58,153 nucleotides of DNA, from assembly GCA_026197075.1 (NCBI GenBank), contig JAPHQV010000048.1:1-58153 (forward strand), in the 5' to 3' direction. Below are positions 1-58,153 of the stretch, in pieces. Numbering within the stretch: position 1 is the stretch's first letter; each line of letters opens with the position of its first letter. The notes below the pieces were generated by a model, which saw only the letters and a list, made by a program, of their open reading frames with translations, searched no databases and was not told the DNA's origin. This stretch comes from Gammaproteobacteria bacterium. GTDB taxonomy: Bacteria > Pseudomonadota > Gammaproteobacteria > DSM-19610. Both the position numbers and the translations under genes were made by a program.

Positions 1-40
1 CTTGGCCGCGAAGCCTCGCGGCCAAGGCCGCTCCTACAGG
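1..40. repeat. REP-like palindromic repeat (partial at window edge)
   Basis: Short GC-rich inverted repeat ending in GGCCGCTCCTACAGG. A related unit containing GTAGGAGCGGC and GGCTCCTACAG lies at 52724-52757. Both are intergenic. They resemble the GTAGGAGCGGC-type repeats of gammaproteobacteria. The left edge is cut by the window. Confidence 0.6.
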
Positions 41-73
41 TTCAGTGCCGGTCCAAGCCACACACGCGAGAAT

Positions 74-101
74 AAAAAAAACGGGGCCCGAAGGCCCCGT
101 T
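74..101 (-). terminator. Rho-independent terminator of the first porin gene
   Basis: Read on the minus strand: a 9-bp stem (AACGGGGCC with GGCCCCGTT) around a 4-nt loop, followed by eight U. It lies 27 bp after the porin stop codon. The same hairpin recurs after the second porin at 1387-1414. Confidence 0.9.
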
Positions 102-128
102 TTCACTTCCTTGCCATCCGGGGATGGA

Positions 129-1169
129 TCAGAAGTTGTGCACCATACCGACAGTGAACTGGTCACGCTTGCCGTCCACGTCCCGTTCCAGGCGCTCGAA
201 ACCGCCGTAGGCGGAGGTGCGCTTGGAGAAGCCGTGCTTGACGGCCAGGGTCCAGCTGACGTGCTCGTCGTTGGGATTGCCGAGGCTGCGATCACCGGCA
301 CCATAGGCGAAGTAGGCCATGGTGCTGCCCAGGGTGTAGGAGGCGCCCAGGTGCCACATGCTGGCACTGTCATCGCCATTACCGGCCATGCCAGTATTAA
401 GGCTCGCGAACAGCAGGCCACCGCGCTCATAGTGACCGTAGAAGGCCGCGTCACCCATGGTGTACTTGCCACCCAGCTTCCAGGCGTCGTCATCGCCACC
501 GTTGTCGCTGGTGATGTAGTCGAAGGAGGCAAAGATCGCGCCCGCGGAATAATGCACGCCGATACCAAAGGCATCGTTGTCTTCCACGCCGGCGCCGCTG
601 TCCAGGGTGTAGTTGGCCACGACCTTGGCACCGTTGAAGCTGGGAGAGTCATAGCGCATGGTGTTGGTGGCGCGACCCTGGCCATTCTCGCCCTTGCCAG
701 AGTGCAGGCCGGACAGGCGAACCGCGTCACGGCTATCCAGGGAGGTGCGCCAGAAGGGATCCAGCACGGCGCCGCTCATCTTGTAGTTGGTGCTCATGGC
801 GCCGAAACGTAGGGCACCGAAGTTGCCCTTCAGGCCCAGCCACTGGTCACGTCCTGCAAATTCACCGCCAGCAGCGGGATTGGTGCCGTATTCCAGCTGG
901 AACATGGCGGTCAGACCGTTACCCAGGTCTTCGCTACCCTTCACGCCGATGGCACCGAAGCCATCACGGCTGTTCATGAGCAGGTCGTCGCCACCGCTGG
1001 TGGAGGTACCGGCGCGGTTGCAGCCGCCACCGGTGAACATGCCGGCGTCGCAGTCCAGGGCATCGACGCTCACCAGCACCTTGCCGTACAGGGTAACACC
1101 GGCCTGGGCCGCGCCCATGGCACCGGCCAGGATGCCGGCCACGGCGAAGGGAAGGATTTTCTTGTTCAT
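129..1169 (-). CDS. Gram-negative porin (first of tandem pair)
   Basis: Predicted outer-membrane beta-barrel porin of 346 residues for diffusion of small solutes. The start at 1169 was chosen because GGAGGAG lies directly upstream and the product then begins MNKKILPF with a signal peptide ending near AGAAQA. The mature protein opens with VTLYGKVLVSVDA, typical of the Porin_4/OmpC-like general porins of beta- and gammaproteobacteria, and ends in VGMVHNF with the C-terminal aromatic residue needed for barrel insertion. It shares long identical stretches with the next porin (1441-2412), for example GFGAIGVKGSEDLGNGLTAM, so the pair arose by duplication. An extra cysteine-containing segment near residues 50-65 (DCDAGMFTGGGCNRAG) is missing from the paralogue. 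Substrate preference is unknown. Confidence 0.92.
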   Translation of the reverse strand: MNKKILPFAVAGILAGAMGAAQAGVTLYGKVLVSVDALDCDAGMFTGGGCNRAGTSTSGGDDLLMNSRDGFGAIGVKGSEDLGNGLTAMFQLEYGTNPAAGGEFAGRDQWLGLKGNFGALRFGAMSTNYKMSGAVLDPFWRTSLDSRDAVRLSGLHSGKGENGQGRATNTMRYDSPSFNGAKVVANYTLDSGAGVEDNDAFGIGVHYSAGAIFASFDYITSDNGGDDDAWKLGGKYTMGDAAFYGHYERGGLLFASLNTGMAGNGDDSASMWHLGASYTLGSTMAYFAYGAGDRSLGNPNDEHVSWTLAVKHGFSKRTSAYGGFERLERDVDGKRDQFTVGMVHNF

Positions 1170-1229
1170 GCTCTCTCCTCCTTTTGAAGAGATTGTTATG
1201 TCCATCACAGACGAAAAATCACACGGGGC

Positions 1230-1259
1230 ACTCTAGACCAGGCAGGGGGCGCAAGACAA
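1230..1259 (-). promoter_or_regulatory. Putative sigma70 promoter of first porin
   Basis: Minus-strand TTGTCT (1254-1259) and TAGAGT (1230-1235) are separated by 18 bp. The second porin has the equivalent arrangement, with a shared CTGGTCTAGAGT block. This conservation between otherwise divergent upstream regions is the main support. Confidence 0.5.
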
Positions 1260-1386
1260 CAAGTTTGAGAAAAAATACCACAGCCACGGCCTTTTCGCGG
1301 CTTTTTTACCACAATAAGGGCTTCGACCTGGCCCCCACCCTCGCTTCACGCCCGGATGGCACCCGGGCACTAACGACCAGACAGGC

Positions 1387-1414
1387 AAAAAAAACGGGGC
1401 CCGAAGGCCCCGTT
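1387..1414 (-). terminator. Rho-independent terminator of the second porin gene
   Basis: The stem AACGGGGCC/GGCCCCGTT with a CGAA-type loop and eight U on the minus strand lies just past the porin stop. Stem and loop are identical to the terminator at 74-101. Confidence 0.9.
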
Positions 1415-1440
1415 CCACTTCCATGTCACCCGAGGATGAC

Positions 1441-2412
1441 TTAGAAGTTGTGCACCATACCTACGGTGAACAGATCGTCTTCGTCGGTGGCACCGTCCAC
1501 ATCGACACGGGCAAAGCCGCCGAACACGGAGGTACGCTTGCTCATGTCGTGCTTGACCGCCAGACGCCAGGAGTCGTACTCAGTGCCGGCATCATCGTCA
1601 CCCTGAGCGAAGGTGGCAACGAACATGGTGCTGCCCATGGAGAAGGAGCCGCCCAGGTGCCACAGGTTGGCGCCGGATTCACCCATGCCGGTCAGGGAAT
1701 CGACCAGGCCACCACGCTCGTAGTGACCGAAGACGGCAATGGCGTCCATGCTGTACTTGGCGCCCAGCTTCCAGGCGTCATCTTCGCCATCCACACCGTT
1801 GTTGATGTAGTCGAAGGAGGCGAACAGCGGACCCTGGTCGTAGTGCAGACCGATGCCGTAGCCGTCTTCTTCATCCAAGCCACTGTCGAGGGTGTAGTTG
1901 GCCACGATCTTGGCACCGTTGAAGCTGGGGGAGTCGTAGCGCATGGTGTTGGTGGCACGGCCCTGGCCCTGCTCGCCCTTGCCGCCGTGCAGGCTGGACA
2001 GACCGCCGGTTTCACGGATATCCAGGGAGGTACGCCACAGGGGATCGAGCTTGGCGCCGCTCTGCTTGTAGTTGGTGGTCACGGTACCCGCGCGCACCAT
2101 ACCGAAGTCGCCCTTCAGACCCAGCCACTGGTCACGGCCGCCGAACTCGCCGCCGGCTGCCGGATTGGTGCCGTATTCCAGCTGGAACATGGCGGTCAGA
2201 CCGTTGCCCAGGTCTTCGCTGCCCTTCACGCCGATGGCGCCGAAGCCATTACGGCTGTTCAGGTTGGTGTCGCTATTGCCAGCTGAATCGTCACTGCTGT
2301 CGATGCTCACCATCACCTTACCGTATACGGTGACGTTGCTGTTGGCCTGAACCGCGGTCATACCGCCAGCCAGAACGGCGGCGACGGCGAAGGAAATAAG
2401 ATTCTTGTTCAT
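1441..2412 (-). CDS. Gram-negative porin (second of tandem pair)
   Basis: Outer-membrane porin of 323 residues, paralogous to the adjacent gene at 129-1169. The start at 2412 (MNKNLISF) follows GGAGAG. The signal peptide probably ends at AVQA and the mature strand begins NVTVYGKVMVSID. The family trademark C-terminal VGMVHNF is present. It lacks the cysteine-containing insertion of the first copy and has an acidic loop (SSDDSAGNSDTN) instead. Each gene has its own promoter and terminator, so the two porins can be expressed independently. Confidence 0.92.
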   Translation of the reverse strand: MNKNLISFAVAAVLAGGMTAVQANSNVTVYGKVMVSIDSSDDSAGNSDTNLNSRNGFGAIGVKGSEDLGNGLTAMFQLEYGTNPAAGGEFGGRDQWLGLKGDFGMVRAGTVTTNYKQSGAKLDPLWRTSLDIRETGGLSSLHGGKGEQGQGRATNTMRYDSPSFNGAKIVANYTLDSGLDEEDGYGIGLHYDQGPLFASFDYINNGVDGEDDAWKLGAKYSMDAIAVFGHYERGGLVDSLTGMGESGANLWHLGGSFSMGSTMFVATFAQGDDDAGTEYDSWRLAVKHDMSKRTSVFGGFARVDVDGATDEDDLFTVGMVHNF

Positions 2413-2473
2413 GGGTCTCTCCTTTGAAGAGATTTGTAGTGTCCGTACAGACGGGTTGTCGTTACACCGGCGT

Positions 2474-2503
2474 ACTCTAGACCAGTCTGAAATAAAAATG
2501 CAA
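2474..2503 (-). promoter_or_regulatory. Putative sigma70 promoter of second porin
   Basis: Minus-strand TTGCAT (2498-2503) and TAGAGT (2474-2479), 18 bp apart, inside the CTGGTCTAGAGT block shared with the first porin. An AT-rich tract lies upstream. Confidence 0.5.
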
Positions 2504-2721
2504 CAACTTTTTCCAAAAAGCCACATTTGTGGTTTTTTTGCAGCTTTTTTGCCACAGGCTTTCCGGGTGGCGCCGGCCCCCAGTGGGAAAACCTATGGGA
2601 ATCAGTCCTTGAAATGCATGTATCCAGACAAGTTGGCCCAATACAACGGCCACCAGGACCGTATCTTTAGGGAGACGCGGAAATGAGACGATTATTCCCG
2701 AGGACAGAGGCGTAGATCTGG

Positions 2722-2741
2722 ATTCCCGCGTGCGCGGGAAT
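2722..2741. repeat. dRS3-like palindrome ATTCCC-N8-GGGAAT
   Basis: Exact match to the pattern ATTCCC, eight bases, GGGAAT described for neisserial dRS3 repeats. Other copies are at 6628-6647, 8392-8411 and 8433-8452, with degenerate relatives near 4071 and 13367. It lies between the second porin and the tRNA gene. Confidence 0.7.
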
Positions 2742-2778
2742 GACGGCGTGGGCAGGGGAACCCTGGCCCCATACGTAC

Positions 2779-2800
2779 AAAACCCGCCACAAGGGCGGGT
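2779..2800 (-). terminator. Putative terminator after tRNA-Gln
   Basis: Minus-strand stem GGCGGG/CCCGCC with a short loop followed by four U, 11 bp past the encoded CCA end of the tRNA. The U tract is short, so this is tentative. Confidence 0.55.
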
Positions 2801-2811
2801 TCCGTGCGTAT

Positions 2812-2885
2812 TGGCTGGGGGACAAGGATTCGAACCTTGGTTGGCGGAGTCAGAGTCCGCAGTCCTGCCGCTAGACGATCCCCCA
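2812..2885 (-). tRNA. tRNA-Gln (anticodon CTG)
   Basis: A 74-nt cloverleaf on the minus strand. The acceptor stem TGGGGGA pairs with TCCCCCA, followed by discriminator G and an encoded CCA. The T arm holds GGTTCGAATCC. The anticodon stem GCGGA/TCCGC encloses loop CTCTGAC, giving anticodon CTG, which reads CAG glutamine codons. The U1-A72 terminal pair is typical of bacterial tRNA-Gln. It lies just downstream of rpsI in the same orientation. Confidence 0.95.
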
Positions 2886-2901
2886 ATAAGGTTTCCAGCG
2901 C

Positions 2902-2931
2902 CCGGCATCCGCGACAGGCCGCGGATGCCGG
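2902..2931 (-). other. Perfect 12-bp hairpin between rpsI and tRNA-Gln
   Basis: CCGGCATCCGCG (2902-2913) pairs perfectly with CGCGGATGCCGG (2920-2931) around a 6-nt loop, starting 11 bp after the rpsI stop. No U tract follows on either strand. It may be a transcript-end stabilising or processing hairpin rather than a classical terminator. Confidence 0.6.
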
Positions 2932-2941
2932 TACAGCGGGA

Positions 2942-3334
2942 TCAGCGCTTGGAGAACTGGGTCGCGCGCCGTGCCTTGCGCAGGCCGACCTTCTTGCGCT
3001 CCACTTCACGGGCGTCGCGGGTCACGAGGCCGGCGCGGCGCAGGGTGGGACGCAGTTCTTCGTTATAGCTGATCAGTGCGCGGGCAATACCGTGACGGAT
3101 GGCGCCGGCCTGGCCGGTGGTGCCACCGCCCTTGACCGTGGCCTTGACGTCCATCTGACTCAGCATGTCGACGGTTTCCAGGGCCTGGCGCACGATCATG
3201 CGCGCGGTCTGGCGACCGAAGTACTGGTCCAGGGGACGGTCGTTGACGGTGATATTGCCGGTGCCCTTGCTCAGGAACACACGGGCCGTGGAGGTCTTGC
3301 GACGACCGGTGGCGTAATTCTGTGCTTGTGACAT
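2942..3334 (-). CDS. rpsI: 30S ribosomal protein S9
   Basis: Component of the small-subunit head; its C-terminal tail reaches the P-site tRNA. The 130-residue product has the family hallmarks: [15 protein letters not shown] near the N terminus, [19 protein letters not shown] in the middle and the basic C-terminal tail ending in FSKR. Length equals the E. coli protein. It follows rplM by 19 bp in the conserved rplM-rpsI operon. Confidence 0.98.
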
Positions 3335-3353
3335 GTTGGTTACGAACCTTTAC

Positions 3354-3782
3354 TCAGAGTTCCAGGGGCGCGGGCTGCTGGGCGGCATGGTTGTGCTCGC
3401 CACCGGCATAGACCTTCAGCTTGCGGTACATGGCACGTCCCAGCGCATTCTTGGGCAGCATGCCCTTGACGGCGATTTCCAGCACCCGGCCGGGGGCACG
3501 GGCCTGCAGCTTCTCGAAGCTGATGGACTTCAGGTTACCGATATAGCCGGTGTGATGATGGTACATCTTGTCGGTGGCCTTGCGGCCGGTGACCCGGATC
3601 TTGTCGGCGTTCACGACCACGATGTAGTCGCCGGTGTCCACGTGAGGAGTGAACTCGGGCTTGTGCTTGCCGCGCAGGCGCCGGGCGATCTCGGTGGCCA
3701 GACGACCCAGGGTCTTGTTCTCGGCATTCACCAGGTACCAGTCACGCTTTACGGTTTCCGGCTTTGCACTAAAGGTCTTCAT
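3354..3782 (-). CDS. rplM: 50S ribosomal protein L13
   Basis: Early-assembling large-subunit protein of 142 residues, the same length as E. coli L13. The start at 3782 gives [16 protein letters not shown], the standard N terminus. Conserved [20 protein letters not shown] and [16 protein letters not shown] are present. The frame stays open upstream through the leader, but nothing there resembles L13. The ~210-bp leader contains a strong promoter and an intrinsic terminator (3888-3918), so rplM-rpsI may be controlled by attenuation, or it may have a closer promoter while the upstream unit makes a small RNA. Confidence 0.98.
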
Positions 3783-3887
3783 CGGATGGCTCCAGATCCT
3801 AACTGCTCTCGTCAAAGAGCGGGAATGGTACATAATGGGGTGCCCGGATACAAGCACCCCGGCATCCGGAATTTCCGGATCGCGGAC

Positions 3888-3918
3888 AAAAAAAAGCGCA
3901 ACCTGGAGGAGGTTGCGC
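3888..3918 (-). terminator. Intrinsic terminator with CCUCC loop upstream of rplM
   Basis: Minus-strand GCGCAACCU...AGGUUGCGC stem of 9 bp, 5-nt loop CCUCC, then eight U. It is among the strongest terminators in the window and sits between a sigma70 promoter and rplM. Confidence 0.85.
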
Positions 3919-3993
3919 ATAAATACCACCAAAAGGAGGATTGGAGGAGTACTGACCGACCCGGAGGTTGGGGGGGGTTGGGCCAATCAGTAT
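3888..3993 (-). ncRNA. Putative CCUCC-rich small RNA (or rplM leader attenuator)
   Basis: A ~106-nt transcription unit defined by its own promoter (4000-4028) and intrinsic terminator (3888-3918). Its 5' part folds into a continuous 12-bp stem including G-U pairs (3980-3991 with 3951-3962) closing a 17-nt C-rich loop with eight consecutive C and a CCUCC. The single-stranded linker (3920-3950) has CUCCUCC and UCCUCC, and the terminator loop is exactly CCUCC. Repeated CCUCC resembles an anti-Shine-Dalgarno sequence. C-rich loops of this sort occur in sRNAs such as Xanthomonas sX13 and the alphaproteobacterial cuckoo RNAs. Homology to them is not claimed. The alternative is a transcriptional attenuator for rplM, whose ATG is 106 bp beyond the terminator. 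Confidence 0.5.
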
Positions 3994-3999
3994 GTAAGA

Positions 4000-4028
4000 A
4001 TTGTCTAATACGCTAACCTGTTTGTCAA
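4000..4028 (-). promoter_or_regulatory. sigma70 promoter upstream of small RNA / rplM leader
   Basis: Minus-strand TTGACA (4023-4028, perfect) and GACAAT (4000-4005, 4 of 6) with an ideal 17-bp spacer. The predicted transcript start is near 3993. Confidence 0.75.
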
Positions 4029-4103
4029 CGCCTGTTGAGATATTTTTTTATGTCGGCGCCCAGGCATGGATTCCCGCCTGCGCGGGCCGCACCATAAGGC
4101 GAC

Positions 4104-4412
4104 TCAGATCTTCAGCCGCTCCACCACCCGACCGTGGACCAGGTGTTCGTCGATGATTTCGTCGATGTCCTCTTGATCCACATAGCTGTACCAGGTGCCT
4201 TCTGGGTAGACCACCAGCACCGGCCCCTCGCTGCAGCGGTCCAGGCAGCCGGCGTTGTTGATGCGCACCTTGCCGGGCCCGGCAAGGCCCAGTTCCTTGG
4301 TGCGCTGCTTGGCGTAATCACGCATACCCTGGGCATCGAAGCGTTGGCAGCAGGCGCTGCCGTCCTCGCGCAGGTTGGTGCAGAAAAACACGTGGTACTG
4401 GTAATAGGACAT
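4104..4412 (-). CDS. Thioredoxin-like [2Fe-2S] ferredoxin
   Basis: A 102-residue one-electron carrier of the thioredoxin-fold [2Fe-2S] ferredoxin family (Azotobacter FeSII/Shethna type and NuoE-like domains). Visible ligand pattern: Cys11 in FFCTNLREDGSACC, with Cys21/Cys22, and the second pair in NNAGCLDRCSEGP (C-x3-C). The remainder, VLVVYPEGTWYSYVDQEDIDEI, matches the family. The partner enzyme is not evident. The gene is divergent from the GlcF-like iron-sulfur gene 80 bp away, which could share its promoter region. Confidence 0.93.
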   Translation of the reverse strand: MSYYQYHVFFCTNLREDGSACCQRFDAQGMRDYAKQRTKELGLAGPGKVRINNAGCLDRCSEGPVLVVYPEGTWYSYVDQEDIDEIIDEHLVHGRVVERLKI

Positions 4413-4492
4413 AAGGCACCCGGCCGCTGGTTGGCAATTCCGCTATTATACCCGTCCCCGCATCCATCACCCGACCGACTTCGAGGCCCGCC

Positions 4493-5743
4493 TTGGCACC
4501 GGAAGCAGATCTCAAGGATACCGACCGCTGCGTCATGTGCGGCCTGTGCCTGCCCCACTGCCCCACCTATGGCCTGAGCCGCGACGAGGGCGATTCCCCA
4601 CGCGGGCGCATCGCCCTGATGCAGGGCCTGGACAGCGGCGCCCTGCCAGTCGGTGAGCGGCTGCTGGGGCACCTGGACCGCTGCCTGGAATGCCGGGCCT
4701 GCGAGGCCATGTGCCCCTCGGAAGTACCCTTCGGCCGGCTGATGGACGCCGCCCGCGCCCGGGTGGAACCGCACCGGCCACGCCGCCCGGGCAGCCGCCG
4801 GCTGCGCCGGTGGGGTTTCGGACTGCTCCGTCGTCCCCGCCGGCTGCGCACCCTGGCGCGCGTGCTGCGCTACTACCAGCGCAGCGGCCTGCAGTGGCTG
4901 GTGCGGCACAGCGGCCTGCTGCGGCTGCTGAGACTGGCCCCGCTGGAAGCGCGCCTGCCCCGCCTGCAGCGGCCGCTGGCAGCCGGCCACCATTCCGCCG
5001 TCGGCCCTATGCGGGGTCGGGTGGCGCTGTTCACCGGCTGTGTCGAGTCGGTGGCCGGGGCGGACACCCAGCGCGATGCCCTGCGTCTGCTGACCCGGCT
5101 GGGGTACGAGGTGGTCATCCCCAAAAACCAGGGCTGCTGCGGCGCCCTGGCGCAACACAATGGCGATCCCGCGACAGCGGCGGAGCTGGCCCGCGCCAAT
5201 CTCGCCGCCTTCGATGCCACCGGGCTGGAGGCCATCGTCTCCACCGCCAGCGGTTGTGGCGTCCAGCTGGCGGCCTATGGGGCACTCTATGAAGCGGATT
5301 ACCCGCGCGCCGCGGACTTTGCCGACAAGGTACTCGACATCAGCAGTTTCCTGGCGGCTCGGGACTGGCCGCAGGGCTTGCTGCAGGCCCGGCCGGAGAC
5401 CATTGCCGTGCACGACCCCTGCACCCTGCGCCACGGTCTGAAGCAGCATCGCGCGGTATACCCGCTGCTGGCGAGGGTGCCAGGGCTGAAGACCGTCACC
5501 CTCAATACCACCGGCGCCTGCTGCGGTGCCGCCGGCAGCCATGTGCTCACCCAGCCGGCCCAGGCGGAGGCCCTGCGCCGACCCCATATCGAACAACTGC
5601 GCGCGCTGGGGGTGCGGACGCTGGTGAGCAGCAATATCGGCTGCGCCCTGCACCTGGCGGCGGGTATCCGCGAGGCGGGGCTGGAGATCGAGGTGCTGCA
5701 CCCGGTGACCTTGCTGGCGCGGCAGCTTCGTGAAGGCGTGTGA
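4493..5743 (+). CDS. GlcF-like (Fe-S)-binding oxidoreductase subunit
   Basis: A 416-residue protein resembling the iron-sulfur subunit of glycolate oxidase and related quinone-linked hydroxyacid dehydrogenases. Two [4Fe-4S] motifs are present (CVMCGLCLPHCP near residues 13-24; CLECRACEAMCP near 64-75), followed by two cysteine-rich CCG domains (NQGCCGALAQHNGD and TTGACCGAAGSHV). The start is taken as TTG at 4493 because GAGG lies six bases upstream and no ATG/GTG precedes the first cluster. The flavin subunits GlcD and GlcE are not adjacent, so the substrate is uncertain. Phosphoglycolate phosphatase (gph, 12584) elsewhere in the window could supply glycolate, but that is only an inference. 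Confidence 0.85.
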   Translation: MAPEADLKDTDRCVMCGLCLPHCPTYGLSRDEGDSPRGRIALMQGLDSGALPVGERLLGHLDRCLECRACEAMCPSEVPFGRLMDAARARVEPHRPRRPGSRRLRRWGFGLLRRPRRLRTLARVLRYYQRSGLQWLVRHSGLLRLLRLAPLEARLPRLQRPLAAGHHSAVGPMRGRVALFTGCVESVAGADTQRDALRLLTRLGYEVVIPKNQGCCGALAQHNGDPATAAELARANLAAFDATGLEAIVSTASGCGVQLAAYGALYEADYPRAADFADKVLDISSFLAARDWPQGLLQARPETIAVHDPCTLRHGLKQHRAVYPLLARVPGLKTVTLNTTGACCGAAGSHVLTQPAQAEALRRPHIEQLRALGVRTLVSSNIGCALHLAAGIREAGLEIEVLHPVTLLARQLREGV

Positions 5744-5754
5744 AAATGTCGTTT

Positions 5755-5870
5755 AACCGCCAAGGCGCCAAGACGCCAAGAAACCCATATATTGATTTGC
5801 TTTTCTTGGCGTCTTGGCGCCTTGGCGGTTGATTTGCTTTTCTTGGCTCTTGGCGCCTTGGCGGTTCAAG
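5755..5870. repeat. CCAAGACG-type inverted repeat cluster
   Basis: AACCGCCAAGGCGCCAAGAC and its inverted copy face each other across about 25 bp (5755-5830), followed by a further partial inverted copy ending near 5870. Related units occur at 8306-8346 and 8484-8512. The element fills the gap between the GlcF-like gene and coq7 and could form a long hairpin. Confidence 0.75.
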
Positions 5871-5969
5871 TAAGGTTTTCCTGGCAACCCTGGCACCCTG
5901 AGCGTTTCCCCAAAAAATCCAAACGAACCACCTTGCCATCCCCGTCTTCCACCGGCTAAGGTGCAAGAC

Positions 5970-6614
5970 ATGAACGAGCGCCACTACAGCCCCCTCGACC
6001 AGCTGATCCTGAATTTCGACCAGGCCCTGCGCACCGTGGCCGGCCGCCCCCTGGTGACCGAACGGCCCAACCCGGGCGCGGCCGCGGCGGAAGCGGAGCT
6101 GGACGCGACTGAGCGCGAGGAATCGGCGCGCCTGATGCGCGTTAACCATGCCGGCGAGGTGGCCGCCCAGGCCCTGTACCAGGGCCAGGCCCTGACGGCG
6201 CGCCTGGAACAGGTGCGCGAACGCATGGAACGCGCGGCCCGCGAGGAGAACGATCACCTGGAATGGTGCGAACAGCGCGTGCGTGAACTGGGCGGGCGCA
6301 CCAGTCTCCTCAACCCCTTCTGGTACCTGGGCTCCTTCGCCATCGGCGCCACCGCCGGCGTCCTCGGCGACAAGTGGAGCCTGGGCTTCGTGGCCGAGAC
6401 GGAAGACCAGGTCATCCGCCATCTCGACGAACACCTGCAGCGCATCTCGCCCCGCGACGACAAGAGTCGCGCCATCCTGGAACAGATGAAGGAAGACGAG
6501 GCCCACCATGGCGCCACGGCGAAGGCCGCCGGCGGCGCCGAACTGCCCGCGCCGGTGCGCGGGCTGATGCAGCTCATCTCGAAGGTGATGACGACCACGG
6601 CGTACCGAATCTAA
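5970..6614 (+). CDS. coq7: Ubiquinone biosynthesis hydroxylase Coq7
   Basis: Di-iron hydroxylase acting on the demethoxyubiquinol ring in ubiquinone synthesis, membrane-associated. The 214-residue product shows the carboxylate-bridged di-iron ligands expected for Coq7: [29 protein letters not shown] and [27 protein letters not shown] is the hydrophobic stretch typical of the family. ATG at 5970 is preferred over GTG at 5961 because AAGGTG lies upstream at suitable spacing. A functional ubiquinone pathway fits an organism with aerobic respiration. Confidence 0.96.
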
Positions 6615-6627
6615 CACCAATCCCGTC

Positions 6628-6647
6628 ATTCCCGCGAAGGCGGGAAT
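6628..6647. repeat. dRS3-like palindrome
   Basis: ATTCCC-GCGAAGGC-GGGAAT, preceded by GTC and followed by GAC, between the convergent coq7 and VOC genes. It could act as a hairpin at the transcript ends. Confidence 0.7.
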
Positions 6648-6675
6648 GACGGACAGGACGTTGATCAGGGCTTCC

Positions 6676-7074
6676 CTAGCTGCTGGCGATGGGCGGGTGG
6701 TAGATCACCTGCACCGACACCCCTTCCGGATCCTTGCAGTAGAAGCTGCGCGCGCCGTCGCGGTGGGTGCGTGGCGCGGATTTGAACTCCACCCCGTTGG
6801 CGTCCAGGAAGGCATACCATTCATCCACCGCCTCGGGGGTCGCGATGAAGAAACCGATATGGTCGAGTTGCTGGTCCGTACCGGGGTCGAAGCCCGGCGC
6901 GGCGCGGTGCAGGGCCAGGTTGTCGTTGCCGGAGGTCAGGTAGACATTGTCCGGGTCGGGGCGCCACTCCACCGCCATGCCCATCAGGTCCACGTAGAAA
7001 TATTCGGACGCGGCCAGGTCCCGGCAGTGCAGGGCCACGTGGCGCATGCCCAGGGTGGGATCCGGTCGTTTCAT
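6676..7074 (-). CDS. VOC (glyoxalase/dioxygenase) family protein
   Basis: A 132-residue single vicinal-oxygen-chelate protein. The N-terminal half begins GMRHVALHCRDLAASEYFY, where the first metal-ligand histidine sits. The second half has LDHIGFFIATPEAVDEWYAF and ends RSFYCKDPEGVSVQVIYHP, carrying the usual Glu ligand position in DPEGV. The start at 7074 overlaps the stop of the upstream OsmC gene in an ATGA arrangement, so the two are translationally coupled. The substrate cannot be told from sequence. Confidence 0.88.
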   Translation of the reverse strand: MKRPDPTLGMRHVALHCRDLAASEYFYVDLMGMAVEWRPDPDNVYLTSGNDNLALHRAAPGFDPGTDQQLDHIGFFIATPEAVDEWYAFLDANGVEFKSAPRTHRDGARSFYCKDPEGVSVQVIYHPPIASS

Positions 7075-7496
7075 GCCGCTCCCTCCTCGCGGATTTCGAA
7101 GTCGTGGCTGATCTCGGCCGCCTTGCCCAGCATGATGGAGGCGGAACAGTACTTCTCCGCCGACAGTTGCACGGCCCGTTCCACCTGCTTTTCCGCCAGG
7201 CCCTGGCCGGTCACCACGAAGTGGACATGGATACGGGTAAAGACCTTGGGCGCCTGTTCGGCTCGCTCGGCGCTGAGTTCCACCACGCAGTCGGTCACCG
7301 GCTGGCGGGCCTTTTTGAGAATCATGATGACGTCGAAGGCCGTGCAACCGCCCATGCCCAGCAACAGCATCTCCATGGGACGGGGGCCGAGGTTGCGCCC
7401 GCCGCTTTCAGGTGGCCCGTCCATCACCAGGGCATGGCCGCTGCCGGCCTCCCCCAGGAAGGTGGCGTCCTCGACCCATTTGATCCGTGCTTTCAT
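7071..7496 (-). CDS. OsmC family protein (YhfA-type)
   Basis: A 141-residue OsmC/Ohr-fold protein of the YhfA branch. The two reactive cysteines of the fold are visible in LLLGMGGCTAFDVI and SAEKYCSASIML. Such proteins are linked to thiol-dependent peroxide reduction, but the role of YhfA itself is unsettled. Being divergent from crp reproduces the yhfA-crp neighbourhood of E. coli. GGGGAG precedes the ATG at 7496. Confidence 0.92.
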   Translation of the reverse strand: MKARIKWVEDATFLGEAGSGHALVMDGPPESGGRNLGPRPMEMLLLGMGGCTAFDVIMILKKARQPVTDCVVELSAERAEQAPKVFTRIHVHFVVTGQGLAEKQVERAVQLSAEKYCSASIMLGKAAEISHDFEIREEGAA

Positions 7497-7663
7497 GAAA
7501 GGCTCCCCAGGAGGATTTTTGCGAAGCCTATCACAATTGTCTGCGACCAGGATTCGACAGGGCCTTCAGGCTTGCCTACACTGGCCGAAGGATCCCGTAC
7601 GGCGCGCATTCCGGACGCCGTACGGCGCCAGGGGCGTTCTTTTCAGCAAGGGGCACGGCACGC

Positions 7664-8299
7664 ATGGCCATTACAAAATCGCTGACCACCGGCAATCTTT
7701 CCATCGACCGGTTCCTTGAGCACTGCCACCGGCGCCGCTACCCCTCCAAGACGGCCATCATCCACGCCGGCGACAAGCCCGACGTGCTCTATTACATCCT
7801 GGAAGGCTCGGTCACGGTCCTGATCGAGGACGAGGATGGCCACGAAATCGTGCTCGCCTACCTCAACAAGGGGGATTTCTTCGGCGAGATGGGCCTGTTC
7901 AGCGACGATACCCGCAGCGCCTGGGTACGCACCAAGACCGAATGCGAGCTGGCCGAGATCAGCTACAGCCGCTTCCGCCAGCTGGCCACCGAGGATGCCG
8001 ATATCCTCTTCGCCCTGTCCTCGCAGATGGCCGCCCGCCTGCGCCTCACCAGCCGCAAGGTCAGTGACCTGGCCTTCGTGGATGTCACCGGGCGCGTGGC
8101 CCGCACCCTGCTGGACCTGTGCAAGCAGCCCGACGCCATGACCCATCCGGACGGCATGCAGATCCGCATCACCCGCCAGGAGATCGGTCGCATCGTCGGT
8201 TGTTCACGGGAAATGGTGGGACGGGTACTGAAGTCCCTGGAGGAACAGGGCCTGATCACGGCACGCGGCAAGACCATCGTGGTGTTCGGGACGCGCTGA
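7664..8299 (+). CDS. crp: cAMP receptor protein / Vfr-type transcription regulator
   Basis: Global cAMP-responsive transcription factor of 211 residues, acting as a dimer. The N-terminal cyclic-nucleotide domain has the phosphate-binding cassette [18 protein letters not shown] with the conserved Arg-Ser pair. The C-terminal helix-turn-helix [20 protein letters not shown] retains the Arg, Glu and Arg that read the TGTGA half-site in E. coli CRP. The 167-bp gap to the divergent OsmC gene should contain its promoter. Confidence 0.96.
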
Positions 8300-8305
8300 A
8301 AATCT

Positions 8306-8516
8306 TGTTTTAACCACCAAGACGCCAAGACGCCAAGACGCCAAGAAAATCAAAAATACTTAGGGAATCTCTGATGAATGTCTTGTCCGTCATTCCCGCG
8401 AAGGCGGGAATCCATGTTTTTGAAATACCTGGATTCCCGCCTTCGCGGGAATGACGGGGGTACTCTTATGGGTTCCTGAATTTCCTTGGCGTCTTGGCGC
8501 CTTGGCGGTTCAAGAA
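8306..8516. repeat. Nested inverted repeats between crp and trpC
   Basis: From the outside in: three tandem GACGCCAA units (8316-8345), an ATTCCC-N8-GGGAAT palindrome (8392-8411), its inverted partner (8433-8452), then an inverted CCTTGGCGTCTTGGCGCC unit (8487-8504). The outer arm runs into the trpC stop codon. It separates two convergent genes, so extended hairpins may act as a bidirectional transcript end. Confidence 0.8.
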
Positions 8517-9313
8517 TTCCCGAACAACTCCGCCAGCCTCACCCCCGGATCATCGGCCCGCATGAAGGCCTCGCCCACCAGGAAGGTATGCACCTGGTGG
8601 CGGCGCATCAGGGCCACGTCCTCCGGAGTATGGATCCCGCTCTCGGTCACCACCAGCCGATCGGCGGGGATGCGTTCCAGCAGGTCCAGGGTCGTTTCCA
8701 GGCGCGTCTCGAAGGTGCGCAGGTTGCGGTTGTTGATGCCGATGAGCGGCGCCGGCAGGCGCAGGGCACGGTCCAGTTCCTCCCTGTCATGCACCTCCAC
8801 CAGCACATCCATGCCCAACTCATGGGCGAGGCCCAGCAAGCGGGCCAGCTGCGCGTCGTCCAGGGCGGAAACGATCAGCAGGATACAGTCGGCCCCCAGG
8901 GCGCGCGCTTCCACCACCTGATAGGGATCGAGGGTGAAGTCCTTGCGCAGCACCGGCAGCGCGCAGGCGACGCGCGCCTGTTGCAGGTAGGCGTCAGCGC
9001 CCTGGAAGAAGTCCAGGTCGGTCAGCACCGACAGGCAGGCGGCACCACCACGTTCGTAGCTGCGCGCAATGGCGGGAGGGTCGAAGTCGGCGCGCAGCAG
9101 GCCCTTGCTCGGCGAGGCCTTCTTGATCTCGGCGATGACCGCCGCCTGGCCGGCCGCGATCCGCGCGCGCAGCGCCGCGACAAAGCCGCGCGGGGCATCG
9201 GCCTTGATGGCCTGTTCCCGCAATGCGTCAATGGAGACATGCCGGCTGCGTTCGGCAACCTCCTCCCGCTTGCGGGCGAGGATCTTCTGCAGGATGTCCG
9301 AGTGACTGTTCAT
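8510..9313 (-). CDS. trpC: Indole-3-glycerol phosphate synthase
   Basis: Fourth-step enzyme of tryptophan synthesis converting CdRP to indole-3-glycerol phosphate, a TIM barrel. The start at 9313 ([19 protein letters not shown]) matches the N termini of Pseudomonas TrpC; ATG at 9319 is also possible. Catalytic elements are visible: [11 protein letters not shown] with the catalytic Lys, [24 protein letters not shown], and the phosphate-binding [12 protein letters not shown] and [12 protein letters not shown]. About 267 residues, monofunctional (no TrpF fusion). Last gene of the trpE-trpG-trpD-trpC run. Confidence 0.96.
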
Positions 9314-9356
9314 ATCCATGCTCAACACATCAGTTGCTGGAAAAGGGGTCAACCCC

Positions 9357-10382
9357 TTACTGGGGCGCCATCGTCTGCGTCAACTGTACCAGGGCATCCA
9401 GCTTCTGCTGCGCCGCGCCATTGTCCAAGACCTCCTGCGCCTTCGCCACACCCGTCTCCAGATTATCGGCAAGACCCGCCACATAGATGGCCGCGCCGGC
9501 ATTCAGCGCCACGATGTCGCGAGCGGGGCCGGGCTCGCCCGCAAACACGCCCTGGATCACCGCCAGGCTCTGCTCGGCATCCTTCACCGCGAGTACGGAA
9601 ACCTCGACACGCTGCATGCCGAACTGTTCCGGGCTGATCTGGTAGTCATGCACCTGACCGTCCTTCAACTCCGCCACCAGGGTCGGCGAGCCGATGCTGA
9701 TCTCGTCGAGGCCGTCGTAGGCATGCACCACCAGCACGTGGCGGCTGCCGAGCTGATTCAGCACCTCGGCCAGTGGCCGTACCCAGTCGGCACCGAACAC
9801 ACCCAGCACCTGGTTGGGCGCGCCGGCGGGATTGGTCAGGGGGCCGAGCAGGTTGAACAAAGTGCGCACGCCCATCTCGCGGCGCGGGCCGATGGCGTGG
9901 CGCATGGCGCTGTGGTGTTTTGGGGCGAACAGGAAGCCGACTCCCAACTCGTCCACGCAGCGGGCCACCTGTTCCGGTGTCAGCTCCAGGTTGACGCCGG
10001 CGGCCTCCAGCACATCGGCACTGCCGCAACTGCTGGAGACGGAACGGTTGCCGTGCTTGGCCACCCGGCCGCCGGCGGCGGCGGTGACGAAGGCGCTGGC
10101 GGTGGAGATGTTGAAGGTGTGGGCGCCGTCGCCGCCGGTGCCGCAGGTATCCACCACGTGATCGCCTTTCACCGTCACGCCACTGGCCAGCTCGCGCATC
10201 ACCCGCGCCGCCGCCGCGATCTCGTCCACGGTCTCGCCCTTCATGCGCAGGCCGATGAGGAAGCCACCGATCTGCGCCGGCGTGGCATTGCCGGTCATGA
10301 TGCCGCGCATGACCTCGGTCATCTGCTCGCCGCTGAGATCACGCCGCTCGGTGACGGCGCGGATGGCTGCCTGCATGTCCAT
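9357..10382 (-). CDS. trpD: Anthranilate phosphoribosyltransferase
   Basis: Transfers phosphoribose from PRPP to anthranilate. The 341-residue product has the glycine-rich PRPP loop [17 protein letters not shown], the [19 protein letters not shown] anthranilate-site motif and the [13 protein letters not shown] segment typical of TrpD. Only 2 bp separate its start from the trpG stop, so the genes are translated from one message. Confidence 0.97.
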
Positions 10383-10384
10383 GT

Positions 10385-10978
10385 TCAGCTTCCCCTCGTA
10401 GTGGTGCGCAAAAAATTGCGCAGCATGTCATGCCCGTGCTGGGTCAGGATGGATTCAGGGTGAAACTGCACCCCCTCGACCGCCAGTTCCTTATGACGCA
10501 CACCCATGATCTCGTCCAGGCTGCCATCGGGATTTTCGGTCCAGGCGGTAACCTCCAGGCAGTCGGGCAGGCTGGCCTGTTCGATCACCAGGGAGTGATA
10601 GCGCGTCGCTTCCAGGGGATCGGGCAGGCCGTGAAAGACGCCCACGTCCTTGTGACGGATCAGGGAGGTCTTGCCGTGCATGATGGCGCCGGCATGCACG
10701 ATCCTGCCCCCGAAGGCCTGGCCGATGCCCTGGTGGCCGAGGCAGACGCCGAGGATGGGGATCTTGCCTGCGTAGGTCCGGATGGCATCCACCGACACCC
10801 CCGCCTCGTTGGGCGTGCAGGGACCGGGGGAGATCACCAGGTGGTCAGGCGCGAGGCGGCCGATCTCCTCCACGCTGATCTGGTCATTGCGAAACACCTG
10901 CACCTCGGCCCCCAGTTCGCCGAAATACTGCACCAGGTTGTAGGTGAAGGAATCGTAGTTGTCGATCATCAGCAGCAT
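10385..10978 (-). CDS. trpG: Anthranilate synthase glutamine amidotransferase subunit
   Basis: A class I glutamine amidotransferase of 197 residues supplying ammonia to TrpE. It has the [18 protein letters not shown] start, the nucleophile in [17 protein letters not shown] and the His-Glu pair in [10 protein letters not shown]. It may also serve PabB in folate synthesis, as dual-purpose TrpG/PabA proteins do. It sits 10 bp after trpE. Confidence 0.95.
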
Positions 10979-10988
10979 GACAGTCCCC

Positions 10989-12473
10989 TCACCGGTGCAC
11001 CGCGTCCAGCCCGGCTTCCGCGCGGGCCACGGCGCGGAAGATGGCGCGCCCCTTGTTCATGGTCTCGTCCCATTCGTTGCGCGGGATGGAGTCGTGGACG
11101 ATGCCGGCGCCGGCCTGGATGTGCAGGGTGCCGTCCTTGATGACGGCAGTGCGAATGGCGATGGCGGTATCCATGTTGCCGTTCCAGGCCAGGTAGCCCA
11201 CGGCGCCGGCATAGACGCCGCGCTTGACCGGCTCCAGTTCGTCGATGATCTCCATGGCGCGGATCTTGGGGGCGCCGCTCACGGTGCCGGCGGGAAAGGT
11301 GGCGCGCAGCACGTCCATGGCCGACAGCCCGGGACGCAGTCGGCCCTGCACGTTGGAGACGATGTGCATCACGTGGGAATAGCGCTCGATCTCCATCTTT
11401 TCGGTCAACTCCACCGAGCCGGTCTCGGCGATGCGGCCCACGTCGTTGCGGCCCAGGTCGATGAGCATGAGATGTTCCGCCAGTTCCTTGGGATCGGCCA
11501 GCAGGTCCTGCTCCAGGGCATGGTCCTCCTCCTCGCTGCGGCCGCGCGGGCGGGTACCGGCGATGGGCCGCACCGTCACCACGCCATCCTCGGCACGGGT
11601 GAGGATCTCCGGCGAGGACCCCACGATATGGAAGTCGTCGAGATCCAGGAAATACATGTAGGGCGAGGGATTGAGGCTGCGCAGCGCCCGGTACAGATCC
11701 AGGGGCTGGGCGGCGAAGGGAATGGACAGGCGCTGGGACAGCACCACCTGCATGACATCGCCCTCGACGATATAGTCCTTGCAGCGCAACACCGCCTGCT
11801 CGAAGCCTTCCCGGGTGAAGCCGGAGACGAAATCCTCCTCGCGCACCCGCACCGGCGCACCGCTCACCTGGGCGGGCAGCTCGCGACGCAGGCGCGTCAC
11901 CAGCTCGTCGAGACGCGCCTCGGCCACGGCATGGGCATCGGGAATGGAGGGATCCGCCTGCACCACCACGTGCAGGGTGCCACTCAGGTTATCGAACACC
12001 ACCACCTCGTCGGACACCATGAGCAGGATATCCGGGGTACCCAGGGGATCGGGCTTTTCGCAGCGGGCCAGTTTCGGCTCCACGTAGCGCACGGTGTCGT
12101 AGCCGAAGTAGCCCACCAGGCCGCCGGTGAAACGCGGCAGGCCGTCGCGCTGCGCCACCCGGAAGCCCTGCTGGAAGGCCTCGATATGGGCCAGCGGATC
12201 CGCGACCTCCTGCTCTTCCACCACCTGGCCGTCGCTGATCAGGGTGACACGGTGGCCGCTCACCTTGAGCAGGGTGCGGCAGGGCAGGCCGATGATGGAG
12301 TAACGACCCCACTTCTCGCCGCCCTGCACCGACTCGAACAGGTAGCTGTACGGGCCGCTGGCCAGCTTGAGGTAGGCACTCAGGGGAGTGTCGAGGTCCG
12401 CGAGGACCGTGCGGCTCAGGGGGATGCGGTTGTAGCCCTGGTCCGCGAGTTGCTTGAATTGTGTGGCGTCCAT
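10989..12473 (-). CDS. trpE: Anthranilate synthase component I
   Basis: Chorismate-binding subunit of anthranilate synthase, 494 residues from ATG at 12473 ([19 protein letters not shown]), chosen over an upstream ATG that lacks a ribosome site. The C-terminal chorismate-utilising domain shows [37 protein letters not shown] and [10 protein letters not shown]. The N-terminal [19 protein letters not shown] is the feedback-inhibition region; the LLES-type element appears as [17 protein letters not shown]. No tryptophan-rich leader peptide was found upstream. Confidence 0.97.
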
Positions 12474-12507
12474 GAAGGCACCCTGGAAATCATCAGGAAT
12501 CGAATGC

Positions 12508-12547
12508 AAAAAGGCCCGGTATCAGCGCATCAGCCGCGCCATCGGGC
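12508..12547 (-). terminator. Possible terminator/attenuator between gph and trpE
   Basis: Minus-strand GCCCG...CGGGC with an inner GCGC pairing and five U after it, located between the gph stop and the trpE start. It could end the rpe-gph message or attenuate trpE. The stem is short, so confidence is moderate. Confidence 0.45.
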
Positions 12548-12583
12548 ATTCTCGATCCGGCATTCATGGACGTTGCGCATTCT

Positions 12584-13267
12584 TCAGGCCGCTTGTTCTT
12601 GTAGCAGTTCGCGGATTTCCACCATGGAGTCGATCACCGCGTCCGGATGGAAATCGCGGATGTCGGCCCCGTGGTTGTAGCCGTAGCTCATGCAGACGAT
12701 CTGGAAACCGGCGGCGCGGGCCGCCTTCACATCGCTGACCGAGTCGCCGATCATCAGCGCCTGCTCCGGCTCGAGGCCGAAAAAGCGCGCCGCATGCAGC
12801 AGCGGCGCCGGGTCCGGCTTCTTCTGCGGCAGCGTATCACCGCTGATGATGATTTCAAAATCATCATGCACGCCCAGGTCCTTGAGCAGCGGCAGGGTGA
12901 ACTGGGCGGCCTTGTTGGTGACACAACCCAGCCGGTAGCCCTGGGCCTTCAGCCAGGCCACGCCTTCCGCCACTCCCGGGTAGAGGGCACTGCGCTTGGA
13001 GGTGTTGTCGGCATAGAGATCGAGGAAGATGGGATAGGCGCGCTGGAACAGGGCCTCGTCGGGCTCGCCCTCCAGCTGGCCGACCAGGGCGCGGCGCACC
13101 AGTCGCTCCACGCCATTGCCCACCCAGTTGCGCACCCTGGCCTCGCCGTGCACCGGGAGATCCAGCGCCTTCATCATTTCATCGACGCAATAGGCCAGGT
13201 CCGGCACGCTGTCCACCAGGGTGCCGTCCACGTCGATCAAGACCATTTCGGGTTTCCGCAACATCAT
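12584..13267 (-). CDS. gph: Phosphoglycolate phosphatase
   Basis: HAD-superfamily hydrolase of 227 residues converting 2-phosphoglycolate to glycolate. Motif I is VLIDVDGTLVDS, motif II lies near GCVTNKA, motif III KKPDPAP and motif IV MIGDSVSDVKAARAAG. The helical cap includes NWVGNGVERLVRRAL, characteristic of Gph. Its place between rpe and trpE is the classic gammaproteobacterial order. In an organism with a Calvin cycle it would remove the phosphoglycolate made by Rubisco oxygenation; Rubisco itself is not in this window. Confidence 0.95.
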   Translation of the reverse strand: MMLRKPEMVLIDVDGTLVDSVPDLAYCVDEMMKALDLPVHGEARVRNWVGNGVERLVRRALVGQLEGEPDEALFQRAYPIFLDLYADNTSKRSALYPGVAEGVAWLKAQGYRLGCVTNKAAQFTLPLLKDLGVHDDFEIIISGDTLPQKKPDPAPLLHAARFFGLEPEQALMIGDSVSDVKAARAAGFQIVCMSYGYNHGADIRDFHPDAVIDSMVEIRELLQEQAA

Positions 13268-13286
13268 TTCTTCTCAAGACTCAAAT

Positions 13287-13435
13287 GCAATTAATCACCG
13301 CAGAGGCGCAAAGTACGCAAAGGAAAACCAGATATCGTCAGAAAACCCAAATGAATACTGGTTTCGTCATTCCGGCGCATGCCGGAATCCATGAGAATCG
13401 GAGGCATGGATGCCAGCATACGCCGGCATGACGGA
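13287..13435. repeat. Interspersed repeats between gph and rpe
   Basis: Contains ACCGCAGAGGCGCAAAGTA (start near 13293), a type of A-rich intergenic repeat, followed by the palindrome ATTCCGGCGCATGCCGGAAT (13369-13388) and a related inverted unit around 13407-13433 (CCGGCATGACGG). The last two are diverged relatives of the ATTCCC-N8-GGGAAT repeats. Confidence 0.6.
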
Positions 13436-13441
13436 GGTTAC

Positions 13442-14131
13442 TCAGCCCGCCTTCGCCAGTTCCGCGCGCATCTCCTTGATGATGCTGTCATAGCGATTGG
13501 GATCGGAATCCTTGCCCTTGCCGAAGATGCCGGAGCCGGACACGAAGGTGTCGGCGCCCGCGGCGGCGATCTCGGCGATGTTATCGGCCTTCACGCCGCC
13601 ATCGATCTCCAGGCGGATGTCACGACCGGAGGCCTCGATGAGCTTGCGCACTTCACGCAACTTGTCCAGGGCGGAGGGGATGAAGCTCTGGCCGCCGAAG
13701 CCGGGGTTCACCGACATCAGCAGGATCATGTCCACCTTGTCCATGACGTACTGGAGCACGTCCAGGGGGGTGGCCGGATTGAACACCAGGCCGGCCTTGC
13801 AGCCCTCGCCCTTGATCAGCTGCAGGGTGCGGTCGACGTGCTCGGAAGCCTCCGGGTGGAAGGTGATGTAGCTGGCGCCGGCGGCGGCGAAATCGGGAAT
13901 GATGCGGTCCACGGGCTTGACCATGAGGTGCACATCGATCGGCGCGGTGACGCCGTGCTTGCGCAGGGCCTCGCACACCAGCGGGCCGATGGTCAGGTTC
14001 GGCACATAGTGGTTATCCATGACATCGAAATGCACGATGTCGGCACCGGCCTTGAGGACACGGTCCACTTCCTCACCCAGGCGGGCAAAATCCGCCGACA
14101 GAATGGAGGGCGCAATTGCATAATCCGCCAT
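13442..14131 (-). CDS. rpe: Ribulose-phosphate 3-epimerase
   Basis: Interconverts ribulose 5-phosphate and xylulose 5-phosphate in the pentose phosphate and Calvin cycles. The 229-residue TIM barrel shows [34 protein letters not shown], the DVHLMV strand with the metal His, [14 protein letters not shown] and [11 protein letters not shown]. First gene of the rpe-gph-trp run. Confidence 0.97.
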
Positions 14132-14566
14132 GATCTAAACCTCTTGTATATCGTTACGAATCAACGTCCCGTGCCATCGTCGACCGGGGAAGGAGCCGAC
14201 GGTGCGCAAGGACGCTCCGGAGTAAATCGAGCCAAAACAGGCAACAAGGGGCGAACTTTACCCCAAGCGCCGCCGATTTTCAGCCCTGTGGCGGGAAGGG
14301 ACACCCTCCGATGCCCCACGGAGGCGGCGATCTGCCACCAGGTGTTTGTTAATTATGCGGAAAAACCGATTGTCGTCGCGGCATCCACGGAACTGCCCGG
14401 AACCAAATCAGTGGAGTAAGCGCCGAATTTATTCGCCATATCCGCTGCTCGAGAATGACCGCGTGGATTTCAGTGGATTGCATGGCCAATTACGGTCTGG
14501 CTTTGACAGGAGCGTCCCAGCGCCGGAAACTGCCCGCCAAACCAAAAACCCATACCCGGAGTCTCC
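14132..14566. other. 435-bp divergent intergenic region, no gene seen
   Basis: Lies between the divergent rpe and CopD-like genes. No convincing open frame, RNA gene or terminator was found. A TTGACA hexamer occurs at 14503-14508 without a good -10 partner. Promoters for both neighbours must lie here. Confidence 0.5.
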
Positions 14567-15034
14567 ATGTCCCTGCTGATGCCCTTGATGATCGTCCTGC
14601 ACACCCTGTCCGCCGTGGTCTGGGTGGGCGGCATGTTCTTCGCCTACATGGCCCTGCGGCCCGCCGCCGCCAAGGTGCTGGAGCCGCCGGAACGGCTCAC
14701 CCTCTGGGCCCACACCTTCAGCCGCTTCTTTCCCTGGGTCTGGATCTCCGTGGTGCTGTTGCTGCTCACGGGTTACGGCATGCTGTTCCTGGCGTTCGGG
14801 GGCTTCGGCGGCGCGCGCCTGCACATCCACATCATGCAGGCCCTGGGCATCGTCATGGTGCTGATCTACCTGCACCTGTTCTTCGCGCCCTTCAAGCGAC
14901 TGAAGAACTACGTGATCACCCAGGAATGGGCCCTGGCGGGCGCACAGCTCAACCAGATTCGTGTCATGGTGGGGGTCAACCTGGTGATCGGGCTGGTGGT
15001 GGTGGCGGTGGCGACGGGGGGACGGTACCTCTAG
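14567..15034 (+). CDS. CopD-like small integral membrane protein
   Basis: A 155-residue protein with four predicted transmembrane helices (roughly residues 3-29, 49-79, 87-105 and 131-151). The pattern LHTLSAVVWVGGMFFAYMAL with an early His, LLLTGYGMLF and HIHIMQALGIVMVLIYLHLF resembles the CopD/YkoC-type four-helix membrane proteins in which conserved histidines may bind heme or metal. The specific function is unknown. It stands alone with no copper genes beside it. Confidence 0.75.
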   Translation: MSLLMPLMIVLHTLSAVVWVGGMFFAYMALRPAAAKVLEPPERLTLWAHTFSRFFPWVWISVVLLLLTGYGMLFLAFGGFGGARLHIHIMQALGIVMVLIYLHLFFAPFKRLKNYVITQEWALAGAQLNQIRVMVGVNLVIGLVVVAVATGGRYL

Positions 15035-15050
15035 TACCGATTTCCCGGAC

Positions 15051-15980
15051 TTACTCCGCCGGCCGGTTGTCCGCGCGCATACCCGCCTCTTCCACCAGCC
15101 GTGCCAGGATCGGCTTGCTGGCCTCGCCGAAATAGAGCGAACGGTGCGGAAAGGGAATCTCCACACCCTCGCGGTCGAAGGCCTGCTTGACGCGACGCAG
15201 GAACTGGCGCCCCACCTCCCACTGCTTGATGGGCAAGGTGCGCAACCGGCCCTTGATCATCACCGCCGAATCGGCGAAAGCATCCACACCGAACACTTCC
15301 ACGTCATCCACCATCAGGGGGCCGAAATACTCGTCGGCACGCAGCTCCGTGCCCACCTGTTTGAGAATCTCCACCACCCGGTCGGTATCTTCCTTGTAGG
15401 CCACACCGATATCGAACACATAAGCGGACCACTGCTTGGTGAGATTGGCGAGGGTGGTGATCGTGCCATTGGGGAAGATATGCACAACCCCTGACAGGTC
15501 GCGCAACACCAGGGTGCGGAAATTGATCTGCTCCACCAGGCCACCGGTGCCATTGACCACGGCCACGTCGCCGATGCGCACCTGGTTTTCCAGGATCATG
15601 AAAAAGCCGCTGATGACATCGCGCACCAGGTTCTGGGCACCGAAGCCCACCGCCAGGCCCACCACACCGGCACTGGCGAGGATGGGCGCAACCGCCACAC
15701 CCAGCTCGTTGAGCACGATCAGCAGTGCCATCACCCAGATGACGATGATGATGGCCTGGCGCAGCAGCCGCACCAGGGTCTCGGCACGCTTGGCGGCCTC
15801 GCCGGCCATATCGCCCTGCTGGCGACCGCTGGCGATCAGGCGCTGTTCCAGGCGCTGCAGTCCCACCTTGGCGGCGTGGATGGCAACCCAGGCCAGTACC
15901 AGGATCAACAGGATACGCAGGGTGCCGAAGATCAGGTCCCGCCATTCCACCTGGGCGATATACTCTTCAACGAATTCCAT
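15051..15980 (-). CDS. MscS family mechanosensitive ion channel
   Basis: Small-conductance mechanosensitive channel relieving hypo-osmotic pressure in the inner membrane. The 309-residue product (start at 15980 behind GGGAGC) has N-terminal helices, the pore-lining helix GVVGLAVGFGAQNLVRDVISG and the beta domain FFMILENQVRIGDVAVVNG, followed by the PNGTITTLANLTK segment. It is close in length to E. coli MscS (286 residues), without the large periplasmic domain of MscK. Confidence 0.93.
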   Translation of the reverse strand: MEFVEEYIAQVEWRDLIFGTLRILLILVLAWVAIHAAKVGLQRLEQRLIASGRQQGDMAGEAAKRAETLVRLLRQAIIIVIWVMALLIVLNELGVAVAPILASAGVVGLAVGFGAQNLVRDVISGFFMILENQVRIGDVAVVNGTGGLVEQINFRTLVLRDLSGVVHIFPNGTITTLANLTKQWSAYVFDIGVAYKEDTDRVVEILKQVGTELRADEYFGPLMVDDVEVFGVDAFADSAVMIKGRLRTLPIKQWEVGRQFLRRVKQAFDREGVEIPFPHRSLYFGEASKPILARLVEEAGMRADNRPAE

Positions 15981-16174
15981 TACGGATGCTCCCTTCGCTG
16001 GTTGGCGCCAGTTCCGCGCCATCCACTACCACGATATCCACCGGGCCTCCCTGCGCAAGCTTGCCATCCTGCCCATGGGAGCTATATGTTGGTAGAGGGT
16101 TCAGGTCCGGTATTCCGGAGATCGAACCCTCGTTCGCTACAGGGTAACAGCACAGCCATCACGGAGGTACCGCA

Positions 16175-16474
16175 ATGGCGACTGAATATGATCCGCGTAT
16201 CGGCGACTGGTACAAGAATGTCCACGGCGATACTTTCGAAATCGTAGCCATCGATCGGGATGATGGCACGCTGGAAATCCAGTACTTCGATGGCACCATC
16301 GAGGAACTGGAGCTGGATACCTGGCAGGAACTGCCGGTGGAGCCCGCCGAGCCGCCCGAGGACTGGTCCGGTTCCCTGGATATCGACCGCGAGGACTATG
16401 GCGTGGACCTGGATCAGGGAAGCGGTGGCGCCCTGTGGGCCAACCCCCTGGACCGGATCGACTACGAAGACTGA
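16175..16474 (+). CDS. Conserved small acidic protein (DUF6763-like)
   Basis: A 99-residue very acidic soluble protein beginning MATEYDPRIGDWYKNVHGDTF and containing EIQYFDGTIEELELDTWQEL and EPPEDWSGSLDI. This pattern resembles a short family widespread in sulfur-oxidising gammaproteobacteria that I recall as DUF6763. No catalytic motif is visible and no function can be assigned. GGAGG precedes the start at suitable spacing. Confidence 0.75.
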   Translation: MATEYDPRIGDWYKNVHGDTFEIVAIDRDDGTLEIQYFDGTIEELELDTWQELPVEPAEPPEDWSGSLDIDREDYGVDLDQGSGGALWANPLDRIDYED

Positions 16475-16622
16475 ATCCGCCCCGCTTTCGCGCTTTTCAT
16501 TTCCGCCAACTCCCTGTAGATTGGGCATTAACCGGCCGCATTAGGGGAAGGCTCAATTTCCTCGCGCGCGCGCCGCTACTCTGATTGAAGGCCATCCCCA
16601 TCCCCCGGCAAGGAGGAACATC

Positions 16623-16835
16623 ATGACCCTCATCATCGACATGGCATCCGGCACGCGCTGCGACGAAATCCTCCCTTCCCCTGCTGGCGAGGACGGGTCC
16701 ACCAACCGGCTGCAGGCACCAGCCCCGCAGGTGGAAGTCGGCCTGCACACCGATACCACCGCCACCCCCTGTTCCGGCATGCCGGCATCGCTGCCAACCG
16801 GCGACCTGGAACTCTTCCTCGATAGCATGCGCTGA
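16623..16835 (+). CDS. Hypothetical 70-residue protein with strong ribosome site
   Basis: Not recognised. The frame opens MTLIIDMASGTRCDEILPSP and closes TGDLELFLDSMR, with two cysteines and a Pro/Thr-rich middle. It is supported by AAGGAGG six bases before the ATG and by an intrinsic terminator 30 bp after the stop, so it looks like a self-contained monocistronic gene. No signal peptide or membrane segment is apparent. Confidence 0.6.
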   Translation: MTLIIDMASGTRCDEILPSPAGEDGSTNRLQAPAPQVEVGLHTDTTATPCSGMPASLPTGDLELFLDSMR

Positions 16836-16865
16836 CGCCTGCCCGTAGCGGGCACAACACCCGGA

Positions 16866-16892
16866 AACGCCGGCCGGTGAGCCGGCGTTTTT
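16866..16892 (+). terminator. Rho-independent terminator
   Basis: A 9-bp stem AACGCCGGC/GCCGGCGTT with a 6-nt loop and five T on the plus strand, just downstream of the 70-residue gene and touching the end of the convergent Rieske gene. Confidence 0.9.
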
Positions 16893-17236
16893 CATTTTCC
16901 TGTCGCGGACACCAACCGTATCCAACCCGACTCCAGTCGCACCGCCACCGCTTGCAGGGCCTGACCCGCGCAGGGGCCGACAAGACAGAATCCGTCCTCG
17001 ATGCGGAAGCGGGCATCGTGGGTGGCACACTGGATATGGCGTTTATCGAGATCGAGAAACTGGTCCGGCATCCAGTCCAGCGGTCCCCCCGTATGGGGAC
17101 ACTGGTTGCGGTAGGCGAATACCTCATCGCCCTGGCGCACCAGGAAGATCTCCTCCGGGCCGGCAGGGCCCTCGATCGCGAAGGCCTTGCTGCCCGGATC
17201 GGGCAAATCCTCAAGGCGACAAAGGCGATCATCCAT
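16892..17236 (-). CDS. Rieske [2Fe-2S] protein
   Basis: A 114-residue soluble Rieske ferredoxin-like protein. The two cluster-binding boxes are CPHTGGPLDW (C-x-H) and CATHDARFRIEDGFCLVGPC (C-x2-H). Without a membrane anchor or catalytic domain it could be an electron carrier or the small component of an oxygenase. It overlaps the start of nothing else but is coupled to the upstream PfkB gene by an 8-bp overlap. The partner is unknown. Confidence 0.92.
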   Translation of the reverse strand: MDDRLCRLEDLPDPGSKAFAIEGPAGPEEIFLVRQGDEVFAYRNQCPHTGGPLDWMPDQFLDLDKRHIQCATHDARFRIEDGFCLVGPCAGQALQAVAVRLESGWIRLVSATGK

Positions 17237-18128
17237 GCTGCGCGTCCTCGGCTTGCAGGGCGGCCAGGGGCAGGTCGCGCAGACCCTCCTGGCCCACCTT
17301 CAGCCCGGCCACACGGCAGGCACGGCCCAGCAGGCTGGCCACGGGCAGGCGCCGCAGGTAGCCGTCGATAACGGCGGCATTGAAGGTATCGCCGGCGCCA
17401 AGCGTATCCACCACCCGCTCCGGGGCAAAGGCACGACTGCGGTGCAAGGCCCCGCCACGCTCCAGGGCCAGGGCACCGGCGGCACCGGCGGTACAGTAGA
17501 GCTCCGCGTCCGGGTGGGTGGCGCGCACGGCGCGCAACAGGGTCTCCGGCGTATCCGCCCGGGAACGGGCATAGACCGGCGAGAACAACAGTACGTCCGC
17601 GAGGCCGAACAGGGTCTCGATGCCGGGACGGGGCTTCTCCACTTCCAGGGAACAGGGAATGTGGGGTGCGATGGCACGGGCATGGGCCAGCATGGCCGCC
17701 GTCTCGGTCACATTGCGGCCCTCGAAATGCAGCCAGTCAATGCCCGCCAGTTCGATGCGGCGAAAATCCTCGGCGCTGAACTCGGGCAAGTCGCGGTAGT
17801 GAATGATGGTCCGGGAGCCGTTGCGGGTATTGAGGGTGATATAGGAGGTGGGTACCTTGCCGGACTCCAGGCAGCGGCAGTGGCGGGTGTCGATACCATG
17901 GTGTTCCAGGTCCGCGCGAATGCGCTGGGCATCGGGTTCCTCCACCCACACCCCGGCCCAGCTCGTCCGGTGTCCCAACTGGCTCAGCACCGCCAGGGTA
18001 TTGGTGGCATTGCCGCCGCGACTGACCCGTTGGGCCCGAGCGCGCACCTCGCTGTCCTCGGCAGGATAACCGTCCAGGGTGTTGACGATGTCGAGGGTGG
18101 CGATGCCGATGGCGAGTATGTGGGCCAT
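17229..18128 (-). CDS. PfkB family carbohydrate kinase (ketohexokinase-like)
   Basis: A 299-residue ribokinase-fold sugar kinase. The N-terminal signature appears as VSRGGNATNTLAVLSQLG and the C-terminal signature with the catalytic Asp as VDTLGAGDTFNAAVIDGYL. FEGRNVTETAAML and the overall layout resemble ketohexokinase-like PfkB members. The substrate is not evident. It forms a two-gene unit with the Rieske protein, which is an odd pairing. Confidence 0.88.
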   Translation of the reverse strand: MAHILAIGIATLDIVNTLDGYPAEDSEVRARAQRVSRGGNATNTLAVLSQLGHRTSWAGVWVEEPDAQRIRADLEHHGIDTRHCRCLESGKVPTSYITLNTRNGSRTIIHYRDLPEFSAEDFRRIELAGIDWLHFEGRNVTETAAMLAHARAIAPHIPCSLEVEKPRPGIETLFGLADVLLFSPVYARSRADTPETLLRAVRATHPDAELYCTAGAAGALALERGGALHRSRAFAPERVVDTLGAGDTFNAAVIDGYLRRLPVASLLGRACRVAGLKVGQEGLRDLPLAALQAEDAQHG

Positions 18129-18167
18129 GGGGGCCGCAGGGTACCGGGCGGGGTGACGAAGTCAACC

Positions 18168-18218
18168 AGGAGCCTGTCGGACTTGCTCGCTACGATCGCT
18201 CAAGTCCGACAGACTCCT
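18168..18218. repeat. 18-bp inverted repeat at the 3' end of the giant gene
   Basis: Arms 18168-18185 and 18201-18218 are complementary with a single mismatch around a 15-bp loop; the arms contain CTGTCGGACTTG/CAAGTCCGACAG. The structure starts within the stop codon of the 1718-residue gene. It has no U tract and looks like an interspersed palindrome that may stabilise the transcript end. Confidence 0.75.
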
Positions 18219-21200
18219 AGCGATCGCGCGCCACCCGAAAGCCCACGTGATCCAGCCGGCTGTCCGGCGCCAGCTGGGCGCGCGCGGTGCTGCGCAGGCT
18301 GTCAGCAACGCTGGCGTAGCCGCCACCACGCACCACCCGCCGTGAGCAACCAGCGGTCTCGACCGCCCGGCCATCGCCGGGCGCGTCCTGGTAGTCGTCC
18401 TGGTAACAATCCTGGACCCACTCCTGCACATTGCCGTGCATATCGTGCAAACCGAAGGGGTTGGCCGCGAAACTGCCCGCCGGGGCGGTGCGGAGGCCAT
18501 CCCAGTCGCTGCCGCAATCATGACAATTGGCCTGCCCCGGGGCCATGTCGTTGCCCCACCAATAGCGCGTATCCTTGCCACCCCGGGCGGCATATTCCCA
18601 TTCCGCCTCGGTGGGCAGGCGATAGCGGCGGCCGGTCTGGGCGGAAAGCCACTCGGCATAGGCCCGCGCATCCTCCCAGCTGACCTGCATCACCGGTCGG
18701 TCGCCCCGCCCCCAGCCCATGTCATCGGGCAGGGAACGCCCGGTGGCCTCGGCAAAGCGATCATATTCCGCAAAACTGACTTCCCGGGCGGCGATGGCAA
18801 AGGCCTTGAGCTGGACTGAGTGGCGTGGCCGCTCCTCGAAATTAGGCGAACCCGGGCCACTGCCCATCTGGAATTCCGTGGCGCGCAGCTCCACCATCCG
18901 GGGACCGCGTCCATCATCGGAGAGCGGATCCGAGAAACGGCGCACCACCGGCTCCCACTCCGGTTCCATCACCGGGGCCGGTGCAGGCGATACGGGCTCC
19001 TGGACCGGAGCGGGCAATTCGGGCTCCCGGGCCGGAGTTTTCGGCGGCACGGACGCAGGTGGAGAAGCCTGCACCGTCTCGGCGGGCTTGGTCTCGGCCA
19101 CCGGGGCCGCTCGTTCGGTGGAGGCGTGCTCGTCATTCTGTTCATTCGGGCCGGACTGGAACAGGTAGAAACCACCCGCCGCCCCCGCCAGGCCCATTAC
19201 CAGACCCAGCAGCACGCCCATCCAGGGCCCGCCCCCGGCCCGCGACGGCTCTGGGACCGGTGCCGGGGGAGGTGGGGTAACCGCGGCGGCAGGTGTGGCG
19301 GGCGTCGCCTCGGGTATTTCCTCCGGCTCGTCCAGGGACGGCACCTCCACCACCGATGTGCGCAAGGCCTGGTCGGTATCCTGGGTGGCAAGGGATTCTT
19401 GCAGGCGGCGCAGCTCCATCTCCGCCCGGTTGCGGCCTTCCTCGGCCTCGCCGCGCAAGCGCACCGCGATCTGTACATTCTGACGGGCCTGGGCCAGTTC
19501 CTGCTCCAGCGCACTGCTGGCCTTTCCGCCGCTTCCTTCGCCATGGAGCTCCGCCAGGCCCTGGGCCACCTCAGCCTCGGCGCGCAACTTGTCGATTTCC
19601 TCGAACATCACCTGTTCCCGGGTACGCAGCTCCTGGGCCTCGCTCTGCGCCTGTTCGAGCTGTTCCTCCAGGGTGGCGATGCGGGACTCCAGACCGGGGG
19701 AAGGCATTGAACGGGCAGTGGCATCGGCCTGTTCCGTCCGCAAGCGGGTCAATTCCTCCCGGGCCTTCTCCAGAGCCTGGCGTGCTTCATCCAGTTGTTC
19801 CTGCAAACGCCCACGCTCCTGCTCGCGCGCTTGCGTGGCCTCCACCAGTTCCGCTCGAACACTCGCTACCAGGGCTTCCTGTTCCGCCAGACCCTGGCGT
19901 TGCTGCTCGCGCTCGGCGGCAGCGGCATTTTCCTGTTCCTGTGCGCTGGCCAGCTCGGCACGCGCGGCCTCCAGCTCCTGCTGCAGCTGCTGACGCTCGG
20001 TCTCCTGCTCCCGTGCCTTGACCAGCTCCACCTGGGCCGTTTCCAGTTCCTGCTGCAGGTGCTGGCGTTCCGCATCCAGGTCCGCTTCGCCGCCCTTGAG
20101 GGAAGCCAGCTCGCTCTCCAGCCGCGTGATCTCCTGCTGCCGCGCCTGGAGCTCCGCTTCCTGTTGCGCCTGGCGCTCCGCATCCTGCTCCCGCGCCTTG
20201 ACCAGCTCCGCCTGGGCCGTTTCCAGTTCCTGCTGCAAACGCTGGCGTTCCGCATCCAGATCCGCTTCGCCGCCCTTGAGGGAAGCCAGTTCGCTCTCCA
20301 GCCGTGTGATCTCCTGCTGCTGCGCCTGGAGTTCCGCTTCCTGTTGCGCCTGGCGAACGGTGTCCTGCTCCCGTAGCGCCACCAGCTCCTGTTCCAGCTC
20401 CTGACGCGCCTCCCGCGCCGTCGCCAGTTCGGCCTGCAACTGCTGCTGGTCGCTTTCGAGTTCCGCCACCCCGGCCCCGCGGCTGGCCAGTTCTTCCTGC
20501 AGTGCTGTGATTTGTTGCCCGAGGTCCTGCTCCCGCCCGGCAAGCTCGCTGGCGTGTGCCGCCACGGCCGCCGCCGCCGCGCTATGCGCTTCCTCGAGAG
20601 ATTGTTTCAGACGGCCCAGTTCCTCGCGCAGGCCGGCCTCCAGGGCGGCACGTTCGGCCAGGGCCGCTTCTGCCTCCTGGCGGGCACGAGTCAGATCCTG
20701 CTGCTCTGCCTCGCGTTGTTCCAATGCCCGGCTGCTGGCGGCCAGGTCCGCGCGCGCGCGCTCCAACTCCTGTTGCAGGGTTTCCTTTTCCTCGCCTAGG
20801 GCCTGCTGGGCGCTCTCCACCTGGGTGCGCGCCTCCGTCAGGGCAGCCTCGCTCTCCTGGCGCAGGGTATCGAGCTGCGCCTGCAGGCCGCCTTCCCGAC
20901 CGCTGGCGGCCTCCACCTCCTGGCGCAGCCGGTCCAGCTCGGTCCCGCGTTCGTCCAGCTGCACCCGCAGCGCTTCCATTTCCTGTTGCCGGCTTTCCTG
21001 CAGGGCACCCTGTTCCTGCAGTGCGCTGTCCAGCGCCGTGAGTCGATTGTCCCGCTCCTCCAGTTCCTTCTGTAAAGCCTGCAGCTGCTCCTGGGCCTCC
21101 CGCAGGCTGGCGAGTGCTTCCGTTTCGCGGGCCGCGGCCTCTTGTGCCGCGCTGGCCGCGGCTTCCTGCCGCTCCCGCAGCTGTTCCTCGTATCGGCTGA

Positions 21201-23373
21201 CCTGCGTTTGCAGCTCGGACAGCTCCTGGCTGCCTCCCTGCAGGGATTGTTCCAGCTCCACCACCCGGGCCCGGGCCTGTTCGGCTTCGGCCCTGGCGGC
21301 GTCGCGTTCCGCGCGCAGGCTCTCTTGTTCCTGTCCGGCGCTGTTGTGCTGTTCGTCCAGCCGCTGTTGCAGGCCGGCCTGTTCCTGCCGCAACACCACA
21401 AGCTGCTCACGGGAGGCGTCCCGCTCGGCCGCCAATTGACTGGCGCGGGAGCCCAGCTCTTCGTGACTACGGCGCAGCTGCACCAACTCCGACTGCAGGC
21501 CGTCGATCTGCTGCTGGCGCTCACCCAGTTCGCCCCGCACTTCCTGGCGCGCCGCGTCCAAGCGCGCCTGCAGTTCGTCACGCTCGCGCTGTACGTCCTG
21601 ACGCTGCTTCTCCAGATCCGTACGTGCTTGTTCCGCCGTCTCCAGGGTAGTCCGCGCCTGAACCACCTCGGCGCGCACGGTCTCCAGTTCTCCGGACAAC
21701 TGCTCCAGCTGCCGGGTACGGTCACCCTGCCCGGCCTCGAGTTCCTTGTGCAATTGTTGCAACCGGGCTTCCGATTGCGACTGTTCCTGTTCCAGCTCGG
21801 CGATCTGTTGGCGGCTGGCCTCCAGTTCCGCCTGGGCCTCGACCAGCTCGCGACGGCCCGCCTCGCGGGCCTCGTTCAACTGTTGTTCATACTGCTTGAG
21901 ACGGGCCTCGGCCTCGGCCTGGGTCTCCTGGGCATCGCTCAGTTCGCCGCGCAACTGCTCCTGGGCCAGTGCGGCCTGTTCCAGGCTTTTTTCCAGCTCC
22001 TGTATACGGGTGTCATCGGCGCCACCGCCCGCCTCGGCGCGGGCCAGGGCGGCCTGCGCCTCTTGCAGTTGCGCCTGCAGGCCGTTGGTCTTTTCCTCTG
22101 CGGCCTTGCGCGCCTGTTGGGCAGACTGGATGGTCTGCCGGGCCGTTTCCTGGAACTCCTTGATGCGTTCCATTTCCCGATCGTAACGGGCCTTCAGCTC
22201 TTGCAGCCGTGCATCCGCATCCGAATCCGCTGCGCTGGCCGGCTCACTGGAGGTATCAAGCGGGATCACCTCCGCACTGGCAGCGGGTGCGGCATGGGCC
22301 GGTGACCCATCGGCCTGCACCAGCACCGAGGCGGGTACAGCGTGCAAACCGCCTTCCAATACATAGACATCCAGCCCGCGCTGGCTGAGTACGAAGGCAC
22401 CAGAGGCGCTGCGGCGTCCGGTATCGCAACAAAGAATGTAACGACTGTCTTCCTCCAGGCGGGTGGAAGGGTCGCGCAGACCGGACAGGGGGATATTGCG
22501 GGCGCCCGGGATAGCGCCGTTTTCGAACTCACCCGGCAGGCGCACATCCAACCAGATCGCACCATCTTCGGCGAGTGTAGCGGCCTGTTCGTAGCTGACC
22601 TGGTGCACCAGGGGTGCCTGCAGCAGCTCCTGGAAGTCCTTTTTGGCCAGGCGCATCAGCGTGCCATCGGTCAACATGGTGATGGTGGCATTGCGCTTGT
22701 TGTTGGAGACCAGAGCATCCTCGCCGAAGCTGGCACCATCACCGAGCTCCGCCAGCTTCACTTCCTTGCCCTGGGCCGTGGCCTTGCGGGTTACCACGCA
22801 GCGACCACTGGTGATTACATAGAAATAATCGCCCTCGTCACCCTGGCGAACGATCACCTCGCCAGATGTGACGGGCAGCGACTCCATTTTCATCAACAAC
22901 TGCTGGATATTGGCCGGCGGCAACTGCATGAAGGCCGGCGACTGGAGCATTCGGGTCATCCAGTCGTCTTCGTCGTCGCTGTCGATTTCGCTGACTTCGT
23001 AACCCGAGGATTCGTCCCAGGTCAGCAGGATATCGAGCAGGCTGGAGTCGATACGGGCCACGATGACATTGGATTTGGCGCGCGCCGAGACCTGGCGCGG
23101 CTGCTGGTGACCAATGGGATGGCGCGCATTGTCGGCACCACCATGGACGCTGCCCAGCACCTCGTTGTCGTCGCCGATGATGCTGACTTCACCATTCAGC
23201 ACGTAGATGGACTGGTTGTCGCGGTCACCCTGCCGGAAGATGAAGCGGCCGGCACGGACTTCCTCGATGATGGCCTTCGCGGCCACCTCGTCCACATGCA
23301 TGGGTGACAGGGCATTCAGGGGCACCAGGTCCCGTAGCGCTTTTTTGTCGACTAGCTTCTTCGCCGCTCCCAT
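18217..23373 (-). CDS. Giant cNMP-binding / rhodanese / coiled-coil / SUMF1-like membrane protein
   Basis: A 1718-residue mosaic protein. Residues ~27-115 and ~148-252 are cyclic-nucleotide-binding folds; the second has a cassette-like FGEDALVSNNKRNAT with the Arg that usually contacts the phosphate. Residues ~255-350 form a rhodanese domain with the active loop CDTGRRS (Cys316), so it may carry a persulfide. Residues ~385-1310 are almost unbroken Gln/Glu/Ala/Leu coiled coil. A Pro-rich stretch precedes one membrane helix (WMGVLLGLVMGLAGAAGGFY, ~1384-1405), then a Pro-rich linker and a C-terminal FGE-sulfatase/SUMF1 domain (~1490-1718) with GNVQEW and RGGGYAS. The two cysteines used by true formylglycine-generating enzymes are absent (RGGGYASVADSLRSTARAQ), so that domain probably binds rather than oxidises. 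The N terminus would be cytoplasmic and the SUMF1 domain periplasmic. Function unknown; possibly a signal transducer or envelope scaffold. Confidence 0.88.
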   Translation of the reverse strand: MGAAKKLVDKKALRDLVPLNALSPMHVDEVAAKAIIEEVRAGRFIFRQGDRDNQSIYVLNGEVSIIGDDNEVLGSVHGGADNARHPIGHQQPRQVSARAKSNVIVARIDSSLLDILLTWDESSGYEVSEIDSDDEDDWMTRMLQSPAFMQLPPANIQQLLMKMESLPVTSGEVIVRQGDEGDYFYVITSGRCVVTRKATAQGKEVKLAELGDGASFGEDALVSNNKRNATITMLTDGTLMRLAKKDFQELLQAPLVHQVSYEQAATLAEDGAIWLDVRLPGEFENGAIPGARNIPLSGLRDPSTRLEEDSRYILCCDTGRRSASGAFVLSQRGLDVYVLEGGLHAVPASVLVQADGSPAHAAPAASAEVIPLDTSSEPASAADSDADARLQELKARYDREMERIKEFQETARQTIQSAQQARKAAEEKTNGLQAQLQEAQAALARAEAGGGADDTRIQELEKSLEQAALAQEQLRGELSDAQETQAEAEARLKQYEQQLNEAREAGRRELVEAQAELEASRQQIAELEQEQSQSEARLQQLHKELEAGQGDRTRQLEQLSGELETVRAEVVQARTTLETAEQARTDLEKQRQDVQRERDELQARLDAARQEVRGELGERQQQIDGLQSELVQLRRSHEELGSRASQLAAERDASREQLVVLRQEQAGLQQRLDEQHNSAGQEQESLRAERDAARAEAEQARARVVELEQSLQGGSQELSELQTQVSRYEEQLRERQEAAASAAQEAAARETEALASLREAQEQLQALQKELEERDNRLTALDSALQEQGALQESRQQEMEALRVQLDERGTELDRLRQEVEAASGREGGLQAQLDTLRQESEAALTEARTQVESAQQALGEEKETLQQELERARADLAASSRALEQREAEQQDLTRARQEAEAALAERAALEAGLREELGRLKQSLEEAHSAAAAAVAAHASELAGREQDLGQQITALQEELASRGAGVAELESDQQQLQAELATAREARQELEQELVALREQDTVRQAQQEAELQAQQQEITRLESELASLKGGEADLDAERQRLQQELETAQAELVKAREQDAERQAQQEAELQARQQEITRLESELASLKGGEADLDAERQHLQQELETAQVELVKAREQETERQQLQQELEAARAELASAQEQENAAAAEREQQRQGLAEQEALVASVRAELVEATQAREQERGRLQEQLDEARQALEKAREELTRLRTEQADATARSMPSPGLESRIATLEEQLEQAQSEAQELRTREQVMFEEIDKLRAEAEVAQGLAELHGEGSGGKASSALEQELAQARQNVQIAVRLRGEAEEGRNRAEMELRRLQESLATQDTDQALRTSVVEVPSLDEPEEIPEATPATPAAAVTPPPPAPVPEPSRAGGGPWMGVLLGLVMGLAGAAGGFYLFQSGPNEQNDEHASTERAAPVAETKPAETVQASPPASVPPKTPAREPELPAPVQEPVSPAPAPVMEPEWEPVVRRFSDPLSDDGRGPRMVELRATEFQMGSGPGSPNFEERPRHSVQLKAFAIAAREVSFAEYDRFAEATGRSLPDDMGWGRGDRPVMQVSWEDARAYAEWLSAQTGRRYRLPTEAEWEYAARGGKDTRYWWGNDMAPGQANCHDCGSDWDGLRTAPAGSFAANPFGLHDMHGNVQEWVQDCYQDDYQDAPGDGRAVETAGCSRRVVRGGGYASVADSLRSTARAQLAPDSRLDHVGFRVARDR
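20006..20365 (-). repeat. 180-bp tandem duplication inside the coiled coil
   Basis: Two successive 180-bp (60-codon) units encode nearly identical segments containing QQEITRLESELASLKGGEAD. CCTGGGCCGT recurs at 20031 and 20211, exactly 180 bp apart. The duplication is in frame and extends the coiled coil without breaking heptads, indicating recent length change by unequal recombination. Confidence 0.85.
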
Positions 23374-23777
23374 GCCCTTGTGCCTGCTTCCTATATCCTT
23401 GTCAGAACTGAACTTTCATGCCCAAAAAGGGCCCCGCACGGGTTTTCGCCGCACCCCTGCTATCGGCCGGAGAGCGACAATTCTTAACCGTGGAATGGGT
23501 GGCGCATACCAGGCCCCGAAGGAAGCCTCCACGCCCCGAAACCCGCGGCCGAATGCTGGTTATATCGTCATGGGACGAGGCGTTCCGTGGTCTCTGTCAC
23601 ACGCTCTTGCCGCCCGGATCCGATGCCGATCGAGGAGAGCATGGATCACCTCATGCCCGGTGCCCGCGAAGCGTCGTATCCATGCCCCGCGCTTGTGCGC
23701 AACCACACTGTGAAACCGATATCGTCGATGTGAATCGCACATGCATTTGAGCCTATAAAAAAAGGCATAAAAAGCCT

Positions 23778-23805
23778 TTGCCTTATGGTGCAATTGTGCT
23801 ATAAA
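23778..23805 (+). promoter_or_regulatory. Putative promoter of the HU-like gene
   Basis: TTGCCT (23778-23783) and TATAAA (23800-23805) with a 16-bp spacer, about 100 bp before the HU-like start. It is the clearest signal in the otherwise gene-free 23374-23906 region between the giant gene and the HU-like gene. Confidence 0.5.
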
Positions 23806-23906
23806 ACGACGGGCTGAGCGGCAAACTGCATATATATATGTATTTCGCGGTTCAACTTGCGAACTTTTCCCGTACCACTGGACGACTGTAAGGAGGGCTC
23901 CACCCC

Positions 23907-24293
23907 ATGGCAGCCAAGAAAAAGGCGACGAAGAAGAAGGTAGCAGCAAAGAAGGCCGCAGCTCCGGCCAAGCGCATCAGCACGGTCAAGGAAGCAATGA
24001 CGAAGTCCGCGATGATGGGTGCCATTGCCGATGATACCGGCCTGGCGAAAAAGGATGTTTCCGCAGTATTCGACTCCCTCAGCAACATTATCAACGGTCA
24101 TATCAAGAAGGGCGGCGCCGGCACCTGCACCGTACCCGGTCTGATGAAGATCAAGACCGTCCGCAAGCCCGCCACCAAGGCCCGCAAGGGCACCAATCCC
24201 TTCACGGGCGAAGAAATGATGTTCAAGGCCAAGCCGGCCCGTACCGTCGTGAAGGTTCTGCCGCTGAAGGCACTGAAGGACATGGCTGGCTAA
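23907..24293 (+). CDS. HU family DNA-binding protein with lysine-rich N-terminal tail
   Basis: A 128-residue nucleoid-associated protein. Residues 1-25 are a histone H1-like tail (AAKKKATKKKVAAKKAAAPA). The rest is an HU/IHF fold: TVKEAMTKSAMMGAIADDTGL, the dimer helices DVSAVFDSLSNIINGHI, and a DNA-binding arm ending NPFTGEEMMFKAKPARTVVK. Ordinary HU is about 90 residues, so the tail is the distinguishing feature. It probably adds nonspecific DNA compaction. AGGAGG precedes the ATG and a strong terminator follows, so it is monocistronic. Confidence 0.93.
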   Translation: MAAKKKATKKKVAAKKAAAPAKRISTVKEAMTKSAMMGAIADDTGLAKKDVSAVFDSLSNIINGHIKKGGAGTCTVPGLMKIKTVRKPATKARKGTNPFTGEEMMFKAKPARTVVKVLPLKALKDMAG

Positions 24294-24336
24294 GCAGTAC
24301 CCTGCCGCCACGGCCTGGAAGGCCCGCCTTCCCGAA

Positions 24337-24367
24337 AAGCCCCGGATCCGTGATCCGGGGCTTTTTT
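24337..24367 (+). terminator. Rho-independent terminator of the HU-like gene
   Basis: An 11-bp perfect stem AGCCCCGGATC/GATCCGGGGCT with a 3-nt loop, followed by six T on the plus strand. Confidence 0.95.
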
Positions 24368-24395
24368 GTGAGCCGGCCCAGGCTTGCAGCGCGAG

Positions 24396-24860
24396 CTAGG
24401 TAAGACCCAGGGCTTCCTGGACGCGGTGCTTGGCGCGGATGAAGTCGCGGTGCGACACGTAGAGCAGTTCAGCCACCTTGCGCACCAGGGATTCCTCGTA
24501 CTTGTCCAATTCCCGGTCGGCATAGGCCACCTGCCAGAGCATCTCCACCACCCGCACCTTTTCCTCCGGAGAAAAATGCTCATTGATGAGTCCGGTGAAC
24601 TGGTAGAGGGAAACGGCCTCATGGGCCTCCGCCTCGGCCAGCTCCGCCAGCTCGCGGGTTTCCTCTCCGGTGAGTCCGAATTCCCCCTGTACCAGCGAGG
24701 CCACCATCCGCAGTTCCTCGGGGCGACGGGTGAAATCCGCCCGGGTCATCTCCATCAACAGGGCTGCGGTGGCCAGGCGCAGGCCGTGCTCGCGGGTCTC
24801 CGGACGATGCACCTCGGCATCGATGTGCTGCTGAAAAAACGTCTTGATCGCGTGTAGCAT
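24396..24860 (-). CDS. TerB family protein
   Basis: A 154-residue all-helical protein of the tellurite-resistance TerB/DjlA-N fold. The repeated acidic pattern EMTRADFTRRPEELRMVASLV and VAYADRELDKYEESLVRKVAEL is the metal-binding helical motif of TerB domains. Many TerB proteins have nothing to do with tellurite and act in membrane-associated stress or secretion contexts. It is the last gene of a gspA-gspB-protease-terB run. No ribosome site is obvious before the ATG at 24860. Confidence 0.85.
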   Translation of the reverse strand: MLHAIKTFFQQHIDAEVHRPETREHGLRLATAALLMEMTRADFTRRPEELRMVASLVQGEFGLTGEETRELAELAEAEAHEAVSLYQFTGLINEHFSPEEKVRVVEMLWQVAYADRELDKYEESLVRKVAELLYVSHRDFIRAKHRVQEALGLT

Positions 24861-24888
24861 GGCGTATCCGAATTGCTGCGCTCGCGTT

Positions 24889-26364
24889 TCAGACCCGTCG
24901 CGCGGCGCAATCGTTCCGTCTCGCAAACCGATAGAGCACCCAGGCCAGCCCCAGCCACCAGAGCGCTTCCGGTCGGCTGTCACCCGCCTGGACGCAACCG
25001 CCACCACCGCCGCCGCCGCTGGTCGGTTCCGGCAAGGCGCGCAGGGCCAGGATAGCGCCTTGCGCATCCAGCAGACCGGCACCACAGAGGCTGGTGTTGC
25101 AGCTGCTGTCGGGGAAAGGTTTCGCCCCCGCCAGCAGGGCCTGGCGCAGCTGGCTGACCGTAGCGGTCGGCCGGTCGGCGCGCAGCAGGGCGAGCACCCC
25201 GGCGACCTGGGGGGTGCTGAAGCTGGTGCCCACAAACTTATCCGTATAGCCGTCACCGTCGGCGGCCGTGGCACCCAGGTTGGTGGTGGTCATGATCCCG
25301 AACATCTGCCCCCCCGGGGCCGAGATATCCACCGCGGATCCATAATTGCTGTAGGAGGCCAGCTTGCCGGCACGGGTGACCGCCGCCACCGTGATCACCC
25401 CCCTGCAGCTGGCCGGACTCGCATTGGCCGCGTCGGTGGCCTCGTTGCCCGCGGCTACCACCACCACGGCACCGTGGGCAATCACCTCATCTATCACCGG
25501 CTGCTCGAAGGATGGATTGCATTTCGCATCGGCGCCCAGACTGAGATTGATCACCTGAGCAGGATGAGGATTCGTCGGCACCCCTGGCACTGACAGGCCC
25601 ACTGCCCAGCGCATGGCATCGAGGATATCGGAAAGCAAGGCCCCGCACTGGCCGGAGACCCGCACCGGCAAGAGGCGCGTCCTATGATCCACGCCGGCGA
25701 TGCCGATGCCATTGTCCGCCGTTGCCATGAGCACACCGGCCACCTTGAGCCCATGCCAGCTGCTGTTTTCCCGGTAGGTGCCGTCACCACAGACATCGTC
25801 AGTGACCGTATCACCGGGATCGGTGGGGTCAGCGTTCCAGTCGTGGAAATCGTATCCAGGCAGGACTCGCGCAGCATTGATGTCCTCGTGGGGCAGAATG
25901 CCGGTATCCAGCACCGCGACCACCACCGAGGTGGAGCCTCGCTGCAGATCCCAGGCAGCCTGAGCATTGATGCCCGCGGCATCGAACAGATACCACTGAT
26001 CGGCGTACAGGCTGTCATTAGGCACGTATTGCAGGCGTCGCCGCCGGTCTGCCTGCACGGCCTTGATGCGCGGGTCCGCCACCAGGCGTTCCAACGCCTC
26101 TGCTTCCTCCATGCCTGCCCCGGCGCGCCATTCTAGCAAGGAAAAGCGCCCCGCCACCTCGCGAATCCAGGTCAATTCCAAACCAGTCGCGCTGCCCACT
26201 TCCGCCAGCAGCCCCGGGCCGGGCGGCGTGGTCACGGCCTCCGCCCAAAGCACCATTACACGCCCCTCCGCATAGAGCGTCGGCACCCACAGCAGCAGGC
26301 ACAGCAACAGCAAACGGTGTCCGCGCCATATCCCGCGCACCAGGTTCAAATCAAGGCCGGTCAT
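24889..26364 (-). CDS. Secreted subtilisin-like serine peptidase (S8) with C-terminal anchor tail
   Basis: A 491-residue exported protease starting at 26364 (MTGLDLNLV...). The signal helix is LLLLCLLLWVPTLYAEG, followed by a ~100-residue propeptide. The catalytic triad is in VVVAVLDTGI (Asp153), SSWHGLKVAG (His204) and VGTSFSTPQVAG (Ser381), with oxyanion Asn in VVAAGNEATD. The C terminus is a glycine run (GGGGGGGCVQ), a hydrophobic helix and Arg residues, like GlyGly-CTERM or MYXO-CTERM tails that are processed by envelope sorting proteases. The start overlaps the gspB stop by 14 bp. Co-transcription with gspB/gspA suggests it is a type II secretion cargo; that is inference. Confidence 0.9.
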   Translation of the reverse strand: MTGLDLNLVRGIWRGHRLLLLCLLLWVPTLYAEGRVMVLWAEAVTTPPGPGLLAEVGSATGLELTWIREVAGRFSLLEWRAGAGMEEAEALERLVADPRIKAVQADRRRRLQYVPNDSLYADQWYLFDAAGINAQAAWDLQRGSTSVVVAVLDTGILPHEDINAARVLPGYDFHDWNADPTDPGDTVTDDVCGDGTYRENSSWHGLKVAGVLMATADNGIGIAGVDHRTRLLPVRVSGQCGALLSDILDAMRWAVGLSVPGVPTNPHPAQVINLSLGADAKCNPSFEQPVIDEVIAHGAVVVVAAGNEATDAANASPASCRGVITVAAVTRAGKLASYSNYGSAVDISAPGGQMFGIMTTTNLGATAADGDGYTDKFVGTSFSTPQVAGVLALLRADRPTATVSQLRQALLAGAKPFPDSSCNTSLCGAGLLDAQGAILALRALPEPTSGGGGGGGCVQAGDSRPEALWWLGLAWVLYRFARRNDCAARRV

Positions 26365-26986
26365 AACGGAATTGTTCTCCCTGGTACGAAAGCACCACCC
26401 CTTGTGGGGTGATGCGTTCCAGCATCGCACCTTCCTTGAGACGGTCCCCCTCGCGGTAACGGTTCATATTGATGAGCACGAAGCGTTGCGCGGGCTGCTC
26501 CGCATAGACATGGACATCCAGGCTGAGTCCCGCGGCCAGCTGCTGCACCGCTGCGGATCCCCGCTGCCAGGGATCGATGGAATAGACCGGCGTTTCCTGC
26601 GCGACGGACTCCCGGCCTGCCGGCAACGGAACCTGCTTCTCGTGCGGTGTCGACGCGGAAGGCGGTGCCAGCACGATGGCCGGGCTCGGGTCCGGTTCGG
26701 GCGCATCCCGGGCGGGAAGCAGCGCGGGCCTGATCGGGGGTGCCACATCCCTGGTGGACGGGGGGTCTTCCAGCGCCACCGGGGCGGGCGGTATGGAAGG
26801 AGATTCGCGCAGGTACAGGAACAGCAACAGGGCCTGTACCCCCAGGAACAGCAGGACCAGCACCAGGGCCAGGCGGCGATAGTCCCGCCGCCCGCCCGCC
26901 ACCCGGTGGCTGGCACGCAGGTCGGGTACCGCGCCACGGCTGCGTTCCTGGTCCGCCTTTTTCAACGCCTCGAGTATGTAGGACAT
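26351..26986 (-). CDS. gspB: Type II secretion assembly protein GspB
   Basis: A 211-residue single-pass inner-membrane protein. It begins with the family signature MSYILEALKKADQERSRG, has one membrane helix (LALVLVLLFLGVQALLLFLYL), a Pro-rich periplasmic linker and a C-terminal T2SSB domain ending EGAMLERITPQGVVLSYQG. GspB works with GspA to help the secretin GspD insert through peptidoglycan. It sits 9 bp after gspA. Confidence 0.92.
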   Translation of the reverse strand: MSYILEALKKADQERSRGAVPDLRASHRVAGGRRDYRRLALVLVLLFLGVQALLLFLYLRESPSIPPAPVALEDPPSTRDVAPPIRPALLPARDAPEPDPSPAIVLAPPSASTPHEKQVPLPAGRESVAQETPVYSIDPWQRGSAAVQQLAAGLSLDVHVYAEQPAQRFVLINMNRYREGDRLKEGAMLERITPQGVVLSYQGEQFRYDRP

Positions 26987-26995
26987 AAAGCCTCG

Positions 26996-28636
26996 TCAGT
27001 CCGCGTCCCGCACCAGCCGGGGCATGCCCAGCTCCTGTGACAGCTTGTTCAATTGCATGATGGTACGCGGCCCCACCACCCCGTCGGCCTCCAGCTGGTG
27101 GTAGCGCTGGAAGTCCTGCAAGGCGGCCTGCAGGCCGTCGTCGAAATATTCAGCCGTGGTCTGCGCCGGCACGTCCAGCTGCTCCCGCACCCAGCGCACG
27201 GCGACGCCCGTATCAGCGGCACGCAACAGGGTCACGCCCCCCGGCAAGGCCCGCCATACCAGGGCATAGTCGCCGAACCAGGCTTGCTGGACACGGCTGG
27301 CGGGCAGCCGCCAGGTCTGGTCGCCCGCGCCCAGCGTGGCATGCTCGCCATCCAGGCTGTGGAGCACCACCGCGAGGCGGCGTCCCTCCGGTCCCACCAG
27401 GTAGAGCAGTGCCGGGTGGCCCGCGTTGCGCAGGGCCTGCCAGGAACCGCTGCGACTCAGGCAATGCAGCTCATGTTCCGGCAGCTGCTGGCACAGTTGC
27501 GCGCCAGTGCCACCCTGGGCCTCCACTCCCCAACGTGCCAGCAGGGCGTGCCAGGCCGCGTCCTCACCGGCCCGGGTGGCCGCGGCCACCAGCTGCGTCC
27601 AATCCGCCTCCACCTCTTGCTGCACCACTGGTGTGGGTTGAGGCTGAGCCGGCGCGGCCGGCGCGGTGGCCGGCGGGTCGGGCCGTGGTTCGAGGTCGGC
27701 CGCGATCGCCGGGCGTGGCGCAGCCCCTTCCCCGTTCCAGGGCTGCCACCACCAGGCGGCCAGCGCCAGGCCTGCCACAAGGGAGGCGGCCAATGCCCAG
27801 CCCCAGGGGGCCGGACTGGCTGGCGCGGCGGCCGGCAGTACCTCACGCGCGGCGCGGCGCAGCACGGGGGTGGTGACCTGCGCACGGTTTTCCACATAGG
27901 CACCCAGCAGGGCGCGGTCGGCCAGGACATTGATCAGGCGCGGTACGCCCCCGGACAGGCGTTGCAGGGCATCGAGGGCGCCCCGGCCGAACAACGAACC
28001 GCCGGCGCCACCGACCTGCAGGCGATGCAGGACATAGGCCTCGGTCTCGGTCCGGTTCATGGGCTCCAGGTGATAACGGGCGGTGATCCGCTGCGCCAGC
28101 TGGCGCAGGTCGTCCCGGGCCAGCAGGTCACGCAGCTCCGGCTGGCCGATCAGGATCACCTGCAGGAGTTTTTCCCGCTGCGTTTCCAGGTTGGTCAGCA
28201 GGCGCACCTGCTCCAGCACCTCGGGACTGAGGTTCTGGGCCTCGTCGATGAGAAGCACGGTCCGGCGCCCGGCCGCATGGGCCTGCAGCAGGTAACGATT
28301 GAGGGCATCGGTAAGGGTCTTGATGCTGTCGGTCCCCGCGGGATAGGGAACCCGCAGTTCATCGCACAGGGTGGCGATCAGCTCCAGGGCCGTGACCTTG
28401 GGATTGAGGATCAGGGCCACATCCACATTGTCCGGCAGCTGCTCCAGCAGGGCGCGGCACAGGGTGGTCTTGCCGGTACCCACCTCGCCGGTGAGCTGCA
28501 CGAAGCCACCTCCCTCCCCCACGCCATAGAGCAAATGGGCCAGGGCCTCGCGATGACGCGCACTCATGAACAGGAAGCGCGGATCCGGGGCGATGGAAAA
28601 GGGCCGCTCGTCCAGGTGAAAATGCTTTTCGTACAT
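26996..28636 (-). CDS. gspA: Type II secretion ATPase GspA/ExeA with peptidoglycan-binding domain
   Basis: A 546-residue protein starting MYEKHFHLDERPFSIAPDP, the ExeA signature. The AAA domain has Walker A GEVGTGKTT and Walker B TVLLIDEAQN. A membrane helix follows (WGWALAASLVAGLALAAWWW). The periplasmic part has a C39-peptidase-like domain and a C-terminal peptidoglycan-binding repeat with DDGLQAALQDFQRYHQLEADG. With GspB it supports secretin assembly. The core gsp genes are not in this window. Confidence 0.93.
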   Translation of the reverse strand: MYEKHFHLDERPFSIAPDPRFLFMSARHREALAHLLYGVGEGGGFVQLTGEVGTGKTTLCRALLEQLPDNVDVALILNPKVTALELIATLCDELRVPYPAGTDSIKTLTDALNRYLLQAHAAGRRTVLLIDEAQNLSPEVLEQVRLLTNLETQREKLLQVILIGQPELRDLLARDDLRQLAQRITARYHLEPMNRTETEAYVLHRLQVGGAGGSLFGRGALDALQRLSGGVPRLINVLADRALLGAYVENRAQVTTPVLRRAAREVLPAAAPASPAPWGWALAASLVAGLALAAWWWQPWNGEGAAPRPAIAADLEPRPDPPATAPAAPAQPQPTPVVQQEVEADWTQLVAAATRAGEDAAWHALLARWGVEAQGGTGAQLCQQLPEHELHCLSRSGSWQALRNAGHPALLYLVGPEGRRLAVVLHSLDGEHATLGAGDQTWRLPASRVQQAWFGDYALVWRALPGGVTLLRAADTGVAVRWVREQLDVPAQTTAEYFDDGLQAALQDFQRYHQLEADGVVGPRTIMQLNKLSQELGMPRLVRDAD

Positions 28637-28950
28637 ATTGTCAGGGGCTCACAACGGGCAAGGTGCTTCCACTGGATGGAATGGAGCGAAACGAGGAGAG
28701 CATCCTACGCCAACCCAGCCCCTTGCTGCTGGATGGTACAACAAAGCGCCTGATGGACACAGGACCCGCGCGCTGAACCTCAGGTGAACGACTGTCAATA
28801 AAACCGGCATTCGGATACCACCCGACGCCGAAGTCAAATCAATCCCTTACAGGAAACAGCCCTCTTCGTCTCAGGGAATATCCTGTCAGAATTATTTACG
28901 ATTTTGCGACGGAGAAAAATAAACCCCTTCATAAACAAACAAATGGGATC

Positions 28951-28966
28951 CGGCACAGTACTTGCT
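28951..28966 (+). promoter_or_regulatory. sigma54 promoter of the 62-residue gene
   Basis: CGGCACAGTACTTGCT matches the -24/-12 consensus TGGCACG-N4-TTGCW at all but two specified positions, with the invariant GG (28952-28953) and GC (28964-28965) exactly 10 bp apart. The predicted start is near 28977, followed by AGGAGG and the ATG at 29008. GATTTTGCGACG at 28900-28911 weakly resembles the boxes upstream of the other sigma54 promoters in this region. Confidence 0.75.
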
Positions 28967-29007
28967 GCTGATTGAGTACAAAACCAAGAAAAAGAACAGG
29001 AGGCAAC

Positions 29008-29196
29008 ATGAACGCCAAAGTTCAGAAAACCATCCATGGCCTTTCCGTGGTTGCCCAACCGGTGTTCAAAGGCGAACCGACCCCGGCCTACTGGCTGGGC
29101 GCAATCAATGAACACGCCCTCGAACCACGTTTTCCCAGTGCCCCGGAAGTGTTTCAGTTCGTTACCCGCCTGAGGGCGGGAATGCTGCGTACCTGA
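29008..29196 (+). CDS. Unknown 62-residue protein under sigma54 promoter
   Basis: Not recognised. The product begins MNAKVQKTIHGLSVVAQPVF, contains GEPTPAYWLGAINEHALEP and ends VTRLRAGMLRT. It is soluble, with no signal peptide and no cysteine. AGGAGG lies five bases before the ATG and a sigma54 promoter lies 43-57 bp upstream. It is convergent with the periplasmic-protein gene of the two-component operon, with only 7 bp between stops. The context suggests a member of the regulon controlled by the adjacent NtrC-family regulator. Confidence 0.7.
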   Translation: MNAKVQKTIHGLSVVAQPVFKGEPTPAYWLGAINEHALEPRFPSAPEVFQFVTRLRAGMLRT

Positions 29197-29203
29197 CCAG
29201 CGC

Positions 29204-29989
29204 CTAGTCCAGTCTGGCGGGCATCAGCAGCTCCCGCAGGGGGCGTGGCGAGGCATCCCGAGGTCCCTTGAGGGCGAGACGCATCCCCGAACTCGTCGGA
29301 CTGGGTCCGAAGCCGTCGGAAACAGCCAGCGCCCAGATACGCACCGGGTGCAGACCGGCCTCCAGGCGTACCTGCCCCCGGCGCGCGCTGCGTCCCGTTT
29401 CATCCTGGTAATCCACCACCATCACATCTCCCAGGCTGGCCTGGATACTCATGCGTACCGAAACGGTGGAACCTCCCTCCCGGGCCGGCTGTGGGTAAAT
29501 CACCAGCTCGTATTCTCCGGGGTGGGTAATGGGGAGCCGCCCCTCCAGCAGCAAGCCCACGTAACGGTAGCTGGCCGGGTCGCGGTAGGGTGACATCAAT
29601 CCGGCGCCAGGCACATCGTAGGCGGAGGGATCGAAGGACAGGGTATCCGTCTCGGTGATGCGACCCTCCACCAGGGGCCGGGCTGCCGCGGGGGAGGCGC
29701 TGTCCAGTGGTTCATTCTGGAGGTAATAGCGGATATGCACCCCTGGCTGTGCAACCGGGGCCGTTACCACAGGTGCGGGTTGCAGTGACCGCGGCGCGAC
29801 GGCGGCCGGCACCGTTTCCCGCCGCTCCTGCTGCTGCTCCTGCAACATCTGCCGCAACTCCCGCAGCTCGGTTTCCAACCGCTGCAGTCGTTCATCCGCC
29901 GTCTCGGCCTGAACCGACGACAGTCCGGACAGGGGCAACAGCAGGCTGGCAAGCAGCCAGAGACGCAGGCGATGCCCATTCATGCTCAT
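29204..29989 (-). CDS. Periplasmic coiled-coil protein of unknown function
   Basis: A 261-residue exported protein: signal peptide ending near SSVQA, a short coiled coil (ADERLQRLETELRELRQMLQ), a Pro-rich linker and a C-terminal beta-rich domain (YVGLLLEGRLPITHPGEYEL, LEAGLHPVRIWALAVSDG) whose pattern is reminiscent of PA14-like domains. It starts 9 bp after the response regulator stop, so it is the third gene of the kinase-regulator operon. It could be a sensory accessory or a structural partner of the cytochrome-porin system. I do not recognise a named family. Confidence 0.75.
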   Translation of the reverse strand: MSMNGHRLRLWLLASLLLPLSGLSSVQAETADERLQRLETELRELRQMLQEQQQERRETVPAAVAPRSLQPAPVVTAPVAQPGVHIRYYLQNEPLDSASPAAARPLVEGRITETDTLSFDPSAYDVPGAGLMSPYRDPASYRYVGLLLEGRLPITHPGEYELVIYPQPAREGGSTVSVRMSIQASLGDVMVVDYQDETGRSARRGQVRLEAGLHPVRIWALAVSDGFGPSPTSSGMRLALKGPRDASPRPLRELLMPARLD

Positions 29990-29998
29990 TCGTTTTCC

Positions 29999-31396
29999 TC
30001 AGCCATCCAGTTGATAACGTTTGATCTTGCGCCACAGGGTGGATTTATCGATACCCAGTATCTCCGCCGTCAAACCACGGTCACCATCGGTTTCACGCAA
30101 AGTCTTCTGGATGAAATAGGCCTCGATCTCTTCCAGACTCTGCGGCGGGATATGATCCAGGGCCTTGGCCGTATGTTCTCGCTCCGCGGAGATCTCCGGG
30201 GGCAAGAGATCCTCGTCCATCATGTCCCCATCGGACAGGATGATCATGCGTTCCAGAAGGTTCTCCAGCTCACGAACATTGCCCGGCCATTCATAGCGCA
30301 TGAGCGCACCGAGCACCCGGGTCGTAACCCCTTTAACCTGCTTCCCGATACGAGCGGATATCCGCGCCACGAAATAATTCACCAGCAAGGGAATGTCATC
30401 GCGACGCTCATGCAGGGGTGGAATATGGATCTCGATCACCTTGAGTCGGTAATAGAGATCCTCGCGAAAATCACCGCTTGCAATCAAATCATGAATCGAA
30501 CGGTTGCTGGCCGCCAGCACCCGCACATCGACACTGCGCGGCGTGGTATCGCCCATGCGATAAAAAGCACCATCCTGTAGCACGCGCAATAACTTCGCCT
30601 GCAGGGAGAGAGAGGAATTGTTGATTTCATCCAGAAACAGCACGCCACCATCCGCCGCCTCGAAAAGCCCGGGCTTGTTCTTGTCCGCGCCCGTGAAAGC
30701 GCCTTTCACATAGCCAAACAACTCACTTTCAATGATATTCTCGGGTATCGCCGCACAATTTATAGCCACGAAACGCTTGTCCGCACGCTTGCTTTGTGCG
30801 TGAATCTGCTTGGCAATCAACTCCTTTCCACAACCGCTCTCACCGGTAATCAGTACCGCGCAATCATAGGCTGACGCTGCATCGATCAGTTTGCGCATCT
30901 TGCCCACGGACTGGGAACGCCCGATAAAACCATCGCTTTCCTGGAACAGACGATTCTGCTCCCGAAGATCATGGTTTTCCCGTCGCAACTGGTAATGCTC
31001 CAGCGCACGCTGGGCCATGCAGCGCAATTCCTCATTGTCGAACGGCTTGCGAATATAATCGAAGGCGCCACTCTTGAGCGCTTCCACGGCCGACTCGACG
31101 GTGGCATAACCGGTAATCATGGCCACCTGGGTCATGGCGTTTCGGGCACGCGCGAAACGCAGCAACTCCATGCCATCGACACGCGGCATACGCAGATCCG
31201 TGAGCAGCAGGGCAACATCGTGGTTTTCCAGGAAGTCCAGGGCATGCTGGGAACTCTCGGCCTGCACCACCGCTACATCGAGGGTGGATATTACGCTTGC
31301 CACCAGTTCGCGCATCACTGCATCGTCCTCGCATACCAGGACCAGCGGACGACCAGCCGTTTCACTAATCAACTTCTCTGCCACTGCCACACTCAC
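29999..31396 (-). CDS. sigma54-dependent response regulator (NtrC family)
   Basis: A 465-residue enhancer-binding protein. The receiver domain has the phospho-acceptor Asp67 in LLLTDLRMPRVDG. The AAA+ domain has Walker A GESGCGKE (185-192), the sigma54-contacting GAFTGA loop (232-237), Walker B GGVLFLDEI and the arginine-finger region. The Fis-type helix-turn-helix is at the C terminus (LTAEILGIDKSTLWRKIKRY). It overlaps the kinase gene by 4 bp. Sigma54-type promoters flank it on both sides (28951, 34985, 38138, 41351), so it very probably activates the surrounding redox genes. The signal is unknown. Confidence 0.95.
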   Translation of the reverse strand: MSVAVAEKLISETAGRPLVLVCEDDAVMRELVASVISTLDVAVVQAESSQHALDFLENHDVALLLTDLRMPRVDGMELLRFARARNAMTQVAMITGYATVESAVEALKSGAFDYIRKPFDNEELRCMAQRALEHYQLRRENHDLREQNRLFQESDGFIGRSQSVGKMRKLIDAASAYDCAVLITGESGCGKELIAKQIHAQSKRADKRFVAINCAAIPENIIESELFGYVKGAFTGADKNKPGLFEAADGGVLFLDEINNSSLSLQAKLLRVLQDGAFYRMGDTTPRSVDVRVLAASNRSIHDLIASGDFREDLYYRLKVIEIHIPPLHERRDDIPLLVNYFVARISARIGKQVKGVTTRVLGALMRYEWPGNVRELENLLERMIILSDGDMMDEDLLPPEISAEREHTAKALDHIPPQSLEEIEAYFIQKTLRETDGDRGLTAEILGIDKSTLWRKIKRYQLDG

Positions 31397-32856
31397 TGTA
31401 CTTCCACCTCGGGTCTTATATGGGGGAGCTCGACGATGAAGCGCGCACCACCCTCGAATTCCGCATCATAGCGAATGGATGCCCCGCGCCGGTTGAGCAT
31501 GGCCTGGCAGATTGCAAGGCCCAGGCCGGTCCCGCTACCGACATCCTTGGTAGTGAAGAAGGGATCGAAAATACGCCCGCGGATATCCGCCGGGATACCA
31601 GGACCGTTGTCTTCCACACTCATGATCGCACGGCCACGTTCGTCAAGCCGTGTGCATACACGGATCCTGCCATCCTTGCCGCCAGACAGTGCCTGTATGG
31701 AATTGGAAATCAGGTTCACCAGCACAATCTCCAGCTGGCCACAGGCGCCTTCAACCTGCAGCTCCCCCGGAACCAGATCCAGCTCGACCTCGATGCTGTA
31801 GCGCTTCATGCGGCAGCTGACGAATGTCTCGCTGACACTCAAGGCGACACTATTGATATCGCAAACCTCCCGGGAGCACTTGTCCTTGCTGCGGGCATAA
31901 TGGAGCAGATCATCGATGATGCGCGAGCAACGTCGTGCCTCGTCGCAGATGACCCGTGTCCACTCGTGAAGCTTGCGGTCCTCGCCAATGGAATCCCGCA
32001 ACAGTTGTGCATAACCCAGGATACTGCCCAGCGGAGTATTCAGTTCGTGAGCCACGCCAGCGGCCAGCTCGCCCATGGCCACCAGCTTTTCCTGGTTGTA
32101 GACATTTTCCTGCAGGCGCTTGTAGTCACTGATGTCCTGCAAAGTGATCACGGCACCCATATCGGAACTCGTCTGGCTGACAAAGGCCAGGTTAAGGGAA
32201 AGATGCCGGAGTGAGCCTTTGAGCGTGGTCTGAATCTCCTGGCTGCTGATACTTCGCTTGTACAGGAAGGCATCACGCAACAGGTCTCGGTCGATCTCCC
32301 TCAATTCCAGCAGATCAAACAGACTGCGTCCGGCAAGATCTTCCTCTGGCAGGCCAAACATGGCCTCAACCTGGGAATTGGTGGCATTGATACAAAGATC
32401 ATCGTCGACACTGAGCAAGGCACCGGGCAGGCTCTGCAATACCGCATTGATCCGGTTTCGCTCCGTCAATACCCGATTCTGACATTCCTCCACGGTGGCG
32501 AATACCCGTCGCAGCGTGGCCATCATGAGATTGTAGTCACCGACGAAATGACGCATGTAGGGCCCTGGGAGGTTACCCAGGTCCACGGGTTGCAAGGTGC
32601 CCTCCTGGGCGTCGAGCATGCCTGCGTGTAGCGCCTCCAGGACCTGGCGGTAACGCAGCATGCGATACAACAGGAAAGCCACTCCCAGGAGCAAAAGGAG
32701 CGCCGGCCACACGACCAGGGACAGGGGCAGCTGCGCACCTCCCCCGGAATGCAGCAACAGCAGCGCGGCGACCAGCATGCCGGTCGCCGCCACCAGCCAG
32801 CCCACCACGCAACGCGGCCGCGCCGCGTGCGCGTCCGCCGCATGACCACTTTGCAT
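31393..32856 (-). CDS. Membrane sensor histidine kinase
   Basis: A 487-residue kinase (start at 32856, [13 protein letters not shown] at 32916 is a longer alternative). Two membrane helices (~17-36 and ~47-67) with almost no periplasmic loop imply it senses membrane or cytoplasmic signals. They are followed by a HAMP-like linker, a PAS domain ([20 protein letters not shown]...), the H box [14 protein letters not shown] with His270, and the ATPase boxes [10 protein letters not shown] and [14 protein letters not shown] overlap couples it to the NtrC-family regulator. The PAS domain contains a single Cys ([10 protein letters not shown]) that could be redox active; that is speculation. Confidence 0.93.
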
Positions 32857-32890
32857 TACGCTGGAAATCGCACACCCCTCTACAGCAGGG

Positions 32891-32919
32891 CGGGTGGCCG
32901 CCCGATGGACGGCCACCCG
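32891..32919. other. 10-bp perfect hairpin between porin and kinase genes
   Basis: CGGGTGGCCG (32891-32900) pairs with CGGCCACCCG (32910-32919). No U tract follows on either strand. It may separate expression of the porin transcript from the regulatory genes. Confidence 0.6.
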
Positions 32920-32954
32920 TATGGATTACCTTCCCTGGATGACCGGCTCCGGCG

Positions 32955-34130
32955 TCAGAAGATCAACTGCAGACCCAGGGTCGCCTGGTCATAATCGCGC
33001 AGGGACTGGATGGTTGGGTGCTGTCGGTCATAATCCACGGTGGCATATTCGAAGGTCACCTTCAGCTGCTGACCGTGGATATAGTAGTTGGCACCGACGC
33101 TGAGCCACCTGTTGTCATAGTAGCCGTTGGATACGCCGTAGTCGAGATCCTCGTGGCGGAGGAAGAACTGCAGGCGGCCCATGCCCACCTTGCCGGGCAA
33201 CAGGTAGCCCAGCTTGGCGTAATGCCCCTTGAGCTCGCTGGTGACGGGGAGCGTACTAGGATCAGGCCCGTTGATGGCATCATCCGTGCTGTAATCCATG
33301 TAGGCCGCGGAGGCCGTTACGGTGCCACTCGCGGTCGGGTACTCCATGAATACATCGGCGGTCCAGGCCTCGTAGTCGCGGATATCCTGGCGGTTGCCCC
33401 AGTCGGCATAGGTCACATCCCGTTGGGTGTCATAGGCAGCGCCCACGGTCAGCACCTTGCGTGTACCCAGGTAGGTGCCGCGATAACCGTAGTCGAATTC
33501 CGGATCCCAGAAGGACCAGTGGGCACGGGCGGTCATGCGCGGAGAGTCCTTCGCCACCTCGTCCGACTCCCGGCCGTCGGACAGCATCAACCGGTACTGG
33601 AACTGACCGTCCGCCAGGTTGCCCCACATGGCGGCGCCCGTGTCCCGGGTGCCACCAAAGGGTGTATAGGCGAGCACCTCGCCGCGGTCCAGGGTCAGCG
33701 GCTCCAGGCAGGCCTCCAGGTTTTCACGGGTGAAGGTGTTCTTGAAGCGACCGATGATGAACCGCATGCTGTCGGTCCAGTCAAGGGTCAGATAGGCGTC
33801 ACGGTAATACACGCTGCGATTGTCCTGCCCGGCGCGGCTGTCACTGCCGGCCTCCAGCTGCGCATAGAATCCGATGTAGTCGTTGTACTGGCCGGACAGG
33901 GTGATGCGGTTGCGGCGCAGGAAGAAATCCGTGCTGCTGCCCGAATCGTTGTTCGAGGTGAAATCCCTGGCCTGGGCCCACATCTGTACCGAGTAGCCCA
34001 GAGTCACGAAACCCTCGTCGCCGTACTCGAAGGTGGGACCGGCCTGGGTGGCGCCGCCGGCACCCGCAAGGGCAAGGCCAAGGGCCGCGCGAAATGCCAT
34101 CTGCTGGCGTACTGTCTTGAACATTGTCAT
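32955..34130 (-). CDS. Outer-membrane porin of the redox cluster (ExtI-like)
   Basis: A 391-residue beta-barrel protein. The signal peptide ends near GATQA, and the mature protein begins FEYGDEGFVTLGYSVQMWAQ and ends LGLQLIF with a terminal Phe. Alternating amphipathic strands such as NRITLSGQYNDYIGFYAQLE run throughout. It differs from the general porins at 0-2.4 kb and resembles phosphate-selective/OprO-type barrels and the ExtI porins of selenite/tellurite reduction operons. Its start lies 4 bp after the triheme cytochrome, so the two are co-transcribed. It may admit the substrate or form an outer-membrane conduit with the cytochromes. Confidence 0.82.
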   Translation of the reverse strand: MTMFKTVRQQMAFRAALGLALAGAGGATQAGPTFEYGDEGFVTLGYSVQMWAQARDFTSNNDSGSSTDFFLRRNRITLSGQYNDYIGFYAQLEAGSDSRAGQDNRSVYYRDAYLTLDWTDSMRFIIGRFKNTFTRENLEACLEPLTLDRGEVLAYTPFGGTRDTGAAMWGNLADGQFQYRLMLSDGRESDEVAKDSPRMTARAHWSFWDPEFDYGYRGTYLGTRKVLTVGAAYDTQRDVTYADWGNRQDIRDYEAWTADVFMEYPTASGTVTASAAYMDYSTDDAINGPDPSTLPVTSELKGHYAKLGYLLPGKVGMGRLQFFLRHEDLDYGVSNGYYDNRWLSVGANYYIHGQQLKVTFEYATVDYDRQHPTIQSLRDYDQATLGLQLIF

Positions 34131-34134
34131 TCTC

Positions 34135-34665
34135 CTACTCCCCCTGGTTATTCGTCAGCTTGAGATAGATATCCACCAGACCCTGGTCATCCGCTCCCGT
34201 GTGGCAGCTGAAGCAGCTCGTGGCGGGCTGCTGGCGCGGATCGCCGATCAAGCCGGCATGGGCGATGTCCTGCTTCATCAGGCGCGGGTTACCCTGGTGG
34301 CAGCCGGCGCAGGAATTGTTGACGGACTTGTGCTGCACGTGCCAGGGATCCTGGTCAGGATCCATCCCCGGCTCCTCGGCGCGCTTACCATTGTGACAAC
34401 GGAAACAGGAGGAGGCACCGAGGCCACAGGCATTGGCTACCTGGATAGGGAGACCCGCCAGGACATGTTCATGCACATCCGCCAGGAACTCGTTACCCCA
34501 GCCATGGATGGCTTCCGTCTTCCGGGCTTCGGCCGTCATGTCGCTGTCAGGTCCATCAAAGCCCACCAACCAGGACCAGGAGGCCCCGCCCGCCACCGTG
34601 ACGACCGCCAGTACCGCGAGCAGGCGCACCTGCCTGGCAAAGGCGCTCAACCATTTTCTCACCAT
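34135..34665 (-). CDS. Membrane-anchored triheme cytochrome c
   Basis: A 176-residue protein with an uncleaved N-terminal helix (LLAVLAVVTVAGGASWSWLVG) and three CXXCH heme sites at residues 87-91 (CFRCH), 119-123 (CAGCH) and 151-155 (CFSCH). Extra His residues (HGWGNEF, HEHVL, HVQHK) can act as distal ligands. It is probably periplasmic and tethered to the inner membrane, passing electrons between the quinol pool or other cytochromes and the pentaheme protein. The start at 34665 is preceded by GAGGAG. It forms an operon with the porin and the small protein upstream. Confidence 0.9.
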   Translation of the reverse strand: MVRKWLSAFARQVRLLAVLAVVTVAGGASWSWLVGFDGPDSDMTAEARKTEAIHGWGNEFLADVHEHVLAGLPIQVANACGLGASSCFRCHNGKRAEEPGMDPDQDPWHVQHKSVNNSCAGCHQGNPRLMKQDIAHAGLIGDPRQQPATSCFSCHTGADDQGLVDIYLKLTNNQGE

Positions 34666-34699
34666 AACCTTCTCCTCGTTTACCATCACTGAGTTAGCG

Positions 34700-34957
34700 T
34701 CACTTACTCTCTTGCGGCTCGACAATGGACTCCAGGCGCTTGCGTTCCGCTGCCTGGATTTCTTTCTCACCCAAGCCGGTGGAACACATGCAGACCGGGC
34801 CGGAGCGAAAACGCAGCCGCGAGGAGCGCGCGGGCTCCCCTGGTTGCTCGGTCGCCTTGCGCACGGCCCCAGGCCCTGCATCTGCCCGCGCCTCCGGTAC
34901 GCCGGAGGCCCATAGGGCCATCGTGATCACCACCGTACTTGCATAAGCCTTGACCAC
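34700..34957 (-). CDS. Small exported protein with CMC motif
   Basis: An 85-residue protein starting at GTG 34957, chosen because AGGAGG lies seven bases upstream. The signal peptide is VVITMALWASGVPEARA. The mature chain is short, basic in the middle, and holds VCMCSTGLGEKEIQAAERK, in which the C-x-C pair could bind metal or carry a persulfide. Not a recognised family. It directly follows a sigma54 promoter and leads the triheme-porin operon. Confidence 0.65.
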   Translation of the reverse strand: MVKAYASTVVITMALWASGVPEARADAGPGAVRKATEQPGEPARSSRLRFRSGPVCMCSTGLGEKEIQAAERKRLESIVEPQESK

Positions 34958-34984
34958 TGTCACACCTCCTGACCCGCATACCCT

Positions 34985-35001
34985 ATGCAGGTTACGCGCC
35001 A
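34985..35001 (-). promoter_or_regulatory. sigma54 promoter of the small protein-triheme-porin operon
   Basis: Minus-strand TGGCGCGTAACCTGCA has the invariant GG (34999-35000) and GC (34987-34988) 10 bp apart and matches most of TGGCACG-N4-TTGCW. The start is expected near 34975, just before AGGAGG and the GTG at 34957. Confidence 0.65.
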
Positions 35002-35057
35002 GTCTTGAAATTCATTCAAAAACAATAGGTAATCTGGAATAACCCCTGCGCCATGGA

Positions 35058-35101
35058 TTGCATATGCGAGCGTCGGTGATGTGGCATCTCAATTTGCAAT
35101 C
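35058..35101 (-). promoter_or_regulatory. Paired TTGCA boxes (candidate enhancer) upstream of sigma54 promoter
   Basis: On the plus strand CAATTTGCAATC lies at 35090-35101 and a second TTGCA at 35058-35062, 36 bp apart. The distal box is ~120 bp upstream of the predicted start. The same arrangement occurs upstream of the promoters at 38138 and 41351, which makes these candidate sites for the NtrC-family regulator. Confidence 0.5.
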
Positions 35102-36333
35102 ACCACGGGTACCGGCTGCCGGGTGCGCAGTGCCGTGAACCGGCTTTCGCGCGCCTCCACGAATGCCTGTTCCAGGAGGCGCAGGGTCTCGGCACCCAGA
35201 TCCGCCGCATTATTCCGCAGTACGGTGGCAAACATCCGCTCGTAATGCTCCCGGGGCGCCACATCGATGCGCAGCTCCACCTGCCACCCGGGACCAGGCG
35301 GGGGGCCGATCTCAAGCTCGAGCACCCTGCTTTCATCAGGTGCCATGCGAGTATCGCTACGCTCCTCCTTGAGCCAGACGTCCACGTCTCGTGCCACCAC
35401 CTGTTCCATCAGCAGGGTGCGATCCTTGCCATCGGGATCCAGCAAGACCAGGCGCAACCAGACGCGGGCTACCAGGTAGGTGGGAAAATAATGGCCGGCA
35501 CCGCTGTTGCGAATCTCCGCCCGTACCTGTAGCCGACCCCGGCTCGTCGCCTCGAGCGTCAGCTCCGTGGTCAGGGCGCTGCGCACCATCTCAGGGTCAT
35601 GGATACCGCGCCACAGGTGGCGGCGCCCGGGCATATGACAGGACTGACACTGGCGGCCCTCGGCGGCATGACGGCTGTCCCGCCATTCCTGCAGGGTGTT
35701 TTCCAGGAGTTTACCGTTGAGTGCCGGTCCGTCCTCGGGGAATTGATGGCACGTGGCGCAGAAACGACTGTCACTGAAGGCGGTCGACTCCACAAAGCCG
35801 CCATGGGGAAGGCCCGGCGTATCCCCGGCCGGTTTCTCTTCCGCGGCAGGGGGACCGAAACGCTCGTGGGCACGCACATGACAGGCGGCACATACCAGGC
35901 CCTGGCGATGCAGGTCTGGCGCCACGTAATCAGGAGGCGGAGTGGTTGGCGCCCCCGGCCAATCCAGTTCCATGGCCAGCAGGGCCTTCTGCTCCGCCAG
36001 GGGGGCATGGCAATCGAGGCACTTGGCGATCTCCGCCGGCGCCAAAGCGCGGGTCTGCCAAAGCATGCCGGGACCCATGGTGTGACTGTGCAGGCTTTCA
36101 CTCCAATCCTGGTGTTGCTGCGCGTGGCACTCGGCGCAGTCACCGGGACTCAGGGAGGCTTCAAGCGCGGAAAAACCCTCCGGTGGAGCACCCTGCGCCA
36201 CCAGTGGCTTGTCCCAGTGCTGCTCCAGAAAACGCGCCACTGGATCAGGTGCCGGTTCGCGCCAGATCCAGGTCATGGCCAATCCCACCACCACCGCCAC
36301 CAGTACCAGCGCGGCCGTCATCCACCTGAACAT
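35089..36333 (-). CDS. Periplasmic pentaheme cytochrome c
   Basis: A 414-residue multiheme protein starting at 36333 (MFRWMTAALV, behind GGGAG). It has one N-terminal anchor helix and five CXXCH sites at residues 66-70, 105-109, 148-152, 192-196 and 229-233. A heme-free C-terminal beta domain follows, with NSGAGHYFPTYLVARVWLRL, a pattern shared with cytochrome c554-like and other respiratory multiheme oxidoreductases. It is probably the electron relay or terminal oxidoreductase of the cluster. It has its own possible promoter (36366-36382) and lies after the rhodanese lipoprotein gene's terminator. Confidence 0.9.
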   Translation of the reverse strand: MFRWMTAALVLVAVVVGLAMTWIWREPAPDPVARFLEQHWDKPLVAQGAPPEGFSALEASLSPGDCAECHAQQHQDWSESLHSHTMGPGMLWQTRALAPAEIAKCLDCHAPLAEQKALLAMELDWPGAPTTPPPDYVAPDLHRQGLVCAACHVRAHERFGPPAAEEKPAGDTPGLPHGGFVESTAFSDSRFCATCHQFPEDGPALNGKLLENTLQEWRDSRHAAEGRQCQSCHMPGRRHLWRGIHDPEMVRSALTTELTLEATSRGRLQVRAEIRNSGAGHYFPTYLVARVWLRLVLLDPDGKDRTLLMEQVVARDVDVWLKEERSDTRMAPDESRVLELEIGPPPGPGWQVELRIDVAPREHYERMFATVLRNNAADLGAETLRLLEQAFVEARESRFTALRTRQPVPVVIAN

Positions 36334-36365
36334 CCCGTCTCCCACAAGCCGACAAACCTGACGCC

Positions 36366-36382
36366 GGGCACGAAAGGTGCCC
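36366..36382 (-). promoter_or_regulatory. Palindrome with sigma54-like GG-N10-GC spacing before the pentaheme gene
   Basis: Minus-strand GGGCAC-CTTTC-GTGCCC is a perfect inverted repeat that also satisfies GG-N10-GC (36380-36381 and 36368-36369), with a predicted start near 36356, 23 bp before the ATG. The -12 part (GTGCC) departs from TTGCW, so either a weak sigma54 promoter or a regulator or hairpin site is possible. Confidence 0.35.
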
Positions 36383-36421
36383 GACAAGGTTACTGTATCG
36401 CAATCCCACTCACGCCCCCAT

Positions 36422-36455
36422 AAAAAAACCCGGCCGCAAGGGGGGTGCGGCCGGG
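36422..36455 (-). terminator. Rho-independent terminator of the rhodanese lipoprotein gene
   Basis: Minus-strand 10-bp stem CCCGGCCGCA/TGCGGCCGGG with a 7-nt loop and seven U. It separates the lipoprotein gene from the pentaheme cytochrome gene. Confidence 0.95.
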
Positions 36456-36515
36456 GACGTTGTTGTGCGTCAACGTCAAGGTTGGCCCGAACAGTACCGG
36501 GCCAGGAGGAGGGGA

Positions 36516-38015
36516 TTAGCCACCACAGGGATTGGACGGCAGGCCACCACCACCGGCACTGCCACCACCCGTGGAGCTGCTGCCGGTCTTGTAGGCCTTG
36601 TCTGCCTTGATAATGGCATTGGCATTCGGCGCATAGGGATCGTCGATCTGACGCTGCGCCACCTTGCTGATGTCGTCGGCCGGACGGAAGAAGGACTTCA
36701 CGTCCGTACGCCAGGGCGAATCCATGGGCAGGATGTAATTGCCCGTGGCGTCCTGCAGGTAGGACAGGGAATGCCATTCCACCATGGCACCATCGTAGAA
36801 ACGGGTCGGCTTGCCCAGGATCACCGCACTTGTGACGCCGGTAATCATGGCGCGGAAGGTCGTTTCACAGTAGGTATAGATGGTATCGCCATCCTGGTAG
36901 GCATTGCCTGCCCCGACCAGCTGGTAAGTGGCATCCACCATGCCGAGACCACTGGCATCCGTCTCCCCGTTCAGATAGGCAGCGAGTTCGGCCTTCGGCT
37001 TGTAGGCGTACCCCTTGGTACTATCCAGCATGCGCGTAAACTGCAGCTGCAAGGTACCCCAGGGGTGCCCCTGGCGGGAGCCACTGTTCTGGAAGGTGGT
37101 CATGTAATCGAAGCCACCGGCCGGATCACAGTAGGCGGTTGCGCATCCGCTCTGGCCAAGCTCGAGTTTCTCGCCGGCACTGTACTGGTTCATGCCGCGT
37201 GCATCCCAGATGAATACGCCGTCGTCCAACACATTGGAATCACTCCCGGGGAGCACGCTCAGCAGGTCCGCGAAGGTCGCCTGCAGCGCGGTATTGTCGG
37301 AGGCCAGGCTCTTCACCGTGGCGATGCCGTTTTCGGGCGCGCTATCCGCCGTGGCCATGAAGTCGCCCGCCGTCATGCTGTCAGTGACCAGCCACTGGTT
37401 ACCTCCATTGAGGATGGCCAGATTCTTCGCTTCGACACCCCAGTAACGCAGTGCATACCAGATTCGTCCCTGGCCCATGGCATTGCCAGCGCTCCCGTTA
37501 CCCATCGCCACCACGATCATGTCGTTGATTGGATCGATATTGTATTTTTTCAGCAGCGCGTCCATCGCGGCGCCCTCGGGAACCATGCTCTGGGTATTGA
37601 TCACGCCATTGGAACGCGTCTGGGTCCATTCAGAAGATGGCGACAGGTAGGTAAACACGTTCAAACCGCTCGAACCCAGGTATTCGGCACCTCCAGGGCC
37701 CTCGGAAACCTGCAGGATCACCAGCTTGCCTGTGATTCCGGCTGGGCGCTCATTGATCCAGTCATCCTTCCAGCGCTTCAGCGTGGCACCGGTGATCAGG
37801 CCGTTGACGTTATCATCGTAATCATCGGCGGACACCTGGGCGATCTGGGCAGGGCTATTGATGACAATTGGAACCGGGTCACTGCCTGGCACATCAACAA
37901 ATCCGGTCGTGGTATCTTCGCCACCGCAACCCGCCAACAACACTCCCGCCAACAGCAGCGATCCCACCATGCCGCCGGATCGCGGGCGATGTGAAACTTT
38001 CAACCATGTATTCAT
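36516..38015 (-). CDS. Rhodanese-like lipoprotein (ExtH-like)
   Basis: A 499-residue exported lipoprotein. The signal peptide ends in lipobox LLAGC (Cys30). The chain carries two rhodanese-like halves: the first (YALRYWGVEAKNLAILNGGN, ~170-290) lacks a recognisable active cysteine, while the second (~310-425) has the loop YCETTFRAM with Cys383. It ends in a Gly/Ser-rich tail containing PSNPCGG. This layout resembles the ExtH rhodanese lipoproteins of Geobacter-type selenite/tellurite reduction operons. A membrane-anchored sulfur or selenium transferase fits the adjacent multiheme cytochromes and porin. GGAGGAG precedes the start, a near-consensus sigma54 promoter lies upstream, and a terminator follows. 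Confidence 0.85.
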   Translation of the reverse strand: MNTWLKVSHRPRSGGMVGSLLLAGVLLAGCGGEDTTTGFVDVPGSDPVPIVINSPAQIAQVSADDYDDNVNGLITGATLKRWKDDWINERPAGITGKLVILQVSEGPGGAEYLGSSGLNVFTYLSPSSEWTQTRSNGVINTQSMVPEGAAMDALLKKYNIDPINDMIVVAMGNGSAGNAMGQGRIWYALRYWGVEAKNLAILNGGNQWLVTDSMTAGDFMATADSAPENGIATVKSLASDNTALQATFADLLSVLPGSDSNVLDDGVFIWDARGMNQYSAGEKLELGQSGCATAYCDPAGGFDYMTTFQNSGSRQGHPWGTLQLQFTRMLDSTKGYAYKPKAELAAYLNGETDASGLGMVDATYQLVGAGNAYQDGDTIYTYCETTFRAMITGVTSAVILGKPTRFYDGAMVEWHSLSYLQDATGNYILPMDSPWRTDVKSFFRPADDISKVAQRQIDDPYAPNANAIIKADKAYKTGSSSTGGGSAGGGGLPSNPCGG

Positions 38016-38137
38016 CTACTCTCCTCCGCGAGCTGATCCAGAATCCGCCACTCGACCTTGATGACCCCTGCCGGCCCTTGGGCCATCGTTATCGGAGTCA
38101 TGCCTGGATACATGTGTACGGGTTACGCTTGATTGAT

Positions 38138-38154
38138 AAGCAGGCTTCGTGCCA
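38138..38154 (-). promoter_or_regulatory. sigma54 promoter of the rhodanese lipoprotein gene
   Basis: Minus-strand TGGCACGAAGCCTGCT matches TGGCACG-N4-TTGCW with a single mismatch. GG (38152-38153) and GC (38140-38141) are 10 bp apart. The predicted start is near 38128, giving a ~113-nt leader. Confidence 0.85.
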
Positions 38155-38210
38155 CCTAACAAACAAAAACAAATACAATAAGTTAAACAAATTTTGAGAT
38201 GTATGGCCCA

Positions 38211-38254
38211 TTGCAGATCAAATGCGAGGCCGAACCGCCGTGGAAATTGCAATC
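38211..38254 (-). promoter_or_regulatory. Paired TTGCA boxes (candidate enhancer)
   Basis: Plus-strand GAAATTGCAATC at 38243-38254 and a second TTGCA at 38211-38215, 36 bp apart. The distal box is ~120 bp from the predicted sigma54 start. It matches the pair at 35058-35101 in sequence and spacing. Confidence 0.5.
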
Positions 38255-38471
38255 ACCCTGGCCCCGCCCGGTCACGGTCAAAGACCAACGGCAACACGCC
38301 ATCCTGCAGGCAATCCAGTACAGTCGTCGGGTCCGCCCCCAGCACCTGCTCCTCGACCTCGCCACCACGGGCTCGCAACACCTCGGCCAGTCGCCGCACG
38401 TCCAGGCCATCGCCCGAATCGCGTGCGTCTTCGCCGAGAAACAACATCAGGATCTTTTTCTTTCCGCTCAT
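38253..38471 (-). CDS. Small DsrE-fold-like protein (C)
   Basis: A 72-residue cytoplasmic protein starting MSGKKKILMLFLGEDARDSG and containing VLDCLQDGVLPLVF. The beta-alpha start and the LQDGVLP segment recall DsrE/DsrH-type sulfur-relay proteins, but similarity is weak. One cysteine (VLDC) could be the carrier residue. It overlaps the upstream gene by 4 bp (ATGA) and is the last gene of the sulfur-trafficking operon. Confidence 0.65.
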   Translation of the reverse strand: MSGKKKILMLFLGEDARDSGDGLDVRRLAEVLRARGGEVEEQVLGADPTTVLDCLQDGVLPLVFDRDRAGPG

Positions 38472-38734
38472 ATCAGGTACACCACATCGGAACGCAGGAT
38501 ATCGTCCGCGAGACGCTCCAGACCGACCTCGGTAACGGGATCCACATTGGTCACAGGCACTTCGGCAAACTCAAGTGCTTCCAGCTGCAGGGCCGTCTCG
38601 TCGTTGTCCGCCAGTTCGCCCACCACGTCAACCAATACCTGGTCATCGAGCAGGGTCAGGCCACTGGCCATGCGCAAGGCCTCGACCTTGTCCTGGCGAG
38701 CAATCACCAGGATCACTTTTTTTTCGTCACTCAT
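38468..38734 (-). CDS. Small DsrE-fold-like protein (B)
   Basis: An 88-residue acidic cytoplasmic protein, MSDEKKVILVIARQDKVEAL at the start and ILRSDVVYLI at the end. It lacks cysteine, so it would be a structural partner rather than a sulfur carrier, similar to non-catalytic subunits of DsrEFH-like hexamers. Its family is uncertain. It follows the DsrE/TusD-like gene by 8 bp. Confidence 0.65.
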   Translation of the reverse strand: MSDEKKVILVIARQDKVEALRMASGLTLLDDQVLVDVVGELADNDETALQLEALEFAEVPVTNVDPVTEVGLERLADDILRSDVVYLI

Positions 38735-38742
38735 GGTTTCTC

Positions 38743-39054
38743 CTACAACACCAGCACCCGGTCGCTGTTACGCACCAGCTCGGCGTCCTGGTACTGGCCG
38801 CCGACGACCACATGCGCATCGATATTCCGCGCATGGAGACCAAGATCCTCGAAGCGTTCCACGCTGAGTTCGCAGACCGCGATATTGGTTTTCGCGAAAG
38901 CCGGGGATGCGAGGAATGACGCGTCCTTCAACAGCAAGGCGCCGCGATCGGTAAGAAAACAACGGCATTCCCAGCCTCGCTCCAGCGCCGCTTCCAGCAA
39001 GGCCCTGGCCGAATCCCCGTTGCGCTCATTGGTGACTACCAGTCCAAACCGCAT
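38743..39054 (-). CDS. DsrE/TusD-like sulfur-relay protein (A)
   Basis: A 103-residue protein starting MRFGLVVTNERNGDSARALL, matching the opening of TusD/DsrE proteins, with the likely carrier cysteine in TNIAVCELSVERF at the position of the TusD active Cys and the family ending SDRVLVL. The start at 39054 is preferred because AAGG lies upstream and the tusA stop is just ahead; ATG at 39078 is the overlapping alternative. It probably accepts sulfur (or selenium) from TusA as a persulfide in the cytoplasm. Confidence 0.8.
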   Translation of the reverse strand: MRFGLVVTNERNGDSARALLEAALERGWECRCFLTDRGALLLKDASFLASPAFAKTNIAVCELSVERFEDLGLHARNIDAHVVVGGQYQDAELVRNSDRVLVL

Positions 39055-39056
39055 AT

Positions 39057-39308
39057 TCAGGCCTTGCGGATTTTCCATTGGGAGGTCCCGCCCTCCTCGG
39101 TGCGTTCGAAGAGATCATTACCGTCCGAATCACACATGGCGATAATGGATTCTCCGGAAGAGGGGTTATCGAACAACAATGTCAGCACATCGCCGCTCTC
39201 CAACTTGCCCATGACCTTCTTGGTGTACATCTGCGGATGAGGACAGACATAACCGGTCACATCCAGGAGGTAATCACCATCCGCGACCTTTTCGAACTTC
39301 ACTGCCAT
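39057..39308 (-). CDS. TusA family sulfur carrier (second copy)
   Basis: An 83-residue small sulfur-carrier protein starting at 39308 behind AGGAG. The active Cys is in VTGYVCPHPQMYTKK, the CPxP motif of TusA/SirA/YedF. It moves persulfide sulfur between donors such as rhodaneses and acceptors such as DsrE. It stands between yedE and the DsrE-like genes, the usual genomic partners. Confidence 0.93.
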   Translation of the reverse strand: MAVKFEKVADGDYLLDVTGYVCPHPQMYTKKVMGKLESGDVLTLLFDNPSSGESIIAMCDSDGNDLFERTEEGGTSQWKIRKA

Positions 39309-39372
39309 TTCGTTCTCCTGTTTACTGCATACCAAATTTGATTACTGGCGCGGCCAAACGAACCCTGACGAA

Positions 39373-40827
39373 TCAAATATCAAATTCATCCTTGCCGGCG
39401 CGCCATTCCATCCAGCGACTGAAGCCCTTCACGCCGAGATATCCACCCAGGGTCATCCCTGCCAGGAATACCCAGCCGGACAGGTCACCATTGGTTACCG
39501 TTGCGAAGAAGGCACCGATATTGCAACCCATGGCCAGGCGCGCACCCAGGCCCATGAGCGCACCACCGATGAGCGCGAACATGGCGGTTTCCAGGTTCGG
39601 CACCTTCCACTTGAATTCACGCCGCGACAGGGCAATGACCGCCGCACCGAAGATGATACCGATGGACATCCAGCCTGGCGCATTGATGATCGGATTGGGG
39701 ATGCCGTTCTCCAGGCCGAAGAAGATATTGTCCCGGCTCATCATGCCGGCCTTCTCCATCACCCAGGCACCCCACTGGGCTTCCTGGGTGGTGATGTACC
39801 AGTAGCCGGGATCGAATACCGTGTCCTGCAGGGAGAGGCCCGCGGTATGCCCCATGTCCGCCAGCAGTTCGCCGAAATTGAAGATCTGGTAATGGTCGCG
39901 CAACGCGCCAGTGGCCCACATGTGCAGGCCCGCCAGCAGACCCAGGCCAAGACCGGCGATGGCGGTGTTGCGGGAGGAACTCACCATGGACCAGATACCG
40001 CGCAGGTGGTCACCCAGCTTCGGCATCTCGATCTTGTAGCGCCGCAGGTAGCCCTTGCGGTAGGCGAACATGTACAGGTACACCAGCAGCACCAGGGATG
40101 GCAGGATGGCGCCGAGGAAGGCATTGCCCACGAAGGCACCCGCGACCTCGCCCTCGAATTCCAGGCTTTCCGCCAGGGTAGTGCCCTTCAGATCCCAGAT
40201 GTAACCGGCCGTGAACTGGTCGAACCAGCCTTCTGTGACCGTGAGTTCCTCGGGCATGCCCTTGGTGGCCGCGGACTCGGTCCAGGAAGCGGGCACCAGG
40301 CGATCGAACCAGCCACCAAGGGTGACATAGATGGCCTGGGAGAAGGAGATGGACAGCACCACCAGCAAGGCACCCAGGTTGCCCTCGCCGCTCTTGTAGA
40401 GGGAACCGGACGCGCAACCGCCGGTGAACACGATGCCGAAACCGAAGATGGCACCGCCGATGATGACATGCCAGCCGATGGGATGGGGATGGAAGGTGTT
40501 TACGCCCATGACTTTCACAATCGCGGCGGTAAGGGAAAACAGCACCACCGCGATCAGCATGCCCACGGCCATGCGCGGAACACCCACCGCGAACAGGTCC
40601 CGCACCGCCGAGGCCATGCAGAAGCGCCCGTACTGGAGCAGAACCCCGTAACCGACGCCGAACCAGACATAGACGAGCAGGTAGATCCAGCGGGTATCCA
40701 GCGACAGGGCCCAGACGGAACCTATCGCCACCACACCCAGGATCAACATGGCGTAGAGATTGCCCTTGTGGCCGTACCACAGGCTCTCCGGCCCATCCAT
40801 CGTGATTGCATTACTCTGCTCGGACAT
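39373..40827 (-). CDS. YeeE/YedE family membrane transporter
   Basis: A 484-residue polytopic inner-membrane protein of the family that includes the thiosulfate transporter YeeE and the selenium-associated YedE. It has about ten or more helices and the conserved cysteines in YGRFCMASAVRDLF, VFTGGCASGSLYKSGEGN and ARLAMGCNIGAFF, which in YeeE line the pathway and relay thiosulfate. A central insertion (~180-230) is soluble. Placement between two TusA genes suggests that imported sulfur or selenium is handed directly to TusA on the cytoplasmic side. Confidence 0.92.
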   Translation of the reverse strand: MSEQSNAITMDGPESLWYGHKGNLYAMLILGVVAIGSVWALSLDTRWIYLLVYVWFGVGYGVLLQYGRFCMASAVRDLFAVGVPRMAVGMLIAVVLFSLTAAIVKVMGVNTFHPHPIGWHVIIGGAIFGFGIVFTGGCASGSLYKSGEGNLGALLVVLSISFSQAIYVTLGGWFDRLVPASWTESAATKGMPEELTVTEGWFDQFTAGYIWDLKGTTLAESLEFEGEVAGAFVGNAFLGAILPSLVLLVYLYMFAYRKGYLRRYKIEMPKLGDHLRGIWSMVSSSRNTAIAGLGLGLLAGLHMWATGALRDHYQIFNFGELLADMGHTAGLSLQDTVFDPGYWYITTQEAQWGAWVMEKAGMMSRDNIFFGLENGIPNPIINAPGWMSIGIIFGAAVIALSRREFKWKVPNLETAMFALIGGALMGLGARLAMGCNIGAFFATVTNGDLSGWVFLAGMTLGGYLGVKGFSRWMEWRAGKDEFDI

Positions 40828-40874
40828 CGATCGCCCCCATGGAGTTACAAGCCATACAAAAATCTCCTCTTACA

Positions 40875-41288
40875 TCATCCGGTTCCGGGCTCACCCTTGC
40901 GCACATAGATGCGCCAGCCCTGGTCATCCCGCACCGTGGTCAGGTGGGTACTGCCCAGGGTCATGCACATGGCCGGTATGGCTTCCGAGGAACCCGGGTT
41001 GTCCACCAGCAGTTCCAGGATTTCCCCTTCCTGCATGTGGTCCAGGGCCCGCATGGTCAGCAATTGCGGACGCGGACAGACCGCCCCTAAGCAGTCGATC
41101 TGCACCTGGAGCCGGACCATGCCGATGCCGGGCAGCTCGAGTGATCGGTCCGTGCGACTGAGGCCGGAAGACTGGGGCCGCTTGCGCTTGCCAAACCACC
41201 ACATCACGCCCGGTTCCTCTTCCGAGGCCGGGTGCCAATCCTTCTGGAATTGCCACTGCACCATCCACTTGTCCCGTATCGCCGCCAT
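40875..41288 (-). CDS. TusA family sulfur carrier with N-terminal extension (first copy)
   Basis: A 137-residue protein. The C-terminal ~75 residues are a TusA fold with the active motif in DCLGAVCPRPQLLTMRAL. The N-terminal ~60 residues, Trp- and Arg-rich (MVQWQFQKDWHP, WWFGKRKRPQ), are unusual for TusA. The start is uncertain: ATG at 41288 has AGGAG 12 bases upstream, and ATG at 41264 or 41204 would shorten the extension. First gene of the tusA-yedE-tusA-dsrE operon, behind a sigma54 promoter. Confidence 0.8.
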   Translation of the reverse strand: MAAIRDKWMVQWQFQKDWHPASEEEPGVMWWFGKRKRPQSSGLSRTDRSLELPGIGMVRLQVQIDCLGAVCPRPQLLTMRALDHMQEGEILELLVDNPGSSEAIPAMCMTLGSTHLTTVRDDQGWRIYVRKGEPGTG

Positions 41289-41350
41289 ACTGGCCGAGCA
41301 CTCCTACACCGTCCGGCAGCCGGGTATGAGTCGTATTCACAACCATGGAA

Positions 41351-41367
41351 TAGCAACACTTGTGCCA
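41351..41367 (-). promoter_or_regulatory. sigma54 promoter of the tusA-yedE-tusA-dsrE operon
   Basis: Minus-strand TGGCACAAGTGTTGCT matches TGGCACG-N4-TTGCW with one mismatch. GG (41365-41366) and GC (41353-41354) are 10 bp apart. The predicted start is near 41341, ~53 bp before the first possible ATG. Confidence 0.85.
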
Positions 41368-41426
41368 TATACATTTCTCCATTTCTAACAAAGCGTTGGC
41401 AAATTCATCCACCTTGAGGCCGTCTT

Positions 41427-41477
41427 CATTCTGCAAACGGCCACCTTCCCGGGGGGCCACGAGGGGATTTTGCAATC
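41427..41477 (-). promoter_or_regulatory. Paired TTGCA-like boxes (candidate enhancer)
   Basis: Plus-strand GATTTTGCAATC at 41466-41477 and the related CATTCTGCAAAC at 41427-41438, 39 bp apart. The distal box is ~130 bp from the sigma54 start. Compare the pairs at 38211-38254 and 35058-35101. Confidence 0.45.
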
Positions 41478-41564
41478 GGACCTGGACGGGTCCTTACAGG
41501 GTAGTGAAGTATGTACCGGCAGGGTGCCGGTGCAGGCAAGAAGGATGGAAAGGGTCGACGGGCG

Positions 41565-42176
41565 TCAACCCAGCATGACCAGCAGGCGCTCACGCAACTC
41601 ATTGAGACGGCCATGGAAAAAATGACCGGCGCCGGGCAATTCCAGGATTCGCGGGGGGCGCTCCAGGCTGGCGACCCATTCCATGACTTGCGCGTATGGC
41701 ACGATCTCGTCCTGGTCACCCTGCACCAGCAGCCAGTCGCACTGCACTTCGGGCAGCGGATCCTTGGCGAACAGGTTCACCGCCGGTGCCACGGTAATCA
41801 GCTGTTGCACAGGGCAGCGGGCGACGGCGCGCAGGGCGACGTAGGCGCCAAAGGAAAAGCCACCCAGCCACAAGGGCAGGTCGGGCCATTGTTGTTGCAC
41901 CCACTCCAGCACCGCGAGCAGGTCCTCGGTCTCACCGAGGGTTTCCCCGTACGCACCCTCGCTGGCACCTACCCCGCGAAAATTGAAGCGCACAGCCACT
42001 TGCCCCAGGGCATTACAGGTACGCGCCAGGGTATGCACCACCTTGTTCTGCAGGGTTCCGCCGTGGAGCGGATGGGGATGACAGAGGACGGCCACCCCGG
42101 CAGGGGGGTGGTCAGGGGCAGGTTCCTCGATGAGGGCTTCCAGCCGGCCGGCGGGGCCGGGGATGAACAGGCTCAA
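41565..42176 (-). CDS. Alpha/beta hydrolase
   Basis: A 203-residue cytoplasmic alpha/beta hydrolase. The nucleophile Ser is in LWLGGFSFGAYVAL (G-x-S-x-G), the acid in LLVQGDQDEIVPYAQV and the catalytic His in LPGAGHFFHGRL. CHPHPLHGGTLQNKVV is the signature of a widely conserved proteobacterial hydrolase group related to dienelactone hydrolases. The substrate is unknown. It overlaps the upstream small gene by 4 bp. Confidence 0.88.
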   Translation of the reverse strand: MSLFIPGPAGRLEALIEEPAPDHPPAGVAVLCHPHPLHGGTLQNKVVHTLARTCNALGQVAVRFNFRGVGASEGAYGETLGETEDLLAVLEWVQQQWPDLPLWLGGFSFGAYVALRAVARCPVQQLITVAPAVNLFAKDPLPEVQCDWLLVQGDQDEIVPYAQVMEWVASLERPPRILELPGAGHFFHGRLNELRERLLVMLG

Positions 42177-42406
42177 AGATCCCGGGCCCGTCCGCGGCGC
42201 TCCGTGCCGGGGGAATGCAGGGCCAGGTCCAGATAACGCCAGCCCGCGGGGTCCACGTACTGGCGCCGGCCATTGAGGTATTCCAGGGCGATGCGGCTGG
42301 GCAGCGCGTTGTTGTACAGCACCGCCCTCACCTGCACCAGCTGACCGACGATATTGGCGTACCAGTATCCGGGTATGGGTCTGTGTTGCAGCAGCATAAT
42401 CTCCAC
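42173..42406 (-). CDS. Conserved hypothetical 77-residue protein
   Basis: A small protein starting MEIMLLQHRPIPGYWYANIV, with RAVLYNNALPSRIALEYLNG and an Arg-rich C terminus. The beta-strand pattern looks real and it is translationally coupled to the alpha/beta hydrolase by a 4-bp overlap. No family is recognised with confidence. The 189 bp upstream (42407-42595) show no gene. Confidence 0.6.
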   Translation of the reverse strand: MEIMLLQHRPIPGYWYANIVGQLVQVRAVLYNNALPSRIALEYLNGRRQYVDPAGWRYLDLALHSPGTERRGRARDL

Positions 42407-42595
42407 CGACGCGGATTCAATCCGTCAGCAATTTTTACAATTTTATAGGACACCATTTCCGGACATATGGGTCTGGGCGTTTGACCGCACCTCGAGCACC
42501 CATCCCATCAAGAACTTGGCGGCTCACCGATTTCGTAGACTGCAAATCGCCAGGTTCTTCGCTGCAAGTATCACGCCGACTGATGCCGGTGATCA

Positions 42596-43294
42596 CTATC
42601 CACACTTGGACTCGCCGCAGTTCAGGCATGTTAAACAACCATCCATCACAATGGCAGCCTTGACATTGCATTTATTGCACAACTGGGAACCCGTGGGAAA
42701 ATCCCCGGCTTCGCTCGCCTCGGCGGTCTTGGCGGAGGCCTCGTACTGAGCACGCTTTTCCTGGATGAGTTTTTTCTGGTGTTCGTCCAGGTTGTCATCC
42801 TTGATCATGCCGATCATGCGCAGGTGACACTCAATGGCATCGCCGATCTCCGCCACCAGGGAAGGCATGTATTTTCCACCCTTCTTGAAATAGCCGCCAC
42901 GGGGATCGAACACCGAGCGCAACTCTTCCACCAGGAAGGTCACATCACCGCCCTTGCGGAAGACGGCGGAGATAATCCGCGTCAAGGCGACGATCCACTG
43001 GAAATGATCCATATTCTTCGAGTTAATGAAGATCTCGAAGGGGCGGCGCAGTTCATGCTGGGTAGCCGGGTTCAGTATGATGTCATTGATGGTGACATAG
43101 AGGGCATGCTCTGAAAGCGGGGTCTTGATCTTGTACGTGGACCCCACCAGCATGTCCGGTCGTTCCAGCTTCTCGTGCAGGTGTACTACATTGTCTTCCT
43201 GGACGACAGGCGCCGCGGTTACCGCCGCCTCGTCTGCTTCCGCCTCCCGTACCACGCTGTAACCCACGATTTTCTTGGCGATCTTGATAGTCAT
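42596..43294 (-). CDS. nrdJb: Class II ribonucleotide reductase small component NrdJb
   Basis: A 232-residue protein matching the separately encoded C-terminal part of split class II ribonucleotide reductases (as in Pseudomonas). It contains a TSCPD-type domain (ILNPATQHELRRPFEIFINS, FQWIVALTRIISAVFRKGGD) and a Cys-rich tail CNKCNVKAAIVMDGCLTCLNCGESKCG-like in spacing (residues ~206-232) that provides the redox-active cysteines re-reducing the active site. It starts 33 bp after nrdJa. Confidence 0.92.
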   Translation of the reverse strand: MTIKIAKKIVGYSVVREAEADEAAVTAAPVVQEDNVVHLHEKLERPDMLVGSTYKIKTPLSEHALYVTINDIILNPATQHELRRPFEIFINSKNMDHFQWIVALTRIISAVFRKGGDVTFLVEELRSVFDPRGGYFKKGGKYMPSLVAEIGDAIECHLRMIGMIKDDNLDEHQKKLIQEKRAQYEASAKTAEASEAGDFPTGSQLCNKCNVKAAIVMDGCLTCLNCGESKCG

Positions 43295-43327
43295 GTCTCT
43301 CTCCTGGTCTCCCTTGCCGGTTTACGA

Positions 43328-45481
43328 CTAGAACTTGCCGTAATAGCCTTCCTTGAGCGCGTCATACAGATTGGCGGCGCTATGGGTCTCGCCGTCATAC
43401 TCGATTTCCTCGTTGCCCTTCAGTTCCACCGTGGAACCGTCCTCGAGGGTGAAGCGATAGGTGGTACCGGCCAGATCGGATTCCTTGACCAGCACACCCT
43501 GGAAGGCCTCGGGGTTGAAGCGGAAGGTGGTGCAGCCCTTGAGGCCCTGCTGGTAGGCGTAGTGATAGATGCTCTTGAAATCCTCGTAGGGATATTCCGT
43601 GGGCACATTGGCGGTCTTGGAAATGGAGGAATCGATCCATTTCTGGGCGGCGGCCTGGATGTCCACGTGCTCCTTGGGTGAGATGTCGTCGGCGGAAATG
43701 AAGTAGTCCGGCAGCTTCTCGCTTTCCTCCTCGGAACCGGGCAGTGCCTCGGCGTTCACCAGCTCCCGGTACGCCAGCAACTCGAAGGAATACACGTCGA
43801 CCTTTTCCTTGGACTTCTTTCCTTCGCGGATCACGTTGCGGAAGTAATGATGGGCGAAGCTGGGTTCGATGCCATTGCTGGCATTGTTGGCCAGGGACAG
43901 GGATATGGTGCCGGTGGGCGCGATGGAGCTGTGGTGGGTAAAGCGCGCGCCCACCTCCGCCAGCTCACTCACCAGCCCCGGGTTCTCCATGGCCACCTGC
44001 TGCATGTAGCGGCTGTAACGGGCATGCAGCACCTTGCCCTTGACCCGGTCACCCAGGGAATAGCCGTCCTTCTTCATTTCCGGGCGCTTGCGCAACATCT
44101 CGGCGGTGACCTCGAACTCCTCTTCCATGATGGGCGCCGGGCCTTTTTCACGTGCCAGTTCCAGCGCCATCTCCCAGCCGGCCATGGCCAGTTCGCGGCT
44201 GACCCGTTCGGTGAATTCCAGGGATTCCGGGCTGCCGTACTTCATGCGCAGCATGGTGATGGAGGAACCCAGTCCCAGGAAGCCCATGCCGTGGCGACGC
44301 TTGCTGAAGATCTCCTTGCGTTGCTGTTCCAGGGGCAGACCGTTGATCTCCACCACATTGTCGAGCATGCGGGTGAAGATGCCCACCACCTTGCGGTATT
44401 CGTCCCAATCGAACCAGGCCTTTTCGGTGAAGGGCTCGCGCAGGAACTTGGTGAGATTGATGGAACCCAGCAGGCAGGAACCGTAGGGCGGCAATGGCTG
44501 CTCACCACAGGGATTGGTGGCGCGGATGCTTTCGCAGAACCAGTTGTTGTTCATCTCATTGACCTTGTCGATGAGGATGAAGCCCGGTTCTGCGAAATCA
44601 TAGGTGGAGGCCATGATCACGTCCCAAAGGCGCTGGGCGCGGATGGTGCGGTAGACCTTGCAGGCCACCAGGCCGGCTTCGTTGGCGACATACTTGTTCT
44701 TGTATGGCCACTCGCGCCACACCACCTGCTCGGGATTGTGCAGGTCGATGCCATCCTGTTCCACTTCCTTCTCCGTCACCGGGAAGGCCAGCTTCCAGTC
44801 GCCATTGGCCTGCACCGCTTCCATGAACTCGCGGGTGATCAGCAGCGACAGGTTGAACTGGCGCAGGCGGCCGTCCTCGCGCTTGGCACGGATGAAATCG
44901 GTGACATCGGGATGACCCACGTCGAAGGTGGCCATCTGGGCGCCGCGGCGACCACCGGCGCTGGACACGGTGAAACACATCTTGTCGTAGATATCCATGA
45001 AGGACAGCGGCCCGGAGGTATAGGCGCCAGCACCGGAGACATAGGCGCCGCGCGGCCGCAGGGTGGAAAACTCATAGCCGATTCCGCAACCCGCCTTGAG
45101 GGTCAGGCCGGCCTCGTGCACCCGCTGCAGGATATTGTCCATGGAGTCCTGGATGATGCCGGACACGGTGCAGTTGATGGTGGAGGTGGCGGGCTTGTGG
45201 GCCAGGGCACCGGCATTGGAGGTGATGCGACCGGCAGGGATGGCGCCACGACGCAGGGCCCACAGGAACTGTTCATACCAATGCTCGCGCAGTTCGTCGC
45301 TGGTCTCCACCTCGGACAGGGCCCGGGCCACGCGCTGGTAGGTATCGTCGATGGTCTCGTCGATGACCGAACCGTCCTTGGTCTTGAGACGATACTTCTT
45401 GTCCCAGATGTCCAGGGAGGCGGATTGCATGGGGATGGCGGCGACACTGGTGGGCACGGCTTTCAACTGGGCGGATTTCAT
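43328..45481 (-). CDS. nrdJa: Adenosylcobalamin-dependent ribonucleotide reductase NrdJa
   Basis: The catalytic subunit (717 residues from ATG 45481) of class II ribonucleotide reductase, making deoxyribonucleotides with or without oxygen using coenzyme B12. Active-site cysteines and glutamate are visible in TSTINCTVSGIIQDSMDN and ATNPCGEQPLPPYGSCLLGS. The PTGTISLSLANNASNGIEPS phosphate-binding segment and RRHGMGFLGLGSS are typical. Ends EGYYGKF, with the missing C-terminal part supplied by NrdJb. An NrdR-like box lies upstream; no cobalamin riboswitch was seen. Confidence 0.96.
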   Translation of the reverse strand: MKSAQLKAVPTSVAAIPMQSASLDIWDKKYRLKTKDGSVIDETIDDTYQRVARALSEVETSDELREHWYEQFLWALRRGAIPAGRITSNAGALAHKPATSTINCTVSGIIQDSMDNILQRVHEAGLTLKAGCGIGYEFSTLRPRGAYVSGAGAYTSGPLSFMDIYDKMCFTVSSAGGRRGAQMATFDVGHPDVTDFIRAKREDGRLRQFNLSLLITREFMEAVQANGDWKLAFPVTEKEVEQDGIDLHNPEQVVWREWPYKNKYVANEAGLVACKVYRTIRAQRLWDVIMASTYDFAEPGFILIDKVNEMNNNWFCESIRATNPCGEQPLPPYGSCLLGSINLTKFLREPFTEKAWFDWDEYRKVVGIFTRMLDNVVEINGLPLEQQRKEIFSKRRHGMGFLGLGSSITMLRMKYGSPESLEFTERVSRELAMAGWEMALELAREKGPAPIMEEEFEVTAEMLRKRPEMKKDGYSLGDRVKGKVLHARYSRYMQQVAMENPGLVSELAEVGARFTHHSSIAPTGTISLSLANNASNGIEPSFAHHYFRNVIREGKKSKEKVDVYSFELLAYRELVNAEALPGSEEESEKLPDYFISADDISPKEHVDIQAAAQKWIDSSISKTANVPTEYPYEDFKSIYHYAYQQGLKGCTTFRFNPEAFQGVLVKESDLAGTTYRFTLEDGSTVELKGNEEIEYDGETHSAANLYDALKEGYYGKF

Positions 45482-45615
45482 TGGGTCTGCTGGCTCCCTG
45501 AATTCTGATTCTTGATTGCGGGCCAGGTGGAACCCCGGATCAGCCCTCCGGGACGCCTCCAGGGGCGTCAATCCAGGCTGATGGCCCGACACAACATCTT
45601 GTGTTCGACCCGGGA

Positions 45616-45644
45616 AGAGTAGGCATAAGGCAAAAACCTGTCAA
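45616..45644 (-). promoter_or_regulatory. Putative sigma70 promoter of nrdJa
   Basis: Minus-strand TTGACA (45639-45644) with a 17-bp spacer and a weak -10, TACTCT (45616-45621). The predicted start is near 45609, leaving a ~128-nt leader. Confidence 0.5.
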
Positions 45645-45766
45645 GCCTCCTGGCACGTTAAAGGTTCTGACATAATTATTTTAAATAACATGTAATTACA
45701 CTATTTCTACAGTCTGCGATCGGGATAAAAAAGTTTGCCTTTCAAAACCGGGCCGAAAATAGACAA

Positions 45767-45782
45767 ACACAATATATAGTGT
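45767..45782. promoter_or_regulatory. NrdR-like box
   Basis: ACACAATATATAGTGT fits the NrdR consensus (ACACNATATNTNGTGT) and is palindromic. A degenerate relative, ACACTATTTCTACAGT, occurs at 45698-45713. The separation of ~69 bp is not the usual ~31 bp of paired boxes. NrdR represses ribonucleotide reductase genes when dATP is high, matching the downstream nrdJa. Confidence 0.65.
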
Positions 45783-45872
45783 TTCTAATATTCCAGCCCC
45801 CCATGGACTTCTGCATCCATAGCGCTCACCACACAAGGGTAGCCCCCACTGCCAGGGATCACAAACCGGGCC

Positions 45873-45900
45873 CTTGAAAGCCTCCCGGCCGACCCAATCT
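45873..45900 (+). promoter_or_regulatory. sigma32 heat-shock promoter of the hsp20 operon
   Basis: CTTGAAA (45873-45879), 13 bp, CCCAATCT (45893-45900) closely fits CTTGAAA-N11-16-CCCATNT. The predicted start is near 45907, followed by AGAGGAG and the hsp20 ATG at 45936. Confidence 0.75.
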
Positions 45901-45935
45901 AGCGGGTATCAACCGGACAAGAGGAGCACCACACC

Positions 45936-46373
45936 ATGGCACTGACCCATACCAACCCCTGGCGCTTGCTGGACCAATTGCAGCAAGACCTGAACCGACA
46001 GCTGAGCACGCGTGGAACCGAGGATGATGCGAACATCACGACCAGTGACTGGGCCCCGGCCGTGGATATCCAGGAACTGGAAGACCGCTACCTGATCCAT
46101 GCCGATATCCCCGGCGTCGAACCCAAGGACATCGAGGTTCACATGGAAAATGGCATCCTGACCATCAAGGGGGAACGCCAGAGTGAGTCCAAGGAAGAAC
46201 GTGAAGGCTACAAGCGCATCGAACGCTCTCGCGGCACCTTCTTCCGCCGTTTCAGCATGCCCGACACCGCCGATGCCAATAGCATCAGCGCCAAGTCGAA
46301 GAATGGCGTGCTGGAGGTGACGATCCCCAAGCAGGAGAAGGTGCAGCGGCGCAAGATCCAGGTAGAGGAATGA
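45936..46373 (+). CDS. Hsp20 small heat-shock protein
   Basis: ATP-independent holdase chaperone of 145 residues. The alpha-crystallin domain spans ~38-140, with WAPAVDIQELEDRYLIHADI, GVEPKDIEVHMENGILTIKG and the signature GVLEVTIPKQEKVQRRKIQV. The short N-terminal arm (NPWRLLDQLQQDLNRQL) drives oligomers. The C-terminal IxI motif is modified to IQV. First gene of a heat-shock operon with a DnaJ-like and a second Hsp20. Confidence 0.95.
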   Translation: MALTHTNPWRLLDQLQQDLNRQLSTRGTEDDANITTSDWAPAVDIQELEDRYLIHADIPGVEPKDIEVHMENGILTIKGERQSESKEEREGYKRIERSRGTFFRRFSMPDTADANSISAKSKNGVLEVTIPKQEKVQRRKIQVEE

Positions 46374-46421
46374 CCGATCGCAGCTGCAGGCCTCGTAGAG
46401 GGTGCCCACGAGGAAGTTCGC

Positions 46422-47366
46422 ATGCAGTACAAGGATTATTACAAGATCCTGGGTGTGGCGAAGGACGCCACCCAGGGTGAAATCAAGCGCGCCTACCGCA
46501 AGCTGGCGCGCAAGTATCACCCGGACGTCAGCCAGGAGGCCGATGCCGAGGCCCGTTTCAAGGAGATCAACGAGGCCAACGAAGTCCTCAAGGACCCGGG
46601 CCGGCGCGCCGCCTATGACCAGCTCGGCAGTCAGTGGCATGGTGGGCAGGATTTCACCCCGCCACCCGGCTGGGATACGGGATTCGAGTTCCGTGCCGAG
46701 GGCGCTGGCGGGCACGACTTCAGCGAATTCTTCGAATCCCTGTTCGGCGGACGCAGTCCCTTCGGTGCCCAGGCCGGCTTCACGACCGGCCAGCGGCGAC
46801 GGGGCTTCCAACACCAGGGCGAGGACCATCGCGCCAGGATCCGCATTTCCCTGGAAGACTCCTTCCAGGGAGCCAGGCGCACCATCCAGCTACAGGCCCC
46901 GCTGGTGGATGCGCAAGGTCACGTAAGGGTTTCACCCCACGCCCTCACGGTACGCATTCCGAAGGGGATCATCGCAGGCCAGCAGATCCGCCTGGCGGGT
47001 CAGGGCGGGCCAGGCCAGGCAGGCGGCCAACCGGGGGATCTCTACCTGGACGTGGAGTTCGAACCCCATCCCCGCTTTCGTCCCGAAGGCCGCGACCTGC
47101 ACCAGGATCTTCCCGTTACCCCCTGGGAGGCAGCCCTTGGTGGCAAGGTCAAGGTGCCGACCCTCGGCGGCCCGGTGGAACTCAGAATCCCGGCCGGCGC
47201 CCGTAGCGGCCAGCGCTTGCGCCTGGCGGGACGCGGTCTGCCGGGCACGCCGCCGGGGGACCAGTACGTGACCCTGCAGATCATCACTCCGCCGACGCGC
47301 ACCGCGGCCGACAAGGACTTCTACCGTCGCATGGCGGAACACTTCGACTTTGATCCACGGCAATGA
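46422..47366 (+). CDS. cbpA: Curved DNA-binding protein / DnaJ-class co-chaperone
   Basis: A 314-residue type II J-protein. The N-terminal J domain (YKDYYKILGVAKDATQGEIK) has the HPD tripeptide in RKYHPDVSQEAD. A Gly/Phe-rich linker follows (SLFGGRSPFGAQAGF), then the two DnaJ C-terminal domains with IPKGIIAGQQIRLAGQGGPG, lacking the zinc finger of DnaJ proper. CbpA activates DnaK and can bind curved DNA. It lies 48 bp after hsp20; no cbpM is adjacent. Confidence 0.93.
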   Translation: MQYKDYYKILGVAKDATQGEIKRAYRKLARKYHPDVSQEADAEARFKEINEANEVLKDPGRRAAYDQLGSQWHGGQDFTPPPGWDTGFEFRAEGAGGHDFSEFFESLFGGRSPFGAQAGFTTGQRRRGFQHQGEDHRARIRISLEDSFQGARRTIQLQAPLVDAQGHVRVSPHALTVRIPKGIIAGQQIRLAGQGGPGQAGGQPGDLYLDVEFEPHPRFRPEGRDLHQDLPVTPWEAALGGKVKVPTLGGPVELRIPAGARSGQRLRLAGRGLPGTPPGDQYVTLQIITPPTRTAADKDFYRRMAEHFDFDPRQ

Positions 47367-47397
47367 CTGCCGCACTTTGCATACAGGAGGAACCCCC

Positions 47398-47904
47398 ATG
47401 TCGACACTACAGCAACTTCGTGAAGGCCTGGAACGCACCTGGGACTCGCTGGCCGAGGGCTGGAGCCACCTGCGCGAGCGCGCCTCCCAGGCCCTGACCC
47501 GTTTCCAGCCCGGCTACCGCGACGGCGCACTGGAGACTGCCGATGAACAATTCCTGCGCCATAGTGCCCGCTGGGGATTGCTGGCGGCGGAGGTGCAGGA
47601 AACCAGCGACACTGTACACATCAAGCTGGAAGTACCGGGCATGAGCGCCGATGGCTTTGATATCCAGATTCAGGATGGCAACGTGGCCGTGATTCGAGGC
47701 GAAAAGCAGGTGCGGCAGGAACAAAAAGCAGGCCGCTACCACATCATGGAATGCGCCTATGGCCAGTTTGAACGGGCCATCCCGCTGCCCGCGGAAGTGG
47801 ACGAAGCCGGTGCCCGGGCCCGTTACCGTGACGGGGTACTGCACCTCAGCCTGCCCAAGAGTCCCGCCGCCGTGGCGCGGCGTATCGAGGTAAACGGAGT
47901 CTGA
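47398..47904 (+). CDS. Hsp20 family protein (second, diverged copy)
   Basis: A 168-residue protein. The N-terminal ~60 residues form an amphipathic helical arm (LQQLREGLERTWDSLAEGWS). The alpha-crystallin domain follows (HIKLEVPGMSADGFDIQIQD, MECAYGQFERAIPLP, RYRDGVLHLSLPKSP). The start at 47398 lies behind AGGAGG. It differs strongly from the first Hsp20, so it may be specialised, for example at membranes or as a co-oligomer. Third gene of the heat-shock operon. Confidence 0.9.
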   Translation: MSTLQQLREGLERTWDSLAEGWSHLRERASQALTRFQPGYRDGALETADEQFLRHSARWGLLAAEVQETSDTVHIKLEVPGMSADGFDIQIQDGNVAVIRGEKQVRQEQKAGRYHIMECAYGQFERAIPLPAEVDEAGARARYRDGVLHLSLPKSPAAVARRIEVNGV

Positions 47905-47982
47905 TTCCAGGTTGGCCGGAAAATTGCTTTGATATTTAATTTGTTAATATTGCATAGTATTTTTTGATGGCAGCCCAAAAGG

Positions 47983-48011
47983 TTGACTGTTTTAGTAGGA
48001 TTCTATACATT
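47983..48011 (+). promoter_or_regulatory. Putative sigma70 promoter of the SOR-like small gene
   Basis: TTGACT (47983-47988) with a 17-bp spacer and TACATT (48006-48011); TATACA overlaps it with 15 bp. An unusually AT-rich tract (47925-47970) precedes it, acting like an UP element. Together with the strong ribosome site this suggests high expression. Confidence 0.6.
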
Positions 48012-48051
48012 AGCAACCGTTAATGAACCATCTGCCAACGGAGGCACAGCT

Positions 48052-48504
48052 ATGAGCGGACTGATTGCAAACTTCCCCCATGATGGCGTGGTCACGGTAA
48101 ACCGCGTCATTCTGAAGCCTGACTACACCGTGGACGACTTGCAGGAGCGCGTCGCCATCCTCTGCGAGAACGTCAAGACCTATCACTCGGAAACCGGTTT
48201 CGTCGGCGGCTTTGTCTGCCTGAACAAGGGTAATGTTTCCAACGAGGGCTCCAGCATCGGCCAGGCCGTGGACAGCGAGCTGAAGGGCAAGGAGGCACTG
48301 ATCGTCACCTTCTGGGACACCTTCGAGCAGCACGAGGCCTCCCACCGCAGCGAAACCTTCCAACCGCTGTTCCAGCAAGTGCTGGACCTGTGCGAAAACG
48401 GCAACGAGGAAATCGCCTACGAAATGCTGTGGTCCGGCAAGGCCTACAGCGATGAAGAGGCGAAGGCCGCCAAGGAAGCCAAGGAAAAGTACAACGCCGC
48501 CTGA
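48052..48504 (+). CDS. Small dimeric-barrel protein with SOR/ABM-like features
   Basis: A 150-residue soluble acidic protein starting at 48052 behind GGAGG. TGFVGGF, ALIVTFWDTFEQHEASHRSE and the following LF..C pattern fit the dimeric alpha/beta-barrel (ABM-like) fold. They also line up, as I recall the archaeal sequence, with the N-terminal half of sulfur oxygenase reductase: Cys before the GFVG segment (here Cys38 in VAILCENVKTYHS) and the iron-ligating H-x3-H (HEASH). The third ligand (Glu) is unclear, and the protein is half the length of SOR. It has a strong promoter and terminator of its own. Function unproven. Confidence 0.7.
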   Translation: MSGLIANFPHDGVVTVNRVILKPDYTVDDLQERVAILCENVKTYHSETGFVGGFVCLNKGNVSNEGSSIGQAVDSELKGKEALIVTFWDTFEQHEASHRSETFQPLFQQVLDLCENGNEEIAYEMLWSGKAYSDEEAKAAKEAKEKYNAA

Positions 48505-48540
48505 TCCGGCAGGAATGGAAATCCCACACCGGGAAACGAA

Positions 48541-48566
48541 AACGGGGCCGCAAGGCCCCGTTTTTT
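48541..48566 (+). terminator. Rho-independent terminator
   Basis: Stem AACGGGGCC/GGCCCCGTT around GCAA with six T on the plus strand, between the SOR-like gene and the convergent transglutaminase gene. The stem sequence is the same as that of the two porin terminators. Confidence 0.93.
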
Positions 48567-48586
48567 GTTCCTGACCGGGCCGGCGA

Positions 48587-49375
48587 TCAGCCCTGGATCC
48601 GGCTCACTTCGACCTTTTGTATCAGTGGATAGACCGCTGGGCCAAACTGGTTGTAGACGGCAACATCCGCGGCATCACGGCCATAGCCTATGGCCACGTA
48701 GCCACCCCTCAGTTCGTCCTGCGTGGCATCGAAGGTATACCAGCGCCCTCCCAGATAGGCCTCGAACCAGGCATGCATGTCGATGGGCTCCAGTCCATGC
48801 AGGTATCCCACGACCATTCGTGCCGGGATCGTCAGACCGCGGCACAAGGCAATGCCCAGGTGGGCAAGATCACGACATACGCCTGACTGCCTCAGGTTGA
48901 CCTCCACCGCGGAAACGGGGATATCACTACTGCCCGGGACGAAGCGGATCCGCTCGCGCAGCCAGCTTTCGATGGCGGCAACCTGATCGTAACCCAGGAG
49001 CTGTCCCGCCGTGATTTCGGCTGCCATCAGGCCGAAGCGATCCGACTCGCAGTAGCGGCTCGGCAACAGGTAACGCAGCACCTCGTCGGGCAGGAACTGA
49101 ACCTCGATAAAGGGCGCGCCCGGGGCACGATCCACTTCGTCCGCGGTCATCACCTCGGCCGCGGTATGCACCGCAAAGTGGCCCGGCGGAGCGATCAAAC
49201 GCTGGCAGAGGTTGCCATAGCCATCCGTGAACTCGAACACCGGTACATTGGGAACGATCTTGTATTCCTCGCGTGCAATCCACTGGTGCGCTCCGCTGCG
49301 TGGCCGCAGCATCAGCACAAAGGGTGTATGCACTTCGATATCGAATGCCAGGTCATAACTGGTGTGTAACCACAT
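48587..49375 (-). CDS. Transglutaminase-like cysteine protease family protein
   Basis: A 262-residue protein. The N-terminal beta domain (HTSYDLAFDIEVHTPFVLML) resembles bacterial transglutaminase N domains. The catalytic Cys-His-Asp triad lies in RQSGVCRDLAHLGIALCRGL, IDMHAWFEAYLGG and RWYTFDATQDE. Such proteins are usually amide-bond hydrolases or amidases acting on peptides. No signal peptide is seen. It is divergent from the candidate RNA at 49510. Confidence 0.88.
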   Translation of the reverse strand: MWLHTSYDLAFDIEVHTPFVLMLRPRSGAHQWIAREEYKIVPNVPVFEFTDGYGNLCQRLIAPPGHFAVHTAAEVMTADEVDRAPGAPFIEVQFLPDEVLRYLLPSRYCESDRFGLMAAEITAGQLLGYDQVAAIESWLRERIRFVPGSSDIPVSAVEVNLRQSGVCRDLAHLGIALCRGLTIPARMVVGYLHGLEPIDMHAWFEAYLGGRWYTFDATQDELRGGYVAIGYGRDAADVAVYNQFGPAVYPLIQKVEVSRIQG

Positions 49376-49509
49376 AGCGAAAGGCCAGGTTGTGGAAAAG
49401 GTGGATAAGCAGGGAAGCCCTGATCAAGCCCATTGCCGTCGTTCTACGAATGGAACCCGGGTTTAAACCACCTGGATACCGATATACGCCGGTATGAGAA
49501 CATGATTAA

Positions 49510-49697
49510 AGCTTTCCCGGTCGAGTCTAGCAGATACGCATCTGCGGGGTTTGCCTGGAGGTCAGGCGCCGGTAGATGTCGGAGACCATGGGCGCCGAGG
49601 CCTGCAACGACTACGAGAGGAAGGTACCCCGGCCTTCCCGGAGCCGGGAAAGAGGTACGGACGTTACAGTGGAGAGCCCCTCCTCGGAGGGGCTTTT
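49510..49697 (+). ncRNA. Candidate GGA-rich structured RNA
   Basis: A plus-strand region between two minus-strand genes, ending in a strong terminator (49675-49697: 9-bp stem AGCCCCTCC/GGAGGGGCT, then TTTT). Successive hairpins are GCAGAT/ATCTGC (49530-49545), GCCTG/CAGGC with loop GAGGT (49553-49567) and TTCCCGG/CCGGGAA (49635-49650). Nine GGA trinucleotides occur between 49450 and 49690, including ACGGACGT, the sort of motif CsrA/RsmA binds in CsrB/RsmZ sRNAs. No clear promoter or GacA box was found, so both boundaries and function are uncertain. Confidence 0.35.
49675..49697 (+). terminator. Plus-strand Rho-independent terminator
   Basis: A perfect 9-bp stem with a 2-nt loop and TTTT(ATT) on the plus strand. 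The U tract is on the plus side only, so it does not serve the minus-strand katA transcript and implies a plus-strand transcript upstream. Confidence 0.85.
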
Positions 49698-49717
49698 ATT
49701 GGATGCCGGGGACGGAC

Positions 49718-51172
49718 TCACTTGCCGGCAACACCCTTGGCGATGCGGTCTCCGATGTCCTTGTCGATATTGCGCCAGTACTCGAGTGCACGCTTCAACA
49801 CGGGCTTCGAGACCCCGGCCTTGAGGTGACCGACGACGTTGGATACCAGCCGCGTGCGCGCATCGTCGTCCATCACCTCACGCACCAGCGTGCCGGGTTG
49901 GCCGAAATCATCGTCATCCTTGCGCAAGCTGTAGGCGGCACGGACCATGTCGCCATCGGCCGCCCAGATCTCCACGCCGGGGTAGCGCTTGCCGTCGGCC
50001 TGCGGGCCACCCTTGGAGTTCGGTGCGTACACGGGGTCGGAAACGTTCTCCACGCGCATCGCCCCGTCCTTGCTGTAACTGTGCACGGGGCTCTTGGGCC
50101 TATTGACCGGGATCTGCTTGTAGTTGGCACCGATGCGGGCACGATGGGCGTCCGCGTAGGAGAAGATCCGGCCCAGCAGCATCTTGTCGGGACTCACGCC
50201 GATACCGGGCACGAGATTGTTGGGCTCGAAGGCGGCCTGCTCGATCTCGGTGTGGTTATCAGTGGGATTACGGTTCAGGGTCAGCTTGCCCACCTCGATC
50301 AAGGGGTAGTCACCATGCGGCCACACCTTGGTCAGGTCGAAGGGATTGAACCGGTAGGTATCCGCGTCGGCGAAGGGCATGATCTGCACGTGCAGGGTCC
50401 AGCTGGGATGGTCACCACGCTGGATCGCATTGAACAGGTCACGCACATGATAGTCACCGTCGGCGCCGGCCAGATGGTCGGCCTCCTCCTGGGTAAGAAA
50501 CTCGATGCCCTGGTCGGTCTTGAAATGATATTTCACCCAGAACTTCTTGCCCTTGGCATTCACCCACATGTAGGTATGGCTGCCATAGCCATTCATGTTC
50601 CGCCAGGTCCTGGGAATGCCGCGATCGCCCATGAGCCAGGTCACCTGGTGTGCCGACTCCGGTGACAGGGTCCAGAAGTCCCACTGCATATCGTGGTCAC
50701 GCAGGTTGGAGTCCGCACGACGTTTCTGGGAGCGGATGAAGTGCTGGAACTTCATGGGGTCGCGGATAAAGAACACCGGCGTGTTGTTGCCGACCAGGTC
50801 GTAATTGCCTTCGGTGGTATAGAACTTCAGCGCGAACCCGCGCGGGTCACGCCAGGTATCGGGGCTGCCGCGCTCACCGGCGACGGTGGAGAATCGCGCC
50901 AGCACCTCGGTCTTGGTGTTCGGCTGGAAAAGCGCTGCCTTGGTGTAGCGGCTGACGTCCTTGGTGACCTTGAAATGCCCGAAGGCACCACTACCCTTGG
51001 CGTGGGGCTGGCGTTCCGGGATCCGCTCCCGGTTGAACTGTGCCATCTGTTCGATCAGGTAGTGATCCTGCAAGAGTATGGGGCCATCAGGGCCGATCGT
51101 CAGGGAATGCTCATCACTTGATACCGGGATCCCGGCATCAGTGGTCGTAGGCTTACTGCCTTTGCTCGCCAT
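49718..51172 (-). CDS. katA: Monofunctional heme catalase
   Basis: Decomposes hydrogen peroxide. The 484-residue small-subunit (clade 3 type) catalase shows the distal His in [16 protein letters not shown], the distal Asn in [12 protein letters not shown], and the proximal heme Tyr in [15 protein letters not shown]. No signal peptide, so cytoplasmic. Monocistronic between two RNA-rich intergenic regions. An oxidative-stress regulator site was not identified. Confidence 0.97.
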
Positions 51173-51524
51173 CGTCTATCCTCCATTGGTTTCCGTCTTC
51201 TGGTTTCCATCTTCGACAGGTATCCACCGCGCTCCCTTGCGGCGCATCCCTGGACTGAGTTTAGACTAAATCCAGATGTAAGGGTCCGATGATGGAAATC
51301 GGAAGGATGGACGAATCATCGGTGACACATGGATGGGTATTCGCGGGCATGACGAATGACCCAGACCCGCTCTCGCAAGGAAAATTTTCCGACCGCAACC
51401 CGACAAGCCGTTGGTTTTGGAGCAGTGCCCCTGGTCCGATGCCGCTGGCCAGGTGGCAAGTTTGTAGGAATTTGCTTACATGAGCTCCCGGAGCCACCCT
51501 ACATACCACCCCGGGGTCGCGGCC

Positions 51525-51530
51525 TATAAT
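51525..51530 (+). promoter_or_regulatory. Consensus -10 element of the srkA leader
   Basis: TATAAT is a perfect -10 hexamer; no good -35 lies 16-18 bp upstream. The preceding DNA is GC-rich, which makes this hexamer stand out. Confidence 0.4.
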
Positions 51531-51536
51531 TTCACC

Positions 51537-51715
51537 TCAAGTGCTGGGGGAAGCACCGTGACTTGGCCTACAGGGGGGTGCCGCAAGGCAAACTGGAGGA
51601 CCAGGGTTAAAAAACAATGATAAACCATAAGGAAGGCGGGCAAGGGATGCCTACCGGGCAACCGGATCAGCCTTCACACGCAATGCTACGGCCCTTCCGG
51701 GCCGTTTTTCTTTTT
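51537..51715 (+). ncRNA. Candidate structured leader RNA or sRNA upstream of srkA
   Basis: Between TATAAT (51525) and the intrinsic terminator at 51688-51715 lie three small hairpins: a two-part helix CAAGT/ACTTG enclosing GTGCT/AGCAC (51538-51565), TGCC-GCAA-GGCA (51579-51590) and CTGG-AGGA-CCAG (51593-51604). The terminator ends 17 bp before the srkA ATG, so the element could be an attenuating leader or riboswitch, or an independent sRNA. No known riboswitch consensus was matched. The rest of the 51173-51536 gap shows no gene. Confidence 0.4.
51688..51715 (+). terminator. Rho-independent terminator just upstream of srkA
   Basis: Stem ACGGCCC/GGGCCGT with TTCC loop, then TTTTTCTTTTT, immediately before the srkA start. 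Its position implies termination or attenuation of a transcript coming from upstream. Confidence 0.9.
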
Positions 51716-51731
51716 GGGGTACAATGCCCTG

Positions 51732-52730
51732 ATGTCCGCACCCCCTTCCGAGCTCCACCCCTACGACGCCCTCACCCCCGACCTGCTGCTGGACGCACTG
51801 GAAACCACCGGCCTGCGCTGTGACGGCCGCCTGCTGGCGCTGAACAGCTACGAGAACCGGGTCTACCAGGTGGGCATCGAGGATGCCACGCCCGTGATTG
51901 CCAAGTTCTATCGTCCCGGACGCTGGTCGCGGGCCGCCTTGCAGGAGGAACATGATTTCGCCTGGGAGCTGGTGGAACGGGACATCCCGGTGGTGGCACC
52001 GCAGCGGGATGTCGCCGGCCGCAGCCTGCATGAACACGGTGGCTTTGCCTTCGCGGTCTATCCCCGCCAGGGGGGCCGCTGGCCCGACCTGGACCAACGC
52101 GAACACCGGGTCTGGATGGGCCGCTTCCTGGGTCGCCTGCATGCGGTGGGCAGAACCCGGCCCTTTTCCCACCGCCCTACTCTCGATGTGCACAGCTTCG
52201 GTCAGACGCCACGGGATTATCTCCTGGACAAGGGCATCCTGCCCGATTACCTGGAGGCGGCCTACCGCAGCCTGGTGGACGAACTGTTGCAGACCATCAC
52301 CCGGCGCTTCGCCGAATGCGGCCCCGTGCGCAACATTCGCCTGCACGGGGACTGTCATCCCGGCAACATCCTCTGGACGGACAACGGCCCCCACTTCGTC
52401 GACCTCGATGACTGCCGCATGGGGCCCGCCGTTCAGGATCTGTGGATGTTGCTCTCCGGTGACCGCGAGGAGATGGGCCTGCAGCTGGGTGCCCTGCTCG
52501 AGGGCTACGAGGACTTCTGCGACTTCGATTACCACCAGCTGAGCCTGATAGAACCCCTGCGTACCCTGCGCATCATCCATTACGCCGGCTGGCTGGCCAG
52601 TCGCGCCGATGATCCCGCTTTCCAGCAGGCCTTTCCCTGGTTCTATGGGCCGCGCTACTGGGAGGAACATATCCTGTCGCTGCGGGAACAGGCGGCAGCG
52701 CTGGACGAACCGGTGTTGAGCCCCCTGTAG
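51732..52730 (+). CDS. srkA: Stress response kinase SrkA (YihE/RdoA)
   Basis: A 332-residue serine/threonine kinase of the choline-kinase-like fold that in E. coli counteracts toxin-mediated and envelope-stress death. ATG at 51732 gives MSAPPSELHPYDALTPDLLL. Ordered motifs: ALNSYENRVYQVGIED, the ATP-binding Lys in PVIAKFYRPGRW, the catalytic loop RLHGDCHPGNILW and DFG-equivalent FVDLDDCRMGP. Length and sequence match E. coli SrkA (328 residues). Confidence 0.94.
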   Translation: MSAPPSELHPYDALTPDLLLDALETTGLRCDGRLLALNSYENRVYQVGIEDATPVIAKFYRPGRWSRAALQEEHDFAWELVERDIPVVAPQRDVAGRSLHEHGGFAFAVYPRQGGRWPDLDQREHRVWMGRFLGRLHAVGRTRPFSHRPTLDVHSFGQTPRDYLLDKGILPDYLEAAYRSLVDELLQTITRRFAECGPVRNIRLHGDCHPGNILWTDNGPHFVDLDDCRMGPAVQDLWMLLSGDREEMGLQLGALLEGYEDFCDFDYHQLSLIEPLRTLRIIHYAGWLASRADDPAFQQAFPWFYGPRYWEEHILSLREQAAALDEPVLSPL

Positions 52731-52757
52731 GAGCGGCCGGAGGCGGCTCCTACAGGG
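52724..52757. repeat. REP-like palindrome
   Basis: CCTGTAGGAGC and GCTCCTACAGG flank a short G-rich loop, overlapping the srkA stop codon. Related to the repeat at 1-40. Confidence 0.7.
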
Positions 52758-52783
52758 CGATGGACGGTGATAGGCGATAAACG

Positions 52784-52810
52784 AAAAAGGCGGCCCGGAG
52801 GCCGCCTTTT
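52784..52810. terminator. Bidirectional terminator between srkA and fba
   Basis: Stem AAGGCGGC/GCCGCCTT with A5 before and T4 after, so both strands read as stem plus U tract. It serves the convergent srkA and fba transcripts. Confidence 0.9.
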
Positions 52811-52835
52811 CCATTTCGGGCAGAATCCCCGGATC

Positions 52836-53900
52836 CTAGTTGACCTTGGGATCCAGTTCGCCGGACTCATAGCGCTTGCGCATGTCGTCCAGGCCGATGG
52901 CCTTGATCTTGCTGGCGTGACCAGCACAACCGAAGGCTTCGTAGCGGGCCTTGCAGATTTCCTTCATGGCCGCCGTGGAGGCCTTCAGGAACTTGCGCGG
53001 GTCGAAGTTGGACTTGTTCTCCGCCAGGTGCTTGCGGATGGCACCGGTGGAGGCCATGCGCAGGTCGGTGTCGATGTTGACCTTGCGTACGCCGTGCTTG
53101 ATGCCTTCCTGGATTTCCTCGACCGGCACACCATAGGTGGTGCCCATATCGCCGCCGAAGTTGTTGATGATTTCCAGCCAGTCCTGCGGCACCGAGGAGG
53201 AACCGTGCATCACCAGGTGGGTGTTGGGGATGCGGGTGTGGATTTCCTTGATGCGGCTGATGGCCAGGATATCTCCTGTCGGCGGACGGGTGAACTTGTA
53301 GGCACCGTGGCTGGTGCCGATGGCGATGGCCAGGGCATCCACACCGGTCTTCTTGACGAAGTCAGCGGCTTCTTCCGGGTCGGTCAGCAGCTGGGAGTGG
53401 TCGAGCTGGTCATCGGAACCATGGCCGTCTTCCTCGCCCATCATGCCGGTTTCCAGGGAACCCAGGCAGCCCAGCTCGCCTTCCACGGACACGCCGCCGG
53501 CGTGGGCCATCTTCACCACTTCGGAAGTCACGGCCACATTGTACTCGTAGCTGGACGGGGTCTTCATGTCGGACATCAGGGAACCGTCCATCATGACGGA
53601 GCTGAAACCGGACTGGATGGAGCGCAGGCACACGGCGGGTTCGGAACCATGATCCTGGTGCATGACGATGGGAATGTTCGGGTACATTTCCGTGGCAGCG
53701 GTGATCAGGTGGCGCAGAAAGGGCTCGCCGGCATAGGAACGGGCACCCGCGGAACCCTGCATGATCACCGGGCTGTCGCATTCCTGCGCGGCCTGCATGA
53801 TGGCATGCACCTGCTCCATGTTGTTGACGTTGAAAGCAGGCATGCCAAAGTTGTGTTCGGCTGCGTAATCGAGCAGCTGGCGCATGGAAATCAGGGCCAT
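52836..53900 (-). CDS. fba: Class II fructose-bisphosphate aldolase (Calvin-cycle type)
   Basis: A zinc-dependent aldolase of 354 residues for glycolysis, gluconeogenesis and the Calvin cycle. Zinc ligands and catalytic Asp are visible in [34 protein letters not shown] and [13 protein letters not shown]. The sequence is of the longer CbbA-like subtype common in autotrophs. AAGGAGACC precedes the start. It ends the tkt-gap-pgk-pyk-fba series. Confidence 0.95.
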
Positions 53901-54061
53901 GGTGGTCTCCTTAACGTATCAGATTGTGAAAATGTTACCGGAACACTGGCGGGCTTTGATCCGCCGGCACTTCCGCCGGAGCGGGAGTACCCGGAATATG
54001 GGTCCATTGTAGAACCCGCGCCTTCCAGAATTCACCATTACATTACATAGGGTATATGGGC

Positions 54062-55507
54062 TCAGTACGGATCCACACCGTGCTCACCGACACGGATGAT
54101 CTTCATGGCGTTGGTACCACCCAACTCGCCCATGAGATCACCCTTGGTGATGATGACCAGATCCCCGTCCCGCACCGCGCCACGTCGCATCAGCTCATCC
54201 ACCGCCTCGCGGTTCACCTGCTTGTGGTCCTGGCTGGTGACGTCGAAACTGACCGGGTAGACCCCGCGGTAAAGGGTTACCTTTCTACGCGTCTCCACAT
54301 GCCGGGTCAAGGCATAGATGGGGATGCCGGAACTGATTCGCGACATCCACAACGGGGTGGCGCCGGACTCGGTCAGGGCGGCGATGGCCTTCACGCCGAG
54401 CTTGTTGGCCGTGTACATGGTGGCCTTGGCGATGGCCTCGTCGATGCGGTTGAACTGGATGTGCTGGCGACGCTCGGAATCCAGGCCACTGCGCTGGCGC
54501 TCGGCGCCCCGGCAGATGCGATCCATGGCTTCCACCACCTTTGCCACATGCTTGCCGGCGGCGGTTTCGGCCGACAGCATGACGGCGTCGGTACCATCGA
54601 TGACCGCATTGGCCACATCGAACACCTCGGCGCGGGTGGGCATGGGGTTCTCGATCATGGACTGCATCATCTGGGTGGCGGTGATGACCACCCGGTCCAT
54701 ACTACGGGCCGCCTGGATGATGCGCTTCTGCACCGCGGGCAATTCGGCGTCACCGATCTCCACGCCCAGGTCGCCACGGGCGATCATGATGGCATCGCTG
54801 GCGCCGATGATTTCTTCCAGGGCCGTCAGCGCCTCGGCACGCTCGATCTTGGCGATGATGCCACCGTGGCCGCCGGCCTGGCGCAGCAGTTCGCGCGCCT
54901 CGTTCACATCCGCGGCACTGCGGGGGAAGGAGACGGCGAGATAATCCGCCTGCATCTTCGCGGCCGCCTTGATATCGGCCCGGTCCTTGTCGGTGAGCGC
55001 CTTGGCAGACAGGCCACCGCCCTGGCGGTTGATGCCCTTGTTGTTGGACAGCTCACCACCGATGACCACCCGACATTCGATCTCGCTGCCGCGTACTTCC
55101 TCGACCCACAGCACCAGCGCACCGTCATCCAGCAACAGGGTGTCACCGCGATTCACATCATCGGGCAATGACTTGTAGGTCAACCCCACCCGGGTTACAT
55201 CACCGTCGTTGACGCCCAGGGCGGCATCCAGGGTAAAACGGGCGCCCTCGTCCAGGCGAACCTTGCCTTCCTTGAAACGCTCGATACGGATCTTGGGGCC
55301 CTGCAGGTCCACGAACACCCCCACCTGGCGCCCATGGGCGCGCGCGCGGTTGCGGACATTCTCCGCCCGGAGGATGTGTTCTTCGTGACTGCCGTGGGAA
55401 AAATTGAGGCGTACCACATCCACACCGGCCTGCAGCATGGCATCCAACACCTTGGGATCATCAGTAGCCGGACCCAGGGTTGCAACAATCTTGGTTCTTC
55501 TTTGCAT
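54062..55507 (-). CDS. pyk: Pyruvate kinase
   Basis: Converts PEP and ADP to pyruvate and ATP. The 481-residue product opens MQRRTKIVATLGPATDD and has LNFSHGSHEEH, the MIARGDLGVEIG active-site signature with the catalytic-site Lys in GIIAKIERAEAL, ITATQMMQSMIENPMPTRAE and the C-terminal regulatory domain. GAGG precedes the ATG. Second-last of the glycolytic genes here, between pgk and fba. Confidence 0.97.
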   Translation of the reverse strand: MQRRTKIVATLGPATDDPKVLDAMLQAGVDVVRLNFSHGSHEEHILRAENVRNRARAHGRQVGVFVDLQGPKIRIERFKEGKVRLDEGARFTLDAALGVNDGDVTRVGLTYKSLPDDVNRGDTLLLDDGALVLWVEEVRGSEIECRVVIGGELSNNKGINRQGGGLSAKALTDKDRADIKAAAKMQADYLAVSFPRSAADVNEARELLRQAGGHGGIIAKIERAEALTALEEIIGASDAIMIARGDLGVEIGDAELPAVQKRIIQAARSMDRVVITATQMMQSMIENPMPTRAEVFDVANAVIDGTDAVMLSAETAAGKHVAKVVEAMDRICRGAERQRSGLDSERRQHIQFNRIDEAIAKATMYTANKLGVKAIAALTESGATPLWMSRISSGIPIYALTRHVETRRKVTLYRGVYPVSFDVTSQDHKQVNREAVDELMRRGAVRDGDLVIITKGDLMGELGGTNAMKIIRVGEHGVDPY

Positions 55508-55560
55508 ACTACCTCTGAACGCGAAGCGGCACCTTCTGGTGCCGCCCGCCTAGTGCCTGA

Positions 55561-56742
55561 TTATTTTTTGGCCCGTTCTTCCAGCATCGCCACGGCCGGG
55601 AGGGTCTTTCCTTCCAGAAACTCCAGGAAGGCACCACCGGCGGTGGAGATATAGGACACCTTGTCATAGATGTCGTACTTCTGGATGGCGGCAATGGTGT
55701 CACCACCTCCGGCCAGCGAAAAGCCCTTCGCATTGGCGATGGCCATGGCGATCGTCTTGGTGCCTTCGCCAAACTGGTCGAATTCGAACACGCCCACCGG
55801 GCCGTTCCAAACGATGGTGCCGGCCTTGGCGATGATGTCCGCCAGCTCCTGTGCCGACTTGGGACCGATGTCGAAGATCATGTCGTCATCGCTCACATCA
55901 CCGGCATCCTTCAGCACAGCCGGCTCGTTCTCGTCGAATTTCTTGCCGCACACCACGTCGACAGCGATGGGGATGTTGGCACCGCGCTTCTTCATCTTCT
56001 CGATCAGCATCTGGGCAGTGGGCACCAGGTCGTCTTCGCACAGGGACTTGCCGACGTTCTTGCCGGTCGCCTTGAGGAAGGTGTTGGCAATGCCGCCGCC
56101 CACCACCATCTGGTCCACTTTTTCTGACAGTGCTTCCAGCACCGTCAGCTTGGTGGACACCTTGGAGCCACCGACGATGGCGACCATGGGGCGGGCCGGG
56201 TTGGCCAGGGCCTTGTGCAGGGCGTCCAGTTCCTCGGACAGCAGCAGGCCGGCGCAGGCCACGGGCGCGAACTTGCCGGCGCCATGGGTGGAGGCCTGGG
56301 CACGGTGGGCGGTGCCGAAGGCGTCCATGACGAACACATCACAGAGGGCGGCGTACTTCTTCGCCAGTTCCTCGTTGTCCTTCTTTTCACCCGCGTTGAA
56401 GCGCACGTTCTCCAGCAGCACCACTTCACCGGAACCCAGGCTCGGAGCCTGGTCCAGGTAGTCCTTCACCAGGCGCACGGTCTTGCCCAGCTTGGCGGAC
56501 ATGCTGTCGGCGATGGGCGCCAGGGAATTCTCTTCATCGGCCACGCCCTCCTCGGGACGGCCGCGATGGGACATGACCATTACCTTGGCACCGGCCTTGG
56601 CACAGTGCTCGATGGTAGGCATGGAGGCGGTGATGCGGGCATCGGAGGTGACCTTGCCGTCCTTGACGGGCACGTTCAGGTCGGCGCGGATCAACACTCG
56701 CTTGCCGGCGAGATCCAGGTCGGTGAGTTTTATGAAGGACAT
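55561..56742 (-). CDS. pgk: Phosphoglycerate kinase
   Basis: Interconverts 1,3-bisphosphoglycerate and 3-phosphoglycerate. A 393-residue two-domain enzyme from ATG 56742 ([25 protein letters not shown], behind GGAG at 8 bases). It has [42 protein letters not shown], and [11 protein letters not shown] near the end. Used in both the Calvin cycle and glycolysis. Confidence 0.97.
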
Positions 56743-56771
56743 GCGGTAACTCCTGGCATTTTTCAAAGTGA

Positions 56772-56841
56772 TTGGCTAAACGGGCCGCTTAGCCAATGAC
56801 TCTCGTATCTAAGAGACGGGGACAGACTTAAGTCTGTCCCC
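56772..56841. repeat. Two palindromes between pgk and gap
   Basis: A hairpin with 9-bp arms ATTGGCTAA/TTAGCCAAT near 56771-56797, then a perfect 24-bp palindrome at 56818-56841 centred on CTTAAG with GGGGACAGA arms. The latter resembles GGGGACAGAC-type repeats scattered in many gammaproteobacterial genomes. Confidence 0.75.
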
Positions 56842-56872
56842 CATCCTTATTTTGCGTTTACAGCTCCGAACG

Positions 56873-56906
56873 AAAAACGGGGGAGGCTTTCAAATCCACC
56901 CCCGTT
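56873..56906 (-). terminator. Rho-independent terminator of gap
   Basis: Minus-strand stem AACGGGGG/CCCCCGTT followed by UUU, just past the gap stop codon, so gap may be transcribed separately from pgk. Confidence 0.8.
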
Positions 56907-56913
56907 CTGTCGC

Positions 56914-57987
<1,074 letters not shown>

Positions 57988-58153
57988 CTAGAGCACAGAC
58001 TCCACGGCCTTGACCACGTTCTCCACGGTGAAGCCGAAATACTTGAACAGCTCACCGGCCGGCGCGGATTCACCGAACCGATCGATGCCCACGATCTTGC
58101 CCTTGAGCCCGGCGTACTTGTACCAGCCGTCGGTGACGCCGGCTTCCACTACC
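57988..58153 (-). CDS. tkt: Transketolase, C-terminal fragment
   Basis: Only the last ~54 codons are in the window. They read [20 protein letters not shown], followed by [20 protein letters not shown] and [12 protein letters not shown], the characteristic end of bacterial transketolase. The rest lies beyond the right edge. In this context it supports both the pentose phosphate pathway and the Calvin cycle. Confidence 0.92.

Follow-up and report, generated by a model that had tools for sequence, protein, structure and literature searches.

A conserved gammaproteobacterial protein family joins tandem cyclic-nucleotide-binding and rhodanese domains to a long coiled coil and a PvdO-like domain

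A 1718-residue multidomain protein and its locus

We analyzed a stretch of gammaproteobacterial DNA of 58,153 nucleotides (the window) that contains an unusually long gene on the minus strand (Table 1). The open reading frame is real. It begins with ATG and codes for a protein of 1718 amino acids whose start (MGAAKK...) is common to its orthologues. A Pfam scan identified two cyclic-nucleotide-binding domains (cNMP_binding, PF00027; whole-protein E 3.4e-30), a rhodanese domain (PF00581, E 5.2e-13) and an FGE-sulfatase domain spanning residues 1491-1716 (PF03781, E 2.6e-60). The two cyclic-nucleotide-binding domains (CNB1 and CNB2) and the rhodanese form an N-terminal module (N-module), which is followed by a heptad coiled coil, a single transmembrane (TM) helix and a C-terminal domain of the FGE/SUMF1 fold. 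A sequence-only reading of this DNA had proposed the same order of domains, and both the Pfam scan and the homologues bear it out.

Table 1. Features of the locus, in positions of the window
Feature	Position	Strand	Basis
Whole gene, tandem cNMP-rhodanese-coiled coil-TM-SUMF1/PvdO-like, 1718 aa	18217..23373	-	ORF, Pfam, orthologues
CNB1, residues 1-146	22936..23373	-	Pfam PF00027, column counts, AF2 model, Foldseek
CNB2, residues 147-261	22591..22935	-	PF00027, cassette FGEDAL...KRNAT, E218 and R227
Rhodanese, residues 262-345	22339..22590	-	PF00581, loop C316-D-T-G-R-R-S
Coiled-coil rod, residues 386-1340, about 955 residues	19354..22218	-	Period 3.525
180-bp tandem repeat, 2.1 copies, within the coil	19998..20374	-	Repeat detection
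Predicted transmembrane helix, residues 1387-1405	19159..19215	-	Kyte-Doolittle
SUMF1/FGE-fold PvdO-like domain, residues 1491-1718	18220..18903	-	PF03781, four invariant Cys
TerB-domain gene (PF05099), conserved upstream neighbour	24399..24869	-	Pfam, locus comparison
PfkB-family sugar kinase, conserved downstream neighbour	17229..18128	-	Locus comparison
HU-like DNA-binding protein, Lys/Ala-rich N-terminal tail	23907..24293	+	Divergent from main gene
S8 peptidase, GspB-like, ExeA/GspA-like ATPase block	24889..28636	-	Conserved at locus in family

Upstream of the gene, moving outward, lie genes for the HU-like protein, the TerB-domain protein, the S8 peptidase, a T2SSB/GspB-like protein and an ExeA/GspA-like ATPase that carries a peptidoglycan-binding domain. 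The HU-like gene lies close to the main gene in only a few loci. The TerB and PfkB genes remain nearby in other families as well. This persistence favours vertical descent of one orthologous locus, and it names no function.

The N-terminal module resembles the tandem CNB modules of PKA-R and PKG

We examined the conservation of the putative nucleotide pockets in 55 aligned homologues. Residues G213, F216, G217, E218 and L221 of CNB2 are invariant, and R227 is present in 54 of the 55 sequences. The phosphate-binding cassette of CNB2 is thus canonical by sequence and includes both its Glu and its Arg. CNB1 lacks the glutamate of the FGE motif; its Pro92 is kept in all 55 homologues and its Arg93 in 53. 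The sequence profile of the module matches the tandem CNB modules of PKA-R and PKG, with E-values down to 5e-50 for PKG. An AF2 model of the module (pLDDT 84, pTM 0.54, which leaves the relative orientation of the domains uncertain) matches the tandem CNB folds of PKA-R and PKG, with a Foldseek E of about 1e-19 for the PKA-R fold. The tandem CNB arrangement is common to the PKA regulatory subunit, PKG and the window protein. Unlike PKA and PKG, the window protein has no kinase domain, its CNB1 pocket is degenerate, and the tandem leads into a rhodanese and a long coil. Assignment of the protein to the class of cyclic nucleotide sensors is well supported as a prediction from these sequence features.

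The rhodanese combines a PF00581 match with a cysteine in a six-residue loop. Cys316, which had been singled out from the sequence alone, occupies the aligned catalytic position of this loop (CCDTGRRS). The catalytic cysteine is kept in 49 of 55 homologues. Since six homologues have lost it, catalysis cannot be universal in the family.

The C-terminal domain is PvdO-like and predicted to be periplasmic

We scored the protein for membrane-spanning segments and found the best window at the TM helix (Kyte-Doolittle mean 1.95). A linker of about 80 residues rich in Pro, Glu and Ala follows it. The charge ahead of the TM helix is more positive than that behind it in 26 of 36 homologues, equal to it in seven and less positive in three. 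The flanking charge supports, as a prediction, the cytoplasmic N terminus and periplasmic C terminus proposed earlier, and this N-in/C-out topology is well supported at the sequence level.

The SUMF1 domain was modelled with AF2 (pLDDT 95.5). Its fold best matches PvdO, the pyoverdine maturation protein of Pseudomonas (TM 0.91; Z 34.0, rmsd 1.6 over 231 aligned residues), as does its sequence profile (E 3.8e-54). PvdO is also its closest solved relative, at 36-38% identity. The two share the FGE fold and a cysteine pair, Cys171/Cys191 in alignment numbering. The pair belongs to a set of four cysteines that are invariant among 37 sequences of the domain, and putative disulfides among them would fit a periplasmic location. 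In contrast to PvdO, the window domain is fused to a TM-anchored coiled coil and has an additional invariant CxxC. It scores 145.7 bits against the PvdO NCBIfam equivalog, for which the cut-off is 500, and we recognized no pyoverdine genes in the conserved neighbourhood.

Other relatives of the fold were compared in the same way. FGE/SUMF1 itself resembles the domain in fold (Z about 29-31), but the catalytic cysteines of the FGE copper site are absent from all 37 aligned domains. This agrees with the sequence-only reading, which had called the domain catalytically impaired. GldK/PorK, a lipoprotein of the type IX secretion system (T9SS) in Bacteroidota, uses an FGE-fold domain in a structural ring and matches the window domain with Z 28.8; the window protein scores 89 against this family, where the cut-off is 350.

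These data bear on whether the protein could be a sulfur or redox enzyme complex that works across the membrane. The cytoplasmic rhodanese would then move sulfane sulfur and the PvdO-like domain would carry out an oxidation in the periplasm. The retention of the rhodanese cysteine in most homologues, the proximity to PvdO and the presence of EgtB, OvoA and SenA among relatives of the fold are consistent with such an activity. However, a long distance and the membrane itself would separate the two sites, the copper cysteines are uniformly missing, and no sulfur-metabolism gene is conserved among the locus neighbours. We consider this explanation quite improbable.

The coiled coil behaves as a spacer of variable length

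Hydrophobicity along residues 386-1340 repeats every 3.525 residues with a spectral power of 51, and the highest power in 500 shuffled sequences was 10.9. The heptad signal is far beyond chance. Proline is absent from residues 379-1223. The coil had been estimated at about 900 residues. Its presence is upheld, and its length is closer to 955 residues, which at 0.1485 nm per residue predicts a rod of approximately 142 nm if it forms one continuous coiled coil. The suggestion that the rod could span far across the cell goes too far, as a rod of some 140 nm would cover just part of a cell's width.

We compared conservation along the protein using six aligned homologue pairs. The ends are about 45-67% identical overall (46-65% for the N-module and 50-67% for the SUMF1 domain). 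The coil is 25-42% identical, versus 25-35% for sequences of shuffled composition; it lies within about 0-7 points of shuffles of the same composition, and for most pairs the difference is a few points. The stretch between the N-module and the SUMF1 domain ranges from 458 to 1408 residues, with a median of 1017, in the window protein and 35 homologues. Conserved ends, a coil near the shuffled level and freely varying length indicate that the rod is most simply a spacer. The 180-bp tandem repeat within the window's coil shows how coil length can change.

We considered whether the protein might instead be mainly a mechanical or cytoskeletal element, in which the coil polymerizes or cross-links and the CNB and rhodanese domains control assembly. 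Long heptad coils are common to SMC proteins, Rad50, intermediate filaments and the window protein, and the heptad power exceeds every shuffle. A branch of the family has soluble coils, with paired nearby copies in five genomes, and there is weak, sub-threshold similarity to intermediate filaments and myosin tails. Yet the matches of the window protein and its homologues to SMC, filament and myosin models all fall below curated cut-offs and reflect coiled-coil composition, and the coil sequence is essentially unconserved. We judge a primarily cytoskeletal role distinctly unlikely. An SMC-like identity was also rejected: the SMC score is 81 where the cut-off is 567, and the protein, unlike SMC and Rad50 with their ABC-ATPase heads, has no ATPase domain in the Pfam scan.

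The same measurements apply to the proposal of an outside-in TM receptor. Here the PvdO-like domain would bind a ligand or cofactor and the coil would signal to the heads, with cyclic nucleotide acting only as a modulator. The FGE/C-type-lectin fold does serve as a binding or structural module without FGE chemistry in Treponema variable protein 1 and in PorK, and the two terminal domains are conserved to the same degree. Conformational signals would, however, be poorly transmitted by a coil that runs to several hundred or more than 1000 residues and varies freely in length, and in many homologues the N-module and its coil come with neither a TM helix nor a SUMF1 domain. A receptor of this kind therefore appears unlikely to us.

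The architecture is widespread in Gammaproteobacteria

We searched genomes with the N-terminal 351 residues as the query and examined 58 loci. The full order of N-module, coil, TM helix and SUMF1 domain occurs in 36 proteins, including that of the window, from 16 GTDB families. The arrangement had been called very unusual from the sequence alone; it is a conserved and widespread architecture rather than a one-off. The same reading had held that homologues without the N- or C-terminal domains would mark the gene as fused locally or misassembled, and in fact homologues from 16 families have both ends. A same-genus genome does have the gene split over two contigs, with one copy running into PfkB. 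The order nevertheless recurs in 35 other proteins, some of them from single-contig genomes, and we regard a local fusion or assembly artefact as having a negligible chance of being the explanation. In the same-genus copy (L007:3-3281, genome G001), the SUMF1 domain breaks off after '...VGSFAARY' and the reading frame carries on into the PfkB kinase downstream. This join is either a real deletion that fused two genes or a metagenome-assembly join.

Within the GTDB family of the window, 18 of 20 genomes, its own included, match along almost the entire module with 58-100% identity. Of the other two, one has a standalone form at 48% identity and one has a scaffold gap. The order-level search covered the same 20 genomes. 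An apparent loss of the cNMP domains in genome G007 was initially attractive as a natural experiment, but it is explained by a stretch of Ns where scaffolds were joined (L055:6375-6475), and no real loss occurred; a seemingly truncated cyclase paired with this loss was dropped along with it.

Across Gammaproteobacteria, the N-module is present in 168 of 369 sampled genomes (E 1e-40 or better). No copy was found on plasmids at E 1e-30. The module also occurs as a standalone protein of about 350-400 residues, on soluble coils of 700-1700 residues, and on a coil with a TM helix and no SUMF1 domain, the last forming one supported clade (99/95). In a tree of the N-module, the SUMF1 label requires at least 10 changes, versus 26.8 in shuffles. 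At least eight of the changes are forced by well-supported branches, and some stem from rows truncated by contig ends. The occurrence of the SUMF1 form in several places in the tree indicates that the architecture is old and has been lost or gained more than once.

Several individual variants were recorded. In family f87 (L095 and L097), a PP2C phosphatase domain lies between the rhodanese and the coil, and in L095 one in-frame stop separates the SUMF1 domain. Two genes for an N-module with a soluble coil lie close together, divergent or in tandem, at L106, L116, L117, L119 and L121. The genome of the window carries a paralogue (L002, G000:C45:62016-63011), a standalone cNMP-cNMP-rhodanese protein with 34% identity. 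The branch of this distant paralogue is long and separate, and genomes of the family carry orthologues of it.

Adenylate cyclases co-occur with the N-module

We surveyed cyclase genes as a guide to the ligand. Of the 20 genomes in the family, 19 encode a class I adenylate cyclase. The window's own genome is among the 19 and has no class III cyclase. In raw counts that ignore phylogeny and genome size, a class I or III cyclase is found in 165 of 168 genomes with the module versus 91 of 201 without it, and class I alone in 98 of 168 versus 10 of 201. By a hand count that likewise ignores phylogeny and genome size, the module is present in 51 of the 56 families that have a class I cyclase. Three genomes have the module and neither cyclase class (G102, G225 and G258), and in one of these the module belongs to the SUMF1 form. 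This co-occurrence could reflect shared ancestry. Matches to the CRP-binding site are not enriched in the window, where we counted 9 and chance predicts 18.

Cyclase genes also neighbour homologues at loci outside the window's clade, in keeping with the genome counts. In five loci from two families, all in the clade without SUMF1, the homologue has an FHA-class III cyclase gene nearby. In one genome (G150), cyaA is convergent with a standalone module at a distance of about 140 bp.

A possible cAMP-responsive tether at the inner membrane

We propose, tentatively, that the protein is a cAMP-responsive tether or scaffold anchored in the inner membrane, a reading that as a whole we consider possible rather than probable. 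It draws on the domains, the heptads, the conserved pocket and architecture, the predicted topology and the cyclase co-occurrence. Its firmest parts are the sensor class, the spacer character of the coil and the topology, and support for cAMP as the ligand is indirect. The PKA regulatory-subunit-like CNB module would bind cyclic nucleotide through CNB2, most likely cAMP, and CNB1, having lost its key glutamate, would probably be structural or allosteric. The rhodanese may be an output or partner-binding head, perhaps a redox or persulfide sensor, whose exposure or activity would be gated by cAMP. The coil, kept for its length and heptad character rather than its sequence, would keep the heads as much as about 140 nm off the membrane, and through it the protein would presumably form a parallel oligomer. 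The TM helix and Pro-rich linker would put the PvdO-like, non-FGE domain on the periplasmic side, and there it could anchor or position the molecule through a periplasmic partner or ligand. A broader version is that these proteins are bacterial analogues of golgins or AKAP tethers: a class-wide set of cAMP-controlled tethers with PKA-R-like heads, a coil as spacer and a repurposed FGE-fold anchor. We think this broader version rather doubtful.

In Gammaproteobacteria, cAMP is viewed mainly through the transcription factor CRP. If the tether model is true, the family would provide a non-transcriptional target of cAMP at the envelope and a new kind of envelope scaffold. The family belongs among the multidomain cNMP-sensor proteins, is conserved across much of Gammaproteobacteria and is apparently undescribed. 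We found no description of the architecture in the literature searched, from which subscription journals were mostly absent, so an earlier mention is possible. Each domain is known, and within that literature what is new is their combination as a conserved family. The CNB-CNB-rhodanese module occurs in nearly half of the sampled genomes and on at least five different bodies, again with no published description in the literature searched.

The coil-TM variants that neighbour a cyclase (L109, L111, L112, L113 and L114) share a further set of genes. The FHA-class III cyclase is accompanied there by a TonB-C-like protein and, in most cases, a DUF2914 protein. The cluster occurs in two families and has the look of a separate signalling locus.
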